From contig NZ_JADCKL010000006.1 of the NCBI RefSeq assembly GCF_014982975.1, positions 1 to 64,000 on the forward strand: a DNA stretch of 64,000 nt, in the 5' to 3' direction. The DNA comes from Claveliimonas monacensis. Lineage in GTDB: Bacteria; Bacillota; Clostridia; Lachnospirales; Lachnospiraceae. A program made the translations under genes and the position numbers. The notes under the pieces are model-generated. The model saw only the letters and a list, made by a program, of their open reading frames with translations, ran no database searches and was not told where the DNA came from. Within the stretch, counting starts at the first letter, position 1. The number at the start of each line of letters is the position of its first letter. Positions 1-64,000 of the stretch are shown here, in pieces.

Positions 1-2
1 AC

Positions 3-152
3 CAGCTTGGTGGCGATGACAGCCCTCTGTCGGAAGCCATCCTGGACCGCATCAAGCATGATGCATACAAGATCAACATCGTCCCGACGGATCCGGCGAA
101 TTACAGATCCATGCGGGAGGTATATGGATTAGATCCTGCCTTAAGCGAGTAA
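3..152 (+). CDS. istB: IstB-like ATP-binding protein, C-terminal fragment (IS21 family)
   Basis: The last 49 codons of a gene that starts before the window, ending in TAA at 150-152. The translated tail (…SEAILDRIKHDAYKINI…) matches the C-terminal pattern of IstB helper ATPases, in which an 'AILDRxxHxAY' block follows the AAA+ core. IstB assists the IstA transposase of IS21 elements by choosing target DNA. Only the C-terminus is visible, so the Walker motifs cannot be checked. The reading frame was found by translating the first bases directly. Confidence 0.7.
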   Translation, partial: QLGGDDSPLSEAILDRIKHDAYKINIVPTDPANYRSMREVYGLDPALSE

Positions 153-181
153 ACTCGCAGGTAACAAACAATTAAGTAAGT

Positions 182-253
182 GCGGTATCCCTGTTCCGGA
201 ACAGCGGTTTCCTGCCGCCGGATTGGCGGTATCCGTTCCTCCGGAACAGCGGT
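182..253. repeat. Terminal repeats of the IS21-like element
   Basis: Two near-identical direct copies, 182-208 and 226-253, share GCGGTATCC and CCGGAACAGCGGT. The first copy holds the perfect 14-bp palindrome CTGTTCCGGAACAG (191-204). Multiple internal repeats at each end, the likely transposase binding sites, are usual for IS21-family elements. Confidence 0.6.
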
Positions 254-271
254 ACTCCCGCACAAGAATAT

Positions 272-454
272 TCACATAATCCGTTTGTATTTGTCAATAC
301 GGCTAGACAATGGTATCATCCAATATATCCTGGTACTTGTATCTTCAAGGCAGTAATAATGCGGTCTATTTCCCGCCTTATTTCCTTTAAGATACGGATC
401 TTGCATATCTTCAAAAAATTTATCTTTGATAATATAAAATCCTGTTTTCTTCAT
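272..454 (-). pseudogene. cptN: CptN/ToxN-family type III toxin, truncated by IS21
   Basis: Sixty codons starting at an ATG with a GAGGACA ribosome binding site. The start (MKKTGFYIIKDKFFEDM…) and the block 'PHYYCLEDTSTRIYWMIPLS' look like the N-terminus of CptIN/ToxN-type endoribonuclease toxins, which are usually about 150 residues or more. The frame stops at a TGA (272-274) that appears to come from the end of the adjacent IS, so roughly the C-terminal 60% is missing. The gene follows, in order, a promoter, tandem 45-nt repeats and a hairpin terminator, the classic layout of a type III toxin-antitoxin locus. The fragment is presumably inactive. Confidence 0.75.
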
Positions 455-473
455 TTAATTGTCCTCATTATGG

Positions 474-503
474 AAAAAGTCCCTCGCCTTGCGGCGAAGG
501 ACT
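474..503 (-). terminator. Terminator between antitoxin RNA and toxin gene
   Basis: On the minus strand an 11-bp stem (AGTCCTTCGCC / GGCGAGGGACT, one G·T pair) closes a GCAA tetraloop and is followed by TTTTT. An intrinsic terminator at this place lets most transcripts stop after the antitoxin repeats while a few read into the toxin, as described for ToxIN-type loci. Confidence 0.85.
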
Positions 504-505
504 AT

Positions 506-595
506 ACTTTCGACCCAACCATTTATATACCGCATATCGGTCAGCGGTAAACTTTCAACCCGACCATTTATATACCACCTATCGGTCAGTGGTAA
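506..595 (-). ncRNA. cptI: Type III antitoxin RNA, two tandem 45-nt repeats (CptI-like)
   Basis: Two adjacent 45-nt repeats (506-550 and 551-595) differ at only a few positions; a third begins with ACTTTC at 596. They lie between a strong promoter (613-641) and a terminator (474-503), directly upstream of the toxin start. The CptIN family is known to use 45-nt antitoxin pseudoknot RNAs, and the repeat length matches. Each repeat would be cut out by the toxin and bind it. With the toxin gene broken the RNA may be a relic or may still neutralise a related toxin. Confidence 0.8.
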
Positions 596-612
596 ACTTT
601 CTTTGTGTTTAT

Positions 613-641
613 ATTCTAGCAAGCACAAACCGGAAAGTCAA
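613..641 (-). promoter_or_regulatory. Promoter of the type III toxin-antitoxin locus
   Basis: Minus strand: -35 TTGACT (636-641), 17-bp spacer, -10 TAGAAT (613-618). Transcription would begin near 605, just before the first antitoxin repeat. Confidence 0.8.
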
Positions 642-649
642 TAGAACTC

Positions 650-1148
650 CCCTCTAAAATTATATGTCAAAATCCTCAAACTATTTATATAATCATTCGA
701 ACTCGCAAAGTTCTATTTGCTTTATAGTGTTTCTTCATTGTTTCAGTTTTAAAACCGTTCATTTTTGAACTGTTTTGTATGTGTTCGCTATGTCTTCATC
801 CAATTGTATTGTCATTTTATTGTCAGCACTTTTTACTGAACCTTTCAAAATACATCTCCCAGCAATCACTTTTTTATTCTTATTTTTCCCATTATATTTT
901 GATTTCCACACATTGCAGTCAAAAAAGCACAGTATTTTACGTCTCATGAGGTATAAATTCAATTAACTTGAATCAAAAATCAACAAATTACTCGATAATT
1001 TTACCAACTCTATCTAAACCTACTGTACATCCACCCTCACGGTATCAGAATGGTGTGTTACGGGGTGTAAATGGTGTTTTTTCATACTTTTTATGCCAAA
1101 AAATACAGATTTATCTTTGTGTACGTGTGATTTTTAAGAATTTTGTTA
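650..1148. other. AT-rich gap without a convincing gene
   Basis: Between the toxin-antitoxin promoter and the end of the PHP-ATPase operon I see only short frames with poor starts (for example a 67-codon minus frame at 759-962 that would need a TTG start without a clear ribosome binding site). A copy of the repressor operator-like palindrome lies at 758-769. The stretch 1020-1090 has locally higher GC but no recognisable function. Confidence 0.4.
758..769. repeat. Distal copy of the XRE operator-like palindrome
   Basis: TTCATTTTTGAA, identical to the copy at 9759-9770 next to the XRE regulator gene, with flanking bases also matching (GTTC…GAACTG). It sits in the gene-poor stretch on the far side of the element. 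Confidence 0.5.
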
Positions 1149-1457
1149 TCACTTTAATTTAAGTTTCTCTGGTATGCTCTTTCTTACATTCGTAATTTCT
1201 TTATTTAAATCTTTTATGTATTCTTTACACACATCTATATATAATCCCGTTTTATATTCTGAATTGTCTATAAATCTTAGTTCGACCGAATACTTTGTAA
1301 TCTCTGCAAGTAATTTTACAAATATACTTTTTAAATTATTTTGGCTCTCATCATCATTAAGACACACTTCCGAAACTTCCTCAAATTCAAATACTAAATA
1401 ATCTTTTTTTTCTCTTTTTTCTAGATGTACATTAATTACTTTGTTTTCCTGATTCAT
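1149..1457 (-). CDS. Small protein encoded with PHP-ABC ATPase, unknown function
   Basis: A 102-residue protein starting at ATG 1455-1457 (MNQENKVINVHL…), chosen because GAAAGGATATTT precedes it; a longer frame upstream has no such site. The start lies inside the last codons of the PHP-ATPase gene (26-nt overlap), so the two are probably translated in a coupled way. It is acidic in the middle and lysine-rich at the end, with no signal peptide or membrane segment. I do not recognise the family. Its tight coupling suggests a partner, adaptor or regulator of the ATPase. Confidence 0.65.
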   Translation of the reverse strand: MNQENKVINVHLEKREKKDYLVFEFEEVSEVCLNDDESQNNLKSIFVKLLAEITKYSVELRFIDNSEYKTGLYIDVCKEYIKDLNKEITNVRKSIPEKLKLK

Positions 1458-3570
1458 AAATATCCTTTCTATCATAAAATGCAGTTTTTCCGCCTTCAAG
1501 AGTATGCATACTTTCTTGAGTCCAATTTTTAGTATCTGTTTCATCCTCTATGTTTCTGAGTTCATCATAAAATGGATTGCCAATATATGTTTTATATACT
1601 CCATTTTCGTGAGTTCTCAATATACTAATATATGGAAGCGTACCCACTGCAATGTTAGCATTATGTGTTGCTATAATTACCGTTTTTCTTCGTTTTGCTA
1701 GATCTGTTAACCTGGGAAGTATATTAGATGTTATATATGAATTCCCCATTCCTAACTCTGGTTCATCTAAAATATACACATCACTTTCTGAATCCAATAA
1801 TTTCTGCATCAGTAAAATTCCTCTTTCCCCATTAGATGGCTTATAAATTTCTCCATTTTCCAATGCAGTTTCTTTAGATATTCCAATAAACGCTCCTATG
1901 TCTTTAATTCCATTATCAAAAAACTCCTGGAATTTTGATATTTCTTCTGATATATTCTCCCCTAAACATGCTTTCTTTATCTCGTCAATTACAGTTTTAC
2001 AATTTTTTAGAATAGTTATCCCCTGTTTAAATTCATCTGTACGCGAATTTTTTGTTAACATTCGATAACGTGTTTGAATATAAATATCACCTTTTTCTTC
2101 AAGATTTCCTAAGTATTCTCTCTCTATCTTATCAGTTGCAGAAAATGCACTGCATATCTCATCCACATTTTCAAACAATTTGAATCTTTCCATTGCAAAA
2201 TCGTAAAATCCTACACTACTAGGTTTAGATATTGTATCAGAACATTTATCCGCTATCGCTTTTATCTTATCAATACTCCAATTCGTCAGTTTAATACTTT
2301 TGTCACTATTCCATTTTTTTATTTTTGAATCATTAATATTATCACATAATTTTTCCAACAACTGCATTAAGGTTATGCAATCCTGTTCATTCAAATATTT
2401 TTCCATATCGATCTTTTTAAATGTTGATTCTGTGAATTCTTTTAAGTATTTATAATCAAGATCAAGTTTCCGATTACGCGCCCCCTCCTCAATATGTACA
2501 CTTTCTGTTATTTTCATTCTACCTTTATTTTTATTATTGTCCTTAGTTTCCATCCAACTTACATATTTTTCAAAAGATGTTGGCAACTCCTCTTTCCAAT
2601 TATAAAGATCTATAAACTGTTGTCGCATACTATCCAATTGAAGCTTCTCAGGTGTAGCTATTACATCATTGACCTTTAACATTTTTGAAAAATCAGCATC
2701 TTTTTCATTTCCTTTATAACTTTCCATTGCAATTCCATTTTCAATATAGTATTTCTTTAAAGATTCAAGGATCTCCGTTTTTCCCGTTCCTTTCTGTCCA
2801 AAAATAATATTAATATCTTCATAAAATGGTAACTTAAAATTTACTCTTTTATATGGCGACACAGTGATTTCCTTTTTCTTTTTTTGGTTAAGCAATGTAT
2901 CTATGATTTGTGTGTCCTTCTTTGCCAACAAACAAAACTGTTCAAATGTTTGAACTGGAAGTCTTATATCTGCAAACTTGCTAGTTTCATATTTATCCCA
3001 ATCCTGTACATCACTTCCTATAATAACACTGTAATCAAAATTTGAAAAAACTCCTAAACTTCGATAATCTGACGTTTCCTTAAATAATCGACTAGGATCT
3101 GGTAATAGTTCCCCTAATTCCTGAATATCTTCATCTGAAAGTTTTGGTTCCTTATGAAAATGTGGTATATAAATACAATCACATATTCCTAATGTTTCAT
3201 ATACTTTTTTCACACTAATCTGGAATTTATCTACATCTTCATCATTAATCAGTTCTTGCACTTGATCATTAAATAATTCTACATTTTTAGGATTAGCAAT
3301 CACTATCAAATGGCCTCTTTTTCCATTTCCAGTTTGATCTGTTTTCCCTATAATGTCCAGTTCTACTCCAGGCCATATATCACAATATCCTTCTGTAATT
3401 TTTTTAAACTCTTTATATTGATCATAATCAAATTGATTATGATTTGTTATTGCAACAATTTTAACCTCTGCTTCAATAATTTTTTGAAAAAATTTATCCT
3501 CTGTAACGTTTCTTGTATAAGCATCTCCCGTCTTCACTTTTTTCGTATGACAATGCAAATCTATTTTCAT
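1432..3570 (-). CDS. PHP-domain and ABC-type ATPase fusion (TrlF-like), candidate defence protein
   Basis: A 712-residue protein with RBS GGAGGAAACT before its ATG. The N-terminal PHP phosphoesterase domain (about 1-215) shows DLHCHT (4-9), TNHNQ (42-46), PGVELD (67-72), PHFH (136-139) and GSD (185-187); the last motif reads DVQ where DxH is usual. An ABC/SMC-type ATPase follows, with Walker A GQKGTGKT (258-265), a signature-like SNGERG (about 579-584), Walker B YILDEPE (about 599) and H-loop ATHNAN (about 634). The region between Walker A and signature is a long mostly helical insert. TrlF-family and PHP-SMC proteins of this architecture occur in mobile islands and are suspected nucleic-acid sensors linked to a nuclease or phosphoesterase. 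Substrate unknown. Very AT-rich, unlike the core genome. Confidence 0.75.
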   Translation of the reverse strand: MKIDLHCHTKKVKTGDAYTRNVTEDKFFQKIIEAEVKIVAITNHNQFDYDQYKEFKKITEGYCDIWPGVELDIIGKTDQTGNGKRGHLIVIANPKNVELFNDQVQELINDEDVDKFQISVKKVYETLGICDCIYIPHFHKEPKLSDEDIQELGELLPDPSRLFKETSDYRSLGVFSNFDYSVIIGSDVQDWDKYETSKFADIRLPVQTFEQFCLLAKKDTQIIDTLLNQKKKKEITVSPYKRVNFKLPFYEDINIIFGQKGTGKTEILESLKKYYIENGIAMESYKGNEKDADFSKMLKVNDVIATPEKLQLDSMRQQFIDLYNWKEELPTSFEKYVSWMETKDNNKNKGRMKITESVHIEEGARNRKLDLDYKYLKEFTESTFKKIDMEKYLNEQDCITLMQLLEKLCDNINDSKIKKWNSDKSIKLTNWSIDKIKAIADKCSDTISKPSSVGFYDFAMERFKLFENVDEICSAFSATDKIEREYLGNLEEKGDIYIQTRYRMLTKNSRTDEFKQGITILKNCKTVIDEIKKACLGENISEEISKFQEFFDNGIKDIGAFIGISKETALENGEIYKPSNGERGILLMQKLLDSESDVYILDEPELGMGNSYITSNILPRLTDLAKRRKTVIIATHNANIAVGTLPYISILRTHENGVYKTYIGNPFYDELRNIEDETDTKNWTQESMHTLEGGKTAFYDRKDIYESGKQSN

Positions 3571-3601
3571 AGTTTCCTCCCATCTCAGATATAAATATAT
3601 T

Positions 3602-4015
3602 TTAACCTATCACCATACCCCATTCATTCCAAAATCTATCATTTTTTAACTTGCATATATTTTTTTGTTTTTCTTCAGGCAAGGTACTCAACTCCCATAA
3701 TCGCATATATCCTCTACCACTATCAGAAACATTTAATTTTCTCATGTAAGTTACATTTTCTCTTACACTCGGATATCTCCAAGTGTTATCAATCTGTTAT
3801 CACATTATAAAATCAATTTTATCTGTATTTCCTTTTTCTTTCTCTAAAAAGATAATCGCAACTATCGCTATAAAAAATCCAACAATACAAATTACAGTCC
3901 CGCTAAAGGTTATTTTTGAGTTTACAACTCCTGTAAATCCATTAACATACCACCAATGCAAACTTAGATATTATTGTATAATTCCTATACCAATAACTAA
4001 ATGTGATTTTCCCAT
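3602..4015 (-). pseudogene. Decayed small membrane-protein gene or genes
   Basis: On the minus strand, direct translation gives a start (MGKSHLVIGIGIIQ) at 4015 that stops. A different frame then reads WWYVNGFTGVVNS… and contains a hydrophobic helix (VICIVGFFIAIVAIIFL) with a charged tail, and stops near 3810. A third open stretch (QINTWRYPSVRENVTYM…) runs to a TAA at 3602 without a start of its own. This pattern suggests one or two small genes broken by frameshifts. I found no family match. It could also be chance open frame in AT-rich DNA. Confidence 0.35.
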
Positions 4016-4064
4016 TTGCGCTGTATACGCTTTTATATTAATATCTTTTACTCTCTTATTTCAG

Positions 4065-4523
4065 TTATTCACTTTTTATAAATGACCACGCATATTCTCT
4101 AGAATCCACGTTTTGTGCCGAAAACGCCGCATCACCATGCATTGTAATGTCGTAAATAATATAAGTATCTTGCAATTCTGCTTCTGATATTTCCAACATG
4201 GATTGATAGTTTCCTTTTCCATTTCCTTCATACTTTTTGGATAATACAATGGAATAGTCATTAACTGTACCTATATATCCTGTGTAAATGGAACCAGATG
4301 CATTATATGTCCAATACACTTTCCCATCTTCAAAAATCTCTACTTTTCTTCCTGCTTTAGCTTCCCAAGTTCCAACTAATTCATTTGGTACATTATCGAA
4401 AGATTCTATTACATCTGGATTACTTTTATTGTTTATACCATTAAGTTTTACTAATAATACTACGTTTCCAATGAGTGATATTACTAAAAGAATGGTTAGT
4501 ATCAATACTTTTCTATTTTTCAT
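4065..4523 (-). CDS. Exported membrane-anchored protein of unknown function
   Basis: 152 residues, start supported by GAGGAG eight bases upstream. A basic start and hydrophobic segment (about residues 7-26) form an uncleaved signal anchor without a lipobox. The rest is a small extracytoplasmic domain starting near 'NELVGTWEAKAGRKVEIFEDGKVYW', a pattern seen in lipocalin-like or beta-barrel domains that open with a 'GTW' strand. It stands between the mobility operon and the PHP-ATPase operon and is AT-rich, so it is probably cargo. Function unknown. Confidence 0.6.
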   Translation of the reverse strand: MKNRKVLILTILLVISLIGNVVLLVKLNGINNKSNPDVIESFDNVPNELVGTWEAKAGRKVEIFEDGKVYWTYNASGSIYTGYIGTVNDYSIVLSKKYEGNGKGNYQSMLEISEAELQDTYIIYDITMHGDAAFSAQNVDSREYAWSFIKSE

Positions 4524-4713
4524 CGCTTGAACTCCTCAGCAAATAACATGAACGTAACATTTCTATTTTTTTAATCGTATATTACAATTGTTGATTCATC
4601 TACCTTAAATTATATCCCTCACCTCAAACACTGTAAACTAAAATCTTCTTTGTCATACAGCTAAGAATAAGAAAGATTTTCTCCCCATTCTTGACTGTTC
4701 CATTTATTTCTGC

Positions 4714-6027
4714 TTACCTTGCTCCTCTGTCCATCTTTCGTCTCTGTGCCCGTTTCTGCTCCTTAAGCGCCTGTTCCCTCTGTCTCTCCGCCTGAACTAT
4801 TGTCTTAACAGTATCATGCCCCAATGCTTCCTTTACACGTTCAAAATCCTCTAAATTTTCTCTCAACATCCTGTTCTCATTCCAAAGTTCCTCTACACGA
4901 GTAGTAAGAGAATTAACCTTGTTCCCTGCCCTCTCGTACGACCTTTGTATATCGTTAAATCTTCTGGAAAGGTCGAAATAAGCCCGGTAGACTGACCGCA
5001 GTACCGTCACAATCTTCTTAATCAACGGTTTTGCTTTTTTCTCCCGATAGGATTTTCCTGTTTCCAGAGTTCCCGCTTCCGGCAATACTTCCTCTGGATC
5101 GGCAGAATATTTCTCGGCAAATCGTTCCATTTCTTTTACCATAGGCGCAATCTCCGTTAGCTTTTTCTCATATTGTGCCACATTCTTCTTTGCCTGTTCT
5201 GCCTTCTTATCGGCTTCTTTCCAACTTTCCCGAGCCGAAGATATGTCCTGCTCAATATTTTTCAAATGATCCAGCCATTTTTCATTTACTTCTTGCATAG
5301 TAGCATTATGCTCTTCTAAGTCCGCTTTCTGCTCTTCAAGTGCCGCCACTTCCTTTGCACGTTCCTGCTTTTCAAAATCCAACAAGGACAAATGCTTTTC
5401 ATGTGTGCCTTTCTGTTCCCATTCAATCCCGTGATCCAGCATAATTGAGGCAAGCTGCTGCTTTTCAGCCGCCACCCACTGATTTAATTCTGTCTCCATT
5501 CTCGTACCGCCTTTGAAACCAAGCGCTGACAATGCCTGTTTCAATGATACCCTTGTATCCAGACCACGCTTACTTCCTGTTGTATATGGTACAAAATCTA
5601 TATGCAAATGAGGTGTGGCCTCATCCATATGAAGATGAGCAGAAAACACTCTTAAGGTAGGATTTCTCCGCTGAAAATCCTTCATATATTCGTCTAGTAT
5701 CCTCGCTGCCATCTGTCCCTCTTTTGTTGTCGCTCCCATATTGTCTTTATCCCCAATCTGCAGGATAATCTCGTGGAATGGCTTTTCCTGCTTTCCAGAA
5801 CGGATCTTCTCATAATAATCTTCAATCTTTCGGTCTTTTCTAGTCTGTTTAGAATTATATCGATCAAGTGCCTCATCAAATAATTCATGGTACACTTCCC
5901 GGATATCCTGATTGCAGTATTCCACATTCCAGTAACTCCGTTTCGGATCTGTATTCTTTGCATGAAATTTTCTACTGTTATGGTTGACAGAACCTTTACC
6001 TGTCATAAAACTAATCGTTCTCTTCAA
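4714..6027 (-). CDS. mobV: MobV-family relaxase (Mob/Pre)
   Basis: 437 residues. The start is probably TTG with AGGAG upstream; the next ATG is seven codons in. The N-terminal relaxase domain opens with SFMTGKGSVNHNSR and carries the histidine cluster 'AHLHMDEATPHLHIDF' near residue 130, which binds the metal for nicking at oriT. A long coiled coil (about 220-300) and a basic C-terminal tail follow. MobV/Pre relaxases nick and mobilise small plasmids and IMEs with the help of a conjugative partner. It is the last gene of the mobility operon and lies just downstream of a palindrome-rich region that could be oriT. Confidence 0.85.
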   Translation of the reverse strand: MKRTISFMTGKGSVNHNSRKFHAKNTDPKRSYWNVEYCNQDIREVYHELFDEALDRYNSKQTRKDRKIEDYYEKIRSGKQEKPFHEIILQIGDKDNMGATTKEGQMAARILDEYMKDFQRRNPTLRVFSAHLHMDEATPHLHIDFVPYTTGSKRGLDTRVSLKQALSALGFKGGTRMETELNQWVAAEKQQLASIMLDHGIEWEQKGTHEKHLSLLDFEKQERAKEVAALEEQKADLEEHNATMQEVNEKWLDHLKNIEQDISSARESWKEADKKAEQAKKNVAQYEKKLTEIAPMVKEMERFAEKYSADPEEVLPEAGTLETGKSYREKKAKPLIKKIVTVLRSVYRAYFDLSRRFNDIQRSYERAGNKVNSLTTRVEELWNENRMLRENLEDFERVKEALGHDTVKTIVQAERQREQALKEQKRAQRRKMDRGAR

Positions 6028-6061
6028 TAACTCTCCTTTCTCCCTCTTAGGGTAGTATTCA

Positions 6062-6107
6062 GCGCCGGATACGGCGCATAAGCTTTGTTACTTTCGTCGA
6101 AAGTAAC
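6062..6107. other. oriT: Candidate origin of transfer
   Basis: Two inverted repeats in the gap upstream of the relaxase gene: a 6-bp stem GCGCCG / CGGCGC around GATA (6062-6077) and a perfect 10-1-10 palindrome at 6087-6107 (arm GTTACTTTCG), followed by a partial repeat CACTTTCGACGG. MobV relaxases act on hairpin-bearing oriT sequences that usually lie directly upstream of their gene. The nick site itself cannot be placed. Confidence 0.45.
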
Positions 6108-6272
6108 GCAAAAGCACTTTCGACGGCCTTCGTCCATCAAAAGTACCCTTGCGCCCTGCGGGGCTATTTCCGTTCAGCGATATCCTTCCGTCTGCATCAT
6201 CTGATTCTTCTCTTTGTCCGTGATTTACAGGTGCGTGCCACGCTCCTGTTATAACTCAAACAAGAAGAATCC

Positions 6273-6512
6273 CTACCAACGAAAGTTCTCCGGTATTCCT
6301 TTCTTATCCAGATACTCCTTTCTGGCTTTTTCCCGCTCTTCTTCCGTCGCTGCTGTTTTCGACTGCGTATACAATTGTCTATTGACCAAATGATCCATCT
6401 TTTCTTCAAGTCCCTTACATATCTCATCTGAACAACTGTAATCATCCAGTAAATGATACGAGACAAGCTGACGAAATAATGTAAATGGAATCTGTACATT
6501 TTTTATTTCCAT
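6273..6512 (-). CDS. Small mobility-operon protein, unknown function
   Basis: 79 residues with ribosome binding site AAGGAG. Acidic and basic stretches alternate; the C-terminus ends 'EYLDKKGIPENFRW', a tail I associate with a short conserved protein often placed next to MobV relaxases in Lachnospiraceae elements (sometimes labelled complexin-like). No signal peptide or enzymatic motif. Located between the RepA-like ATPase and the relaxase, so probably an accessory of transfer or replication. Confidence 0.65.
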   Translation of the reverse strand: MEIKNVQIPFTLFRQLVSYHLLDDYSCSDEICKGLEEKMDHLVNRQLYTQSKTAATEEEREKARKEYLDKKGIPENFRW

Positions 6513-6577
6513 ACACTTCTCCTTTCAAGGTGGCAAGATGCCCTGTTCTTAAGATATGGTCACCTTGCCATCTTCCT

Positions 6578-7639
6578 TTATTCTGATAATATCCAAAACC
6601 ATTGGTTTCCCCGTTTGACCGAATCGATCTCCAGTTCCTGTTTTGCATTCCGCAGAGTTTTCTTCTTGATTCCCTGTTTGCTCGCTTCTTCCTCGATCTT
6701 TTTCTGTGCCATACCGCCATCAGCCAAAATATCCAACAGAAATTCCTTCGCTATCCGACTTTTTTGTCCTCTTGCATCTCCACTCAAAAGGTCATCTGCA
6801 CTGATATCATACTCTCCAATCCACTGAAATCCTGTTTCTTTGTCTAATCGGAATGCGACGGATTTTCCTTCCGGTGCAAGGGAACTTTTCACATGGCACA
6901 TTACCCTTGTCTCCGGTTCGTCCTTCAACCTCCCCACGATCAGGACACTTCTTGCCGCAGCTTGAAAATCAATGGATCCAAGGCCACGATAAGAAGATTT
7001 CCCATTGCTGTTTTTATTCATATGACCGATCAAAATAATCGCACAATGATATTTCTCTGCAAGGACTGCCATCCGCTTCATCAACGGACGAATTTCATTG
7101 GCTCGATGCATATCCACATCTGTTCCTAGAAATCCCTGTATAGGATCCAGCACCACCATTCTTGCTTTCGTTTGCATGATTGCTTCCTCAAGCCGGACAT
7201 CCACCATAGTTAATGGCTGTTCTCGATCATCGATGACCAGCACTCTGGAACAATCTGCCCCAGCCGCAAGCAGACGAGGTTTTATCGTATCCCCCAATCC
7301 ATCCTCTGCCGTCTGATAAATAACATTGACAGGCTGTATAGGGTTATCTTGCGATAACACTTCCTGTTTCAGATTCTCTTCGCTATCTTGCTGTGCTTCT
7401 TTTTGGGATTTCTTGTTCAACAAGATTGGTTCTCCTCTGGTCAGTTTAGCAATGATCTGAAGAACCATCGTTGTTTTTCCCTCTCCTGGATCCCCTTGTA
7501 TGATCGTAACTTTCCCAAAAGGAATAAACGGATACAACAGCCATTCTATCTGTTCCACTTTCACCGATTCCATGTTGATCAATTTCAGCTCCGGCTCTGA
7601 TCTTTTCCATTCTGCCTTCTTATTTTCTATCGTCTTCAA
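6578..7639 (-). CDS. RepA-like RecA-fold ATPase (helicase)
   Basis: 353 residues. The start used is TTG at 7639 behind AGGAGG; the first ATG is 22 codons inside and lacks a ribosome binding site. Walker A is GDPGEGKTT (about 49-57), Walker B-like 'MVVLDPIQGFL' near 150, and a 'GHMNKNS' motif near 200 follows, matching RSF1010 RepA/KaiC-like hexameric ATPases. A C-terminal winged-helix-like segment follows. RepA-like ATPases in IMEs are thought to unwind DNA for replication of the excised element. Placed between the MobC-like and relaxase genes. Confidence 0.75.
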   Translation of the reverse strand: MKTIENKKAEWKRSEPELKLINMESVKVEQIEWLLYPFIPFGKVTIIQGDPGEGKTTMVLQIIAKLTRGEPILLNKKSQKEAQQDSEENLKQEVLSQDNPIQPVNVIYQTAEDGLGDTIKPRLLAAGADCSRVLVIDDREQPLTMVDVRLEEAIMQTKARMVVLDPIQGFLGTDVDMHRANEIRPLMKRMAVLAEKYHCAIILIGHMNKNSNGKSSYRGLGSIDFQAAARSVLIVGRLKDEPETRVMCHVKSSLAPEGKSVAFRLDKETGFQWIGEYDISADDLLSGDARGQKSRIAKEFLLDILADGGMAQKKIEEEASKQGIKKKTLRNAKQELEIDSVKRGNQWFWILSE

Positions 7640-7830
7640 TTCTATCTACTTCACCTCCTGCCCTTCCGGGCAAGTCTCTGATGAACAGATAATTGGGAAT
7701 TGTCGTATCTTACAATCCGTGATATACTTAATCTGCGAAGATGGTATATCAGTAAATCTGATTATCAGAGAACTTGCTCAGATATTTTGTCTGGGCTTTT
7801 TCTTTTTTCCAGCGCCCATTTCTCCACCTC

Positions 7831-8001
7831 TCAAACAAACCGTCTTGTCGGAATCACTATAATCTCAAATCTGCTTCCATCCATCAATTCAATCAACACC
7901 ACATGATCTGACTCAAAATCCACAAGGATAGAGGCAATTTCTAATTTTTTAGAACGATTCAAGATTTCATAAACTTTGTTGACCATCTTTTTGGTTTTCA
8001 T
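7831..8001 (-). CDS. Small mobility-operon protein, unknown function
   Basis: 56 residues starting at the ATG behind GGGAGAAATACAG (MKTKKMVNKVYEIL…). It overlaps the end of the MobC-like gene by 35 nt, which argues for coupled translation. A basic first part is followed by a beta-rich part (DHVVLIELMDGSRFEIIVI). No known domain recognised. Confidence 0.55.
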   Translation of the reverse strand: MKTKKMVNKVYEILNRSKKLEIASILVDFESDHVVLIELMDGSRFEIIVIPTRRFV

Positions 8002-8332
8002 CTGTATTTCTCCCTTCCGCAAATCCATTCAAAATTTCCAACATGGTTCTGATCGGAGTAAATAATTCTTCTCCTGCATCATTCAATGTGTTCAGACGTT
8101 TTAATTCTGTCTCAATATCCCGGAGCTGCTTTCGAAACTGCACCAGCATCAATGGATTACCAACAGCTGTGATCTTTTGATATAAAACGCTTTCAATAAT
8201 GTACTCTTGTCTGGTTTGATATCCACAAAGTTTCACTCTCTTATCCAGTTCTTCATTTTCTTCAGGAGACATTCGAAAAGCAATTGTTACATTACGCCAA
8301 CGATTCTTTTTATCCATATTTTTTTCACTCAT
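7967..8332 (-). CDS. mobC: MobC-like relaxosome protein
   Basis: 121 residues from the ATG at 8330-8332, which overlaps the integrase stop codon and has GAGAGGATTC upstream. The N-terminus (VTIAFRMSPEENEELDKRVKLCG) is a ribbon-helix-helix type DNA-binding domain, followed by 'TRQEYIIESVL', characteristic of MobC/MbeC-family plasmid mobilization proteins that bind at oriT and help the relaxase. A coiled-coil tail follows. Its place in an operon with a MobV relaxase fits this role. Confidence 0.75.
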   Translation of the reverse strand: MSEKNMDKKNRWRNVTIAFRMSPEENEELDKRVKLCGYQTRQEYIIESVLYQKITAVGNPLMLVQFRKQLRDIETELKRLNTLNDAGEELFTPIRTMLEILNGFAEGRNTDENQKDGQQSL

Positions 8333-9410
8333 TCCATGAATCCTCTCTTTCCTCATTTAACCTGTCTGCCATATCTTTCTGTATCGTAGGAAATAAATGT
8401 GCGTATCGATATGTAATCTCAACACTTTCATGCCCTACTCTCTCTGCAATTGCCACAGCAGAATATCCCATATTAATTAGCAGCGATACGTGAGAATGCC
8501 GGAGATCATGGATACGGATTCGTTTGACACCTGACAGCTTTACTCCCCGATCCATTTCATGATGGAGATAACTTTTAGAAATCTGAAAGATTCGATCTGT
8601 TTCCTTCAGTCCATACAGCATACTTAAGTAACTTTCTAGCTCTTCACTCAAAAATTCCGGCATCACTATAATTCGATTACTTTTCGGTGTTTTAGGATCT
8701 GTTATGACATCTTTTCCCTCTAAGCGCTGATAAGATTTATTGATGCGTATAGTATGGGATCGAAAATCCAGATCTGCAGGTGTTAAAGCCAAAAGCTCCC
8801 CCATTCTCAATCCACACCAATAGAAAATCTCAAATGCGTAAAAGGATATGGGTTTATCTGCAACCGCCTCAATGAACTGTGTATACTCTTCTTTTGTCCA
8901 GAAAAGCATTTCCTTTGATTTTTCTTTTCCCATGGATCCCGCCTTACGTGCAACATTACTTTTCAAATCATAAAAGTTAACCGCATGATTTAAAATCGCA
9001 CTCATTTGATTGTGGATTGTCTTAAGATACACCTGCGAATATCCTTTTCCGTTAGCGTCTCTATGATTCATGATCATGTTCTGCCACTGACGGATATCTG
9101 CCGTCTTGATCTCCTGCAGTTTTCTGTCCGCAAAATACGGGAGAATTTTCTTATCGACAATGTGTTTTTTAGTCAGCCAGGTATTATATTTAATCCTGGG
9201 TTTAATATCGTTCAGATAAATATCCACAAAATCTCCAAATGTCATATCCAGACTTCTATTTTCCTTTAATTTGAAAGCCCTCTCCCAGTCTTGCGCATCA
9301 CATTTACGCTTAAATCCTCTCTTTGTCTTTTGCTTTCTGACACCTGTCCAATCCTTATAATAGGTGCGAACTTCATAAGTATTAGTCTTTTTGTTTTTAA
9401 TAACTGCCAT
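8325..9410 (-). CDS. int: Tyrosine recombinase / integrase
   Basis: 361 residues, the length of Tn916/phage-type integrases. An N-terminal arm-binding domain (VRTYYKDWTGVRKQKTKRGF) is followed by a SAM-like core-binding domain and the catalytic domain: Arg in 'GLRMGELLAL' (about 202), 'HDLRHSH' (HxxR, near 303), 'GHES' and Tyr in 'TYRYAHLF'. All RHRHY positions appear present, so it should be active. It catalyses integration and excision of the element, most likely at the guaA 3' end. First large gene of the mobility operon, 31 nt after the excisionase. Confidence 0.9.
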   Translation of the reverse strand: MAVIKNKKTNTYEVRTYYKDWTGVRKQKTKRGFKRKCDAQDWERAFKLKENRSLDMTFGDFVDIYLNDIKPRIKYNTWLTKKHIVDKKILPYFADRKLQEIKTADIRQWQNMIMNHRDANGKGYSQVYLKTIHNQMSAILNHAVNFYDLKSNVARKAGSMGKEKSKEMLFWTKEEYTQFIEAVADKPISFYAFEIFYWCGLRMGELLALTPADLDFRSHTIRINKSYQRLEGKDVITDPKTPKSNRIIVMPEFLSEELESYLSMLYGLKETDRIFQISKSYLHHEMDRGVKLSGVKRIRIHDLRHSHVSLLINMGYSAVAIAERVGHESVEITYRYAHLFPTIQKDMADRLNEEREDSWNE

Positions 9411-9441
9411 TCATTTTCACCTTCTTTCTTGAACTCCCACA

Positions 9442-9630
9442 TTATTTTGTTTCGCTCATACCATAAACACGTTCTTCAAAATATTTACGGCTAATTTTGC
9501 CCTTAACAACCACAAATCCCTGTTTTTCCAGTTCATCGTTCAGCTTGCGTACCAGACGATATGCAAAGGAATCAGATACTTCTAATTCCCGGGCAACTTC
9601 TTTCGCTGAGATAAATAATTTGCTCGCCAT
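9442..9630 (-). CDS. xis: Excisionase-like HTH protein
   Basis: 62 residues: 'FISAKEVARELEVSDSFAYRLVRKLNDELEKQG' is a MerR/excisionase-type winged helix-turn-helix, followed by a basic tail 'GKISRKYFEERV'. Directly upstream of the integrase and first in the operon. Small proteins of this kind direct the integrase towards excision. Its promoter overlaps operator-like palindromes, so the XRE regulator probably keeps it off. Confidence 0.75.
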   Translation of the reverse strand: MASKLFISAKEVARELEVSDSFAYRLVRKLNDELEKQGFVVVKGKISRKYFEERVYGMSETK

Positions 9631-9668
9631 ATTTTCTTCCTCCTTTCCCTTTTTATAAACTTCATCAG

Positions 9669-9770
9669 TTCATTTCTGAACGGTACGCTTGTATCATAAC
9701 ATTTCATTTTCGAAATGTCAACAGAATAATTTCAATATTGAACGGTTTGTTTTTATATTTCATTTTTGAA
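9669..9770. promoter_or_regulatory. Four-copy operator array between int operon and XRE gene
   Basis: Four 12-bp palindromes of form TTCANNNNTGAA or CGAA: 9669-9680 TTCATTTCTGAA, 9703-9714 TTCATTTTCGAA, 9731-9742 TTCAATATTGAA, 9759-9770 TTCATTTTTGAA. Centres are 34, 28 and 28 bp apart. The second lies within the spacer of the excisionase-integrase promoter and the fourth is just upstream of the XRE gene's -10 TATAAT (9781-9786). The layout is that of a phage-like genetic switch. Confidence 0.75.
9693..9721 (-). promoter_or_regulatory. Promoter of the xis-int-mob operon
   Basis: Minus strand: TTGACA (9716-9721), 17-bp spacer, TATGAT (9693-9698). Near-consensus, so it would be strong unless repressed; one operator-like palindrome (9703-9714) lies inside the spacer. 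Confidence 0.85.
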
Positions 9771-9818
9771 CTGTTCATGCTATAATAAGAGACAAGAACT
9801 GTGAAGGAGCAATCAAAT

Positions 9819-10250
9819 ATGACTGTTGGAGATAAAATCAGGAAATATCGGTTAGAACAAGGATATACCCAAAAAGAATTGGCCATAAAGGCAGGACTGA
9901 GTGAGTCAGCTGTAAGAAATTATGAACTGGGAAACCGCACCGCTTCCCAAGATCAATTAGAAAAAATTGCCAATGTATTAAAAATCAGCCCATTCGCACT
10001 GGCTGATCCAAACTTTGATACCTATATAAGTGTTATGCATTCCCTATTCGCACTGGAAGACCAGTATGGACTCCATGCCTATAGAGATGAATCCGGGGTG
10101 CCTCAACTGATGTTCAAGGATAAAGGGCACGATTCATTAAATATGCTGGATCAAGTTGGTGAATGGGCAGATATGTACCAGAAATACAGAAACGAAGAAA
10201 TTACGGAAGAGGAATACTTAGCCTGGAGAAGTAAGTACCCAAATAAGTAA
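9819..10250 (+). CDS. XRE-family repressor of the mobile element
   Basis: 143 residues from ATG 9819, chosen for AAGGAG nine bases upstream rather than the GTG at 9801. N-terminal Cro/CI-type HTH (about 1-60: 'KIRKYRLEQGYTQKELAIKAGLSESAVRNYE'), then a C-terminal part that may mediate dimerisation ('YQKYRNEEITEEEYLAWRSKYP'). It is transcribed away from the xis-int operon across the four-operator array, so it most likely represses excision and transfer and its own gene. No peptidase motif for RecA-type self-cleavage is seen. Confidence 0.85.
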   Translation: MTVGDKIRKYRLEQGYTQKELAIKAGLSESAVRNYELGNRTASQDQLEKIANVLKISPFALADPNFDTYISVMHSLFALEDQYGLHAYRDESGVPQLMFKDKGHDSLNMLDQVGEWADMYQKYRNEEITEEEYLAWRSKYPNK

Positions 10251-10275
10251 ACGACACTAAGGAGATTATGCTGAT

Positions 10276-11157
10276 ATGGAGAAAACAAATGACAGCATCA
10301 TTAAAAAAGCACAAACCGCTATTACAAAATCAAAAGATTCCATAGTAAATGTAATTGATGCTAATGGCAATGGTGAAATTGATATAGAAGATTTTATTAT
10401 TATTGGATTAAAAACTCCAGGCATAAAAGTGGATAGAAATGATTTTCTAAAAAAAGAACTTTTCAAAAATTATCCTCAAGATACCATCGATGACGCAATA
10501 GCCTATAACCCAGCACATGCAAAAATTCCTTCCAATGAGATAGATAGAATAGCAGACGAAGTTATTAAATACGAAAGGAACTGTGTTTCGGGTATTTCCG
10601 CGGCATTAGGTGTGCCTGGTGGTTTTGCTATGGCAGCAACAGTTCCGGCTGATATTGCACAATACTACGGATATATGTTGCGTGCAGCACAAAAACTTAT
10701 GTACTTATATGGTTTCCCTCAAATTGACACTGAAGAGAGAAATCAAAAGTTTGATTCCGAAACCATGAACACCTTAATCATTTGCTTAGGAGTCATGTAT
10801 GGTGTTCAAGGAGCTAATACCGCTCTAAAAGCAATGGCAACGGCCTTAGGAAAAGGTGTTGAAAAAAAATTGTTAAAAACCGCCCTTACTAAAGGCACAA
10901 TCTACCCAATTGTAAAAAGTGTTTCTAAATGGTTCGGTGTTAATATGACAAAACAAGTTTTTGCTGGTTTTTTCAAAAAGGCCATTCCTGTAGTTGGCGG
11001 AGTTATCGGCGGTGGAATTACATATCTGTCTTTTAAACCCTGTTGTGACAAATTGCGTTCTACCCTTCAAGACACACTGTTAAGTAATCCAAATTATCAT
11101 GCTACAGAAGAAGAAAAAAACATGGAAAAAGCCATTATAACTTTTTCCCTACAATAA
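10276..11157 (+). CDS. EcsC-family protein with EF-hand-like loop
   Basis: 293 residues. An EF-hand-like calcium loop DANGNGEIDIED occupies residues 28-39, with acids or Asn at positions 1, 3, 5, 9 and 12. The rest resembles EcsC-family proteins: 'GISAALGVPGGFAMAATVPADIAQYYGYMLRAAQKL' and Gly/Ala-rich amphipathic helices near 'FFKKAIPVVGGVIGGGITYLSF'. EcsC-type domains occur in mobile elements and may interact with membranes; their biochemical role is unclear. It follows the XRE gene by 25 nt and may share its transcript. An adjacent gene looks Abi-like, so a cargo/defence role is possible but unproven. Confidence 0.65.
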   Translation: MEKTNDSIIKKAQTAITKSKDSIVNVIDANGNGEIDIEDFIIIGLKTPGIKVDRNDFLKKELFKNYPQDTIDDAIAYNPAHAKIPSNEIDRIADEVIKYERNCVSGISAALGVPGGFAMAATVPADIAQYYGYMLRAAQKLMYLYGFPQIDTEERNQKFDSETMNTLIICLGVMYGVQGANTALKAMATALGKGVEKKLLKTALTKGTIYPIVKSVSKWFGVNMTKQVFAGFFKKAIPVVGGVIGGGITYLSFKPCCDKLRSTLQDTLLSNPNYHATEEEKNMEKAIITFSLQ

Positions 11158-11239
11158 TTGATACTTGTAACGCTAATACGCAATGTTAGTTTCAAATTTC
11201 TTTTTTATTATAGACAGAACAAAGAAGAGGTGAACTAAT

Positions 11240-11845
11240 ATGAAACATCAAGAATGGCGCTCTCATATACAGCGCCGAACAGATTTTGCAACCAGAATAA
11301 CTCACTTAACCAAATCTAATAATGGCTTAAGTGCTTTTCAAAATTTAATTAAAATCTTATCAGAAAAAAAATTATATGGTAGTACTCAAAAGTCTGGGTT
11401 TATAGTGGGTACGGAATCTGCGGTTTGCTTTCAAGACGTCCCCCTTTTGTCTCTTGCAGAAAATATTGAATATGAAAAAGAGCATTGTACAGGAAAAATA
11501 CGATATGAAGCTTATGGCTTACGTTTTAACAAATGCCATCTATATCAAAAAGGTGCACGACCTGTCATTTATGGGGAAACAGAATATCTAAAAGAAATAT
11601 TACCAGAAACCGAATACTGGCGAATTGTTAATCATAATCTAGCAGACGTTAATCATCTTATCGATTGGACACATGAACGTGAATGGAGAATTAAAGGTTC
11701 ATTGGAATTTGAATATAAAGATATAGAAATCATAGTTTATAGTGATGATGATTATCAAAATATGGTAAAATATTTCCAAGACAATAATCCTTCTGCCCTT
11801 ACAGAAATACACGGAATAATCCCCTTACAAAGTGTACTTAATTAA
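11240..11845 (+). CDS. AbiGi/DUF2971-like protein, possible abortive-infection component
   Basis: 201 residues with AAGAGGTGAACTAAT before the ATG. Segments 'LTKSNNGLSAFQNLIKILSEK', 'AVCFQDVPLLSL', 'YGLRFNKCHLYQKGARPVIYG' and 'DWTHEREWRIKG' resemble the pattern of AbiGi and DUF2971 proteins: a short 'F.DIPL' motif, then 'YG…K', 'G.NPV.Y' and 'E.EWR'. These families are linked to phage abortive infection and may have an ADP-ribosyltransferase-like fold. The match is by pattern only. It is the last gene before guaA, a usual spot for cargo in guaA-integrated islands. Confidence 0.55.
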   Translation: MKHQEWRSHIQRRTDFATRITHLTKSNNGLSAFQNLIKILSEKKLYGSTQKSGFIVGTESAVCFQDVPLLSLAENIEYEKEHCTGKIRYEAYGLRFNKCHLYQKGARPVIYGETEYLKEILPETEYWRIVNHNLADVNHLIDWTHEREWRIKGSLEFEYKDIEIIVYSDDDYQNMVKYFQDNNPSALTEIHGIIPLQSVLN

Positions 11846-11888
11846 ATAATTCTTTTAATTATTGTCATTTGATTGTCACGAAACATAG

Positions 11889-11932
11889 AAAAAGCCCGCA
11901 ACCCCGCATAAATGCTGGGATTGTGGGCTTTA
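11889..11932 (-). terminator. guaA terminator
   Basis: An imperfect hairpin with AAAGCCC…GGGCTTT outer stem lies just past the guaA stop. The minus strand continues into TTTTT; the plus strand ends in TTT, so it may also serve the Abi-like gene. Confidence 0.7.
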
Positions 11933-11937
11933 CTCTC

Positions 11938-13482
11938 TTATTCTAGTTCTATCGTCCCTGGCGGTTTACTGGTCAGATCGTAGAATACTCTGTTGACCCC
12001 CTTAACCTCATTGATGATCCTGCTCATCACTTTCTGCAGAACTTCAAACGGGATCTCTGCCGCCTCGGCTGTCATGAAGTCAATTGTCTTCACGGCTCTC
12101 AGCGCCACAGCGTAATCGTAGGTTCTCTCGTCTCCCATAACGCCGACAGAGCGCATGTTTGTCAGGGCCGCAAAATACTGGTTGATCTCTTTGTCCAGTC
12201 CGGCCTTTGCGATCTCCTCACGGTAGATCGCGTCTGCATCCTGCACGATGCGCACCTTCTCAGCTGTCACTTCGCCGATGATGCGGATGCCAAGTCCCGG
12301 GCCCGGGAATGGCTGACGGAACACCAGATCCTCCGGGATGCCAAGTTCCAGTCCGGCTTTGCGGACCTCGTCCTTGAACAGGTCGCGGAGAGGCTCGATG
12401 ATCTCCTTGAAATCAACGAAATCCGGAAGGCCGCCCACGTTGTGGTGTGATTTGATCACGGCAGACTCACCGCCAAGGCCGCTCTCCACCACGTCCGGGT
12501 AGATCGTGCCCTGTGCCAGGAAATCCACTGCTCCGATCTTCTTGGCTTCCTCCTCAAACACACGGATAAATTCCTCGCCGATGATCTTACGCTTCTGCTC
12601 CGGTTCTGTCACGCCTGCCAGCTTATTGTAGTAACGCTCCTGGGCGTTGACGCGGATAAAGTTAAGGTCAAAGTCGCCTTCCGGTCCGAAGACGGCCTCT
12701 ACCTCGTCTCCCTCATTTTTGCGGAGAAGGCCATGGTCTACAAAGACGCATGTGAGCTGTTTTCCGATAGCTCTTGAAAGAAGGCCTGCTGCCACAGAGG
12801 AGTCAACGCCGCCGGACAGAGCCAGCAGCACTTTGCCGTCTCCCACCTTCTCACGGATGGACTCAATGGAGCTCTCCACAAAGGAATCCATTCTCCAGTC
12901 GCCGCAGCATCCGCAGACGCCACGCACGAAATTGTAGAGCATCTTTGTTCCCTCCTGGGTGTGGAGCACCTCCGGGTGGAACTGGATGGCATACAGCTTC
13001 TGCTCCTCATTTTCCGCTGCCGCAACAGGGCAGTCGGCTGTGTGAGCTGTGATCCTGAAACCGGGCGCCACCTGGGAAATGTAGTCGAAATGGCTCATCC
13101 AGCACACCGTTTTCTCAGATACATTTTCAAACAACTTGGAGCTGCGGTCCACCATCACTTCCGTCTTTCCGTATTCACGCACCGAGGCGCGCTCTACCTT
13201 TCCGCCCAGCACATGCATCATAAGCTGTGCGCCGTAGCAAAGTCCGAGCACCGGGATGCCCAGTTCAAAAAGCTCTCTGGAATAGGTAGGTGAGTCTTCC
13301 AGATAGCAGCTGTTGGGACCGCCGGTCAAAATGATCCCTTTTGGGTTTTTACTTTTGATGGTCTCGATATCGGTCCTGTAAGAATAGATTTCACAGTACA
13401 CATTGCTCTCACGGACGCGGCGCGCCACGAGCTGGTTGTACTGACCGCCGAAATCCAGTACAATGACTAATTCTCTTTTCAC
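11938..13482 (-). CDS. guaA: GMP synthase (glutamine-hydrolysing)
   Basis: 514 residues, GTG start behind AAGGAGG. Converts XMP to GMP using ATP and glutamine in purine synthesis. Domains: class I glutamine amidotransferase (1-185) with Cys82 in 'GLCYGAQ' and His169/Glu171 in 'QFHPE'; ATP pyrophosphatase with P-loop SGGVDSS (223-229); C-terminal dimerisation domain. The final residues read 'KPPGTIELE', where most bacterial GuaA end in '…TIEWE'; the change falls exactly at the presumed integration point of the mobile element, so the last codons may be element-derived. Otherwise full length and likely functional. Confidence 0.97.
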
Positions 13483-13525
13483 CGCTTGTTCCTCCTTGTA
13501 TTTTTTTCCTCAATGGAATAGTTCT

Positions 13526-13554
13526 ATTATAAAGTAGCAGGGCTCTGTTGGCAA
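13526..13554 (-). promoter_or_regulatory. guaA promoter
   Basis: Minus strand: TTGCCA (13549-13554), 17-bp spacer, TATAAT (13526-13531). The leader to the GTG start is short (about 40 nt), leaving no room for a purine riboswitch. Confidence 0.75.
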
Positions 13555-13570
13555 CAAAAACCCGACATTT

Positions 13571-14926
13571 TCAGGCTACCGCCTGATGTTTCCACTTCCC
13601 GCTGAAATACCGGGCGATGAAGCAGATGCTCCGCACGATCCAGTCGATGATCATGGCCACCCACACGCCGAACACACCCATACCCATGTATTGTCCAAGT
13701 ATGTAGCTGAAAATGATGCGGAAGATCCACATGGACAAAACGGAGATGAACATGCACATTTTTGCATCCCCGGAAGCCCGGAATGTGGCCGGTATGGTAA
13801 ATGCCAGAGGCCAGATCAGCACACAGCATACGGCGTAGAAAATGACGATGCCTGTAGTCACTTCCGCCGTCTGGCTGGACAGATTGTAGGCTTTCAGGAT
13901 CAGAGGCAGCACCAGGACAATAATCACATTGGTAACTACCATGCAGGCGTAGGTAATGCCAAGCAGCTTTTTCGTGTAATATTTTACCTGCTCATAGTCT
14001 CCTGCACCCACGCACCTTGCGATCACCGTGGTCACCGCCAGAGCAATGGCCATGCCGGGCAGCACCTGGAAAGAGGCGATGACATTGGACACTGCGTTGG
14101 CCGCAATGGCATAGGTACCGAAAGTGGAGACAAGGCTCAGCACGATGATCTTTCCAAGCTGGAACATGCTATTTTCCAGCCCGTTTGGAATGCCGATACC
14201 CAGGATCTTGCGGATCATGCTCCAGTCGGGTCTGTATCTGCGGGACAGCCTCACATAGATGGGCCGCCTCTGATCTGCCAGCAGGGCCATGATCAGGACT
14301 GCCGCCGTCATTCTGGATACAAGCGTGGGGATCGCCACACCTTCTGTCCCTCTGTGAAATCCGTAGATCAAGATGGCATTTCCCGCCACATTGATGATAT
14401 TCATGACAATAGAAACCCGCATGGAAATCTCCGAGTTTCCCATAGTCCGGAAAATGGCAGCTCCTCCATTATAGAGAGCAATAAATGGGATAGAAGCCGT
14501 CACGATCATCAGGTACGTGTCTGCATGCCCCATAACGTCCGCCTCGATCTGGCCGAAAACGCCGTGGAGGATCCAGTATTTGCAGGCGTAGATGACGAGG
14601 GTGATCACCACCGCACAGATGGTGATAAACCACACAAGCTGCTCTGCCGCCTGGCAGGCCTTCTCCTTCCTCTGCTGTCCCAGATACTGGCCCGCCACCA
14701 CGGCGCCGCCGGTCCCCAATGCGGCAAACACATTGATGAGCAGCACCATGATATTGTCCACCAGGGACACCCCGGACACGGCCGCCTCCCCCACGCTGGC
14801 CACCATAATGCTGTCCGCCATTCCTACAAGAACAGCCAGCATCTGCTCGATGATCAGCGGAATGATGAGGGCTGTCAGCGCCCGGTTGTCAAATAAATAT
14901 TGTTTCGTTTCCGTTCTGTTTTTCAA
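13571..14926 (-). CDS. MATE-family efflux transporter
   Basis: 451 residues with about 12 hydrophobic segments, the usual size of MATE (multidrug and toxin extrusion) cation-coupled exporters. Typical motifs include the N-terminal 'PLIIEQMLAVLVGMADSIMVASVGEAAVSGVS' and the mid-protein repeat around 'GIPNGLENSMFQLGKI'. TTG start with GGGAG five bases upstream. It begins 15 nt after the stop of the GH2 glycosidase gene, so the two are co-transcribed. Substrate cannot be deduced. Confidence 0.9.
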   Translation of the reverse strand: MKNRTETKQYLFDNRALTALIIPLIIEQMLAVLVGMADSIMVASVGEAAVSGVSLVDNIMVLLINVFAALGTGGAVVAGQYLGQQRKEKACQAAEQLVWFITICAVVITLVIYACKYWILHGVFGQIEADVMGHADTYLMIVTASIPFIALYNGGAAIFRTMGNSEISMRVSIVMNIINVAGNAILIYGFHRGTEGVAIPTLVSRMTAAVLIMALLADQRRPIYVRLSRRYRPDWSMIRKILGIGIPNGLENSMFQLGKIIVLSLVSTFGTYAIAANAVSNVIASFQVLPGMAIALAVTTVIARCVGAGDYEQVKYYTKKLLGITYACMVVTNVIIVLVLPLILKAYNLSSQTAEVTTGIVIFYAVCCVLIWPLAFTIPATFRASGDAKMCMFISVLSMWIFRIIFSYILGQYMGMGVFGVWVAMIIDWIVRSICFIARYFSGKWKHQAVA

Positions 14927-14941
14927 AATTCTCCCAGCTTT

Positions 14942-17317
14942 CTACAGCCGATCCCTGTACGCTTTTACGGAAAATGTACAGATCAGCTCTTTTTCTTCTC
15001 CCCTGTAAACACACAGGCGCCCCTCTCCTTCTTCGCCTGTGGTGCGAATATAGCAGCCGGTCATGCCTCCTTCAAGAGCGATGGCGGCAGGGCCGCAGAT
15101 CGCAATGCACCCTTCCGTCTCAAACCGCAGCACATCGTGAGCGTAGGGAACCAGATTCCCGTTCTGATCCACAGCGCGCAGGCGGACAGTCGCCATATCC
15201 CAGGTATCTCCGTCTACAAGTACGTCCGTATCACAGATGCCTTCCAGGTGGATTTGCTCCACAGGGGAGACCGTCACCGTGCGGGTGATTTGATCCCCCT
15301 GCAGGGCCTCAAACTTCCAGACAGCCGTCTCTTCTCCCCAGCTTCCCATATATTTTTCTTCTTCCTGGAGGGCAGCCTCTTCTTTCTCCACCTGCGGTTT
15401 GTCTCCCTCTCCAAAAACGGACAGATACAGTCTGCGCAGCCAGCCTGCCAGGCCTGTGCTCCGTCCCCCTCCTGCCTGGTTTGCATCTGCTTTATCCGTC
15501 TCCGCCTGTCCGGAAACCGGCGCCGCCGCAGACGGGTCATTCCCGATCAACACCGGGGGATGCGCAAGATGAGGATACTTCTTTGTGGGAAAATACTCCC
15601 CGGCCAGCGTGTCATTTTTGTAGAGACGCACCTTTTCTCCATTGGTAAATACCGCCACTTCCCCGATCTGCCCTGCCGGATGATCTCCGATACTCATGGT
15701 ACTGCTGACCGCCAGTACCGGCCATCTTTCCTGGCAGGAGGCGTAGACACTGGCCGCCAGTTTGGGATTGCGGAACATATCCATCACTCCGTGATAACAG
15801 ATCCTGTCCCCGCTGCCGAAATCCTTGTGGGTATTGTAGTCGAACATGCACCAGCCAAAAGTCCCGCCGATATCCTCATGCGCAGCGGCGCTGTCCAGAA
15901 CCCGGACGTGCCGCATGGCATGCTCTTTCCTGTGCTCCTCATCGTCAAAGGCCTTTGTGGGATACATATGACCGCCATACTCTGTGATAAAGTACGCCTT
16001 CTCCATGTCCGGCGTCACTGCCTCTTTCGGATCGCAGCCCGGATTGTCTCCTGTATGGCTGAAGTCATTGTACGTATAGACATCTTCCAGAAGGCTGCTG
16101 TTTTTCAGGCACCGCACCCCGCCTGTAGGCCTGGAAGGATCCAGTCTGTGAGCTGCTTCCACGGTCCTCCTGTACAGGTCATCGTCATCCCTGCTTTCAT
16201 TGATCCGGACACCCCACATGAAAATACTGGGATGGTTCCGGTACTGCCGCACCATATCCTCTGTATTTTTCACTGCCTGGTCTTTCCATTTTTCTCCGCC
16301 AATGTGCTGCCATCCTGGGATCTCTGTAAACACTAAAAGCCCCAGCTCATCACAGCGATCCAGAAACGCATGGCTCTGCGGATAGTGGCTGGTCCGCACT
16401 GCATTGCATCCCAGCTCATACTTCAGGATTTCCGCGTCCAGCCTCTGGGCTCTGGCCGGAGCCGCATAGCCCATATAGGGCCAGCTCTGATGGCGATTCA
16501 GCCCTCTGATCTTCACCTTTTTTCCGTTCAGATAACATCCGTCCTGCTTCATCTCGATCCTTCGGAAGCCAAAGCGCACCTGAGCTGTGTCCATGACATT
16601 TCCGAACTTCACAAGTTCCAGCTGGAGCGTATAGAGACAGGGATCCTCCGTATCCCACAGCTTTGCCCTGGGAACATGCATATGGAAATGATCCTGAAAA
16701 TTCTGCTCTTCCAGCCGGGCATAGACCTCTCCGTCCTCTCCCAGCACCCGGGCCCGGATCTGGCAGTCCCGTGCTCCCTCTGCCTCTATCTTTGCTTCCA
16801 GATGTCTCCTGTCATCAGGTATGACAAAGACGTCCCGGAAATGCATGTTTTCCCGCACTTCCAGATAGGCCGGGCGGTAGATGCCTCCGTATGTCATATA
16901 GTCGATCACATAGCCAAAGGGCGGAATATCCAGGCTCTCCCGGCTGTCCACCTTGACCACGATCCGGTTTGTCTGGCCGTACCGCAGAAGCCGCGACAGG
17001 TCCGCCGCAAAGGCTGTGTAGCCGCACCCGTGGACGCCGGCGGACTTCCCGTTACAGTACACCTCCGCCTGGTGGGCCGCTCCCTCCAGGGTCAGTGTGA
17101 CGCATTTTCCCTCCCAGTCTTTTGGGATATCTATCTCTTTAATATAGGCACTCACCATCTGGTAATCCTTCTCACTGCAGTAACGCAGAGGAAGCATTTG
17201 TACTGTGTGGGGAATCTGGACCAGCTCCAGCTCCTCCAGCTTCTCAGACGGCATGCTGTTCAGGCTTCCAGTGTAGTGCTGTGTAAAGTACCAGTTGTGA
17301 TTGATCTGATAGCGCAT
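14942..17317 (-). CDS. Glycoside hydrolase family 2 protein (beta-galactosidase/glucuronidase-like)
   Basis: 791 residues, no signal peptide, so cytoplasmic. Sugar-binding jelly roll (1-185), Ig-like domain (185-280), then the TIM barrel with 'NRHQSWPYMGYAAP' and general acid/base Glu in 'WGVRINESRDDD' and nucleophile Glu in 'ITEYGGHMYP'. A low-complexity Ala/Gly/Glu-rich insert (about 595-660) precedes a C-terminal beta domain. GH2 enzymes release terminal beta-linked galactose, glucuronic acid or mannose; the insert and acidic 'DDDD' near the active site make exact specificity uncertain. Forms an operon with the MATE exporter. Confidence 0.85.
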   Translation of the reverse strand: MRYQINHNWYFTQHYTGSLNSMPSEKLEELELVQIPHTVQMLPLRYCSEKDYQMVSAYIKEIDIPKDWEGKCVTLTLEGAAHQAEVYCNGKSAGVHGCGYTAFAADLSRLLRYGQTNRIVVKVDSRESLDIPPFGYVIDYMTYGGIYRPAYLEVRENMHFRDVFVIPDDRRHLEAKIEAEGARDCQIRARVLGEDGEVYARLEEQNFQDHFHMHVPRAKLWDTEDPCLYTLQLELVKFGNVMDTAQVRFGFRRIEMKQDGCYLNGKKVKIRGLNRHQSWPYMGYAAPARAQRLDAEILKYELGCNAVRTSHYPQSHAFLDRCDELGLLVFTEIPGWQHIGGEKWKDQAVKNTEDMVRQYRNHPSIFMWGVRINESRDDDDLYRRTVEAAHRLDPSRPTGGVRCLKNSSLLEDVYTYNDFSHTGDNPGCDPKEAVTPDMEKAYFITEYGGHMYPTKAFDDEEHRKEHAMRHVRVLDSAAAHEDIGGTFGWCMFDYNTHKDFGSGDRICYHGVMDMFRNPKLAASVYASCQERWPVLAVSSTMSIGDHPAGQIGEVAVFTNGEKVRLYKNDTLAGEYFPTKKYPHLAHPPVLIGNDPSAAAPVSGQAETDKADANQAGGGRSTGLAGWLRRLYLSVFGEGDKPQVEKEEAALQEEEKYMGSWGEETAVWKFEALQGDQITRTVTVSPVEQIHLEGICDTDVLVDGDTWDMATVRLRAVDQNGNLVPYAHDVLRFETEGCIAICGPAAIALEGGMTGCYIRTTGEEGEGRLCVYRGEEKELICTFSVKAYRDRL

Positions 17318-17413
17318 GTTGCCCTCCTTTGTAAGTCTGCCTTTCGATTTCTCTGTAGAATATGATAGCGCAGGGAGGAGTATATTACAAGCGGGAACCC
17401 GGCTAAATGTTCC

Positions 17414-18571
17414 CTACACTCCGCCCAGAAGCAGCGCCTCTAAAAGCAGCAGTGCAAGAAACAGCACATTCCAGAATGTAAACACCTTCATAAAGCTCCC
17501 CCTGCTCTGGGGATACTCTCTTGTCACGATCTTGTAAGAGATGAGGCTGGCCAGGGAAGCGATCAGCGTCCCCAGGCCCCCCAGATTCACTCCTGTCAGA
17601 AGAGGCTGTATCCGGTCAGTAAATCCGGACAGAAGGATTGCTGCCGGCACGTTGCTCATGACCTGGCTGGCCAGGACGCCTGTCAGCAGCTCCCGCCCTT
17701 CCACCGCGGAGACAAGCGCCTCACTGACCAGCGGGATCCTCTTCATATTTCCCACAAAAATAAAGAAAAAGAGAAAAGTGAAGAGGAGGAAATAGTCTAC
17801 CTCCAGGTACAGCCTCAGGTCCAGAAGCATCACGGCCACTGCCACGCAGAAGAGCACTGGAAGATAGGGCAGCATCCGAAACACCACCAGCAGGCAGAGT
17901 ACAAGGAGGAGCAGAAAGGGAAGGATATCCCCGGCCAGTCTTTTTCCGGCCCTCCCGCTCTCCTTCTCCGCCTCCTTCTCTGTCCTCTTTCCCAACTCTA
18001 CTTCCATCAGCGGCTCATCCCGGCCTGCAAACGCTGCCGCCAGAAGAAGCAGGAGTGAAAGTCCCGCATAGGGAAGGACAGCTCCCGCAAACTGGCCTGC
18101 CGTAAGCTTTGAGACCGAATACAGATACAGATTTTGAGGGTTTCCGATAGGGGTTGCCATGCTCCCCAGGTTGGCCCCTATCGTCTCCAGCACCACCAGC
18201 TTCACGATCCGCTCCTCATTACCGGTCATGCGGAATACCAGCATCGTAAAAGGGACAAAGGTGAGCAGCGTCACATCATTGGTAATGATCATGCTGGAGA
18301 AGAAGCAGAGCAGCACCATGACAGCAGACAGTGCCCGCAGGCTCCCCGCCTTCCTTAGGAGCACATGCCCCAACAGGGTGAACACACCTTTGGACCTGAG
18401 TCCCGCCACAAGGATCATGAGACAGAAAAGCAGAGCAATGGTCCGCCAGTCCGGATAACTCAGATAGGTCCCGTCCGGTCTCACAAAAAAGGCGGACAAA
18501 ACCGCCAGAAGGAGGGACACACAGAATACCGTTTCATTTTTCAGGATATTTTTTAAGATCTTTTTCGCCAT
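17414..18571 (-). CDS. SLC13/CitMHS-type anion permease (YbiR-like)
   Basis: 385 residues, about 10-11 hydrophobic helices. 'MIITNDVTLLTFVPFTM' and 'GANLGSMATPIGNPQNLYLY' are the paired hairpin motifs of the ion transporter superfamily (DASS/ArsB/CitMHS), where Asn and Pro-Ile-Gly-Asn-Pro residues bind the substrate anion. The middle is a charged cytoplasmic loop (about 190-215). Closest in style to E. coli YbiR. Possible substrates are dicarboxylates, sulfate or arsenite; no arsenic regulator is nearby. Confidence 0.8.
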   Translation of the reverse strand: MAKKILKNILKNETVFCVSLLLAVLSAFFVRPDGTYLSYPDWRTIALLFCLMILVAGLRSKGVFTLLGHVLLRKAGSLRALSAVMVLLCFFSSMIITNDVTLLTFVPFTMLVFRMTGNEERIVKLVVLETIGANLGSMATPIGNPQNLYLYSVSKLTAGQFAGAVLPYAGLSLLLLLAAAFAGRDEPLMEVELGKRTEKEAEKESGRAGKRLAGDILPFLLLLVLCLLVVFRMLPYLPVLFCVAVAVMLLDLRLYLEVDYFLLFTFLFFFIFVGNMKRIPLVSEALVSAVEGRELLTGVLASQVMSNVPAAILLSGFTDRIQPLLTGVNLGGLGTLIASLASLISYKIVTREYPQSRGSFMKVFTFWNVLFLALLLLEALLLGGV

Positions 18572-18611
18572 TTTTCTTTCTCCCTGCCCTGAAGAATTTT
18601 ACAGGGCACAC

Positions 18612-18640
18612 AAAAGCCCGCCGTCTCCCCGGCGGGCCGC
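18612..18640 (-). terminator. Terminator after glnK
   Basis: GC-rich hairpin (GCCCGCCG…CGGCGGGC) followed on the minus strand by TTTTG. It ends the amtB-glnK transcript. Confidence 0.8.
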
Positions 18641-18687
18641 TTTCCTATTATATATCCTGTCATCTGTTCATGCAACACCTGATCCGT

Positions 18688-19047
18688 CTACTCAAACTCC
18701 GACTGGACCGCATCATATCCGGTCTCTTTTGTCCGGATCTTCATGACACTCCTGATTTCATAGCTGAAGATTTTCCCATCTCCCACATCCCCGGTAAAGG
18801 CCGCTTTCTGAATAGTGTCGATGACCTTTTTCTCCCACTCCTCCGAGGATACCACGATTTCAAATTTAATCTTGGGCTGAAGGAAAATATCGATCTCCGA
18901 TCCACGGACCACTTCCTTGTATCCTCTCTGAGCGCCGCATCCCATAACCTGGGACACGGTAATGCCGTTGACTTCTATCTGATTGAGGGCGTCTTTCACT
19001 TCCTCAAACTTTTCTTCTCTGACGATTGCTTCCACCTTGATCAGCAT
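18688..19047 (-). CDS. glnK: PII nitrogen-regulatory protein (GlnK)
   Basis: 119 residues from the ATG behind AGGAGGAAGAAAT; a longer frame upstream has no ribosome binding site. PII proteins sense 2-oxoglutarate, ATP and ADP and plug the AmtB channel. The T-loop reads 'GAQRGYKEVVRGSEIDIF': the Tyr that is uridylylated in enteric PII (RGAEY) is Ile52 here, so uridylylation is unlikely. The B-loop 'TGDVGDGKIF' is intact for nucleotide binding. Gene lies 40 nt after amtB, the standard pairing. Confidence 0.93.
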   Translation of the reverse strand: MLIKVEAIVREEKFEEVKDALNQIEVNGITVSQVMGCGAQRGYKEVVRGSEIDIFLQPKIKFEIVVSSEEWEKKVIDTIQKAAFTGDVGDGKIFSYEIRSVMKIRTKETGYDAVQSEFE

Positions 19048-19087
19048 ATATTTCTTCCTCCTCATGCTCTTATCAAAATATTTCCGT

Positions 19088-20326
19088 TTAGTCAAAACCA
19101 TTGAAGGACGGGTAAGCGTTCTCCCCATGCTGGGTCACATCAAGTCCGATCATCTCGTCCTTCTCATCTACCCGGAGTCTGGTAAAGATGCGGATCACGC
19201 CTATGCAGATGAGCGAGCCGACCACTGCGACCGCTATGGTAACAATAATACTGATGACCTGAGCGACAAACAGCCCTGTCTCTCCGAACACCAGTCCGTC
19301 CCACTGTGCCACAGAGTTGATGGAGCTCTGTCCGAAAAGCCCGGTGGCTATGCCGCCCCAGATACCGCCGATCCCATGGCACCCGAAAGCGTCCAGGGAG
19401 TCGTCTATCTTCAGTCTGTGTTTGATCAGATTGATCATAAAGTAGCAGATGGGGCTCACGAGGGCACCGATGATAAACGCAGACCAGACAGGTACAAATC
19501 CGGCTCCCGGCGTGATCGCCACAAGGCCCACCACAAGACCGGTGCAGGCGCCCACCAGTGTGGGCTTTCCCTCTTTTGCCGTGTCAATGAGCATCCAGGA
19601 AAGAAGAGCTGTCGCCGCGGACACGGATGTAGTCATAAAGGCGTGGGCCGCAAGGCCGTCGGCTGCCAGGGCACTCCCCGCATTAAAGCCATACCACCCA
19701 AACCACAGAAGGGATGCTCCCAGAACAACAAAAGGAATATTGTGGATGCGGTAGGATGTCTTCTCATAACCTTTGCGCCTCCCAAGGTAAACAGCGAGCA
19801 CCAGCGCGCTCACTCCTGAGCTGATGTGGACTACATTTCCTCCCGCAAAATCCACAGAGCCGAGGGCTGCGAGAAATCCTCCCTGCCCCCATACCATATG
19901 AGCCATGGGATAGTAGACGATGACAGACCAGAGAGCGATAAAGGCAAACAGCGCCTTGAATTTCATCCTGCCCACCACAGCCCCGGTAATGAGAGCCGGC
20001 GTGATCATGGCAAACATCATCTGGAATCCCGCATACACAAGATGGGGAATGGTGTCCGAATAAGGTCCTGCGTCCCATCCCACGCCGTTAAACGCCAGCC
20101 AGCCGAAATCTCCGATCACCCCGCCATGGTCACTGCCGAATGCAAGGGAATAGCCAAAGAGCACCCACATAAATACGGACAGTCCCATGATCGCCACGCA
20201 GGCCATCATGGTGTTTACCACATTTTTCCTCCTGACCAGACCTCCGTAGAAAAAAGCCAGCCCCGGCGTCATAATAAATACAAGCGCCGCACAGATCATC
20301 ATAAATCCAGTGTTTCCTGTGTCCAT
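19088..20326 (-). CDS. amtB: Ammonium transporter AmtB
   Basis: 412 residues with about 11 transmembrane helices, start behind GGGAGG. Signature 'GGNVVHISSGVSALVLA' carries the first pore His; 'DAFGCHGIGGIWGGIATG' carries the second, giving the twin-His site of Amt/Rh channels. The early segment 'PGLAFFYGGLVRRKNVVNTMM' is typical. Takes up ammonium under nitrogen limitation and is regulated by the adjacent GlnK. Expression is probably also controlled by the terminator-like hairpin in its leader. Confidence 0.96.
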   Translation of the reverse strand: MDTGNTGFMMICAALVFIMTPGLAFFYGGLVRRKNVVNTMMACVAIMGLSVFMWVLFGYSLAFGSDHGGVIGDFGWLAFNGVGWDAGPYSDTIPHLVYAGFQMMFAMITPALITGAVVGRMKFKALFAFIALWSVIVYYPMAHMVWGQGGFLAALGSVDFAGGNVVHISSGVSALVLAVYLGRRKGYEKTSYRIHNIPFVVLGASLLWFGWYGFNAGSALAADGLAAHAFMTTSVSAATALLSWMLIDTAKEGKPTLVGACTGLVVGLVAITPGAGFVPVWSAFIIGALVSPICYFMINLIKHRLKIDDSLDAFGCHGIGGIWGGIATGLFGQSSINSVAQWDGLVFGETGLFVAQVISIIVTIAVAVVGSLICIGVIRIFTRLRVDEKDEMIGLDVTQHGENAYPSFNGFD

Positions 20327-20361
20327 AAAAATACCTCCCGTGTTTCCTTTAGATTAAAACG

Positions 20362-20409
20362 AAAAAACGCCTGACCGGTGGAGGCGTTTTTCCGTCTCAC
20401 CGTCAGGCG
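20362..20409 (-). promoter_or_regulatory. amtB leader hairpin, candidate attenuator
   Basis: Minus strand: CGCCTGAC…GTCAGGCG (8 bp) extended by GGTG/CACC with one bulge, followed directly by TTTTTT. It lies between the promoter (20427-20455) and the amtB ribosome binding site, so unless it is overcome, transcription should stop before amtB. Nitrogen genes in Clostridia are known targets of ANTAR-type antitermination; whether that applies here is inference. Confidence 0.7.
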
Positions 20410-20426
20410 TCTTTGTCTTGTGGCTA

Positions 20427-20455
20427 AGTCTAGCAGATGAAGGGTCTGAAATCAA
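20427..20455 (-). promoter_or_regulatory. amtB promoter
   Basis: Minus strand: TTGATT (20450-20455), 17-bp spacer, TAGACT (20427-20432). Transcription would start about 10 nt before the leader hairpin. Confidence 0.75.
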
Positions 20456-20533
20456 GAAAAATCGTTTCAAAAATAGCAATTTTGTTGAAAATTAAATAAT
20501 TTTTTCGAAATTTTCTTCTATTTTCAGCCAAAT

Positions 20534-20797
20534 CTACAAAGCCATGTGGTGCGTGCCTTTGTACTTTTCCCGGGTAGCAAGTCCTCCCCGTATGTGCCGC
20601 TCAGACTTGTTTACATCCAGGATCTTCCTGGCCTCCGCCGCCAGGGACGGATTGATCTGGAGAAGGCGGTCGGTTACGTCTTTATGTATGGTCGACTTAC
20701 TGACCCCAAACTGCTTAGCCGTCTGCCTCACTGTAGCCTTATGTTCAATGATATAACATGCGATCTCTACTGCCCTCTCCTCAATATACTCTTTCAT
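20534..20797 (-). CDS. spoIIID: Sporulation transcriptional regulator SpoIIID
   Basis: 87 residues. The sequence (MKEYIEERAVEIACYIIEH… FGVSKSTIHKDVTDRL …RHIRGGLATREKYK) aligns along its length with SpoIIID of Bacillus, including the HTH and the basic C-terminal helix that contacts DNA. SpoIIID acts in the mother cell after sigma-E, activating or repressing many sporulation genes. The start is fixed by this alignment although the Shine-Dalgarno sequence (GCAGGGG) is buried in a 14-bp hairpin. Confidence 0.95.
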   Translation of the reverse strand: MKEYIEERAVEIACYIIEHKATVRQTAKQFGVSKSTIHKDVTDRLLQINPSLAAEARKILDVNKSERHIRGGLATREKYKGTHHMAL

Positions 20798-20838
20798 AAA
20801 AACCCCTGCATACATTCTTTTTACAATGTATGCAGGGG
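20798..20838 (-). promoter_or_regulatory. Hairpin covering the spoIIID ribosome binding site
   Basis: Perfect 14-bp inverted repeat (20803-20816 with 20825-20838; arms begin CCCCTGCATACATT) with an 8-nt loop, followed by TTTTT and then the spoIIID ATG. It looks like an intrinsic terminator of the upstream membrane-protein gene, and it also sequesters the GGGG of the spoIIID ribosome binding site. A possible sigma-E promoter (GCATGAC at 20847-20853, 14-bp spacer, CATACATT at 20825-20832) would start RNA inside the loop and so free the site. Confidence 0.7.
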
Positions 20839-20955
20839 AATAAAGAGTCATGCTTTTCTTTCAAAACCAGCTCATTACAATTCCTGTCTATTCTCCTAAT
20901 CAGGAAATATTAGCCTTGTCTTCCCACCTCGATATTATGTGGCAGTTTGCTTCAT

Positions 20956-21792
20956 CTACTGCTTTTCAGACACATTTTTATGGCCGGGAAGATTGGACGC
21001 AACCCGTTTTGGCATGTTTTGGGGCAAATTGATCTGTATTCCAAATAATATTCGAACAAACCAAACCATAAATAATAATACAACAATGGGAATTAAACAG
21101 GATGTGACCAACATTACAGCAATCATTTCAATAAAATGATTTAAAACCTTTTCACCTTTTTCCAATAAACCCGCTGCCCCATCTTTGATCTTTGACAATG
21201 CTTTATCGATTATATTACCTTCCGAATCTGTGTTTTCGTCTATTTCATTTGTTATCTCATCAGCCTCTTCCATGACCATTTCCACAGATGCATCGTACGT
21301 TTGCTCTATTATTGCCGAAGCCTTCATACTTATCGGGATAATCATAAATATAACCAGCGCAAAAGCTGCCATTTTTATTGCCAGCATTTTAAAAAATGTT
21401 CTATTCAGACATATTCCTATTCCCAAAAGGATACAGGCTGCTGGAATCAATATAGTAAACGCCGCATACCCAGTAAGTGTAACTAGATATTTTTCCAGGA
21501 AAACAACCATTAGAATGATCATAAAATATGAGGTCAGGTCTGCCAGTTTATTTGCTACAGGTGTTGTAGCATCTCCAGGGATTGCCGCAATTGCAGCAGA
21601 TGCCGCCGCTGAGGCCGCTGTCAGTTTCAAAACATCTGCTTTCTTTTCATCTAAAGACTCTATTGTTTTCGTATGATTTTCCGGATTGCTTGCCGCCTTT
21701 GAAAATACATTTATTGACAGAAACGCCACTACAAAAAGCACCAATACCACCGCTATTCTTTTTGCACCTATCTTTTGTATTATCTTCATCAT
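20956..21792 (-). CDS. Uncharacterised multi-pass membrane protein
   Basis: 278 residues, start behind GGAGTAAAGAAA. Features: N-terminal hydrophobic segment with possible signal cleavage near 'SKAAS' (about 12-34), an Ala-rich helix (58-75), three to four further hydrophobic segments, an acidic 'EEADEITNEIDENTDSEG' region (about 175-195), and a basic C-terminus. No catalytic motif visible. AT content is higher than in the neighbours. It stands upstream of spoIIID and may end at the hairpin there. Function unknown. Confidence 0.7.
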   Translation of the reverse strand: MMKIIQKIGAKRIAVVLVLFVVAFLSINVFSKAASNPENHTKTIESLDEKKADVLKLTAASAAASAAIAAIPGDATTPVANKLADLTSYFMIILMVVFLEKYLVTLTGYAAFTILIPAACILLGIGICLNRTFFKMLAIKMAAFALVIFMIIPISMKASAIIEQTYDASVEMVMEEADEITNEIDENTDSEGNIIDKALSKIKDGAAGLLEKGEKVLNHFIEMIAVMLVTSCLIPIVVLLFMVWFVRILFGIQINLPQNMPKRVASNLPGHKNVSEKQ

Positions 21793-21905
21793 TTTCTTTA
21801 CTCCTTCGCAAAACCTGCTCGTTGGATTTACTTATCCAATATTTCATCTAGAAGAATGCTCCTCAACCAGTCTGTTTTTCGACTTTTCACATGTTCTCAC
21901 TGCAT

Positions 21906-21930
21906 AAAAAGGCAGGGCGCACGCCCTGCC
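21906..21930 (-). terminator. Terminator after trigger-factor-like lipoprotein gene
   Basis: Hairpin GGCAGGGCG / CGCCCTGCC with a tiny loop, followed on the minus strand by TTTTT. Confidence 0.8.
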
Positions 21931-21970
21931 TGAAGCTCTCTTTAGTTGGAAGTAGATCCCGGTCCCTGTC

Positions 21971-23026
21971 CTACTCTGCCGAGTCACTGACTACCTGTAT
22001 GCAGTTGTCAGCCAGCCACTCCTGCACGATCTGCTGAATCACCATATCCTTCAGCTCCTCCTCAGTGGCCGCCTCCTTCAGCGCATCCACATCCTCAAAG
22101 CCATAGGTCTCGGCCAGGTCTTTGAAATGCTCTTCATACTCCTCATCTGTCGGTGTCAGGTTCTCTTCATCCGCAATAGCCCTGGCAACATACTTCTGCT
22201 TGACGGACTGCTGCGCAGCTTCCTCAGCCTGGCTCTCAAAGCCGGACACATCCATGTTCATCTGGCTTGAGATAAAGTCCTCATAGCTCATGCCATAGGT
22301 CTCTGCTGCATCCTTGTACTGCTGGACCAGCTGATCCTTGATCTCATTCACTTCATCCTCGGGATACTTCTCCACCTCTGCCTTCTCAAGCACAGCATTC
22401 CAGGCCTCTGACTCCAGACTATAATTGTAATTTTCCTCTGCGGACTCCTCCAGCGTCTTCTTTACTTCCTCCCGGTACTCGTCCACAGTGCTGGACTCTT
22501 CAGACACCGTCTTTACAAAGTCATCGTTCACTTCCGGGAGAGTGCTGATGGAGTTGACTGTGATGGTAAAGGTCACCGGTTTGCCGGAGAATTCCGGGTT
22601 TCCTGTGTAGGGGTCCGGGAACTGGCCATTCCAGTCAAAAGTCTCCCCTGCATTGTGCCCGATAATGCTGTCCTCAAATCCATCGATAAACTGACCGGAG
22701 CCAATGGTCAGGTCATATCCCTGGCCGGAACCTCCGTCAAACTCCTGGCCGTCCATTTTTCCCACGAAATCGATGTTGGCAATATCACCTTTCTGTACGG
22801 GACGATCCGTCACCTGCTGGGCATTCTGCTGCTGTACAGAGGCAATATAGCTGTCTATATCTTCATCTGTCACTTCCTCTTTATCGGCCACCTTATCTAC
22901 TTCTATCCCTTTGTACCCGCCGACCGTCACATACTCATTGGACGCCTGGTTGCCGCCGGAGCATCCTGCCAGTGCCGCGGAGCATGTCAGTATGCCAGCC
23001 AGTAAAAGCGCTGCTTTCCTTTTCAT
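21971..23026 (-). CDS. Secreted FKBP/trigger-factor-like prolyl isomerase lipoprotein
   Basis: 351 residues. Signal peptide with lipobox LAGC (19-22), so anchored outside the cell. It contains an FKBP domain ('VQKGDIANIDFVGKMDGQEFDGGSGQGYDLTIGSGQFIDGFED'), then an extended helical region ('VDEYREEVKKTLEE…') like the C-terminal chaperone arms of trigger factor. The ribosome-binding N-domain (FRxGxxP) is absent. Likely acts as a foldase for exported proteins, comparable to PrsA. Many Firmicutes annotate this type simply as trigger factor; the lipobox argues against a ribosomal role. Confidence 0.85.
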   Translation of the reverse strand: MKRKAALLLAGILTCSAALAGCSGGNQASNEYVTVGGYKGIEVDKVADKEEVTDEDIDSYIASVQQQNAQQVTDRPVQKGDIANIDFVGKMDGQEFDGGSGQGYDLTIGSGQFIDGFEDSIIGHNAGETFDWNGQFPDPYTGNPEFSGKPVTFTITVNSISTLPEVNDDFVKTVSEESSTVDEYREEVKKTLEESAEENYNYSLESEAWNAVLEKAEVEKYPEDEVNEIKDQLVQQYKDAAETYGMSYEDFISSQMNMDVSGFESQAEEAAQQSVKQKYVARAIADEENLTPTDEEYEEHFKDLAETYGFEDVDALKEAATEEELKDMVIQQIVQEWLADNCIQVVSDSAE

Positions 23027-23206
23027 GTCTACACCTCTTAATCCTTGATTCTTTCTTCTGTATCCTTCATCCTTAGCCGGATACTCGTATCAGTATAGCA
23101 CATCCCGCTTTTGAATAAAAGTGGCTTTATACTTTTTTCATTTCCTTCTCTCCGAAAAACAGGAGTGCAGGAAGCCAGAAAACACAAAATCCACGCAAGA
23201 AAAACA

Positions 23207-23235
23207 TTGCGCATCCCCCTAAACAATGTTAAAAT
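23207..23235 (+). promoter_or_regulatory. Promoter of the 23271 membrane-protein gene
   Basis: TTGCGC (23207-23212), 17-bp spacer, TAAAAT (23230-23235), followed 19 bases later by the GAGGAGG ribosome binding site region. Confidence 0.6.
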
Positions 23236-23270
23236 ATACTGTGCATTATTACATAGTGAGGAGGTTTCCC

Positions 23271-23714
23271 GTGTCTACATTTACGATTGTTTTATTAGTC
23301 ATTCTGATCGTTTTGATCATTGCGTGTATTGTGCTGTACTTCCTCGGCAAAAAGGCTGAAAAAAGACAGGCTGAGCAGCAGGAACAGCTGGAGGCTGCAG
23401 CGCAGACACTTACCATGCTTATCATTGACAAGCGCACAATGCGCCTGAGAGATGCCGGCTTTCCGTCTATTGTACTGGAAAACACACCCAAGTATCTCCG
23501 CCGCTCCAAGGTTCCGGTTGTAAAGGCAAAGGTAGGGCCGAAGATCATGACACTGATGTGCGACTCCAAGGTGTATCCCCTTATTCCTGTAAAAAAGGAA
23601 GTCAAGGCTACCGTGAGCGGCATCTATATCACAGCAGTCAGAGGCCTGCGCGGTCCTCTGGAAGCACCGCCGAAGAAGAAAGGCCTGATCGCCAGACTTC
23701 GGGACAAAATATAG
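23271..23714 (+). CDS. Small membrane-anchored protein of unknown function
   Basis: 147 residues from GTG 23271, chosen because GAGGAGG precedes it. One N-terminal transmembrane helix (about 4-26: IVLLVILIVLIIACIVLYFL), a short coiled coil (28-45), then a basic soluble domain with 'MLIIDKRTMRLRDAGFP' and a C-terminal basic tail 'PPKKKGLIARLRDKI'. The soluble part would face the cytoplasm. The pattern is familiar from conserved Lachnospiraceae proteins without assigned function. Ends at a strong terminator. Confidence 0.7.
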   Translation: MSTFTIVLLVILIVLIIACIVLYFLGKKAEKRQAEQQEQLEAAAQTLTMLIIDKRTMRLRDAGFPSIVLENTPKYLRRSKVPVVKAKVGPKIMTLMCDSKVYPLIPVKKEVKATVSGIYITAVRGLRGPLEAPPKKKGLIARLRDKI

Positions 23715-23744
23715 ACTGCGTCACACATCACATAGGAAGGACAC

Positions 23745-23777
23745 AAAAAACTCCAGGTTTTGGAACCTGGAGTTTTT
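23745..23777. terminator. Bidirectional terminator
   Basis: Hairpin AACTCCAGGTT / AACCTGGAGTT around TTGG with A-run before and T-run after, placed between convergent genes. Confidence 0.85.
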
Positions 23778-23808
23778 CTTTTTCATTTTTCTGCTTCTGC
23801 TGTTCGTT

Positions 23809-24285
23809 TCAGCTTTTCAAGATCCCGGACATCTCCGGCGCCTCAGCGCTGTGCACCGGTCTGATATGCACATCAATCTCACAGTCAGACAGGGGCTCGC
23901 TGTTGATATCCAGAGCGTAACTGATATGCACATCGATTCTGTCCTCGGCGACTTCTGTGGTGATGTCCCTCGTGTGGATCCCCACCATCATTTCGCCAAA
24001 GGGCGTCTGGTAGGAAGTCATATTCATCCTTCCCTTCTCAAACACCATGCGGGCATTGGCCAGCCCGCTCTTGCAAAGCTCAAACAGACTGTCCCCGTTG
24101 ATCTTGATCGTATTTTTGACCGTACCGGGCACGCCCTCCACAACCTCGTCGTAGAGCACGTAGTGCCTGTCATTTTTCAGGTAATAGACTGCCGGCGTGA
24201 TGATCTCCACCGGTTCACCCTCTCCGTTCTCCTCCTCTGTGCCGAAGTGGAGTCCGGAAATACTGATCAATACATCCTTTGTCAT
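23809..24285 (-). CDS. DUF1934 family protein (YwiB-like)
   Basis: 158 residues. 'MTKDVLISISGLHFGTEEENGEGEPVEIITPAVYYLKNDRHYVLYDE' and 'NTIKINGD' match the DUF1934 family of calycin-like beta-barrel proteins found across Firmicutes. Its biochemical role is unknown. Its start codon directly follows the pfkA stop (no gap), so it is co-translated with pfkA. Confidence 0.8.
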   Translation of the reverse strand: MTKDVLISISGLHFGTEEENGEGEPVEIITPAVYYLKNDRHYVLYDEVVEGVPGTVKNTIKINGDSLFELCKSGLANARMVFEKGRMNMTSYQTPFGEMMVGIHTRDITTEVAEDRIDVHISYALDINSEPLSDCEIDVHIRPVHSAEAPEMSGILKS

Positions 24286-25266
24286 TTACAGTGCCAGCTC
24301 TCTTGCAATTTCATACTGATAAGCCGGGATACCTTTCTGCATGTTCAGGGCTTCGTTGATATCGAAGTCCACATACTCGCCTCCCCGGTATCCGACTACG
24401 CGGTTGCTTTTGCCTTCCAGAAGAAGATCCACTGCCTTTGCGCCCATAATGGAAGCATACACGCGGTCCTTACATGTGGGGCTTCCGCCTCTCTGCATGT
24501 GTCCCAGGATGGTCGCTCTTGCCTCCATGCCTGTAGCTGCCTCGATCCTCTTGGCCAGCTCGATGGATCCGCCGATACCTTCCGCATTGATGATGATATA
24601 GTTCTTCTTGCCGCGCTTCCGGCACTCTTTAATATCCTCGATGATCGCTTCCTCATCAAAATCGTGTTCCTCGGGAAGAAGAATTCTCTCTGCGCCGTTG
24701 GCAATACCGCACCAAAGGGCCAGCCATCCGGCGTCTCTTCCCATAACCTCGATGATGGAACATCTCTCGTGGGAAGTAGATGTGTCTCTTACTTTGTCGA
24801 TCGCTTCCATAGCTGTGTTTACAGCAGTGTCAAATCCGATGGTGTACTCTGTGCAGGCGATATCCAGGTCGATGGTTCCCGGAATACCCACTGTATTTAC
24901 GCCCAGGTTAGCCAGCTTCTGTGCACCTGCGAAGGATCCGTCTCCACCGATGACTACCAGGCCGTCGATGCCGTATTTCTTGCAGATCGCTGCTGCTTTC
25001 TGCTGTCCTTCTTCTGTACGCATCTCCTCACAGCGGGCTGTCTGCAGGATCGTACCGCCTCTCTGGATCGTATCAGATACATCTCTTGCTGTCAGATCTA
25101 TGATCTCTTCATCAAGGAGTCCCTGGTAACCTCTGCGGATACCTCTCACCTTGACGCCTTTCCCTAATGCCGTTCTTACTACCGCACGAATGGCAGCATT
25201 CATTCCCGGCGCATCTCCGCCGCTAGTTAAAACTCCAATCGTACGAATTACCTTATTCTCTGCCAT
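24286..25266 (-). CDS. pfkA: ATP-dependent 6-phosphofructokinase
   Basis: 326 residues, the standard PfkA length. Converts fructose-6-phosphate to fructose-1,6-bisphosphate in glycolysis. Motifs: 'TSGGDAPGMNAAIRAVVR' (ATP site), 'GGDGSFAGA' and the catalytic loop 'GTIDLDIACTEYTIGFDTAVNT', where the usual TIDND reads TIDLD with both aspartates kept, then 'EVMGRDAGWLAL'. Lies 74 nt after dnaE in the same direction. Confidence 0.95.
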   Translation of the reverse strand: MAENKVIRTIGVLTSGGDAPGMNAAIRAVVRTALGKGVKVRGIRRGYQGLLDEEIIDLTARDVSDTIQRGGTILQTARCEEMRTEEGQQKAAAICKKYGIDGLVVIGGDGSFAGAQKLANLGVNTVGIPGTIDLDIACTEYTIGFDTAVNTAMEAIDKVRDTSTSHERCSIIEVMGRDAGWLALWCGIANGAERILLPEEHDFDEEAIIEDIKECRKRGKKNYIIINAEGIGGSIELAKRIEAATGMEARATILGHMQRGGSPTCKDRVYASIMGAKAVDLLLEGKSNRVVGYRGGEYVDFDINEALNMQKGIPAYQYEIARELAL

Positions 25267-25340
25267 GACTTTTCCTCCATTTGTCGTGTATTCATAGTTT
25301 CGGATTTTTCTTTCTCTTATTCTTTACCATTCTACATTAT

Positions 25341-28300
25341 CTACTTTAGGCTTTCAATGGGTTTTTCTACAACTTTTACACAACTTTCCCCGAAATAATT
25401 CGTCAATCTGCTCAGTATTCCTGGTTCGATATAAATATTCTTCCCTGGCGGGAGTCTTTTCACTGCTTTCTCTGCCCGGCAGTAGATAACCACGGAATCG
25501 TCGCCGTCGGAAGCCCGGAGCATATCAAAGAGATGCTCCTCGTCTTCCATGTATGCCGCTTTGTCCTTGTACTGGATCCAGAGCTCCTTCTTCGTCTGCT
25601 CAAAGGGCACCACATTCTCGCAGATCAACTTGCTGGGAGCGTCGTCCTCCTCTGAGACCCTGCCCCGGATAAACACCTTGTCATCCTGCCCCAGCATCCG
25701 CTGGTATTTCTCGTAATCCCTGGGGAACACCACGATCTCCACCGTGCCGGCCAGATCTTCCAACGTCAGGAACGCCATCATCTTGTTGTTTTTCGTGTGC
25801 TTGATGGTCTTGGCCGTGATCATGCCTCCCACCGTCTCCTTGACGCCGTCACGCACCTTGGAGCGCCCGGTCTCATCGTCGATCTGGAAGTCAAGGGTGG
25901 TCCTTGTGATATTTTTCTTCCACTTCTCCTCGTAGTCTTCCAGGGGATGGCCTGTCAGGTACACGCCGATGACCTCTTTTTCAAAGGCCAGCTTCGTCTC
26001 CTTGTCGTACTCTCCCACATCCGGCAAGGGAATATCAAACTCCTTCTTCTGCTCCTCATCCACCAGGTCAAACAGGGACATCTGTCCGGTCATGGAGTAC
26101 TTTTTCTCCTGGTTCACCTGGTCCAGGATCTGCACATAGATGGCCATGAACTGCCTTCTCGTGCCGCCCAGGCCATCAAAGGCTCCCGCCTTGATAAAGT
26201 TCTCGATGGTGCGCCGGTTCACATCCTTTCCGGACATTCTCTCAATGAAATCTTTCAGGCTGCGGAACAGGCCGCTTGTCTCCCTCTCCGTGATGATGGA
26301 CTGGATCACCGGCCTGCCGATGCTCTTAATAGCCGCAAGACCGTACCGGATGCTGCCTCCGTCCACGGAGAAATTCCCCTCTCCTTTGTTGATGTCCGGG
26401 GGCAGGATATCGATCCCCATCTGGCGGCAGCTGTAAATGTATTCCGCCACTTTTGACGGATTTTCAATCACGGATGTCATAAGGGCTGCCATAAATTCCA
26501 CCGGATAGTAGTATTTCAGATAAGCTGTCTGGTAGGACACCACCGCGTAGGCCGCTGCGTGGGATTTATTAAAAGCATATTTTGCAAAATCGATCATCTC
26601 GTCGTAGATCTTGTTGGCCGTCTTTTCGTCTATGCCGTTGTTCACGCAGCCCGGCACGCCCTCCTCCGGGTTGCCGTAGACAAAATTCTGCCGCTCCCTC
26701 TGCATCACATCGCCCTTTTTCTTGGACATGGCGCGGCGCAGAAGGTCGCTGCGGCCCAGGGTGTAGCCGGCCAGATCCCGGACGATCTGCATGACCTGCT
26801 CCTGGTAGACGATGCACCCGTATGTGGGAGCCAGGATGGGCTCCAGCTGAGGGCAGTCGTAGGTGATGAGCTCCGGGTTGTTTTTCCCCTTGATGTACTG
26901 GGGGATAAAGTCCATGGGGCCCGGGCGGTACAGGGAGATCCCGGCAATGATGTCCTCCAGGCTCTGAGGCTTCAGCTCTTTCATAAAGCTCTTCATCCCG
27001 GAACTCTCAAGCTGGAAGACGCCGTCCGTCTTTCCGGTTCCGATGGAATCCAGCACCGCTTTGTCATTGTAATCAATGCTGTGTATGTCAATGTCTTTTC
27101 CCGTGCTCCTGCGGGCCAGCTCCACCGCGTTCTGGATCACGGTCAGGGTCCGAAGGCCCAGGAAATCCATCTTCAGAAGCCCCAGTTCCTCCAGCGTGGT
27201 CATAGTGAACTGGGTAGTCACGGAGCCATCCGAGCCAAGAGAGAGCGGCACATACTCGTCCACCGCCTTCTGGCTGATCACCACGCCGGCGGCGTGCATG
27301 GAGGTGTGCCTGGGCAGTCCCTCCAGCCTCTTGGACATGTCGATGAGCTCCCGCACCTGGTCGTCTTCCTGGTACAGCTTTTTCAGTTCCGGGTTCATGG
27401 CCAGGGCCTTGTCCAGGGTAATGTTCAGCTCCGTGGGAACCATTTTCGCGATGGTGTCCACAAAGGCGTAGGGCAGATCCATGACCCTGCCCACATCCCT
27501 GAGGACGCCCCTTGCTGCCAGGGTACCGAAGGTGACGATCTGCACCACCCGGTCAGAGCCGTACTTGCGCACCACATAGTCTATGACTTCCTGCCTTCTC
27601 TCAAAACAGAAATCCACGTCAATATCCGGCATGGACACACGCTCCGGGTTGAGGAACCTCTCAAAGAGGAGCTGGTACCGGATGGGGTCGATGCTGGTAA
27701 TGCCCAGGCAGTAGGCCACAATGCTTCCGGCGGCGGATCCACGGCCGGGGCCCACCATGATGTTGTTGTCCCTGGCGTATTTGATAAAATCCCACACGAT
27801 CAGGAAGTAGTCCACATACCCCATATCGTGAATGACAGACAGCTCGTACTTCAGCCGTTCTTTCAGCTCCTCCGTGACAGGGCTGTATCTCTGCTCCAGC
27901 CCACTGTAGCAGAGCTCATTCAGGTACTCCCAGGACGTGTGTCCTTCCGGCACATCGTATTTGGGCAGCTTGGTCACGCCGAACTCGATCTCCACATTGC
28001 ACCGGTCCGCGATCTTCTGGGTATTTTCCAGCGCTTCCAGGGCGTAGGGGAAGAGCTCCCGCATCTCCTCTTCTGATTTGATGTAGTACTGCCCTCCCTC
28101 GTAGCGCATCCGGTCCTCGTCCGCCAGCTTCTTTCCAGTCTGCAGACAGAGCAGGATGTCGTGGGGTTTCACGTCGTCCTCATAGGTGTAGTGAACGTCG
28201 TTGGTAGCCACAAGCTGGATCCCCGTCTCCCTACTCATCCGCAGCAGCGCCTGATTCACCATCTGCTGCTGGGACATGCCGTGGTCCTGCAGCTCCAGGA

Positions 28301-28817
28301 AGAAGTTCCCTTTCCCGAAGATCTTCTCATAGCGCAGGGCCGCCTCCTTTGCCTCCTCGTAGAGGCCCTGGCCTATATCTCTTGCCACTTCCCCCGCCAG
28401 GCAGGCGCTCAGAGCAATGATCCCCTCGTGGAATTCCTCCAGAAGTTCCATGTCCACCCTGGGCTTGTAGTAGTAGCCCTCCGTAAATCCCCGGGAGACA
28501 AGCTTCATCAGATTGTGATATCCTGTGTCGTTCTCTGCCAGCAGCACAAGATGATAGTATCTGCTCTCGCTGTTTCCCCTGGCCTCCTTGTCAAACCGGG
28601 AGCCCGGGGCTACGTAGACTTCACAGCCAAGGACCGGCTTGATCCCCGCTGCCTTTGCCGCCTTGTAGAAGTCGATGACGCCGTACATGACGCCGTGGTC
28701 GGTGATGGCCACGCTGTCCATGCCCAGCTCCTTCACCCGGGAAATACATTCCTTTATTTTATTGGATCCGTCCAGCAGACTGTACTCTGTGTGGACGTGC
28801 AGATGTGCAAAACTCAT
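25341..28817 (-). CDS. dnaE: DNA polymerase III alpha subunit
   Basis: 1158 residues if started at the second ATG (MSFAHLHVHTEYSLLDG), supported by family alignment and GGTGA upstream; an ATG 24 nt earlier is also possible. Domains: N-terminal PHP (HLHVHTEYSLLDG…), polymerase palm with 'GPGRGSAAGSIVAYCLGI' and catalytic aspartates in 'PDIDVDFCFERR', fingers, helix-hairpin-helix, and an OB fold ('KTIKHTKNNKMMAFLTLEDLAG'). It is a DnaE-type rather than PolC-type enzyme. Leads the dnaE-pfkA-DUF1934 cluster. Confidence 0.97.
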   Translation of the reverse strand: MSFAHLHVHTEYSLLDGSNKIKECISRVKELGMDSVAITDHGVMYGVIDFYKAAKAAGIKPVLGCEVYVAPGSRFDKEARGNSESRYYHLVLLAENDTGYHNLMKLVSRGFTEGYYYKPRVDMELLEEFHEGIIALSACLAGEVARDIGQGLYEEAKEAALRYEKIFGKGNFFLELQDHGMSQQQMVNQALLRMSRETGIQLVATNDVHYTYEDDVKPHDILLCLQTGKKLADEDRMRYEGGQYYIKSEEEMRELFPYALEALENTQKIADRCNVEIEFGVTKLPKYDVPEGHTSWEYLNELCYSGLEQRYSPVTEELKERLKYELSVIHDMGYVDYFLIVWDFIKYARDNNIMVGPGRGSAAGSIVAYCLGITSIDPIRYQLLFERFLNPERVSMPDIDVDFCFERRQEVIDYVVRKYGSDRVVQIVTFGTLAARGVLRDVGRVMDLPYAFVDTIAKMVPTELNITLDKALAMNPELKKLYQEDDQVRELIDMSKRLEGLPRHTSMHAAGVVISQKAVDEYVPLSLGSDGSVTTQFTMTTLEELGLLKMDFLGLRTLTVIQNAVELARRSTGKDIDIHSIDYNDKAVLDSIGTGKTDGVFQLESSGMKSFMKELKPQSLEDIIAGISLYRPGPMDFIPQYIKGKNNPELITYDCPQLEPILAPTYGCIVYQEQVMQIVRDLAGYTLGRSDLLRRAMSKKKGDVMQRERQNFVYGNPEEGVPGCVNNGIDEKTANKIYDEMIDFAKYAFNKSHAAAYAVVSYQTAYLKYYYPVEFMAALMTSVIENPSKVAEYIYSCRQMGIDILPPDINKGEGNFSVDGGSIRYGLAAIKSIGRPVIQSIITERETSGLFRSLKDFIERMSGKDVNRRTIENFIKAGAFDGLGGTRRQFMAIYVQILDQVNQEKKYSMTGQMSLFDLVDEEQKKEFDIPLPDVGEYDKETKLAFEKEVIGVYLTGHPLEDYEEKWKKNITRTTLDFQIDDETGRSKVRDGVKETVGGMITAKTIKHTKNNKMMAFLTLEDLAGTVEIVVFPRDYEKYQRMLGQDDKVFIRGRVSEEDDAPSKLICENVVPFEQTKKELWIQYKDKAAYMEDEEHLFDMLRASDGDDSVVIYCRAEKAVKRLPPGKNIYIEPGILSRLTNYFGESCVKVVEKPIESLK

Positions 28818-28874
28818 ATTTTCACCATATATCCTTTCCATTCATCCCACCCGGCAGGTGGTGAACCTGGAAAC

Positions 28875-28903
28875 ATTGTACTACGAATAAAAGGGAGGCG
28901 CAA
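28875..28903 (-). promoter_or_regulatory. dnaE promoter
   Basis: Minus strand: TTGCGC (28898-28903), 17-bp spacer, TACAAT (28875-28880). Confidence 0.6.
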
Positions 28904-28953
28904 GAAGCTCATTTAAGGCAGTCATCCTTCGGACAGATGCGATAAATGAGTAC

Positions 28954-28987
28954 AAAAAAGACGGTCCTCTCTTCCGGGAGAACCGTC
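28954..28987 (-). terminator. Terminator upstream of dnaE
   Basis: Hairpin GACGGTTCTCCC / GAGAGGACCGTC followed on the minus strand by TTTTTT; it ends the transcript of the 77-residue protein gene. Confidence 0.8.
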
Positions 28988-29000
28988 CGCAAAATCATTT

Positions 29001-29234
29001 CTAGCCGTTGATCATAAAATTGACCAGTCTGTCAATATCCTCTTTCTCGTATGCGATGATCTCCAGCTCCGGGATCTCGCCGCCTGAGAAGATGTTGGCC
29101 ATGGACACATACTGGGACAGCTTGGACTTCAGGTTCAGTCTGTCTCCCTCGCCGGTCACCAGCTCCACTTTTCCCTTGCAGTCATCAATAACCTTGAAAA
29201 ACTTGTCGATATCTGTAATGTTCTGTACTTTCAT
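29001..29234 (-). CDS. Small conserved protein of unknown function
   Basis: 77 residues, AGGAATG-type ribosome binding site. 'MKVQNITDIDKFFKVIDDCKGKVELVTGEGDRLNLKSKLSQYVSMANIF' is a pattern I recognise from short proteins conserved in Lachnospiraceae, sometimes mislabelled polya polymerase. No catalytic motif; it is too short for that enzyme. Probably cytoplasmic. Confidence 0.7.
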   Translation of the reverse strand: MKVQNITDIDKFFKVIDDCKGKVELVTGEGDRLNLKSKLSQYVSMANIFSGGEIPELEIIAYEKEDIDRLVNFMING

Positions 29235-29307
29235 AGTTCTACATTCCTTTCTGCAAATTTGCTCAGCGATGAGGTTTTCCCCATCTACCCATCATTATAA
29301 CCATATT

Positions 29308-30138
29308 TTACCGAATTGCAATGCTTTTTTCCCGGATCTCGATCTTGCCCTCTTTGAGAAGACGCCCCACCGCACGCTTAAAAGCGTTCTTTCCAAAACC
29401 GAACTCCGCGCGGATCAGCTCCGGGTCAGCCTTGTCCGTGAAGGGCAGCTCCCCGCCGTTCGCTATAATCTTTTCCATCACAGCCTCCGCATCTCTGTCC
29501 ATCTGGATGAAAGCTTTCTCCCGCAGGCTTAAGTCCAGCTTTCCATCCGGCTTCACGTCCGTCACCCGCGCTTCTATCCGGTCACCCACCTTGTATCTGC
29601 CCGAGGCCTCCCTCTTGGGGATCAGCGCGCAGTACCGGTCGTCCACTGCCACAAAAAGGCCGAAATTCAGGCTCTTCTCGTAAATAATGCCTGTGACTCT
29701 GTCATCTTTTTTGTAGGGGGACTTTTTCTCCAGCTTGTCGTACACCTTCATGGTGGCGCACAGTCTCCCGCTCTTGTCCACGTAGAGGCTGACAAGACAC
29801 TGGTCTCCCTTTTTCACTTTCGCCGTCTGCTGCTTGAAGGGGAGGAAGAGATCCTTCTCCAGCCCCCAGTCCAGAAATGCACCGATAGCTCCTGTGTCCT
29901 TCACCCGGAGAAGCTTCACTTCCCCAAGCTGTATTTTGGGCTCATTGGTGGTGGCGATCAGACGGTCTTTTGAATCCCGGTACAGGAAAACTTCTATCTC
30001 ATCTCCCACCTGCGTGCCCTCCGGCACCTGCTTTCTCGGAAGCAGCACCCTCTCTTCCTCTGTCCCCAGATACACGCCGAACTCCGTCTTTTTCACAACG
30101 GCCAGCGTCTGTTTTTTCCCTAATCCTTCTTCTAACAT
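29308..30138 (-). CDS. cvfB: CvfB-like S1-domain RNA-binding protein
   Basis: 276 residues from the ATG that overlaps the thioesterase stop codon (AGGAGAAAAGAG upstream). Three S1/OB-type repeats can be seen ('KKTEFGVYLGTEEERVLLP', 'VKDTGAIGAFLDWGLEKDLFLP', 'VTGIIYEKSLNFGLFVAVDDRYCALIP') followed by a C-terminal winged helix ('FGKNAFKRAVGRLLKEGKI'). This is the architecture of CvfB/YitL, which binds RNA and affects virulence regulators in Staphylococcus. Coupled with the upstream acyl-ACP thioesterase gene. Confidence 0.85.
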   Translation of the reverse strand: MLEEGLGKKQTLAVVKKTEFGVYLGTEEERVLLPRKQVPEGTQVGDEIEVFLYRDSKDRLIATTNEPKIQLGEVKLLRVKDTGAIGAFLDWGLEKDLFLPFKQQTAKVKKGDQCLVSLYVDKSGRLCATMKVYDKLEKKSPYKKDDRVTGIIYEKSLNFGLFVAVDDRYCALIPKREASGRYKVGDRIEARVTDVKPDGKLDLSLREKAFIQMDRDAEAVMEKIIANGGELPFTDKADPELIRAEFGFGKNAFKRAVGRLLKEGKIEIREKSIAIR

Positions 30139-30848
30139 CTCTTTTCTCCTGTCAGTTCCACAACTGCGTACGGTTTTCCCTCCGCATTGCACAGCTCCAC
30201 AACTGTCCTTTCTTCTTCTCTTGCCGTTCTGGGACAGATCATGTCTCCCAGCACAGCGGATCTTTTGTACTCTACCCTTACCTTTCTCACAAGCATCTCT
30301 TCTCTGAGTGTCTCCAGGGCCATCTGCACATACTGGCAATTGTTCACATGCTCGTTGGTGTCAATATGATATTTGCGCACCGGAAAGGCGGTGCCTTCCT
30401 CCAGCTCCTCCGGAAGCCTGATCTTTCTGGATGCGTACTCCATCTCAAGGGGCGCCTCCGTACCGTACTTTTCGATGTCCTCCGGCAGGGGCTTTGCCGG
30501 GCGTCCTCTCTCCAGGTCCATAAAAGCCCAGATAGAATTGGCACAGGCCGCCCGCTCTCCTTTTTCATCCCACATACAGAAATTTCTGTGGCCGTAAAGG
30601 CCGTTGAACTCGGTGGCCCAGGTGCCCACTTTGATCTTCTCCCCGATCCTGGGATACCTGTCCACGATGATCTGCCAGGAAGTCAGCACCCACGCCCGCT
30701 TCTTTTCTTTCAGATAATCGATCCCAAGGCCGATATCCTCCGAGTGAAAAATGCTGCAGTCCTGGAAATAGTTGATGATCCCCGGAAGGGTGATGGTCTC
30801 GTGGTGGTCTGCCTCGCTGAACCTTACCCTGCTGTCAAATGCATACAT
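30132..30848 (-). CDS. Acyl-ACP thioesterase
   Basis: 238 residues, two hot-dog folds as in the FatA/FatB-like Acyl-ACP_TE family. First motif 'FQDCSIFHSEDIGLGIDYLKEKKRAWVLTSWQI', second with 'HIDTNEHVNNCQYVQMALE', holding the Asn-His pair thought to be catalytic. It releases free fatty acids from ACP in the cytoplasm. The stop codon overlaps the cvfB start by 7 nt, and it begins right after the CDF exporter gene, so the three form an operon. Confidence 0.9.
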   Translation of the reverse strand: MYAFDSRVRFSEADHHETITLPGIINYFQDCSIFHSEDIGLGIDYLKEKKRAWVLTSWQIIVDRYPRIGEKIKVGTWATEFNGLYGHRNFCMWDEKGERAACANSIWAFMDLERGRPAKPLPEDIEKYGTEAPLEMEYASRKIRLPEELEEGTAFPVRKYHIDTNEHVNNCQYVQMALETLREEMLVRKVRVEYKRSAVLGDMICPRTAREEERTVVELCNAEGKPYAVVELTGEKRC

Positions 30849-30849
30849 G

Positions 30850-32037
30850 TTACTCTTCCTCTCCCTGTGCTATGTAGCTCTTCTCAGTCGTGATCACACA
30901 CTGGTATCTGTGATCGATCTGCTGGAGCTGTTTTCTCACTTTTTTTGTCAGTTCTCTCTCTTCTTCCTCCGTGTAGCGGTAGGGGATGACCATGTCAAAG
31001 ATCACATTGATCCGCTCCTTTCCCTCCACCACCCGCAGGTCATGGATGGAAACATCCGGGTCGATCCCGCTCACCGTCTCCTGCACCTGGCTCATGACGG
31101 CCAGGATCTTTTCGTCCTTTGTCTCCACCGGATCCATGTGGATGACGAGGAAGACGCCCAGCTGCCTCACCGCGTCCCTCTCGATCCGGTCGATGATCTC
31201 ATGGGATGTCTCTATGTCCACATCGTTGGGCACCTCGGCGTGGATGGACGCCATATTCCGGCCGGGTCCGTAGTTATGTACGATCAGGTCGTGGCTCCCC
31301 ACGATCCCCTCATAGCTCTCCACGAAACCGGATATCTTTTTGTAATCTGCCGGATCGATGGCCTCTCCCAAAAGCGGCTTCAATGTATCCCGGGCAATGC
31401 CGATACCCGCCCACATGACAACCAGGGACACGCACAGTCCGATGAAGCCGTCAATGTTCCGGCCCGTGAAGCCGAAAAACAGAAGGGAGAACACCGTGGC
31501 TGCCGTGGTGATGACATCCCCGATGGCGTCCGCCGCTGTGGCCAGCAGGACTTTGGAGTCGATCCTTTTTCCCAGCTTCCTGTTGAAAATACTCATCCAC
31601 AGCTTGACGCAGATGGACAGCAGGAGGATCAGCACAGAGACCATGCCAAATTCCATGGGCTGGGGTTCTCTGATCCTGCCGATGGCGTCCTTGAAGAAAG
31701 TAAATCCCACCTCGATCACAAGGAAGGAGACCACCAGGGCTGTTATGTACTCCATCCTTCCGTGTCCGAAGGGGTGCTCACTGTCCGCCGGTTTTCCCGC
31801 CATCTTCACCCCGATCAGCCCGATGACGGAGGATGCGGCGTCGGACAGGTTGTTGAACGCGTCCGCTGTGACGGAGATGCTGTGCATCAGAAGTCCGATC
31901 ACCGCCTTGGCCGCAAAGAGCAGCACATTGCAGAAGATGCCCACCACCGACGCCAGCGTTCCATACTGGGTGCGGACGGACACCTTCTCTGTCTGCTCAT
32001 AGTCCTTCACGAAATGTCTGATCAAAAATTCTGTCAT
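30850..32037 (-). CDS. Cation diffusion facilitator, probable Mn(II) exporter
   Basis: 395 residues: six transmembrane helices then a cytoplasmic domain. The transport site is N62xxxD66 on helix 2 and D170xxxD174 on helix 5, an Asn-Asp-Asp-Asp set. That set is characteristic of MntE-type manganese exporters, in contrast to the DDHD site of zinc/iron YiiP. The C-terminal domain carries 'HAEVPNDVDIETSHEIIDRIE' and 'HMDPVE', typical of CDF dimer domains, and an extra stretch to the end. Start behind 'AAAAGG'. Substrate preference is inferred from the motif only. Confidence 0.85.
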   Translation of the reverse strand: MTEFLIRHFVKDYEQTEKVSVRTQYGTLASVVGIFCNVLLFAAKAVIGLLMHSISVTADAFNNLSDAASSVIGLIGVKMAGKPADSEHPFGHGRMEYITALVVSFLVIEVGFTFFKDAIGRIREPQPMEFGMVSVLILLLSICVKLWMSIFNRKLGKRIDSKVLLATAADAIGDVITTAATVFSLLFFGFTGRNIDGFIGLCVSLVVMWAGIGIARDTLKPLLGEAIDPADYKKISGFVESYEGIVGSHDLIVHNYGPGRNMASIHAEVPNDVDIETSHEIIDRIERDAVRQLGVFLVIHMDPVETKDEKILAVMSQVQETVSGIDPDVSIHDLRVVEGKERINVIFDMVIPYRYTEEEERELTKKVRKQLQQIDHRYQCVITTEKSYIAQGEEE

Positions 32038-32077
32038 ATCCTTTTCCTCTCAAGTATGCTCTCTCTCCACTGCCGCG

Positions 32078-32728
32078 CTAATCCCTGCCCCCGAAGAAGA
32101 ACCATCTGAGCTTAAAATCCGAGTACGCTGTGATCATCTCGTATTCGTCCTCCCCCAGGACCCGGCCCAGCTGCTCCTTCTCCTCCTCGGGCACGCGGGC
32201 GGTCACCGCGTCTGTAAAGCAAAGGGATGGGTAGAGACAGCACCACCAGTTATGTCCCTGCCCTTCTCCGATACAGATGCGGAGGGCCGTGTACTCTCCC
32301 TCCGGAAATGTGACATCCCCGTAGGTCTTCTCCGGAAAATAGTCCCGCACGAGCTCTGCCCTGACCGGGTCACTGCAGCCCGCTTCCCGGAGCGTCTCCC
32401 CCGCGGTCTGCTCCAAAGCCTCCAGATGCTCCTGCACCCAGGAGCAGGTCTCCTCCAGGTCCGCATCCTGCGGCATAGCCTCGCCCATGTAAGCGAGGAC
32501 CGCCTCCTTTACCTCCATCTTCCTCTGCTGGTCCTGCCGGCTGTCACTGTCAGCCAGCACATGGAAGCGGAGCACCTCCCGGCTCAGCTCCTGGCCGGCC
32601 CTCCTGGCCCGGGCCTCCACCAGCATCCCTCTCTGCACAAGAAGGAGCCCCGTCAGCAGCGCCCCGCACAGGAGGGCAATGCCAAGACAGATGGCTTCCT
32701 TCTTTCTCTTACCGATATTTCTTCTCAT
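32078..32728 (-). CDS. spoIIR: Stage II sporulation protein R
   Basis: 216 residues, start behind AGGAGGTACATAGT. An N-terminal signal/anchor helix (about 10-32) precedes 'RFHVLADSDSRQDQQRKMEVKEAVL', 'YGDVTFPEGEYTALRICIGEG' and 'HNWWCCLYPSLCF', all hallmarks of SpoIIR. The forespore secretes SpoIIR into the intermembrane space, where it triggers SpoIIGA to activate sigma-E in the mother cell. Confidence 0.95.
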   Translation of the reverse strand: MRRNIGKRKKEAICLGIALLCGALLTGLLLVQRGMLVEARARRAGQELSREVLRFHVLADSDSRQDQQRKMEVKEAVLAYMGEAMPQDADLEETCSWVQEHLEALEQTAGETLREAGCSDPVRAELVRDYFPEKTYGDVTFPEGEYTALRICIGEGQGHNWWCCLYPSLCFTDAVTARVPEEEKEQLGRVLGEDEYEMITAYSDFKLRWFFFGGRD

Positions 32729-32816
32729 ACTATGTACCTCCTGACCGTCCCCTCCCGGGGGATCTATCAGGAGTCTTCACAGTTTTTCAGGTCTTTATGC
32801 AAAGCTGCCGCAGTTT

Positions 32817-33494
32817 TTACTTTTTCATCCGGATCGTATCCATCACGGCCTCCACCTGATTGTCCACATGCTGGCACACGACCTGCACGGCCCGGTCCTT
32901 CTGTCCGCTCTCAATAGTCTCTATGATCTCCTCGTGCTCATCAATGAGCTGCTGGTGAAAATCTGACCGCTTCAGATATTCCACCCTGTAACGGTACATC
33001 TGCTCTCTCAGATTGTTGAGCAGCTGGATCAGCTTCTGGTTATCTGTGGCCATGTAGATGACATCGTGGAACTTTACATCCGCCTCCGCAATGCGGGTGA
33101 TATCTCCCTCTTTCAGGGAGGCTTTAAAGTCCTCAGCAGCGCCCTTCAGATCCTGGATCTGCTCATCTGCGATCTTCTCACACACCAGCTCCACCGCCAG
33201 CTCTTCCAGCGCCCGGCGCACCTCCAGCACATCCCGCAGGCTCTTCTCCGTGATCTCCGCCACCTCAGCGCCCTTGCGGGGGATCATCAGCACAAGTCCC
33301 TCCAGTTCCAGCTTCCGGATGGCCTCCCGGATAGGCGTCCGGCTGACCCCCAGCTTGTTGGCCAGCTGGATCTCCATGAGCCGCTCTCCAGGTTTGAGTT
33401 CCCCCCTCAAAATGGCCTGCCGCAGTGTGTTGAATACCACATCCCGCAGAGGCAGGTACTCATTCATACTGACTTCAAAATTCGGTTCCTTCAT
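32817..33494 (-). CDS. GntR-family (FadR subfamily) regulator
   Basis: 225 residues. N-terminal winged helix ('LRDVVFNTLRQAILRGELKPGERLMEIQLANKLGVSRTPIREAIRKLE'), then an all-helical FCD ligand-binding domain with 'EADVKFHDVIYMATDN' and 'DEHEEIIETIESGQKDRAVQVVCQHVDNQ', whose Asp/His residues usually bind a metal and a carboxylate ligand. The start codon directly abuts the ispE stop. Target genes and ligand unknown. Confidence 0.9.
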   Translation of the reverse strand: MKEPNFEVSMNEYLPLRDVVFNTLRQAILRGELKPGERLMEIQLANKLGVSRTPIREAIRKLELEGLVLMIPRKGAEVAEITEKSLRDVLEVRRALEELAVELVCEKIADEQIQDLKGAAEDFKASLKEGDITRIAEADVKFHDVIYMATDNQKLIQLLNNLREQMYRYRVEYLKRSDFHQQLIDEHEEIIETIESGQKDRAVQVVCQHVDNQVEAVMDTIRMKK

Positions 33495-34370
33495 TTATTT
33501 CCTCCTGACATTGTGTACATTCGTGACATAGGCCTGCTTCACAGGCGTCTGTCTCTTCAGCCTGGCTGCCGCCGCCTTGGCCTTACCCCGGGATGTAAAG
33601 ATCCCGAACACAGTCGGGCCGCTTCCGCTCATCATGGCATTCAGGGCGCCGGCTCCTATCATCACGTCCTTGATCTTTCGAAGCACCGGATACTCCTCCA
33701 GCATAACCTGCTCCAGCACGTTTCCCATGCTGTCTGCCACCTGCTGCAGATCTCCCTTCTGAAGTCCCGCAAGGATGCCGTCGATGTCCGGATGGCTCCC
33801 CACGCCCTCCTTGTCGATCTTCTCATACACGGTCTTTGTGGACGCAGAAAGGGGCGGCTTTGCGATCAGCACATAGCACTTTGGCAGCGGAGGAAGAGGC
33901 GTCAGGATCTCGCCGATCCCCTCTGCCAGGACCGTCCCCCGCATGATGCAGTAGGGCACATCCGCGCCCAGCGTCACGCCTCTGTCCTTCAGTCCCTGCT
34001 CAGACAGTCCCAGATCAAACATTCGATTCATGCCGAAGAGCACAGCTGCCGCGTTGGAACTTCCCCCCGCCATCCCGGCTGCCACCGGGATGTGCTTCTC
34101 CAGCGTGATCCGAATGCCCTCTCTGATCCCAAACTCCCGCTGCAGAAGATCTGCCGCTTTGTAGGCAATATTGTTTTCATTGACCGGAAGATAGGACAGA
34201 TTTGTGGATATTTCGATGCCCGGCTCCCGCGTCTTTTCCAGGGTCACGCGGTCGTAGAGATAGACCGTCTGCATGACCATCCTGACATCGTGGTAGCCGT
34301 TTTCCCTCCGGCCCAGGATATCAAGTCCCAGATTGATCTTACCCAGTGCTTTCAACTCCAGTTTATCCAT
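33495..34370 (-). CDS. ispE: 4-diphosphocytidyl-2-C-methyl-D-erythritol kinase
   Basis: 291 residues, start behind AAGGAGAGTACA. GHMP kinase motifs: 'LKALGKINLGLDILGRRENGYHDVRMVMQTVYLYD' at the N-terminus, ATP-binding 'PVAAGMAGGSSNAAAVL' and 'MSGSGPTVFGIF' near the end. Fourth enzyme of the MEP pathway for isoprenoids. Followed without gap by a gntR regulator gene. Confidence 0.95.
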   Translation of the reverse strand: MDKLELKALGKINLGLDILGRRENGYHDVRMVMQTVYLYDRVTLEKTREPGIEISTNLSYLPVNENNIAYKAADLLQREFGIREGIRITLEKHIPVAAGMAGGSSNAAAVLFGMNRMFDLGLSEQGLKDRGVTLGADVPYCIMRGTVLAEGIGEILTPLPPLPKCYVLIAKPPLSASTKTVYEKIDKEGVGSHPDIDGILAGLQKGDLQQVADSMGNVLEQVMLEEYPVLRKIKDVMIGAGALNAMMSGSGPTVFGIFTSRGKAKAAAARLKRQTPVKQAYVTNVHNVRRK

Positions 34371-34402
34371 TGTACTCTCCTTGTATCTTGTATACAGTGT
34401 AC

Positions 34403-35962
34403 TTACAGTATACCCATGTTTTCTTTAAAAATCAATAACCTGTCTCCCGGCCTCAATGTTCCTTCTTTTATATCGTTGACTTCTCTGATCCCCTCCTCCG
34501 TGGTATTGTACCGCCGGGCCAGATCCCACAGCGTATCTCCCTCTTTTACAATGTAGCCCACAATGCCGGGTGCATTTTCCAGTTCTTTTGCGTCCACCGG
34601 CTGCTCGCTTACATCCAGGATGTTATCCACCCTCTCCGGCTTCCTCAAAAATACCTGGAAGGAGAGAGCCGCCTTTACCTCAGCCTCCCCGTTTCCCAGG
34701 AGGCTGACAGAGAGCTGCTCCAGGCTACACTCGATATCACAGCGCATCTCCTCAGAGGCGCCGCTGCACTCAATGGAGTGGGAGAAAGGTACCATTCCCT
34801 GCCAGATGCCGAAGGGCTGTTCATCGTCCGCCCTCACATACAGGAACATTACATTCAGGACGCCTTCCGCCCGGATCTCCCCGTCCTGGATCTGGGCCGG
34901 CTCCATCTGCAGGAAGCCGCTGCTGTGGCAGATCTGTAAAGTTCCCTCCCGGATCTCCGGCAGGCTCAGCTGCTCTGTCAGCCTGCACTTCGAGTGGTTC
35001 TGCATGACAAGGCTTTCCAGGATCACTTCCTCCCTCTCAGGTGTCAGCTTTCTCCCGGGCGCATACAGATCTTCCAGGATGCGGATCTTCTCCTCTCTGT
35101 AGACCGTGCAGCGCACTTCCAGGGACGCCTCCACGCCAAAGATGCGCACCTCCCCGTCTTCGTCCAGCCGGGCCTCTATGCTGTCATCTCCCAGGGAAGC
35201 GTACACACAGTGGTACATCTCCTCTCCTGCTCCCTCGCAGGACAGGCGGCCCTCAAAGGGCACGCTCTGCTCCACCCACTCTGTCTTCATATTCTGGGAC
35301 TCATAGAGACAGAAGACCTGCAGCTCGCCCCGCAGCACCAGTCCCCCATCTTCCAGCCTGGTATCCAGTTTCCGAAGGGCGCTCTCCCCCAGAAGGAGGG
35401 TGCCGATATTTTCCCTGGCTGCCGGCAGATGGATCTCCTCCTTGATGCGGTACACATCTTTCTGTACCGTGCACAGTTCCAGGATCTCCCTCTCGGAAAA
35501 TTTCTTGTAGATGGTGGACTCTTCCTCCATGTCCGCCGTGATCTGTTCTTCCTCCGCCCCCTCAGACCCGATGGTCAGATCCACAGAAGCCTTCAGATTC
35601 ATCTTCCGGGAATTGATCAGGGTTACGCTGACCTCTGCCGTGGCCCCCCGGACAAACAGCTGATCCTTTGGCTCCTCCTCCATGTATACCATCTCCTCAA
35701 AAGGCAGCCTGCCGGCAAGTGAGGACAGCTGTTCCCCGCCATCCTCCGTCTCATAGAGGATCTGATAGGATAGCCTCCCTGTCACTCTGGCATAGTGTTC
35801 AGCCGGACGTATATCCTCCACATGGATTCTTCCACTGCCGTACACAACTCTGGCGGCATCGTACTTCGCCTCCGGAATATTGATGTCTTCATCTACATAA
35901 AACTGATCTGTCACACCAGGTCCGATCCGGCCTGCCCGGACCGTCTTTTTGATCTGCTCCAT
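34403..35962 (-). CDS. sipL: SPOCS/DUF3794 and LysM protein, SipL-like spore coat morphogenesis protein
   Basis: 519 residues, start behind AAGGAGGAGTAAAA. Two or three SPOCS (DUF3794) repeats (for example 'ITVSVTLINSRKMNLKASVDLTI'-type strands near 100-130 and again near 270 and 380) precede a C-terminal LysM domain 'GYIVKEGDTLWDLARRYNT' (about 465-510). This order is that of SipL of Clostridioides difficile, which binds SpoIVA through its LysM domain and anchors the spore coat. No signal peptide, consistent with action in the mother-cell cytoplasm. Confidence 0.85.
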   Translation of the reverse strand: MEQIKKTVRAGRIGPGVTDQFYVDEDINIPEAKYDAARVVYGSGRIHVEDIRPAEHYARVTGRLSYQILYETEDGGEQLSSLAGRLPFEEMVYMEEEPKDQLFVRGATAEVSVTLINSRKMNLKASVDLTIGSEGAEEEQITADMEEESTIYKKFSEREILELCTVQKDVYRIKEEIHLPAARENIGTLLLGESALRKLDTRLEDGGLVLRGELQVFCLYESQNMKTEWVEQSVPFEGRLSCEGAGEEMYHCVYASLGDDSIEARLDEDGEVRIFGVEASLEVRCTVYREEKIRILEDLYAPGRKLTPEREEVILESLVMQNHSKCRLTEQLSLPEIREGTLQICHSSGFLQMEPAQIQDGEIRAEGVLNVMFLYVRADDEQPFGIWQGMVPFSHSIECSGASEEMRCDIECSLEQLSVSLLGNGEAEVKAALSFQVFLRKPERVDNILDVSEQPVDAKELENAPGIVGYIVKEGDTLWDLARRYNTTEEGIREVNDIKEGTLRPGDRLLIFKENMGIL

Positions 35963-35974
35963 TTTTACTCCTCC

Positions 35975-36385
35975 TTACCTCTCCCACAGAATTCTTTTTT
36001 CCGTATACTCTGTCGCCACGGTCGCATATGGACAATCCGGCTCCTGCGACACCTTCTCCCCCTCATCCGGCCCTGTCAGGCAGGTGCGGATGCAGACTGC
36101 GTCTTCCGTCTCACAGACCTCTTCTATCTGGATACTGTACCCGCCGCTCTCCTGCTCCCCATAACCCATAGCTATGTACAGCTGCTCGCCGTCCCCGTAT
36201 GCCAGGAGAAAGGGCTCCTCTTTTTTCTCCTCCACTTCCTTCCAGAGTTTCTCCGGAATCCCCAGGCGATCCAGCGTCTTATAATCCAGATCCTGCTTTT
36301 TCTCCCCGTCTATGCGGCGGACGCTGCACCCGGACAGGAGCAGGACCAGCACAGAAAACACACACAGTATCCTGCGTCTTTTCAT
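35975..36385 (-). CDS. Lipoprotein with PrcB-like domain
   Basis: 136 residues with lipobox LSGC (17-20), so membrane anchored outside the cell. The C-terminal part 'YIAMGYGEQESGGYSIQIEEVCETEDAVCIR' matches the PrcB_C domain, whose name comes from a Treponema protease complex subunit. Ends 13 nt before sipL, so the two are probably co-transcribed. Function in sporulating Firmicutes unclear. Confidence 0.75.
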   Translation of the reverse strand: MKRRRILCVFSVLVLLLSGCSVRRIDGEKKQDLDYKTLDRLGIPEKLWKEVEEKKEEPFLLAYGDGEQLYIAMGYGEQESGGYSIQIEEVCETEDAVCIRTCLTGPDEGEKVSQEPDCPYATVATEYTEKRILWER

Positions 36386-36432
36386 GGCTTCACCCTATGG
36401 ATATTCTCTCTATTATCATACACGCCACCCCT

Positions 36433-36460
36433 TTGAAAAATGACAGTTTTATGGTAAGAT
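36433..36460 (+). promoter_or_regulatory. plsC promoter
   Basis: TTGAAA (36433-36438), 16-bp spacer, TAAGAT (36455-36460), in the divergent gap between the PrcB-like gene and plsC. Confidence 0.55.
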
Positions 36461-36505
36461 GCTTATGATGTACACAAAAGAAACAGAAGAAAGGTTTTCG
36501 AAATC

Positions 36506-37240
36506 ATGATAAGATTTATTGCTATTGCGATCGTACTTTTTTTTTATCTCATAGTCGGCATACCGGTTCTCATCGTGGAATACTTTGTGGGGCTTGTGAA
36601 CCGGAGAGCCAAAGATTACTCCTGCCTTCGGATGGTGCAGTGGACGTTCCGCCTGATGCTAAAGATTGCGGGTGTGAAAGTAACCGTCATCGGGGAGGAG
36701 AATGTGCCCGATGAGCCGGTCCTTTATATAGGAAATCACAGGAGTTATTTTGATATCCTTCTGACCTATTCCAGATGTCGGCGGCTGACCGGGTATGTGG
36801 CGAAAAAGGAGATGCTCCGCTATCCTCTGCTGCGGGACTGGATGAAAAATCTGTACTGCCTGTTCCTGGACCGAAGCACTCCAAAAGAGGGGCTTAAGAC
36901 CATCCTGCAGGCCATAGAATATGTAAAAAGCGGTATCTCCATCTGCATTTTCCCCGAGGGTACGAGAAACACAGGGGAGGAGCTTTCCATGCTCCCCTTT
37001 AAGGACGGGGCTCTGAAGATCGCCGAGAAGACCGGCTGCGCCATCATCCCCATGTCCATGAACAACACCCAGGCCATCTTTGAGGGACATCTCCCCTTTG
37101 TGCGCAAGACCCACGTGGTGCTGGAGTACGGAAAACCCATTTATCCCGACCAGCTTGACAAGCAGACCCGGCGGCACCTGGGAGACTACTGCCACAATAT
37201 CATCCAGGAGACCATCATCAGGAATCAGTCCCTTGTATAA
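36506..37240 (+). CDS. plsC: 1-acyl-sn-glycerol-3-phosphate acyltransferase
   Basis: 244 residues. N-terminal transmembrane helix (about 5-28), then the acyltransferase motifs: 'NHRSYFDILLT' (HxxxxD variant NHRSYFD), 'FLDRST' and 'FPEGTRNT'. Makes phosphatidic acid from lysophosphatidic acid at the inner membrane face. Monocistronic on the plus strand, starting a run of plus-strand genes. Confidence 0.92.
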   Translation: MIRFIAIAIVLFFYLIVGIPVLIVEYFVGLVNRRAKDYSCLRMVQWTFRLMLKIAGVKVTVIGEENVPDEPVLYIGNHRSYFDILLTYSRCRRLTGYVAKKEMLRYPLLRDWMKNLYCLFLDRSTPKEGLKTILQAIEYVKSGISICIFPEGTRNTGEELSMLPFKDGALKIAEKTGCAIIPMSMNNTQAIFEGHLPFVRKTHVVLEYGKPIYPDQLDKQTRRHLGDYCHNIIQETIIRNQSLV

Positions 37241-37335
37241 TTTTTACTTTGTTTTTACTTTTCCCTCTTATGGTGCTATAATTGGGATAACTTTTTCAGC
37301 TACAACAAATACAAAGGAGTTTAAAAAAGAGAACA

Positions 37336-38787
37336 ATGAGCAGACATGATTTGACCCTGCTGACGGACTTCTACGAGCTTACCATGATGCAGGGATACTA
37401 TGAAAAAGGGCAGAACGAGACCGTCATCTTCGATGTATTCTTCCGCCAGAACCCCAGCAATGGAGGCTACTCCATCTGTGCGGGCCTGGAGCAGGTCATT
37501 GAGTACGTAAAAAATCTGAATTTCACATACGAGGACGTGGACTACCTGCGCAGCCTGGGTATGTTCAGCGAAGATTTCCTCCACTACCTGAGCGGGTTCC
37601 ACTTTACCGGAGATATCTACGCCATCCCCGAGGGGACGGTCATCTTCCCCAAAGAGCCCGTCATAAAGGTCATTGCGCCTATCATGGAGGCCCAGCTTGT
37701 GGAGACCGCCATCCTCAACATCATCAATCATCAGTGTCTCATCGCCACAAAGGCCTCCAGGGTCGTATTTGCGGCGGGCGGAGACGGCATTATGGAGTTC
37801 GGCCTGCGCCGGGCTCAGGGTCCTGACGCAGGGCTTTACGGCGCCAGAGCCGCCATCATCGGAGGCTGCATCGGCACTTCCAACGTACTGGCAGGTCAGC
37901 GCTTTAACGTGCCTGTGCTGGGCACCCACGCCCACAGCTGGATCATGAGCTTCCCGGATGAGTACACGGCCTTCAAGACCTACGCCCAGCTCTATCCGGA
38001 CAACTGCATCCTTCTGGTAGACACCTACGACACACTGAAGTCCGGCGTTCCAAACGCCATCCGCGTGTTTGAGGAAATGCGCGCTGCAGGCATCTCCATG
38101 AAAAAGTACGGCATCCGCCTGGACAGCGGCGACCTGGCATACCTGTCAAAACAGGCACGGGCCATGCTGGACGAGGCAGGATTTACGGACGCAGTGATCT
38201 CCGCGTCAAACGACCTGGACGAATATCTGCTCCACGACCTGAAAATACAGCAGGCAGCCATCACTTCCTGGGGTGTGGGCACCAACCTGATCACCTCAAA
38301 AGACTGCCCTTCTTTTGGCGGCGTTTACAAACTGGCGGCCATCCAGGATGAGTCCGGTCAGTTTGTGCCCAAGATCAAGATCTCCGAGAACACAGAGAAG
38401 ATCACCAACCCGGGCAACAAGACCATTTACCGGATCTACGACAAGACCACAGGAAAAGTAAGAGCCGACCTGATCTGCTTTGTGGATGAGACCTATGACA
38501 CAGACCAGGATCTGCTTCTCTTTGATCCCATTGAGACATGGAAAAAGACCCGGCTTCCGGGCGGCACCTACACCATGCGTGAGATCCTTGTGCCTGTGTT
38601 CCGGAACGGAGAGTGTGTCTACCAGTCACCCTCTGTCATGGAGATCGCGGAGTACTGCAAGCAGGAGAAGAAGACTCTGTGGGAGGAGACAAAGCGTCTC
38701 TTCTACCCCCACCAGGTCTACGTGGATCTGTCTGAGAGCCTCTATGAGGTGAAAAAATCTCTGCTTGATCAGATGGATATGGATTAA
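37336..38787 (+). CDS. pncB: Nicotinate phosphoribosyltransferase
   Basis: 483 residues. 'LLTDFYELTMMQGYY' at the N-terminus, 'FGLRRAQGPDAGLYGARAAIIGGCIGTSN' and 'GTHAHSWIMSF' with the autophosphorylated His region, then 'IRLDSGDLAYL' are characteristic. Converts nicotinate plus PRPP to nicotinate mononucleotide for NAD salvage. A promoter with TATAAT (37277-37282) lies just upstream. First gene of a plus-strand run continuing with ddl and murF. Confidence 0.95.
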   Translation: MSRHDLTLLTDFYELTMMQGYYEKGQNETVIFDVFFRQNPSNGGYSICAGLEQVIEYVKNLNFTYEDVDYLRSLGMFSEDFLHYLSGFHFTGDIYAIPEGTVIFPKEPVIKVIAPIMEAQLVETAILNIINHQCLIATKASRVVFAAGGDGIMEFGLRRAQGPDAGLYGARAAIIGGCIGTSNVLAGQRFNVPVLGTHAHSWIMSFPDEYTAFKTYAQLYPDNCILLVDTYDTLKSGVPNAIRVFEEMRAAGISMKKYGIRLDSGDLAYLSKQARAMLDEAGFTDAVISASNDLDEYLLHDLKIQQAAITSWGVGTNLITSKDCPSFGGVYKLAAIQDESGQFVPKIKISENTEKITNPGNKTIYRIYDKTTGKVRADLICFVDETYDTDQDLLLFDPIETWKKTRLPGGTYTMREILVPVFRNGECVYQSPSVMEIAEYCKQEKKTLWEETKRLFYPHQVYVDLSESLYEVKKSLLDQMDMD

Positions 38788-38816
38788 TCGGATATAGTTA
38801 AGGAGGACTTATTGTT

Positions 38817-39878
38817 ATGAATATTATTGTACTGGCAGGCGGCTACAGCAACGAGCGGGACGTCTCCCTGAGCTCAGGCGGAAGTATCTGCCGTGCGCTC
38901 CTGGAGCGAGGACATAACGCCTACCTTCTGGATGCCTTCCTCGGACTTGAGGATGCGCCCGAGAACCTGGAGGATGTGTTCACCCTGCCGGGAGGCGGCC
39001 TTGAGATCGCCACTGGCATCCAGGTGTCCGAGCCGGACCTCGACGCCCTCTGGGCATCCCGGCCCGGGGACTCCCCCAGCTACCTGGGCCCCCACGTGCT
39101 GGAACTGTGCAGTCTGGCCGACATCACCTTCCTGGCCCTTCACGGAGGACTGGGTGAGAACGGCAAGCTGCAGGCTGCTTTTGACACTCTGGGGATCCGC
39201 TACACAGGTCCCGACTCACTGGGATGCGCGCTCTCCATGGATAAGGGCGTCACGAAAGATCTCTTCCACTCTGCCGGCGTCCCCACTCCCTACGGCACAC
39301 ACATTTCCCGCAGGGATAAGGACATTTCCCTGGAAGCGCTCCAGATCCCCCTTCCCCTGGTAGTCAAACCCTGCTCCGGGGGATCCAGCATCGGCGTGCA
39401 CTTTGCCCACACGGAGGAGGAATTCCGGGAGGCCATGCGTCTGTCTTTTGAAAAGGAGGACGAAGTAGTCATTGAGCCCTTCATCGATGGCCGGGAATAT
39501 GCCTGCGGCATTTTTGACGGCAAGGCACTTCCCCTTGTGGAGATCATTCCCGACGGAGGCGTGTTTGACTATGTGCACAAGTACCAGAGCGGCGGTGCTT
39601 CCGAGATCTGCCCCGCTACCTCCGTGGACAAAGAGACCACAGAGGCCATACAGAAGACCGGCGTGCTGGCCGCAGAGGCTCTCCGCCTGAACGTATACTG
39701 CAGAGCAGATTTCATCGTGGACAATCACACAGGCCGTTTCTACTGCCTGGAAGTCAATTCACTGCCCGGCATGACAAACGCCAGCCTCCTGCCCAAAGCG
39801 GCAAAGGCAGCCGGATACGAATACGGCGAGTTCTGTGAGCAGATCATTGAAAAATCTATGGACGCCAGATACAGATAG
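38817..39878 (+). CDS. ddl: D-alanine--D-alanine ligase
   Basis: 353 residues, AAGGAGG upstream. ATP-grasp enzyme: 'GGYSNERDVSLSSGG' N-terminal substrate loop, 'LHGGLGENGKLQAAFDTLGIRYTG', 'VVKPCSGGSSIGV' and metal-binding 'YCLEVNSLPGMTNASLLP'. The 'FDYVHKYQSGG' omega-loop Tyr is that of D-Ala-D-Ala ligases rather than D-Ala-D-Lac Van-type ligases. Produces the dipeptide used by MurF, encoded 9 nt downstream. Confidence 0.95.
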   Translation: MNIIVLAGGYSNERDVSLSSGGSICRALLERGHNAYLLDAFLGLEDAPENLEDVFTLPGGGLEIATGIQVSEPDLDALWASRPGDSPSYLGPHVLELCSLADITFLALHGGLGENGKLQAAFDTLGIRYTGPDSLGCALSMDKGVTKDLFHSAGVPTPYGTHISRRDKDISLEALQIPLPLVVKPCSGGSSIGVHFAHTEEEFREAMRLSFEKEDEVVIEPFIDGREYACGIFDGKALPLVEIIPDGGVFDYVHKYQSGGASEICPATSVDKETTEAIQKTGVLAAEALRLNVYCRADFIVDNHTGRFYCLEVNSLPGMTNASLLPKAAKAAGYEYGEFCEQIIEKSMDARYR

Positions 39879-39887
39879 GAGAGAAAC

Positions 39888-41258
39888 ATGAAAAATCTCA
39901 CAATAGAAAATATAACCAGGGCCTGCCGCGGCACATACCACGGCAGCGACAGCCTCCTCTCCCGGGAGGCCGCCCACGTGGTCATCGACAGCCGGAAAGC
40001 CGGCCCGGAGGATGTGTTTGTAGCCATCAAAGGAGAGCGGGTGGACGGACATTCTTTCATCCCCTCTGTCATGGACGCAGGCGCTCTGTGCGCCGTGTCT
40101 GAGCAGGATCTGGGCGAAGTCCCCTTCCCCTATATCCGGGTAGAGTCCACCGCCCAGGCCCTTCTGGACATTGCAAAGCTGTACCGGGACTCTTTTGACC
40201 TCAAAGTAGTGGGCATCTCCGGCAGTGTGGGAAAGACCAGCACAAAGGAGATGATCGCATCCGTCCTGGCGCAGAAGTTCAATGTACACAAGACCCAGGG
40301 GAACCTGAACAGCGAGTCCGGCCTTCCCCTGACTGTCTTTGACCTGAAGGAGGAAAATGAGGTGTCTGTCCTGGAGATGGGCATCAACCATTTCGGTGAG
40401 ATGCGCAAACTCTCCACCGTGGCCCAGCCTGATGTGTGCGTGATCACCAACATCGGTGTGGCCCACCTGGAATTCCTCAAGACCCAGGAGGGCATCATGC
40501 AGGAAAAGACACAGATGTTCCAGGACATGAAGCCGGGCGGCTCCATCGTCCTCAACGGAGATGACCCTCTCCTGTCCACCGTCGGACCTGTGAAGGGCGT
40601 AACCCCCCTCTTCTACGGCACATCGCCGGACTGCGATGTGTATGCCACAGACATACAGTCCCAGGGCCTGAAGGGCTCTTCCTGCATTATCCACACACCC
40701 GGCGGACAGTTTTCCTGTCTGGTCCCCACCCCCGGATCCCACATGGTATCCAACGCTCTTGCAGGGGCGGCAGTGGGATACGTGCTGGGTCTTAGCAGCG
40801 AACAGATCAAATACGGCATTGAGCACCTTCCCTTCCTGCCGGGCAGGAACAACATCATCCAGACAGACAAAGTCATTATCCTGGACGACTGCTACAACGC
40901 CAACCCGGTTTCCATGAAGGCTGCCATCGACGTGCTGGGTCTTGGGATCGGCCGCAGAGTGGCTGTCCTTGGAAAAATGGGCGAGCTGGGTCATAACGAG
41001 AAAGAGCTCCACTATGAGGTAGGCACTTACCTGGCCGCATCCGGGACAGACATGGTGATCGCCGTGGACGAACTGGCAAAAGAGATCATCCGGGGCATAG
41101 AGGATGCCGGTTCCCGGATAGAGACGCACTGGTTCGCCACAAAGGACGATCTCATCCCTCATCTCGGGGAACTGATAAAGGAGGGGGACAATGTCCTTGT
41201 AAAAGCCTCCAACAGCCTTGGCTTCAGCGGGATCGTACAGGCGCTGCAGGAGCTGTAG
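39888..41258 (+). CDS. murF: UDP-N-acetylmuramoyl-tripeptide--D-alanyl-D-alanine ligase
   Basis: 456 residues. N-terminal domain with 'VVIDSRKAGPEDVFVAIKGERVDGH', central ATPase with P-loop 'GISGSVGKTSTKEM', 'NLNSESGLPLTVF', 'EMGINHFGEMRKLS' and 'CYNANPVSMKAAI', then the C-terminal ligase domain. Adds D-Ala-D-Ala to the muramyl tripeptide, the last cytoplasmic step of peptidoglycan precursor synthesis. Adjacent to ddl, which supplies its substrate. Confidence 0.95.
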   Translation: MKNLTIENITRACRGTYHGSDSLLSREAAHVVIDSRKAGPEDVFVAIKGERVDGHSFIPSVMDAGALCAVSEQDLGEVPFPYIRVESTAQALLDIAKLYRDSFDLKVVGISGSVGKTSTKEMIASVLAQKFNVHKTQGNLNSESGLPLTVFDLKEENEVSVLEMGINHFGEMRKLSTVAQPDVCVITNIGVAHLEFLKTQEGIMQEKTQMFQDMKPGGSIVLNGDDPLLSTVGPVKGVTPLFYGTSPDCDVYATDIQSQGLKGSSCIIHTPGGQFSCLVPTPGSHMVSNALAGAAVGYVLGLSSEQIKYGIEHLPFLPGRNNIIQTDKVIILDDCYNANPVSMKAAIDVLGLGIGRRVAVLGKMGELGHNEKELHYEVGTYLAASGTDMVIAVDELAKEIIRGIEDAGSRIETHWFATKDDLIPHLGELIKEGDNVLVKASNSLGFSGIVQALQEL

Positions 41259-41283
41259 GAGATTCCACAAAGGAGAACAGACC

Positions 41284-42105
41284 ATGGATTATCAGGTTCT
41301 CGTCCTTGATCTGGACGGCACACTGACCAACTCAAAAAAGGAGATCACGCCGGCCACGCTGGAGGCGCTGATCGACATACAGAAGATGGGGAAAAAAGTA
41401 GTCCTGGCAAGCGGGCGCCCCACAAGAGGCGTAGTTCCCCTGGCCCGACAGCTGCATCTTTCTGACTACGGCAGCTACATCCTCTCCTTCAACGGAGCCC
41501 GCATCACAGACTGCCGCAGCGGGGAGGTGATGTACAACCGCTGTCTGCCAAAGGATGCGCTTCCGGATGTCTTCCGCCTGGCCTCCGCCTTTGCCCGGGA
41601 CGGCGCGGACATCCTGACCTACACGGAAGACCACATCATCTCCGGGATACATCCCAACCGCTATACACAGTTAGAATCCAGGATCAACCACATGCCTGTC
41701 CTGGAGCGTTCGGATTTCCTGTCTGCCATTCCCCCGCAGGCCAACAAACTTCTGGCCACCGGGGAGCCGGAGGTGATCAGCCGGATGAAAGATGCCATGG
41801 CACAGCATTTCCGGTCCTATCTGAGCATCTACTGTTCCGACCCCTTCTTCCTGGAGATCATGCCAAGAGGTGTGGACAAAGCCCACGCGCTGGTGAAGCT
41901 TCTTGGCAGCATCGGCCTGTCCACAGAGCAGATGATCTGCTGCGGGGACGGTTACAATGACATCACCATGATCGAGACCGCCGGCCTGGGAGTCGCCATG
42001 GCCAACGCCCAGCCTCCTGTGCTGGACAGCGCGGACTACATCACAAAGTCCAACGATGAGGACGGCGTTCTGCATGTGATCAATACATTTATGCGGCGCA
42101 GCTGA
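41284..42105 (+). CDS. Cof-type HAD phosphatase
   Basis: 273 residues from ATG 41284 (AAAGGAG upstream). HAD motifs: 'LVLDLDGTLTNSKKEI' (nucleophile Asp and acid Asp), 'LASGRPTRG', and 'CCGDGYNDITMIETAGLGVAMANA' (motif IV). C2-type cap as in Cof/YidA phosphatases that dephosphorylate sugar phosphates or FMN. Follows murF in the same operon. Confidence 0.9.
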   Translation: MDYQVLVLDLDGTLTNSKKEITPATLEALIDIQKMGKKVVLASGRPTRGVVPLARQLHLSDYGSYILSFNGARITDCRSGEVMYNRCLPKDALPDVFRLASAFARDGADILTYTEDHIISGIHPNRYTQLESRINHMPVLERSDFLSAIPPQANKLLATGEPEVISRMKDAMAQHFRSYLSIYCSDPFFLEIMPRGVDKAHALVKLLGSIGLSTEQMICCGDGYNDITMIETAGLGVAMANAQPPVLDSADYITKSNDEDGVLHVINTFMRRS

Positions 42106-42124
42106 GGTTCATTCCCGCCTGCGC

Positions 42125-42183
42125 GTCCTGCATGCAGGACTTTTCACAAAGCAAAAAGAGTTCCACTGTGGAACTCTTTTTTT
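42125..42183. terminator. Terminators between convergent genes
   Basis: A perfect 16-bp palindrome GTCCTGCATGCAGGAC (42125-42140) followed by TTTTC, then a second hairpin AAAAAGAGTTCCAC / GTGGAACTCTTTTTTT (42153-42183) usable in both directions. Confidence 0.85.
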
Positions 42184-42187
42184 ATGT

Positions 42188-44659
42188 CTAAGCTGTCTTT
42201 CCTTTATTTTTCTCATGCCACTGGAACAGCCGCTTCCCGAATTTTCCGATGGCCTCCACAAGAAAGCTCAGGTAGCGGAACACGGGCTCCGCCGCTATGG
42301 AAAAGACGATGAAGAGCATGATGCACTTAGTGGACATGGCTGTGATGGCAAACAAATCTCCCAGGTAGATGCTGGAGAACACAAGCGCAATGCCGCAGCC
42401 CACCAGAACAGCGATCCGGATGGGGTTCATAGGCTGGCTGATCTTCCACAGCACCATAAATCCCACAATGGCAAGCAGGATGGTAGCCGCCGTGGCAATG
42501 TCCTTCTGTCCCACCTCAAAGGTCTGTCCGAAGATCACCAATGCTCCCACGATCAGCACATCTGTCAGTCCGCCGGGCAGGGCCTTCAGAAATACATTGG
42601 GCAGGAAATGTCCCTGTATCCGGTTCTTATTGGGCTCCAGCGCCAGGAAGAAGGCCGGCACACCGATGGTGAACATACTGATCAGCGAGATCTGGGAGGG
42701 CTCCAGCGGGTAAGTGATCATAAACACCGCCGAGAACACGGACAGAAGGAGAGAAAATATATTTTTCACAAGGAACAGGCTGGCTGACCGCTGAATGTTG
42801 TTGACCACCCTGCGCCCTTCCAGCACCACCGAGGGCATGCAGGAGAAATCTGACTCCAGCAGCACGACCTGGGCTGCCTGGGAGGCGGCCTCGCTTCCCG
42901 ACGCCATGGCGATGCTGCAGTCCGCATCCTTCAGGGCCAGAATGTCGTTGACACCGTCCCCTGTCATGGCTACCGTGTTGCCCTGGCTTTTCAGCACATT
43001 CACAAACTGCCGCTTCTGATTGGGCGTCACCCGCCCGAAGACCGTGTACTTTTTCATGGCTGCCGCCACATCCTGGTCCGTCTTCAGCGTGCCGGCGTCC
43101 ACATAGTTCTCTGCCCCCGCTATGCCGGCCTGGGAAGCCACTTCCGACACAGTGACCGGGTTGTCCCCGGAGATCACCTTGATGTCCACGCCCTGCTCTG
43201 CGAAGTAGGCAAAAGTCTCCGGCGCATTCTGCCGGATGGGGTTGGACAGCATCACGTAGCCCAGCGGCGTAACCTTCTCTGTGAGGGGTTTGCCGTCGAT
43301 CTCCCCCGCATATTTTCCAAAGACGAGAACTCGGTATCCCTTCCTGGTAAACTGCTCGATCTCCGCCTCGTAGAGCACGTAGTCATCCCGCAGCACCATC
43401 TCAGGCGCACCCAGCACATAGGCCCCGTCTTTGTAGGTGACGCTGCTGTATTTTACCGCCGACGAAAAAGAGGTGAGGCTCACCGGCTTTTTCCCGGTGT
43501 TCTCCTGGAAATACTCTTTCAGGGCAGCCATTGTGATATTGTCCTCGCTCATGGCCGCCGCAAAGTCTCCCAGCATTTTCTCAAGAGGGGGATACTCCTC
43601 CTCTTTCTCCCGGTAATCCAAGGTGGGCTCCACCCGGTTCACTGTCATGGTATTTTCCGTGATCGTTCCCGTCTTATCCACACAGAGCACATTGACCCTG
43701 GCCAGCGTCTCGATGCTCTTCATATCGTGGAGCAGCACCTTCTGGCTGGCAAGCCGCATGGCGCTCACTGCCAGAGCAACACTGGCAAGCAGGTACAGCC
43801 CCTCAGGGATCATGCCGATGACTGCTGCCACCATGGAGGTGACGCTCTGGGCAAATCCTTCATGGTTGAAAAAGAAGCTCTGGGAAAACAGGATCAGTCC
43901 GATGGGAATGATGATGATACCCACCCATTTGACCAGCTTGTCCAAAGACCGGATCATCTCCGACTGTTCCTGGTCGTCCATGGCCTTGGCCTCTATGGTC
44001 AGCCGGGAGATGTAGGAATCCTCCCCCACCTTGTCCAGCCGGGCCCGGCATTCCCCGGACACCACGAAACTGCCGGACATGAGCTTGTCCCCCCTTCGCT
44101 TGGTGATCTCATCAGACTCTCCTGTCAGCAGGGACTCATTGACCTGCACCTCCCCGGAAGAGACGACAGCATCCGCACAGATCTGGTTTCCTGCGCCGAA
44201 AATGACAATGTCATCCAGCACCAGCTCCTCCGAATTGACCTTTTTTATTTTGCCGTCCCGCACCACCCTGGCGTGAGGCGCATTCAGCATGCTCATCTTT
44301 TCCAGGACATTCTTGGAACGCACTTCCTGCACGATACCGATAAGGGTGTTGATGATGACTACCGGCAGAAAGGTCAGATTCCGAAAGGATCCCACCAGGC
44401 AGAGCAGGATGCCCAGCACGATAAAAATCAGGTTGAAGTAGGTAAACACATTCTCGTGTATGATCTCTTTTGTCGTCTTTGCCGGAGGATCTACCGAGAT
44501 ATTGGTCCACCCGTGCATCCGGTGCTCCTGTACCTGCTGAGAGGTAAGCCCCTCCTGCGGATCCGGATCATAGCGGGTCGTCTGTATGCGTCGGCTCCTC
44601 CGCTCACTCTGCTCCTGTACCTTTGCTTTTGTTTTTCTTTTTTTTCTCGTCATGTACAT
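42188..44659 (-). CDS. Cation-translocating P-type ATPase (CtpE-like)
   Basis: 823 residues, start behind AAAGGAGACGTAA. A basic cytoplasmic N-terminus without CxxC metal-binding domains, then an actuator motif 'LLTGESDEI', helix-4 'GMIPEGLYLL', phosphorylation site 'CVDKTGTITEN' and hinge 'MTGDGVNDILALKDADCSIAMASG'. The PEGL motif in helix 4 and lack of CPC rule out a soft-metal pump and fit CtpE-like or other P-type pumps for Ca, Mg or K. Ten helices, the last four near the C-terminus. Substrate unassigned. Confidence 0.9.
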   Translation of the reverse strand: MYMTRKKRKTKAKVQEQSERRSRRIQTTRYDPDPQEGLTSQQVQEHRMHGWTNISVDPPAKTTKEIIHENVFTYFNLIFIVLGILLCLVGSFRNLTFLPVVIINTLIGIVQEVRSKNVLEKMSMLNAPHARVVRDGKIKKVNSEELVLDDIVIFGAGNQICADAVVSSGEVQVNESLLTGESDEITKRRGDKLMSGSFVVSGECRARLDKVGEDSYISRLTIEAKAMDDQEQSEMIRSLDKLVKWVGIIIIPIGLILFSQSFFFNHEGFAQSVTSMVAAVIGMIPEGLYLLASVALAVSAMRLASQKVLLHDMKSIETLARVNVLCVDKTGTITENTMTVNRVEPTLDYREKEEEYPPLEKMLGDFAAAMSEDNITMAALKEYFQENTGKKPVSLTSFSSAVKYSSVTYKDGAYVLGAPEMVLRDDYVLYEAEIEQFTRKGYRVLVFGKYAGEIDGKPLTEKVTPLGYVMLSNPIRQNAPETFAYFAEQGVDIKVISGDNPVTVSEVASQAGIAGAENYVDAGTLKTDQDVAAAMKKYTVFGRVTPNQKRQFVNVLKSQGNTVAMTGDGVNDILALKDADCSIAMASGSEAASQAAQVVLLESDFSCMPSVVLEGRRVVNNIQRSASLFLVKNIFSLLLSVFSAVFMITYPLEPSQISLISMFTIGVPAFFLALEPNKNRIQGHFLPNVFLKALPGGLTDVLIVGALVIFGQTFEVGQKDIATAATILLAIVGFMVLWKISQPMNPIRIAVLVGCGIALVFSSIYLGDLFAITAMSTKCIMLFIVFSIAAEPVFRYLSFLVEAIGKFGKRLFQWHEKNKGKTA

Positions 44660-44699
44660 TTACGTCTCCTTTATATCCCCCTATTATATACCCGTCACC

Positions 44700-44736
44700 T
44701 TAAGATTTCTATAAAGGTTCTCTAAAAAAATCTTAA
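44700..44736. promoter_or_regulatory. Inverted repeat upstream of the P-type ATPase
   Basis: TTAAGATTT (44700-44708) and AAATCTTAA (44728-44736), a perfect 9-bp inverted repeat 19 bp apart, upstream of a TATAAT box (minus strand, near 44685). Position suggests an operator for the ATPase promoter, but it partly overlaps the ZIP-side terminator. Confidence 0.35.
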
Positions 44737-44780
44737 AAACGCAGGGCGGGGCTCCGTCTCCAGATGCCCCGCCCCGCGTT
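44735..44780. terminator. Terminator after ZIP transporter gene
   Basis: Strong GC-rich hairpin (GCAGGGCGGGGC / GCCCCGCCCCGC) followed on the minus strand by TTTTT. Confidence 0.8.
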
Positions 44781-44798
44781 CTGTTTTCTTTCTGCAGA

Positions 44799-45584
44799 TC
44801 AGCCCAGAGCCACGTCCAGGATCATCATAAGGATAAATCCCGCCGCAAACCCCAGTGTTCCGATATTGCTGTGCTCTCCTTCGTTGGCCTCCGGAATGAG
44901 CTCTTCCACCACCACATACAGCATGGCCCCCGCCGCAAAGGACAAAAGGAAGGGCAGCACCGGGGTGAGAAGCCCCGACAGAAGGATGGTGACAAGAGCG
45001 GCAGCCGGCTCCACGATACCGGACAGCGTGCCGTACAGGAACGCCCTGCCTCTGCTGACTCCGCCCTCGCTCTTCAGCGGCAGGGAGATAATGGCTCCCT
45101 CCGGAAAATTCTGGATGGCGATCCCGATGGAGAGGGCAAAGGCTCCCATGAGAGAGATCTGGGCATTGTCCGCCAGAAGACCGGCAAACACCACACCCAC
45201 AGCCATTCCCTCCGGGATATTGTGGAGGGTCACTGCCATCACCAGCATGGTAGAGCGCTGCCAGCTGCTCTTAGGCCCCTCCGGCTCTTTGTGGTCCATG
45301 TGCTGGTGAGGCACCCTCTTATCCAGAAGGAGCAAAAAAAGCATCCCCACAGCCACCCCTGCCGCCGCAGGGGCAAATGCCAGCTTCCCCATGTCTGCGG
45401 ACATATCCATGGCCGGGATGAGGAGGGACCACACCGAGGCGGCCACCATAACGCCGGAGGCAAACCCCAGGAGCCCTTTCTGGATGTGGGGCGGCATCTT
45501 CTCTCCCCGCAGCAGAAAGACGCAGGCAGCCCCAAGTGTGGTGCCAAAAAACGGTATCAGGATACCGATCAATATATTACTCAT
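44799..45584 (-). CDS. ZIP-family metal transporter
   Basis: 261 residues from the ATG behind AAGGAGAAGAAT (a longer upstream frame lacks one). Eight hydrophobic helices. Metal-site signatures 'HNIPEGMAVGVVFAG' on helix 4 and 'GIAIQNFPEGAIISL' on helix 5 are those of bacterial ZupT/GufA-type ZIPs, which import Zn(II) and related divalent metals. Lies 20 nt after a CobW-type GTPase gene, in a run of three metal-related genes. Confidence 0.9.
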   Translation of the reverse strand: MSNILIGILIPFFGTTLGAACVFLLRGEKMPPHIQKGLLGFASGVMVAASVWSLLIPAMDMSADMGKLAFAPAAAGVAVGMLFLLLLDKRVPHQHMDHKEPEGPKSSWQRSTMLVMAVTLHNIPEGMAVGVVFAGLLADNAQISLMGAFALSIGIAIQNFPEGAIISLPLKSEGGVSRGRAFLYGTLSGIVEPAAALVTILLSGLLTPVLPFLLSFAAGAMLYVVVEELIPEANEGEHSNIGTLGFAAGFILMMILDVALG

Positions 45585-45603
45585 ATTCTTCTCCTTACAT
45601 TGT

Positions 45604-46563
45604 CTAGTTGAAATAGACCATCTCGTCCTGGGGCGCCTGAGCCTCCTCCACATACTCCGCCTTGATCACCGGGCCTTTTCTTCCGTAGGCGCGGGTGTAT
45701 TCATAGCCTACGGTCCCACGGACTTTTACCCACTGGCCGGGCGTAAGTTTGGGCGCGTAGGGGCTGCGGCATATATATCCCAGGAATGTGGTGTCATCCG
45801 CGCAGCACGTCATGGCCATCCTGCCCGCCACGAATTCCTTTGCCGCAAATCCTCTCGGTTTGAGCACTTTCGCTTTGTACTCCACTGTTTTCTTTAAATA
45901 TCTCTCCGGGTGGTCCATCATATCCACATACCAGATCCCGTAGTCCATATCGTCGATCTGCACCACGGGGGCATCCAGATCGTAGGGCATGGCGTCTTCA
46001 AAGATATTGTCGATCTCCCCGTCCTCACCCTCGAAGATGATCTGGGCGCTCTGGTTGACTACCTTCACATTTCTCCGGTAGGACGCAAGGGGCATGTCCC
46101 TGGTACAGCGGTTGAACATGACAAGCTCCGCATTTCTCACCATCTCCATAAAAAGAGGCTTCATGTTCGCAATGTACGTTCCGAATGTAGAAGCGTCCAC
46201 TGTCACCAGTTTCTGGACCAGTCCCCATCCTGCCGGCACGTCCATATCCTCGATCTTACTCACCGGACACATGCCGTTGCACTCGATGATGACCCTCTCC
46301 GGGCGGTACTTCCTGTCCGCCTCCTGCAGCCACTCCAGCGTCATCTCCTCCGGGTCATCCACGGTAAGGAGGGTGGTGTTTGTCCGCTTCAGCAGTTCCT
46401 CGCCGTACTCCTCCTCACCCTCCTCGCAGAGGATCAGCAGGGTGTTCCCGTCGATCTCAAAATACTCCTGCCCCAGCGTATACCGGAGAAAGCTGGTCTT
46501 TCCGCTCTCCAGGAAACCTGCCATAAGGTACACCACTACTCTGGCATTGTCTACCATCTGCAT
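45604..46563 (-). CDS. CobW-related GTPase with C-terminal TIGR03943-like domain
   Basis: About 319 residues, start taken as the ATG behind AGGTGA; a GTG four codons earlier is possible. P-loop 'GFLESGKTSFLRY' near the N-terminus and 'RVIIECNGMCPVSKIE' are CobW/CooC-like, but the CxCC metal motif is absent. The C-terminal part ('KAKVLKPRGFAAKEFVAGRMAMTCCADDTTFLGYICRS') looks like the TIGR03943/YcgQ-type domain often encoded next to permeases and CobW proteins. Sits between a His-rich CobW GTPase and a ZIP transporter, so probably involved in metal trafficking. Confidence 0.7.
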   Translation of the reverse strand: MQMVDNARVVVYLMAGFLESGKTSFLRYTLGQEYFEIDGNTLLILCEEGEEEYGEELLKRTNTTLLTVDDPEEMTLEWLQEADRKYRPERVIIECNGMCPVSKIEDMDVPAGWGLVQKLVTVDASTFGTYIANMKPLFMEMVRNAELVMFNRCTRDMPLASYRRNVKVVNQSAQIIFEGEDGEIDNIFEDAMPYDLDAPVVQIDDMDYGIWYVDMMDHPERYLKKTVEYKAKVLKPRGFAAKEFVAGRMAMTCCADDTTFLGYICRSPYAPKLTPGQWVKVRGTVGYEYTRAYGRKGPVIKAEYVEEAQAPQDEMVYFN

Positions 46564-46584
46564 ATGTTCTGTCACCTGCCCTTT

Positions 46585-47616
46585 CTATTCTGCCGCACCT
46601 GCAAACAGATCTTTCAGCGCCTCTTCTTTCAGCTTGGAGCCGATCACGCAGATGCGTCCTGTGTAATCCGGCTGTCCTTCCCGAAGTTCCACCTCGCCGG
46701 GCACCATGTCAAAGTAGATCCAGGTTCCCTTGTCGCCTTCCACCATTCCCTTGGCACGGAGTACCATGCCGTAGGTGTCCGCATCTCCAAGAGCATCAAG
46801 GCGCACCTTCAGATCCTGGGCATTGTATTTTTTCACAGTCTCCATACCCCAGCTGCCGAACACTTCATCCGCATGGTGGTGATGATGATGACCATGGTCA
46901 TGGTGGTGGCCATGCTCGTGTTCGTGATCATGGTGGTGATGGTGCTCCTCGCCTGGCGCATGGTGGCCGCCGCACACCTCACACCTGGTCTCCTCCATAA
47001 GCTCCTCCTCCAGAGACGGGGCGTGCTGCTCCATGATCTCCAGGAGCTTGGCGCCGTCGATCTGGTCTTCCGGCGTCGTGATGATGGGCGCCTCCGCGTT
47101 GAGAGCCCGGATCTGTTCCACAGCCTGCTCCACCTTGGCATCGTCCGCAATGTCTGTACGGCTCAGGATGATAGCTCCAGCCGACTCCACCTGGTTTCTA
47201 TAGAACTCGCCAAAGTTCTTCAGGTACATTTTGCATTTCTTTACATCCACCACTGTGGTGGCGCTGTTCAGCACCACATCCGCATCTGTCTTCACGCCCT
47301 CAACCGCTTTCTTGACGTCGGAGAGCTTTCCGACTCCGGATGGCTCAATGAGGATCCTGTCCGGATGGTAGGTGTCAATGACCTCTTTCAAAGAAGCGCC
47401 AAAGTCCCCCACAAGGGAGCAGCAGATACATCCGGAATTCATTTCCCGGATCTCTACTCCGGCCTCCTTGAGGAAGCCTCCGTCGATGCCGATCTCACCG
47501 AACTCGTTCTCAATGAGCACGACCTGCTCTCCCTTAAAAGCCTCTTTCAACAGCTTCTGGATGAGCGTCGTCTTGCCGGCTCCCAGAAAGCCTGAGATAA
47601 TATCTATCTTTGTCAT
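46585..47616 (-). CDS. CobW/ZNG1-like metallochaperone GTPase with His-rich insert
   Basis: 343 residues from the ATG behind GGAGTGGATAAA. GTPase motifs: P-loop 'SGFLGAGKTTLI' (about 9-18), 'ENEFGEIGIDGGFL', the metal site CxCC in 'GCICCS', 'PSGVG', and 'SRTD'. A His-rich stretch near residues 210-235 alternates His with Asp, Glu and Gly, next to a CEVCGG motif, and should bind Zn or Ni. CobW-family GTPases deliver metal to target enzymes and are often induced by zinc shortage. First gene of the CobW-CobW-ZIP operon. Confidence 0.9.
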   Translation of the reverse strand: MTKIDIISGFLGAGKTTLIQKLLKEAFKGEQVVLIENEFGEIGIDGGFLKEAGVEIREMNSGCICCSLVGDFGASLKEVIDTYHPDRILIEPSGVGKLSDVKKAVEGVKTDADVVLNSATTVVDVKKCKMYLKNFGEFYRNQVESAGAIILSRTDIADDAKVEQAVEQIRALNAEAPIITTPEDQIDGAKLLEIMEQHAPSLEEELMEETRCEVCGGHHAPGEEHHHHHDHEHEHGHHHDHGHHHHHHADEVFGSWGMETVKKYNAQDLKVRLDALGDADTYGMVLRAKGMVEGDKGTWIYFDMVPGEVELREGQPDYTGRICVIGSKLKEEALKDLFAGAAE

Positions 47617-47740
47617 TTTATCCACTCCTGTTCTGTTTATATTTAGTCTTCAGGACATCTGTTGCAGTGTCCAGAACCTATTTTGTCACAGCTTGGAACA
47701 AATTTCAAGGAGGCATCCGCAAGATTCTTTCATCAATGCC

Positions 47741-47796
47741 TTGCAGAAACTGTCTGTACATTTTATAATAGCCTTGTAATGGTATCAGACATTACA
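47741..47796 (+). promoter_or_regulatory. Rubredoxin promoter with palindrome
   Basis: TTGCAG (47741-47746), 17-bp spacer, TATAAT (47764-47769). Just downstream lies TGTAATG…CATTACA (47775-47781 and 47790-47796), a perfect 7-bp inverted repeat with an 8-bp spacer, placed where a repressor would block initiation. Confidence 0.65.
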
Positions 47797-47822
47797 ATGA
47801 ATGCTAACAGGAGGAAAAAACT

Positions 47823-47984
47823 ATGCAGAAATATGTATGTGAACCTTGCGGTTATGTTTACGATCCGGAAATCGGCGATCCTGACAGCGGCATCGCACCG
47901 GGCACAGCATTTGAAGATCTCCCGGAAGACTGGGTATGCCCCATCTGCGGAGTAGGCAAAGATATGTTTGTTGTGGAAGGCTAA
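47823..47984 (+). CDS. Rubredoxin
   Basis: 53 residues, AGGAGG upstream. Translated directly from the sequence: [18 protein letters not shown]… with CxxC at residues 6-9 and CPIC at 39-42, the Fe-binding Cys pairs, and the usual '[12 protein letters not shown]'. A small iron-sulfur electron carrier, in anaerobes often supplying electrons to oxygen- and peroxide-reducing enzymes. Monocistronic with its own promoter. Confidence 0.97.
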
Positions 47985-48187
47985 TTCCCTCACACCGTCT
48001 TGTCTGAAATATGATCGAGATATTTCCAAGCAGGAGCTCTGCCGCGCAGGGCTCCTGCTTATGCATATTTCTCTTTATTCTTTTATTTTCATACACATTT
48101 TATTTGACATTCTGCCTGGAACTTGGTACTATTTTCAAGATAACCTGATAATCGTTTTCATTTTGTATAAAGAAAGAAGATCTGAAC

Positions 48188-49036
48188 ATGGAACTACTGG
48201 AACATATTTTCTTACACACAGTGGAGGACAGCCTGCGCATGCTCCCCTTCCTGTTTGCGGCCTTCCTTCTCCTGGAAGGGCTGGAGCACTACTCCAGCGC
48301 GTGGATCCGCCGGACTCTGACAAAAATTGAAAAAGCCGGCCCTGTTGTGGGGGCTGTCTTTGGCTGTATCCCCCAGTGCGGGTTTTCTGTCATGGCCGCC
48401 AACCTGTACTCTGGCGGGGTGATCTCCGTAGGCACACTGCTGGCCGTCTTCCTGGCCACCTCCGACGAGGCTGTGCTGATCCTCGTCGGCCACCCGGGTA
48501 ACGGGACCGCCATCTTCTCCCTCCTGGCTGCGAAGCTCATCATCGCCATCGCGGCCGGATACCTGGCTGACCTGTTCTTTGCCAGGCTGATCTCCACCAA
48601 GAAGGAGATCGAGGATCTCTGCCACCACTGCGGCTGCCACAACCATCACGGGATCCTGCGCCCGGCGCTGAACCACACGGTCCGGCTGTTTGCCTACATT
48701 TTCCTCTGCACCCTTATCCTGAACGGTGTCATCGAAGCTGTGGGACTTGATTCTGTGTCCACCTTCCTTTTAAATGGAAGCATCCTGCAGCCTTTCCTGG
48801 CAGCTCTCCTGGGATTTATTCCCAACTGCGCAGCCTCCGTGCTACTGACAGAGCTCTACCTTGGCGGCGCGCTCTCCTTTGCCTCTGTCATTGCCGGCCT
48901 GTGCACCAATGCGGGTGTGGGGCTCATTGTCCTTTTCAAAGTCAACCCGGACAAAAAGGAATGTGTCAAATTCACCGGCCTTCTGTACGCCTGCGCAGTC
49001 ATCGCCGGCGTGCTGCTGCATCTGGCCGGGTTTTAA
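48188..49036 (+). CDS. Putative ArsP_2-type heavy-metal permease
   Basis: 282 residues with about 8-10 hydrophobic helices in two similar halves: 'GCIPQCGFSVMAANLYSGGVISVGTLLAVFLATSDEA' and 'GFIPNCAASVLLTELYLGGALSFASVIAGLCTNAG'. This duplicated 'G.IP.C' pattern matches the putative 10TM heavy-metal exporter family (ArsP_2, PF11449). The central loop 'CHHCGCHNHHG' is Cys/His-rich and could bind metal. No arsenic regulator is present, so the substrate is open; manganese and zinc are candidates given the neighbours. Confidence 0.75.
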   Translation: MELLEHIFLHTVEDSLRMLPFLFAAFLLLEGLEHYSSAWIRRTLTKIEKAGPVVGAVFGCIPQCGFSVMAANLYSGGVISVGTLLAVFLATSDEAVLILVGHPGNGTAIFSLLAAKLIIAIAAGYLADLFFARLISTKKEIEDLCHHCGCHNHHGILRPALNHTVRLFAYIFLCTLILNGVIEAVGLDSVSTFLLNGSILQPFLAALLGFIPNCAASVLLTELYLGGALSFASVIAGLCTNAGVGLIVLFKVNPDKKECVKFTGLLYACAVIAGVLLHLAGF

Positions 49037-49066
49037 TGCAAAAAACCGGCGCATAGATTTGTATAC

Positions 49067-49104
49067 AAAAAAGCGATGCCGAACAGATCCGCATCGCTTT
49101 TTTT
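49067..49104. terminator. Bidirectional terminator
   Basis: Hairpin AAAAAAGCGATGC / GCATCGCTTTTTTT between convergent genes. Confidence 0.85.
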
Positions 49105-49118
49105 ACAGCTTTTTTGTC

Positions 49119-49559
49119 TTATCTTTCCTGGTCGTATTTCACAAAAGCGTCCACTTTTGGCTGAGAAGAGCAGCCCGGAACGAACTCGTTTCCAAGGAAG
49201 GCGTCCACCATAAGCTCTCGCACCTTGTTTCCTGTCGTGAACGCGCCCATGCAGGCGATATTGGCATCGTTGCTGAGTCTTGCCCTCTGAGCGGAATATA
49301 CGTCTGACACAAGGGCCGCGTAGGCTCCTTTTACTTTGTTGGCCGCGATAGACACCCCGATACCTGTACCGCAGATCAGGATCCCTCTGTCGTACTCCTT
49401 GGAAGCCACAGCCTCGCCGACTTTGATGGCAACATTGGCGTAGATGGGGTCATCGCTTCCAAAGTCCGTCACTTCCCCGTACCCCTTTGCCTCAATGTAC
49501 TTGATGATCTCTTCCTTGGCTTCCTGGGCGTTGGGATCACATCCAATTGCAATTTTCAT
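49119..49559 (-). CDS. RpiB/LacAB-family sugar-phosphate isomerase, atypical
   Basis: 146 residues from the ATG behind AGGAGGAAGAA. RpiB fold: 'MKIAIGCDPNAQEAK' and catalytic Cys63 in 'ICGTGIGVSIAANKVKG'. The ring-opening His of RpiB (RQHND) is Ser96 here (RLSND), and the usual start 'DH' is 'DP', so a different sugar phosphate than ribose-5-phosphate is likely (compare erythrulose- or tagatose-type RpiB relatives). Paired with a canonical RpiB 90 nt upstream. Confidence 0.85.
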   Translation of the reverse strand: MKIAIGCDPNAQEAKEEIIKYIEAKGYGEVTDFGSDDPIYANVAIKVGEAVASKEYDRGILICGTGIGVSIAANKVKGAYAALVSDVYSAQRARLSNDANIACMGAFTTGNKVRELMVDAFLGNEFVPGCSSQPKVDAFVKYDQER

Positions 49560-49648
49560 TTCTTCTTCCTCCTTATCCCTGTTTTGTTTCATTTTTCTTT
49601 ATTTTATCATTTCGATATTCTTTTGTCCACTTTCGTTTTCTTACGTTT

Positions 49649-50095
49649 CTATCTTTCTTTATTTTCGATATCCATGATCATATCGACCCGTCTCTGATGT
49701 CTGCCTCCCTCAAATTCTGCGTTCAGCCACTCCTCAATAATCATTTTTGCCAGCTCAATCCCCACTACCCTGGCTCCCAGCGCAAGGATGTTGGTATTGT
49801 TGTGCTGTCTGGACAGGCGGGCTGAGTACGGTTCACTGCACACTACGGCCCGGATCCCCTTTACTTTGTTGGCTGCCAGGGAGATGCCCACGCCTGTGCC
49901 GCAGATCAATATGCCAAGATCCACTTCTTTTGACGCAACAGCCTGTCCCACTTTCTCGCCGTAGACCGGATAGTCACAGCTCTCCGTGGAATCTGTCCCG
50001 TAATTGATCACTTCATAGCCAAGGTCCTGCAGGAATTTCATGACTTCCCGTTTCATCTCCACCGCCGAATGGTCATTTCCTATTCCTATTCTCAT
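49649..50095 (-). CDS. rpiB: Ribose-5-phosphate isomerase B
   Basis: 148 residues. 'MRIGIGNDHSAVEMK', Cys65 in 'ICGTGVGISLAANKVKG', His98 in 'SRQHNNTNILALGARVVG' and 'GGRHQRRV' are the active-site set of RpiB. Interconverts ribose-5-P and ribulose-5-P in the pentose phosphate pathway. Starts the two-gene unit with the atypical paralogue downstream. Confidence 0.9.
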   Translation of the reverse strand: MRIGIGNDHSAVEMKREVMKFLQDLGYEVINYGTDSTESCDYPVYGEKVGQAVASKEVDLGILICGTGVGISLAANKVKGIRAVVCSEPYSARLSRQHNNTNILALGARVVGIELAKMIIEEWLNAEFEGGRHQRRVDMIMDIENKER

Positions 50096-50285
50096 ATGTC
50101 TGGTCTCCTTCTCTGCTCAAAATTCGCTTTGGCTATATTATAAGCTCTTCCCCTTTGAAAGGCAATGTCTATTCTCCACATTCATACCTGACCATTTTAT
50201 TTTGCACATTTTCCTGTTTCGTACTATAATGGGAAAGATCCTTTTTGACTACAGCTTACTATTTTACTTATATGGAGGACAAAAT

Positions 50286-51071
50286 ATGATAAAACTGATT
50301 GCCAGCGACCTGGACGGAACTCTGCTGCAGAACGGAGCGCAGGAGCTGGATCCCCTTATATTCGACCAGATCCGGGCATTAAAAGAAATGGGCATCCATT
50401 TTGTGGCCGCCAGCGGGCGCCAATACCCCAATCTGCAGAGACTTTTTGCGCCGGTGCAAGACGAAATCTCCTATATAGCGGAGAACGGTTCGCTCTGCAT
50501 TCACGATGGAAAGACACTGTCCAAAGGCCTGATCCCCCGGGAACTGGGCAACCGGATCATCGATGCCATACACAGCTGCAGCGGATGTGAATGCATCGTC
50601 TCAGGAGAGCAGGTCTGCTACAGTGACTCTGTAAATGAGGTGTTCCGGGATCACATGCTCCATGTGATGAAGAACAACATGCAATTTGTGGACAGCATGG
50701 ACGAGGTCCGGGAGCCCTTTCTGAAAATCGCTGTCTGCAATTTTAACGGCACCAAGGACTGTCTGACCTACTTCCAGAAACTGTTTTCCAGTGAGATCAA
50801 GGTGGTCACCTCAGGTAATATATGGGTGGACTTCATTGCTCCGGACGCAAACAAGGGCACGGCCCTGCAGACCCTGCTGGATCACCTGCACATTCTGCCG
50901 GAAGAATGTATGGCCTTCGGGGACCAGTACAACGACGTGGAGATGCTGCAGCTTGCCGGAACCAGCTACGCCATGTCCGGCGCCGCTCCCGGCATCTCTT
51001 TCTACGCAGACTACACAACCGATTCCGTGTCAGATGTGCTGAGCGAGCTGATCTCTTCCACAGTGATCTAG
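50286..51071 (+). CDS. Cof-type HAD phosphatase
   Basis: 261 residues from ATG 50286, GGAGGACAAAAT upstream. Motifs: 'LIASDLDGTLLQNG', 'AASGRQYPN', and 'AFGDQYNDVEMLQLAGTSYAMSGA' (the motif IV reads GDQYND). C2-cap HAD family like the one at 41284, probably acting on sugar phosphates. Monocistronic, ends at a strong terminator. Confidence 0.9.
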   Translation: MIKLIASDLDGTLLQNGAQELDPLIFDQIRALKEMGIHFVAASGRQYPNLQRLFAPVQDEISYIAENGSLCIHDGKTLSKGLIPRELGNRIIDAIHSCSGCECIVSGEQVCYSDSVNEVFRDHMLHVMKNNMQFVDSMDEVREPFLKIAVCNFNGTKDCLTYFQKLFSSEIKVVTSGNIWVDFIAPDANKGTALQTLLDHLHILPEECMAFGDQYNDVEMLQLAGTSYAMSGAAPGISFYADYTTDSVSDVLSELISSTVI

Positions 51072-51082
51072 GAGAAAAAATG

Positions 51083-51122
51083 AAAATGGCATTGGAGATG
51101 TGTGCTCCAATGCCATTTTTTT
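51083..51122. terminator. Bidirectional terminator
   Basis: Hairpin AATGGCATTGGAG / CTCCAATGCCATT with flanking A and T runs, between the HAD gene and the end of araB. Confidence 0.9.
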
Positions 51123-51125
51123 GTC

Positions 51126-52733
51126 TTATACCAGTTTTCTGACAGCCTCCTGCTCTACAGAAAGGCCCTCTTTAAACCGCTCGATGAAAGTCTCAAAGCC
51201 GGCCATATCGCCTGCATCCGGCTCCATCTTTACGCCCTCATCTCCGCCGAATACTCTGCTGTTCAGATAAGCCTCCAGCGTCTCGCCCTCTTCTTTGTGT
51301 ACGGCATAGGAAGCCAGCAGTGCGATGCCCCAGGCTCCTCCTTCACCTGCCGTCTCCATGACAGAGACCGGAGCCTGCATGGCTGCTGCCATGATGCGCT
51401 GTCCCACTCCGGGCGTCTTAAACAGTCCGCCGTGTCCGAGGATCTTGTCAATCTGGATCTTCTCCTCTTTCACCAGGATATCCATGCCGATCTTCAGTGT
51501 GCCCAGCGCCGCATAGAGGTGGGTCCGCATAAAGTTTGCCAGATTAAATCTACTGTCCGGTGTGCGCACAAACAGAGGTCTTCCCTCGTCCACAGGAACG
51601 ATGCTCTCCCCTGAATAAAATCCGTAGGACAGAAGTCCGCCGCAGTCCGCGTCGCCCTCCAGCGCCCTGTTGTACAGGGTAGCGAAGATCTCATCCATAT
51701 CCGCCTTCACGCCCATGGCCTCTCCGTACTCTCTGAAAAGAGAAACCCAGGCATTCAGATCTGAAGTACAGTTGTTGGCGTGGGCCATAGCCACAAGGCT
51801 TCCTGTGGGGGTTGTCACCATATCGATCTCCCTGTGCACTTTAGACAGTTCTTTTTCCAGGACGATCATGGCAAATACCGATGTTCCTGCTGATACGTTG
51901 CCGGTGCGCACCGCCACGCTGTTTGTGGCAGCCATGCCGGTCCCTGCGTCGCCTTCCGGCGGACACACGACTGCCCCCGCCTGCAGCATGCCTGACGGGT
52001 CCAGAAGGGCAGCCCCCTCCTCTGTCATTGTGCCTGCGTCCTCACCGGCAAGCAGCACCTTGGGCATGATCTGGCGCAGCTTCCAGCCATAGCCTCTGTC
52101 TGCCACCAGCTGGTCAAACTGTCCGATCATGCGCTCATCAAAGTCTTTTGTCTGGATGTCAATGGGGAACATACCTGACGCGTCTCCGATCCCCAGCACC
52201 TTCCTGCCTGTCATGCGCCAGTGGATATAGCCGGCCAGGGTGGTGAAGTACGCCACATCCTTCACGTGCTCTTCCTTGTTCAGTATAGCCTGATACAGGT
52301 GGGCAATGCTCCATCTCTCAGGGATATTGTACTGGAACAGCTCTGTCAGCTCTTCCGCCGCCTGCCCTGTGATCGTGTTTCTCCATGTCCGGAACGGAAC
52401 AAGGAGCTTGTCTTCTTTGTCAAAAGCCATGTATCCGTGCATCATGGCGCTGAACCCGACGGCCGCGATTTTTTTGACATCCACGCCGTAGGTTTCCTTT
52501 ACATTCTTCACCATATCCTGGTAGCTTCCCTGGAGCCCTTTCCAGATGTCCTCCAGAGAGTAGGTCCAGATATGCCCGTCCAGCCTGTTCTCCCAGGCGT
52601 AGCTTCCCGAAGCGACCGGGATATGCTCTTCATCGATCATCACGGTCTTGATCCTTGTAGAACCAAGCTCGATGCCGACAACTGCACGTCCCTCTTCAAT
52701 CATCCGCTTTACATTCTCTGCATTTATACTCAT
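51126..52733 (-). CDS. araB: FGGY-family carbohydrate kinase, probable L-ribulokinase
   Basis: 535 residues, start behind GAGGAGAAA. FGGY kinase motifs: '[15 protein letters not shown]' (ATP phosphate 1), '[15 protein letters not shown]', '[25 protein letters not shown]' and the C-terminal '[28 protein letters not shown]'. Its place at the end of araA-araD-araR assigns L-ribulose as likely substrate, giving L-ribulose-5-phosphate. It differs from the classical enterobacterial AraB (about 560 residues) and is closer in style to xylulokinase-like kinases used for arabinose by clostridia. Confidence 0.85.
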
Positions 52734-52771
52734 TTTCTCCTCCTTAGCCGCACTTGCGGCTACTCTTCATT

Positions 52772-53869
52772 CTATGCTCCATATGGTTTTACAGATTCCC
52801 TCTCAACAATGGCCCCCTCCATCTCATTGACCTCCGGCACGGGCTCCCCCTGAATCATCTTCAGGATCAGCTCTCCGCTCAGCCTTCCCAGCCTGTGCAG
52901 GGGATTGTGGACCGTGGTCAGCGGCACGGAAAGGTCCCTGGAGATATCCGCATCGTCGATGCCCATCACAGACAGATCATCGGGAATCCTGATCCCGCTT
53001 TGCAGACAGATGTCCATCAGTTTGGAAGCCACTGTGTCGTTGTAGCAAACGCAGGCCGTGACCCCTTTCAGCCTGGCGAGATACCGGGACTGGTCGCGCT
53101 CCATCTCCTCCACATCGCCGGTGGCAATCCACAGGATGTTTTCCTCCCTGACCTCGATGCCTGCTTCCAGGAGCGCTTCCATATACCCCTGGTACCGCAG
53201 ATGTCCCTGGCCGTCATCCGCTTTAAAGACAGCTCCGATCTTTTTATGCCCCTTCCTGATCAGGAACTGTGCCGCTGCCCTCCCGGCCTGCCGGTCATCC
53301 ATGGACACATGGGGCGCCTGAAGGTCCGGATAGTAGGAATTGAGGAACAGGACCGGGATCCCTTTTGCCATCAGCTCCCTGTACAGTCCTGTATTGGGGT
53401 TAGGAAGGGCGCTTTTGGTAGACTCGATGATCAGCCCGCTGACAATATTTTCATCCGACAGCTTCCGCAGGATCCGGCGTTCCATCTCCACAGAATTATG
53501 AGTAAACGCCACCTGGAGCGTGTAGTCCTTCTCGCTGACTGTCTCTTCGATGGATTTTATAATCTTGGGAAAGATATACTCATCGATGTAGGTTGTCACC
53601 ACTGCGATCTGCCTGCTTCGCACCGCCGGGCCGTCCTGCCCGCCTTTCTCACTGACATAGGTCCCGCTGCCCCGTCTGCGCACCACCAGGCCTTCCGCCT
53701 CCAGCCTGGACACAGCCTGCCTGACCGTCTGGCGGCTCACCAAAAACATCTGCATCAGTTCATTTTCGGAGTAGATCTTCTCGCCGGAAGCCAGCACGCC
53801 CCGGCAGATCTCTCCCTTCAGCCGGTCATATATTTCCATGTATTTGGACTTCTGCCTCATTTTTGTCAA
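52772..53869 (-). CDS. araR: AraR-type arabinose repressor (GntR HTH with LacI sensor domain)
   Basis: 365 residues. N-terminal GntR winged helix ('MEIYDRLKGEICRGVLASGEKIYSENELMQMFLVSRQTVRQAVSRLE', about 10-58), then a LacI/periplasmic-type binding domain with 'VTTYIDEYIFPKIIKSIEE' and 'SVMGIDDADISRDLSVPLTTVHNP'. This fusion is that of Bacillus AraR, which leaves DNA on binding L-arabinose. Two AraR-like palindromes sit at the araA promoter. Ribosome binding site is weak. Lies between araD and araB. Confidence 0.93.
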   Translation of the reverse strand: MTKMRQKSKYMEIYDRLKGEICRGVLASGEKIYSENELMQMFLVSRQTVRQAVSRLEAEGLVVRRRGSGTYVSEKGGQDGPAVRSRQIAVVTTYIDEYIFPKIIKSIEETVSEKDYTLQVAFTHNSVEMERRILRKLSDENIVSGLIIESTKSALPNPNTGLYRELMAKGIPVLFLNSYYPDLQAPHVSMDDRQAGRAAAQFLIRKGHKKIGAVFKADDGQGHLRYQGYMEALLEAGIEVREENILWIATGDVEEMERDQSRYLARLKGVTACVCYNDTVASKLMDICLQSGIRIPDDLSVMGIDDADISRDLSVPLTTVHNPLHRLGRLSGELILKMIQGEPVPEVNEMEGAIVERESVKPYGA

Positions 53870-53897
53870 ACCGCCTTTCTTGCGGGCCTTCGCGGAA

Positions 53898-54602
53898 CTA
53901 GTCTTCTGTCTTCTGGCCGTAGTATGCGTTAGCGCCGTGTTTTCTGTAGTAATGTTTGTCCTGTAGCTCCTGAGGCGCCGGCTTGTTGTCCGGATTGATC
54001 ATCTCACACCTGGCAGCCATCTTGGCCACCTCCTCAAGAACGACTGCGTTGTGCACGGCCTCGTGGGCGTCTTTTCCCCAGGTAAAGGGGCCGTGATTCT
54101 TGCAGAGTACCGCCGGCACTGCTTTGTAATCTTTCTGGCGGATCTCAAACTCATCGGCGATCAGGACGCCTGTGTTCTTCTCGTAGGCCTCCTCGATCTC
54201 ATCCTTTGTCAGGTTGCGGACGCAGGGCACCTCGCCGTAGATATAGTCCGCGTGGGTCGTGCCGTAGCAGGGGATGTCCCGCCCTGCCTGCGCCCAGCTT
54301 GTAGCCCAGGGAGAGTGGGTGTGCACGATCCCGCCGATGTCTTTGAAACGGTTGTACAGGACCACATGGGTGGCTGTGTCAGAGGAGGGGTTGTACTTTC
54401 CTTCCACTTTGTTTCCCTCCAGGTCCACCACAACCATGTCTTCCGGCGTCAGCTTGTCGTAGTCCACGCCGCTGGGCTTGATGACAAACAGCCCCTTCTC
54501 CCGGTCAATGCCGCTGACATTTCCCCATGTGAAGGTCACAAGGTTGTACTTCGGCAGCAGCATATTGGCCTCATACACTTCTTTTTTCAGTTCCTCTAAC
54601 AT
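53898..54602 (-). CDS. araD: L-ribulose-5-phosphate 4-epimerase
   Basis: 234 residues, GTGAGGAGG upstream. Class II aldolase fold with the zinc ligands in '[24 protein letters not shown]' (HxH) and a third His in '[18 protein letters not shown]'. '[22 protein letters not shown]' is typical. Converts L-ribulose-5-phosphate to D-xylulose-5-phosphate, feeding arabinose carbon into the pentose phosphate pathway. Follows araA by 27 nt. Confidence 0.95.
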
Positions 54603-54629
54603 GTCTCTTCCTCCTCACTGATCTGTGAT

Positions 54630-56126
54630 CTACTTTCTGTATACCAGCTCGTTCCAGTTCAGCTCGTTCTGGAACTGGCGGATAGTCGTATCTTTATCGA
54701 TATAGACGGCCTCGATTCCCATATAGGCAGCCCAGTCGCCCATCTGCTCTGCAGTCAGGTCGTAGGAGAACGCAGTATGGTGGGCGCCTCCCGCCAGGAT
54801 CCAGGCTTCGGCTCCGGTCTGCAGGTTGGGCTCCGGTGTCCAGAAAGCGGTGGCTACCGGGAGTTTGGGCATGGGTTTCTCCGTCTTCTTGCAGTTCACA
54901 TCGTTGATGATCAGGCGGAATCTGTCTCCCAGGTCGATCAGGGATGTGGCTACAGCCGGGCCTGTCTTGGATGTAAATACAAGCCGGGCCGGATCCTCCC
55001 TGTCACCCATGGAGAGGGGCTGGCACTTGATGCCGATGGGGCCCTCCGCGATACTTGGGCACACCTCCAGCATGTGGGCCTGCAGGATGCCCTCCTTACC
55101 CGGCACGAGATTGTAGGTGTAGTCCTCCATGAAGGAAGTTCCCTTTGCGTCCTTCATGCCCTGAGTCATAATCTTCATAATGCGCACCATGGCCGCTGTC
55201 TTCCAGTCGCCCTCTCCGCCGAATCCGTATCCTTTTTCCATCAGTCTCTGGATGGCAAGTCCCGGAAGCTGTTTCAGAGAGCCAAGGTCTCCGAAGTGGG
55301 TCACGATAGCCTGATAGTTCTTTTCCTTGAGAAATCTCTCAAATCCGATCTCAATGCCTGCCTGCACAGCCACGTGCTCACGGAATTCTTTCTCGTCTCT
55401 TCCTTCCAGCAGGATTTCATATTTATCGTAGTACTCTTCCACCAGTGTGTCAATATCTGCCTGGGACACTGCCGCCACAGCCTCAGCGATCTCATTAACA
55501 GGGTAGGCGTCCACTTCCCATCCGAACCGGATCTGGGCCTCCACCTTGTCGCCCTCTGTCACAGCTACGTTGCGCATGTTGTCCGCGATCCGCATAACCC
55601 GCACATGGCTGCTCTCCAGCACGCCCACCGCGGTGCGCATCCAGGAGCCGATCCGCTTCTGGACATCCTCGTCCTCCCAGTATCCCATGACCACCTTGCG
55701 CACTTTTTTCAGGCGGCTGAAAATATGTCCGTACTCCCGGTCTCCGTGGGCTGCCTGGTTCTCGTTCATAAAGTCCATGTCAATGGTGTCGTAGGGGATC
55801 TCCCGGTTGAACTGGGTATGGAAGTGGAGCAGCGGTTTCCTGAACTCCTGCAGTCCCAGTATCCAGGATTTCGCAGGTGAGAATGTGTGCATCCATGTGA
55901 TCACGCCCGCGCAGGTGTCGTCCATGTTCGCCTCGTTAAATGTCTTCCGGATCAGCTCGTTTGTGATCAGCGTTGGCTTCCACACGATCTCATAGGGGAG
56001 ATTTCCCGACGCGTTCAGTACCTCCACCATCTTCTGTGAATGCTCTGCCACATGAGCCAGGCATTCATCCCCATACAGATCCTGTGACCCTGTGCAGAAC
56101 CAGAACTTGTATTGTTTTTGTTCCAT
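54630..56126 (-). CDS. araA: L-arabinose isomerase
   Basis: 498 residues, AAAGGAGGGTACATTTT before ATG. Begins 'FWFCTGSQDLYGDECLAHV' and has 'TWMHTFSPAKSWILGLQEFRKPLLHFHTQFN', 'FGGEGDWKTAAMVRIMK' and 'MEDYTYNL', the standard AraA blocks with Glu and His manganese ligands. Interconverts L-arabinose and L-ribulose. First gene of araA-araD-araR-araB, with AraR-like operators at its promoter. Confidence 0.97.
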   Translation of the reverse strand: MEQKQYKFWFCTGSQDLYGDECLAHVAEHSQKMVEVLNASGNLPYEIVWKPTLITNELIRKTFNEANMDDTCAGVITWMHTFSPAKSWILGLQEFRKPLLHFHTQFNREIPYDTIDMDFMNENQAAHGDREYGHIFSRLKKVRKVVMGYWEDEDVQKRIGSWMRTAVGVLESSHVRVMRIADNMRNVAVTEGDKVEAQIRFGWEVDAYPVNEIAEAVAAVSQADIDTLVEEYYDKYEILLEGRDEKEFREHVAVQAGIEIGFERFLKEKNYQAIVTHFGDLGSLKQLPGLAIQRLMEKGYGFGGEGDWKTAAMVRIMKIMTQGMKDAKGTSFMEDYTYNLVPGKEGILQAHMLEVCPSIAEGPIGIKCQPLSMGDREDPARLVFTSKTGPAVATSLIDLGDRFRLIINDVNCKKTEKPMPKLPVATAFWTPEPNLQTGAEAWILAGGAHHTAFSYDLTAEQMGDWAAYMGIEAVYIDKDTTIRQFQNELNWNELVYRK

Positions 56127-56149
56127 AAAATGTACCCTCCTTTTTCCAA

Positions 56150-56198
56150 ATTTGTACTTATAACTATACTATATATCACATTAGTTGTATTTACAACT
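56150..56198 (-). promoter_or_regulatory. araA promoter with two AraR-like operators
   Basis: Operator 1 ATTTGTACTTATAACT (56150-56165) and operator 2 AGTTGTATTTACAACT (56183-56198, perfect palindrome) resemble the Bacillus AraR box ATTTGTACGTACAAAT, centres 33 bp apart (about three helical turns). On the minus strand -35 TTGTAA (56191-56196) lies inside operator 2, a 17-bp spacer follows, then -10 TATAGT (56168-56173). Bound AraR would block the polymerase at both sites. Confidence 0.8.
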
Positions 56199-56245
56199 CG
56201 TTTTTTCATTTCTTTTCCAAGGTCAGAAAACTCCAGGAAAATCGC

Positions 56246-56288
56246 CGAAAAAGAAGATTGCAGCTACAGGATCTCCCATAGCTGCAAT
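56246..56288 (-). terminator. Terminator after the sugar ABC transporter operon
   Basis: Stem ATTGCAGCTA / TAGCTGCAAT with a 12-nt loop, followed on the minus strand by CTTCTTTTTC. It separates the transporter operon from araA. Confidence 0.75.
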
Positions 56289-56314
56289 ATCTCAAAACTC
56301 TTTTAATATCCTGC

Positions 56315-57346
56315 CTATTTTTTCTTTTTAATATTTCCGAGAATCGCCTGCAGGATGATGAAGAAGCAAAGCAGTGCGGAAAGCACAATGCGCACCCACC
56401 AGCTGGACAACGTACCCTGCGTTGTGATCAGAGACTGGATCGTACCTTTGATCAGCACGCCGAACAGTGTTCCGAAAGGAACGCCCACGCCGCCGCTGAG
56501 CAGCGTGCCTCCGATTACGGCTGAGGAGATAGCATCCATCTCAAGACCTTTGGCCTGCTCCACAAATCCGGCACAGCTGTTCAGACAGAACAGGAAACCG
56601 CCAAGGCCTGCCAGAAATCCGTCCAGGATGTAGGCTTTGAATTTTGTCTTTTTTACATTCAGACCCATCATCAGGGCACTCTGCGAATTTCCTCCGATAG
56701 CGTACACAGAACGTCCGAACTTGGAGTACTTCATCACAAGGATGATGATGATGAGTATGAGGATCGCGATCACGACCGTGGGATAGATGTAAGCCGGGAT
56801 AAACTTTCCTCTCTTGCTGTAGGAACCAATAGGAAGGTTGATCTTAAAGTTTGCCCAGGCCAGGAACAGCTCGTTCTTGATGGAGATCATCTCTGTACTG
56901 ATAACAGCTGTCATACCGCGGCCAAAGAACATGCCGGCCAGGGTGACGATGAATGGCTGGATCTCCAGATAGGATACGAGAAATCCCTGTATCACGCCGT
57001 ATGCAAGACCGATGGCCAGTGCAGAGGCCACTGCCACATAAGCGCTCATGCCCATATTCTCCATCTCAAATGCAGAAACCATACATACAAGTGCTGTCAC
57101 GGAACCAACGGAGATATCGATCCCACCGGTAATCATGACGATAGTCTGCCCAAGGGCGATGACCAGAAGCCCTGCATTGGATACGAAAAGGTTAAAGAAC
57201 ATCTGCGGTTTCGCAAATCCCTTGTCTGAGAAAACAACCATACCAGCTGCATACATCACAACGAAAAGAGCAATCGTGATGATAAGAAGGAAGCCAGTTG
57301 CACTGATTTTCTTTTTCGGCATAGCCGTCTTATTCTTATTTCCCAT
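56315..57346 (-). CDS. yjfF: Sugar ABC transporter permease (YjfF-like)
   Basis: 343 residues, GGAAGGAGG upstream. RbsC/BPD_transp_2 family with about 9-10 hydrophobic helices and the EAA-like loop 'GGNSQSALMMGLNVKKTKFKAY'. 'GMFFGRGMTAVISTEMISI' and 'LNSCAGFVEQAKGLEMDAISSAVIGG' match the second permease of YtfQRT-YjfF galactofuranose/arabinose importers. Starts 3 nt after the first permease gene. Confidence 0.9.
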   Translation of the reverse strand: MGNKNKTAMPKKKISATGFLLIITIALFVVMYAAGMVVFSDKGFAKPQMFFNLFVSNAGLLVIALGQTIVMITGGIDISVGSVTALVCMVSAFEMENMGMSAYVAVASALAIGLAYGVIQGFLVSYLEIQPFIVTLAGMFFGRGMTAVISTEMISIKNELFLAWANFKINLPIGSYSKRGKFIPAYIYPTVVIAILILIIIILVMKYSKFGRSVYAIGGNSQSALMMGLNVKKTKFKAYILDGFLAGLGGFLFCLNSCAGFVEQAKGLEMDAISSAVIGGTLLSGGVGVPFGTLFGVLIKGTIQSLITTQGTLSSWWVRIVLSALLCFFIILQAILGNIKKKK

Positions 57347-57348
57347 TC

Positions 57349-58416
57349 CTAGTTACCTCCTTCCGCAGCAGGCTTTGCGGCCTGACTTTTTGCTTTTCTG
57401 CTGGCCAGCGCTTTCTGGAATACAGGGCTCTGCAGAACAACGATGATGACAACCACGATGGCCTTGTATACCGGGAGCTGATCGGAAGACACGTTCATTC
57501 CGTAGAGCACGGTTGTCAGGGCCTGGATCGTGTAGGCGCCGATCACAGATCCCATCAGGCTGAATTTACCGCCGCCAAGCACGTTGCCGCCGAGGGCTAC
57601 CGCAAGGATGGCATCCATCTCTAGGTTCAGTCCGATGTTGTTGGCGTCCGCTGAGTAGATACGGCTGGAAGCCACAAATCCCGCGATACCTGCCAGAATA
57701 CCGCAGATCACGTAGGTGAGGAACTTGATCATAGTAGAATTCAATCCCACAAGTCTTGACGCTGTTCCGTTGATACCAACACTTTCGATATAAAGCCCGA
57801 GGGCTGTCTTCTTCAGGATCAGATAGGTAATGATGACCACGACCACTGCTATGATCACCGGTGTGGGGATTGGGAATTTCCCGATGTAGCTTCCGAATAT
57901 CTGATAGGAATCCACACGGATGTAGGTGATCTGTCCGTTTGTGATCAGCTGCGCAATACCACGTCCTGCCGTATAAAGGATCAGCGTGGCGACCATGGGC
58001 TGAATGTTCAGCTTCGCCACGAGGAAGCCGTTAAAGGCACCGCACAGTGCTGATGCTGCCAGCGCGGCGAGGAATGCCAGGATGATGGGAGCTGCAAGGG
58101 AATTGACAGACACTTCTCCGCCGGAGAGGATCTGACAGCACACAGCTGCAGCTACCGCCATAACGGCTCCCACGCTGATATCCTGTCCGCCTGATGCCGC
58201 CGTTACAAGAGTCATACCCACAGCCAGGATCACAAGCTCAGACGCTCTGTTGATCACATCCACCGGATACCCGTAAGGTACGCCGTTCTGGAACGATATT
58301 GTCAAAAATCCCGGTATGGTAATCGTTGCTACGATGATAATAACCAGCAGACAAACAATCGGCATAAACAGCCGCATGGATGTTATTTTTTTGAGTCCGG
58401 ATTTCTGATTACTCAT
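57349..58416 (-). CDS. ytfT: Sugar ABC transporter permease (YtfT-like)
   Basis: 355 residues, same family as the next gene. 'GGQDISVGAVMAVAAAVCCQIL', 'LYTAGRGIAQLITNGQITYIR' and 'GINGTASRLVGLNSTMIKF' match YtfT. Overlaps the ATPase gene by 8 nt, showing coupled translation. Together with YjfF-like it forms the heterodimeric membrane channel. Confidence 0.9.
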   Translation of the reverse strand: MSNQKSGLKKITSMRLFMPIVCLLVIIIVATITIPGFLTISFQNGVPYGYPVDVINRASELVILAVGMTLVTAASGGQDISVGAVMAVAAAVCCQILSGGEVSVNSLAAPIILAFLAALAASALCGAFNGFLVAKLNIQPMVATLILYTAGRGIAQLITNGQITYIRVDSYQIFGSYIGKFPIPTPVIIAVVVVIITYLILKKTALGLYIESVGINGTASRLVGLNSTMIKFLTYVICGILAGIAGFVASSRIYSADANNIGLNLEMDAILAVALGGNVLGGGKFSLMGSVIGAYTIQALTTVLYGMNVSSDQLPVYKAIVVVIIVVLQSPVFQKALASRKAKSQAAKPAAEGGN

Positions 58417-59920
58417 CTTCTACACCTCCTGCAATCGCTTTCATAATTCCTTCCTGTGACAGCTCGTCGCCGGAAAGTTCACCGACCTTTTTCCCATCGC
58501 GCAGGATCGCCATACGTGAACATGTACGGAGCATCTCTTCTACCTCAGAAGAAATGAATGTCACAGCCATTCCCTTGTCCGCCAGGTCAAGCACCAGTTT
58601 CTGGATCTCTGTCTTTGTACCGATATCGATACCTCTTGTAGGCTCATCCAGGATCAGGTAGTCCGGGTTGGTGAGAAGCCAGCGTCCGATGATCACCTTC
58701 TGCTGGTTACCGCCTGAGAGGCTCTTGATCGGCGTCTCACGGCTTGCCGTCTTGATCTGGAGCATATCGATATATTTGTCAGCCGCCTCTTCCATCTCTT
58801 TTCTGCTCATAGGACGGAACATACCTCTCTTGGCCTGCAGGGCAATGATAATATTCTCACGCACAGACAGATCCGCGATGATACCGTCTTTCTTTCTGTC
58901 CTCCGGCAGATAGGCCATGCCAAGCTTCATGGCATCGATAGGCGCTTTGATCTTCACTTCTTTTCCGTTTACTTTCAGTGTACCGCTGTCTGCTTTGTCC
59001 GCGCCGTAAATCGCGCGCACCAGCTCGGAACGTCCGGAGCCAAGCAGACCGGAAAGTCCCACAACCTCTCCCTTATGTACAGTAAAGTCGAAAGGTTTGA
59101 TCGTTCCCTGATGTCCAAGGCCCTCAGCCTCCACCACGGGGATGAACTCCTTGAGGCCTTCGTGGGCGCTCTTGATATCCGCAAGATCGTCAAAGTCTTT
59201 ACCCATCATCTTCGCCACGAGCTGGACTCTGGGAAGCTCTTTTACCTTGTATTCGCCCACCAGCTCACCGTTCCGAAGTACGGTGATTCGGTCACATACC
59301 TCGTATACCTGCTCCAGGAAGTGGGTAACGAAAATAATTCCCACGCCCTGTTCTTTCAGTCGGTTCATGAGTGTAAACAGCTTCGCCACCTCGTCATCGT
59401 CCAGGGAGGATGTGGGCTCATCGAGGATCAGAACTTTACACTGCATATCCACAGCACGGGCAATCGCGATCATCTGCTGTCTGGCAAGAGATACATCCTC
59501 GAGCTTATCTGTAGCATTGGCATCGATCTTCAGATCCTGGAGAAGCTCCGTGGACTTTTTGTTCATCGTCTTCCAATCGATAAATCCTGCCTTTCTCGGT
59601 TCACGGCCGATGAAAAGGTTCTCTGCCACAGTCAGGTTCGGACAGAGGTTGACTTCCTGGTACACCGTACTGATTCCGTTTTTCTGCGCTTCCTGGGGAG
59701 ATTTGTTGACAATCTTCTGTCCGTCCATCGTGATCTCACCTGTCTGGAACTCATGCACTCCTGTCAGGACTTTGATCAGTGTGGATTTACCTGCACCGTT
59801 CTCTCCCATGAGTGCATGGATCTCGCCTTTGCGGAGCGTGAAATCAACATGCTGCAGCGCTTTTACGCCAGGAAATGTCTTGGATATATCCTTCATACTT
59901 AATACAACATTTTCTTCCAT
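58409..59920 (-). CDS. ytfR: Sugar ABC transporter ATP-binding protein (YtfR-like)
   Basis: 503 residues from the ATG behind GGTGAGAGCCAT. Two fused nucleotide-binding domains, as in RbsA/AraG: first Walker A 'GENGAGKSTLIK', signature region 'DVSLARQQMIAIARAVD' and 'LILDEPTSSLDDDE'; second domain with degenerate Walker A 'GLLGSGRSELV', 'SLSGGNQQKVIIGRWLL' and 'LILDEPTRGIDIGTK'. Powers uptake of a monosaccharide by the adjacent permeases. Confidence 0.95.
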   Translation of the reverse strand: MEENVVLSMKDISKTFPGVKALQHVDFTLRKGEIHALMGENGAGKSTLIKVLTGVHEFQTGEITMDGQKIVNKSPQEAQKNGISTVYQEVNLCPNLTVAENLFIGREPRKAGFIDWKTMNKKSTELLQDLKIDANATDKLEDVSLARQQMIAIARAVDMQCKVLILDEPTSSLDDDEVAKLFTLMNRLKEQGVGIIFVTHFLEQVYEVCDRITVLRNGELVGEYKVKELPRVQLVAKMMGKDFDDLADIKSAHEGLKEFIPVVEAEGLGHQGTIKPFDFTVHKGEVVGLSGLLGSGRSELVRAIYGADKADSGTLKVNGKEVKIKAPIDAMKLGMAYLPEDRKKDGIIADLSVRENIIIALQAKRGMFRPMSRKEMEEAADKYIDMLQIKTASRETPIKSLSGGNQQKVIIGRWLLTNPDYLILDEPTRGIDIGTKTEIQKLVLDLADKGMAVTFISSEVEEMLRTCSRMAILRDGKKVGELSGDELSQEGIMKAIAGGVEDE

Positions 59921-60078
59921 ATGGCTCTCACCTGCTTTCTCTTTTCTCTTATCTACCTTGATCAACCAGTTCCCATTTTTTCATAAAGAGAGCGTAGCAG
60001 CATACCCGGAGTACCCCGTTTATTCCACTACGCCCCTTCTTTTTCAGAACACAGCGCTATACCGGCTGTATATCTTTT

Positions 60079-61167
60079 TTAGTATGCACGTCCGTCGATG
60101 ATCTCCTGTGTGATCACTGTAACTGCATAGTCGCCTTCTTCCTCAAGGCTGTTTGTAGCTGTAACGCTTGCTACTGTGTCGTCATATGCGAAGATCTCTT
60201 CGTCTACGTAGTTGAGCTTCTCAACTTCTTCGCCAGCCTCGAGAGCTTTGATGAGCTCCTCTGCACGAGGTCCGTGAAGCGGATTACACTCTACGTCACA
60301 TACGATCTTGCCTGCCAGTGTGTCAGTAAGACCTGCGTTTGTTGTATCGAAGGAGATAACAAGGATCTCACCGTTTGCGATATCTGTTCCTACTGTCTTT
60401 CCAGCTGCCTCGATAGCATCGATTGCGCCGAATGCTTCGTTATCATTCTCGCAGTATACTACGTTGATGTTGTCGTACTGTTTCAGCATGGACTCCATAA
60501 CTTCCTGTCCTTTAGCCTGTGTAAACTCACCGCACTGCTGAGCTACAAGGTTCCATCCGTACTTCTCAACGCCTTCTTCAAGACCCTGTGTACGTCCGAT
60601 CTGAGCTGTGGATCCCATTGTTCCCTGGATGTGAGCGATATTCAGCTCGCTTGCATCCCATCCCTTAGCTGTAGCGTAAGCGTTCAGCCACTCAGCTGCC
60701 TTGCGTCCTTCCAGCAGGGAGTCTGTACCGATCCATGTTGTGTACAGATCATCATTTGATACATCTACCATACGGTCAACGATGATAACCGGGATATCTG
60801 CGTCATATGCTTCCTGGAGAACTGTGTCCCATCCGGACTCTGTAACAGGTGCCAGAAGTATGTAGTCAACTTCCTGCTGGATGAAGTTACGGATAGCTGT
60901 GATCTGGTTCTCCTGTTTCTGCTGTGCATCGTCGAAGATCAGCTCATATCCGTTCTCCTCTGTAAATGTCTCCTGCATGGACTCTGTGTTGGCTGTACGC
61001 CAGTCAGACTCAGCACCAACCTGTGAGAAGCCGACTGTGATCACATCACTGCTGCCGCTGTCCTCTCCGCTGTCTGAAGATGAATCTCCACTGCTGCTTC
61101 CGCATCCTGCAACCATGGCTGCTGTCATAGCAACGCACAGAAGCATGCTCACTACACGCTTTTTCAT
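60079..61167 (-). CDS. ytfQ: Sugar ABC transporter substrate-binding lipoprotein (YtfQ-like)
   Basis: 362 residues, AAAGGAGGAACAAAAAT upstream. Lipobox VAGC (19-22), then a Ser/Asp/Gly-rich linker and a type I periplasmic-binding fold ('VGFSQVGAESDWRTANTESMQ', 'YILLAPVTESGWDTVLQEAYDADIPVIIVDR', 'YCENDNEAFGAIDAIEAAGK'). 'SDWRTANTESMQ' is the hallmark of YtfQ, which binds galactofuranose. Beside an araBAD cluster, L-arabinose or arabinofuranose is as likely. First gene of the transporter operon. Confidence 0.93.
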   Translation of the reverse strand: MKKRVVSMLLCVAMTAAMVAGCGSSSGDSSSDSGEDSGSSDVITVGFSQVGAESDWRTANTESMQETFTEENGYELIFDDAQQKQENQITAIRNFIQQEVDYILLAPVTESGWDTVLQEAYDADIPVIIVDRMVDVSNDDLYTTWIGTDSLLEGRKAAEWLNAYATAKGWDASELNIAHIQGTMGSTAQIGRTQGLEEGVEKYGWNLVAQQCGEFTQAKGQEVMESMLKQYDNINVVYCENDNEAFGAIDAIEAAGKTVGTDIANGEILVISFDTTNAGLTDTLAGKIVCDVECNPLHGPRAEELIKALEAGEEVEKLNYVDEEIFAYDDTVASVTATNSLEEEGDYAVTVITQEIIDGRAY

Positions 61168-61213
61168 ATTTTTGTTCCTCCTTTTTCTTTATAGGGGATG
61201 ATCCCTCCCCTTA

Positions 61214-61229
61214 ATTTGTATGTATATAA
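61214..61229 (-). promoter_or_regulatory. Possible AraR half-box at the transporter promoter
   Basis: ATTTGTATGTATATAA: the left half matches the AraR box, the right half is degenerate. On the minus strand it overlaps a TATTAT -10 candidate (61226-61231). The -35 is not convincing. If used, transporter and catabolic genes would share repression by AraR. Confidence 0.4.
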
Positions 61230-61235
61230 TAGCAA

Positions 61236-61269
61236 GAAAAAAGAAAGAAGGATACAGAATATCCTCCTT
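61236..61269 (-). terminator. Terminator between sensor kinase and transporter genes
   Basis: Stem AAGGAGGATA / TATCCTTCTT (one G·T) with a 5-nt loop, followed on the minus strand by TCTTTTTTC. It would end the two-component transcript and leave the transporter operon to its own promoter. Confidence 0.55.
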
Positions 61270-61325
61270 ACTTTGTAATTTTTTTTACGAAATTGTAAAC
61301 ATTTTATGAATATTTGGGTGTTTTT

Positions 61326-62819
61326 TTATGATTTTTGTTCGATTATTTTTGCCGGTATAATAATTACCGCCTCTGTTCCTCTGTTTTCCTCGCTCTCAAA
61401 GAAAATTCCGTACTCTTCGCCGTAATATCTGTGAATTCTCTGATTCACATTGCCAAGGCCGAACCCCTGCTTTCCGCCGTCCTCGCAGCCGGCAATATAT
61501 CTGCGCAGCCGGGCCAGCTCCTGCTCTGTCATCCCCTTTCCATTGTCTATCACTTTCAGAAGGATCTTGTTTCCCTCCAGCTTCCCCTCGATCAGGATCG
61601 TGCCGCCGCCTCTCTTCTTTTTTATGCCATGGTAGAGCGCATTTTCTACCAGCGGCTGCAGCGTCAACTTGGGGACTGTATAGTCCATGATTTCCTCGTC
61701 CATCTCTATCCTGTAATCCATGATATCCTGGTACCGGAACTGCTGGATCTGCAGGTAGCTTTCCACATGGCGTTTTTCTTCTTCCAGAGTAATATAGTCC
61801 TTGCCTTTACTGAGTGTGGTCCGGAAAAACTCTGACAGATAGCTGGTCATCTTGACCACTTCCTCGTCCCTGCCGGACTCTGCCAGCCAGACGATGGTGT
61901 CAAGCGTGTTGTACAGAAAATGAGGATTAATCTGTGCCTGGAGAAGTTTGGACTCCATGTTCCTTATATTTGCCTGCTCCTCCTTGATCCTCTCTACCAG
62001 CCGCCCGATCTCCACCGTCATATCGTTAAAGTTGTCTGCCAGCACCGCGATCTCATCCTTGCTCTCCACATCGCTTCTGACTGTAAAATCTCCTTTGGCC
62101 ACCAGCTTTGACGCCTCGCACAGTTTTCTGACAGGCTGCACCACACTTCTCTGGGTAAAGTTGGATATGATCGTCGTCAGAATGCCCACCACGCACACGA
62201 TCAGGATACTGCTCTGGAGAGTCTTTCTGGTGTTTTCCATCATCGCTTCCTTTATAGCAGTGAAGCTGGCGTTTTCATCATTGATATAGTTCTGGATATT
62301 TTCCTGCACCAGATCTGTCAGGCTTCTGACATCTTCCAGCAGTTCCTCATTTTCATCGTAATGTCCGCCCTCATCCATGTTCTCCTCTATCTCTTCTATG
62401 ATTTTCTCCAGAGAATTAAGCGTATTGACAATCCTGTCCGGAAGATATCGGTTGCTGTTTACTGTGGCAATATCCGACATCTCGGTGCAGGCCGCGCGCA
62501 TCTCTTCTATATAATCATAGGGATAGACAAGCTCCACGCCCCCCACGGAATAGATGCCCTCCCGCAGCTCACTGACCGGTTTGTCCCACACAGTGGCATA
62601 ATACATGCTGTAGTCCATCCTCTCCTTGAATTCCTTCACGTACTTGCTGGCATAGTTCACACTGTTGGCCACCCGGTCAAAGGCCTGCACCGTGGTGTAC
62701 TGGGTATACAGAAGATAGCCAATGAGAGCTGTCAGGGGAATAAAGCAGGACAGCACGATCATAAAGATCCTGGAGCGGAGTGAAAGACCTTTTTTCCTCT
62801 TTTTCTTTTCCTCTTCCAT
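61326..62819 (-). CDS. YesM-type sensor histidine kinase
   Basis: 497 residues from the ATG behind GAGGTGACC, next to the response-regulator stop. Transmembrane helix 1 (about 14-38), an extracytoplasmic helical sensor (40-220), helix 2 (about 222-245), HAMP ('VRKLCEASKLVAKGDFTVRSD'), then a His_kinase (PF06580) domain with the phospho-His in 'QINPHFLYNTLDTIVWLAE' and an ATPase with 'DNGKGMTEQEL' and 'GFGLGNVNQRI'. Such kinases sense extracellular sugars, often via the neighbouring binding protein. Likely controls the adjacent importer. Confidence 0.92.
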   Translation of the reverse strand: MEEEKKKRKKGLSLRSRIFMIVLSCFIPLTALIGYLLYTQYTTVQAFDRVANSVNYASKYVKEFKERMDYSMYYATVWDKPVSELREGIYSVGGVELVYPYDYIEEMRAACTEMSDIATVNSNRYLPDRIVNTLNSLEKIIEEIEENMDEGGHYDENEELLEDVRSLTDLVQENIQNYINDENASFTAIKEAMMENTRKTLQSSILIVCVVGILTTIISNFTQRSVVQPVRKLCEASKLVAKGDFTVRSDVESKDEIAVLADNFNDMTVEIGRLVERIKEEQANIRNMESKLLQAQINPHFLYNTLDTIVWLAESGRDEEVVKMTSYLSEFFRTTLSKGKDYITLEEEKRHVESYLQIQQFRYQDIMDYRIEMDEEIMDYTVPKLTLQPLVENALYHGIKKKRGGGTILIEGKLEGNKILLKVIDNGKGMTEQELARLRRYIAGCEDGGKQGFGLGNVNQRIHRYYGEEYGIFFESEENRGTEAVIIIPAKIIEQKS

Positions 62820-62820
62820 G

Positions 62821-64000
62821 CTACAGGTCACCTCTTCTTGCGCGGTACTCCTTCGGCGAACATCCCTGAGTCTTTTTAAAAATGAAGCTAAAATAATGGG
62901 AATCCTTGTAACCAACATCAAAGCCGATCTCCGATGTCTTTTTGTTGGAGCACATGAGCATCTCTTTTGCCTTTTCCATCCGTATATCTGTCAGATACTC
63001 CACAAAAGTCTGCCCTGTCTCCTGGCTGAAAATGGAGCTGAAGTAGCTGGAGCTCATACCCACGCTGGCCGCCACACTGCCAAGAGATATCTCCTCCGAC
63101 ATATACCGAGTCTGCATATAGCTTTTTGCCGCCTCAATGATATCTTTGTATCTGTTTCCTGATGTCTCATCCCGGAGCTTTAAGGTACCGCTGATCAGAC
63201 GGTTGATATAGTCAAGCATGTCTTCTACGGAGTGTATATGATCAGCAACTTTTCTGATATCCCCGCACTCCTTCTCAATCTCTTCCTCTGTGACACCGAT
63301 CTCTTCTCCAAAAGAGACAATGCTGATGTAGAGGTCCATCATCACGTACTGCCTCATCATCATGGACTGGACATTCTCTCCCAGGATCTCTTCAAAGTAA
63401 GTCTTTACAAAACTCTCTGTCTCTTCCGCAGTTCCGTTCCGCAGGAACTTACCGATGAGACTTCTGTTCTCCTGCATGGAGCCCAGCCCCTTCACGTCAG
63501 GCTCTTCTTTATTTCTTCCGTGCAGCTCCTCCCACGTCAGGATCTGATTTTTCTCTGCCACAAATCTTCCCGCAAAAGCCCTGTCCGCCTCACGAAAAGA
63601 GTCCCGCAGCTCCCTCAGCCTGGAAACGCCGATGCCGATCCCTCCAAAATACTCCACTTTCTGGAATTTTTCCATGGTCTTCTCTAATTCCGCCTTGCAC
63701 GTCTCGATCCGTTCTTCCAGTGACTTTTCATTTTCTGCCAGGAGAAGAAAGGCCCAGCCTTTGACATCCCTCTGAAAGCAGTACACGCCGGGCAGCTTTT
63801 CCATGCAGGCCCCGACCTCCATGTAGGCGGATACGAGCTGCTGCTGCAGATCCGGCACCCCGTAATTGGTCAGCTTAAAGAGGATAAAATTGTACATGCC
63901 GGCGCTTAGATCCATTCCAAGCTGCTTGCCCTCATCCAGAATGTCCGTCATGGGGATGTTCTCTGTCAGTATCTGTGTCAGGAATTTCTGTTTTTCAAAT
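62821..64000 (-). CDS. AraC/YesN-type response regulator, 5' end outside window
   Basis: The frame stays open through the last base of the window (…FEKQKFLTQILTENIPMTDIL… is in frame before the first internal ATG), so the N-terminal receiver domain lies beyond position 64000. Visible are a middle helical domain (about 'LGMDLSAGMYNFILFKL' onward) and a C-terminal AraC DNA-binding domain with two HTHs ('SLGSVAASVGMSSSYFSSIFSQETGQTF' and 'SEIGFDVGYKDSHYFSFIFKKTQG'). Ends 1 nt before the kinase start. It should activate the sugar importer operon. Confidence 0.9.
   Translation of the reverse strand, partial: FEKQKFLTQILTENIPMTDILDEGKQLGMDLSAGMYNFILFKLTNYGVPDLQQQLVSAYMEVGACMEKLPGVYCFQRDVKGWAFLLLAENEKSLEERIETCKAELEKTMEKFQKVEYFGGIGIGVSRLRELRDSFREADRAFAGRFVAEKNQILTWEELHGRNKEEPDVKGLGSMQENRSLIGKFLRNGTAEETESFVKTYFEEILGENVQSMMMRQYVMMDLYISIVSFGEEIGVTEEEIEKECGDIRKVADHIHSVEDMLDYINRLISGTLKLRDETSGNRYKDIIEAAKSYMQTRYMSEEISLGSVAASVGMSSSYFSSIFSQETGQTFVEYLTDIRMEKAKEMLMCSNKKTSEIGFDVGYKDSHYFSFIFKKTQGCSPKEYRARRGDL

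What the first reader, a model, noticed from the sequence alone, without database searches (positions are those of the whole stretch)
1149..3570. Two-gene PHP-ABC ATPase operon as candidate defence system
A 712-residue protein joins a PHP phosphoesterase domain with altered final motif (DVQ for DxH) to an SMC/ABC-type ATPase with Walker A, signature, Walker B and H-loop, and is translationally coupled to a 102-residue protein I cannot assign. It lies in an IME beside other defence-like cargo. PHP and ABC ATPase combinations are suspected nucleic-acid sensors with an effector nuclease, but a fixed two-gene unit with this small partner would be new.
Basis: partly seen in the sequence, partly recalled or inferred. 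Interest (0 to 1): 0.75.

Follow-up and report, generated by a model that had tools for sequence, protein, structure and literature searches.

The report
Two-gene PHP-ATPase operon, untested defence candidate
A bacterial mobile element carries a fixed pair of overlapping genes, a probable ATP-controlled nucleic-acid-cutting enzyme and a small partner protein, which travel together across several bacterial phyla and look like an untested relative of a listed but uncharacterised phage-defence candidate.

Summary
Minus-strand genes at 3570-1432 (A, 712 aa, PHP plus SMC/ABC-type ATPase) and 1457-1149 (B, 102 aa) overlap by 26 nt. Of 82 loci examined, 75 have a full-length A (one with an in-frame stop) followed by B; one has a frame-shifted A with B in place; three A genes run off their contig; three truncated A genes show no B. 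No full-length A in this set lacks B. In 74 of 75 pairs the genes overlap, in one phase.

The layout is not new: PADLOC lists PDC-M49, a two-gene candidate (PHP-ATPase plus B models of 94-135 positions). A here is a full-length homologue of PDC-M49A (19% identity) in a separate clade. B matches no PDC-M49B model (0 of 71). 'DVQ' is the family's commonest state (Q 36, H 18 of 71).

Verdict: a second branch of the PDC-M49 kind. Most likely an ATP-gated PHP nuclease with an obligate small subunit, probably in defence. No defence activity has been shown here.

The parts
1432..3570 (-). A: 712-aa PHP phosphoesterase domain (residues about 1-215) joined to an SMC/ABC-type ATPase (about 230-704)
3004..3012 (-). 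PHP final motif D187-V188-Q189 (position 189 in 71 family members: Q 36, H 18, K 8, other 9)
2776..2799 (-). Walker A, residues 258-265 (GQKGTGKT); G258, G261, G263, K264 invariant in 71 of 71
1825..1839 (-). ABC signature-like PSNGE, residues 578-582; S579, G581, E582 invariant in 71 of 71
1756..1779 (-). Walker B VYILDEPE, residues 598-605; D602, E603 invariant in 71 of 71
1660..1668 (-). H-loop THN, residues 635-637; T635 and H636 invariant in 71 of 71
1149..1457 (-). B: 102-aa partner, overlapping A by 26 nt; predicted beta-beta-beta-alpha-beta-alpha fold
1463..1470 (-). probable ribosome-binding site of B (AGAAAGGA), inside the 3' end of A
3608..3784 (-). remnant of the last 59 residues of a DUF6602 gene that is intact directly upstream of A in L002/L112, L011, L012 and L013
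4714..6027 (-). MobV-type relaxase (Mob_Pre) of the carrying element
6578..7639 (-). AAA_25 (RepA/DnaB-like) ATPase of the carrying element
7967..8356 (-). NikA/MobC-like mobilisation protein
8325..9410 (-). tyrosine integrase

Best explanation
The two genes encode one complex. A is a compact ABC/SMC-head ATPase carrying an N-terminal PHP metal-dependent phosphodiesterase. ATP binding would pair two heads across the invariant Walker A and signature motifs and so place or gate two PHP sites that cut nucleic acid, as in the single-gene system Ppl. B is an obligate small subunit, made in step with A because its start lies inside the end of A; it binds A and sets when or on what A acts. The unit most likely protects the host, or the element that carries it, against phages or rival elements. 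Shown here: the pair, its strict conservation, the conserved motifs, homology of A to PDC-M49A along its length, and the fold classes. Inferred: nuclease activity, head dimerisation, the A-B contact, the role of B, the trigger and defence itself.
Confidence: 0.5

Rival explanations
1. Toxin-antitoxin logic: A is a toxic nuclease held off by B, and infection or element loss frees A.
For: No full-length A without B was found (0 of 75), whereas a broken, shortened or interrupted A with an intact B occurs in five places: L087 and L010, E. faecium pKO1, S. epidermidis SAP105A and S. aureus CP030480.
Against: A is about seven times longer than B, so five breaks all falling in A are expected about half the time by length alone; the S. 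epidermidis and S. aureus B proteins are identical, so these may be one event. B has no DNA-binding domain hit. B is conserved nearly as well as A (mean identity 35% against 44%).
Confidence: 0.2
2. The PHP domain is a nucleotide or metal sensor without cutting activity, and the effector step lies in B or in a host protein.
For: Asparagine for aspartate in motif II (71 of 71) and a loose final ligand; loss of the H137 equivalent in 4 of 8 PDC-M49A sequences. B's weak structural neighbours include RNase H-like proteins.
Confidence: 0.12
3. A DNA-repair or metabolic unit with no role in conflict.
For: PHP proteins such as EndoQ work in repair, and ABC/SMC heads are common in repair proteins.
Against: Rare: 2 of 294 genomes of the order besides the window's own, and 0 of 286 genomes of a Bacteroidota class besides the centre genome, which was chosen because it has the pair. 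Spread over several phyla with mobile and restriction contexts, and homologous to a defence candidate.
Confidence: 0.1
4. It is simply a diverged member of PDC-M49, with B a strongly diverged PDC-M49B (not exclusive of the mechanism above).
For: Same order, size and overlap; A homologous; TNH motif in 71 of 71 and 8 of 8; the best scores of PDC-M49B on the B profile, and of B proteins on a PDC-M49B profile, lie at about the top 1% of shuffles.
Against: 0 of 71 B proteins match a PDC-M49B model at E up to 10; hhalign of the two B families finds nothing (probability 0.1); A clades separate (SH-aLRT 99); single shuffles reach 15 bits, above every real cross-match.
Confidence: 0.35

Closest known systems
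PDC-M49 (PADLOC-DB 2.0 candidate; models PDLC04678-04680 for A, PDLC04681-04683 for B)
   Same: Two overlapping genes, PHP-ATPase then a roughly 100-aa protein; A homologous along its length; same TNH motif; carried on plasmids
   Different: A only 19% identical and in its own clade; best M49A score 101-124 bits in the five members of the window's family scanned, against 699-1274 in the five M49 members scanned; B not detectably related by sequence
Ppl, single-gene anti-phage PHP-NTPase (NF042955, PDLC02208)
   Same: PHP plus SMC/ABC-like ATPase in one chain (PMC12904381, section 5)
   Different: Models of 882-894 positions and described as a single-gene system; match only 29.5 bits, residues 569-665, against a cut-off of 1000
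TrlF family AAA-like ATPase (NF045780)
   Same: N-terminal PHP and a P-loop ATPase; best NCBIfam hit, 87.6 bits
   Different: 944 positions, cut-off 350 not reached; TDH in the one TrlF compared where this family has TNH; that S. epidermidis TrlF gene is followed by a recombinase gene, not a B gene
WonAB (V. cholerae WASA-1 prophage)
   Same: Two-gene ABC-ATPase defence in which both parts are needed (PMC12137116, passages seen)
   Different: The nuclease (PD-(D/E)xK) is the separate WonB; the word PHP does not occur in that paper's main text
Septu PtuAB
   Same: Compact ABC-type ATPase with a small partner (recalled)
   Different: The partner is an HNH nuclease (recalled); PtuA models match only part of the window's A, weakly (best E 8.2e-5)

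Membership tests
PDC-M49 | A subunit matches PDC-M49A | tested here: met
   PDLC04680 E 1.4e-34, 117.7 bits; profile comparison E 2.4e-46 over 626 columns. Weak beside the 699-1274 bits of the M49 members scanned.
PDC-M49 | B subunit matches PDC-M49B | tested here: not met
   0 of 71 B proteins at E up to 10; hhalign probability 0.1; shuffle test inconclusive.
PDC-M49 | A and B adjacent and overlapping in that order | tested here: met
   M49 pairs
TrlF (NF045780) | NCBIfam curated score of 350 bits | tested here: not met
   87.6 bits
Ppl (NF042955) | NCBIfam curated score of 1000 bits | tested here: not met
   29.5 bits, residues 569-665 only
PHP phosphoesterase superfamily | PHP fold with its histidine and acidic metal ligands | tested here: met
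PHP phosphoesterase superfamily | final D-x-H motif | tested here: not met
   DVQ here; H in 18 of 71
ABC/SMC-type ATPase | Walker A, signature, Walker B, H-loop | tested here: met
Anti-phage defence system | protection on challenge | not testable with these tools
   none

The most novel reading that the evidence does not exclude
A second lineage of two-gene PHP-ABC ATPase defence, visible to current models only through its ATPase, in which a B family not found in the libraries searched acts as an obligate gate of an ATP-controlled PHP nuclease, so that one kind of ATPase has been paired with two unrelated or hardly recognisable small regulators.
Probability: 0.35. Interest if true: 0.65.

Novelty: new variant of a known kind. 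Interest (0 to 1): 0.5.

Why it matters
It adds a clean, testable two-component partner to the PHP-ATPases, of which the studied one found here, Ppl, is a single gene, and it defines a conserved small-protein family for which the libraries searched hold no convincing model. A tool that requires the known PDC-M49B model would probably miss these loci (inference). If both branches protect, comparing two B families on homologous ATPases would show what the small subunit does.

Tried and rejected

Limits of the counts. The 80 genome loci were found with the patterns I[VL]AITNHN and [CA][DQ]IWPGVE, so the invariance of residues 41-45 and 68-70 is partly built in; the eight PDC-M49A sequences were found without those patterns and share TNH. 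A2 and A3 hold the window and 70 of the 82 loci; dropped were L007, L010, L019, L027, L028, L034, L079, L080, L082, L084, L085 and L087. L034 and L082 end 307 and 211 nt after the A stop, so absence of B there says little. The only genome with A is the centre genome itself, chosen because it has the pair. The offsets of B depend on my choice of the ATG nearest the A stop; the phase does not.

Literature: ten searches of the held library were answered. For most papers I saw only listings, which were capped; PMC12904381 passages and section 5 and PMC12137116 passages were read. The name PDC-M49 found 0 papers; the 14 papers that hold PADLOC with PDC-M or with 'phage defence candidate' were not opened. 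In these listings I saw no paper on a PHP-ATPase with a small partner. An ABC-ATPase survey that I recalled under DOI 10.1093/nar/gkaa726 is not held, so a description there cannot be excluded.

The plain Foldseek PDB job for A and the viral-library jobs for A and B were never accepted. Element ends were not mapped. The neighbourhood tally has no control.

Full report
What is there. The window is the first 64 kb of a 156-kb contig of a 3.0-Mb genome. On the minus strand A runs from 3570 to 1432 (712 aa) and B from 1457 to 1149 (102 aa), overlapping by 26 nt. Both have plausible ribosome-binding sites, and both show more synonymous than non-synonymous codon differences against three close relatives. 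Upstream on the same strand lie a MobV relaxase, an AAA protein, a NikA/MobC-like protein and a tyrosine integrase. A closely related copy in Anaerostipes (L010) also has DNA similar to part of the relaxase region (71% over 462 columns) on the same side of the operon. The ends of the element were not mapped.

Is the pair real? With single sequences as queries, A was found in 3 of 295 genomes of the order, the window's own included, and B in the same 3. A scan of genome contigs with an alignment of four A sequences gave 94 relatives, of which the best 80 were kept; viral contigs gave 1. With the Photobacterium plasmid locus 82 loci were examined: 75 have a full-length A (one, L010, with an in-frame stop) followed by B. 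L087 has a frame-shifted A with B in place. L080, L084 and L085 run off the contig inside A. L019, L034 and L082 have a truncated A and no B, the last two close to the end of the stretch held. The start of B lies at -26 (4 loci), -20 (12), -17 (5), -14 (32), -11 (16), -8 (5) or +2 (1) relative to the base after the A stop, so 74 of 75 are in one phase. B of L028 is cut by its contig end. The B proteins align as one family (76 rows including the window); the HMM scores printed there are circular because the same rows built the HMM. In 287 genomes of the class of G690, A occurs only in G690 itself, chosen because it holds the pair, with B next to it; two further weak B hits lie in helicase-like ORFs.

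Comparison with the known. The best PADLOC match of A is PDC-M49A (117.7 bits), and PDLC04681 is named PDC-M49B, 94 positions. True members, for example Phaeobacter (A 862 bits, B 106 bits) and S. capitis (A 699, B 79), have the same layout; A and B were also both confirmed in E. casseliflavus, S. equorum and S. cohnii, and the layout was seen in Rhizobium and E. faecium. E. faecalis L099 and E. faecium L104 have a broken A in this group. A of the two groups aligns over 626 columns (E 2.4e-46, 19% identity) and shares the TNH motif (71 of 71 and 8 of 8; TDH in the one TrlF compared). In a tree of 34 of the 71 members, 8 PDC-M49A and one TrlF, the two groups separate (SH-aLRT 99 each; a quick search, and the TrlF branch is very long). 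The B groups show no detectable homology. A shuffle test is inconclusive: the best PDC-M49B scores 7.4 bits on the B profile against a 99% level of 6.9 and a maximum of 15.4 for shuffles; the best B scores 14.1 on a PDC-M49B profile against 7.7 and 15.0. Plasmid-borne S. aureus, S. epidermidis and E. faecium pKO1 B proteins belong to the window's family (E 2e-16 to 9e-16 in a search of six sequences).

Mechanism. [quoted passage not shown] By analogy I take A to be an ATP-gated PHP nuclease and B a fixed regulatory subunit. A two-gene ABC-ATPase system in which both proteins are needed and the ATPase is required for the toxicity of the nuclease partner is known in WonAB (PMC12137116, passages). 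Defence is supported by kinship, rarity, mobility and neighbours: of 103 immediate neighbours of 100-560 aa, chosen from the 646 ORFs collected after dropping eight duplicate, broken or plasmid loci, some match type II methyltransferase (3), SoFic (2), NucC-like (2), restriction enzyme, PD-T7-3, DolB, TIR and candidate defence models at E below 1e-10. The tool shows 25 of 112 families and not the number of distinct proteins, and there was no control set.

Against it: 4 of 8 PDC-M49A sequences lack the H137 equivalent, so not every PHP domain need be active; A matched none of 50,697 phage records; and broken A with intact B is seen in five places, which fits either toxin-antitoxin logic or just the greater length of A.

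Verdict. I rate it a new variant of a known but, as far as I found, untested kind.

Noticed in passing
window 9801-11157 +: An XRE-type regulator followed by a gene matching the PADLOC candidate PDC-S30 strongly (332 bits; a weak EcsC match in Pfam), beside the integrase on the opposite strand.
   Followed up: no
window 11240-11845 +: A 201-aa ORF with a weak AbiGi match (E 3.9e-5) and a weak phrog_13416 match.
   Followed up: no
window 3608-3784 -: Remnant (59 residues, 68% identity) of a DUF6602 gene whose intact form (NucC/PD-(D/E)xK-like hits in PADLOC) lies directly upstream of A in L002/L112, L011, L012 and L013.
   Followed up: partly
window 4065-4523 -: A 152-aa protein with a hydrophobic N-terminus, lipoprotein- or membrane-like, with no family match except two weak NCBIfam hits.
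   Followed up: no
L008, L098, L100, L087, L010: A genes that are broken, shortened or interrupted while B is intact.
   Followed up: partly
L103, L105, L106, L107: A PDC-M49A subgroup in which the PHP residue matching H137 is replaced (FELGKS or FEMGKS instead of PHY), suggesting a changed metal site.
   Followed up: no
L110 1501-1659; L111 1093-1311: The B profile matches helicase-like ORFs at about 25 bits in two genomes that lack A, probably chance.
   Followed up: partly
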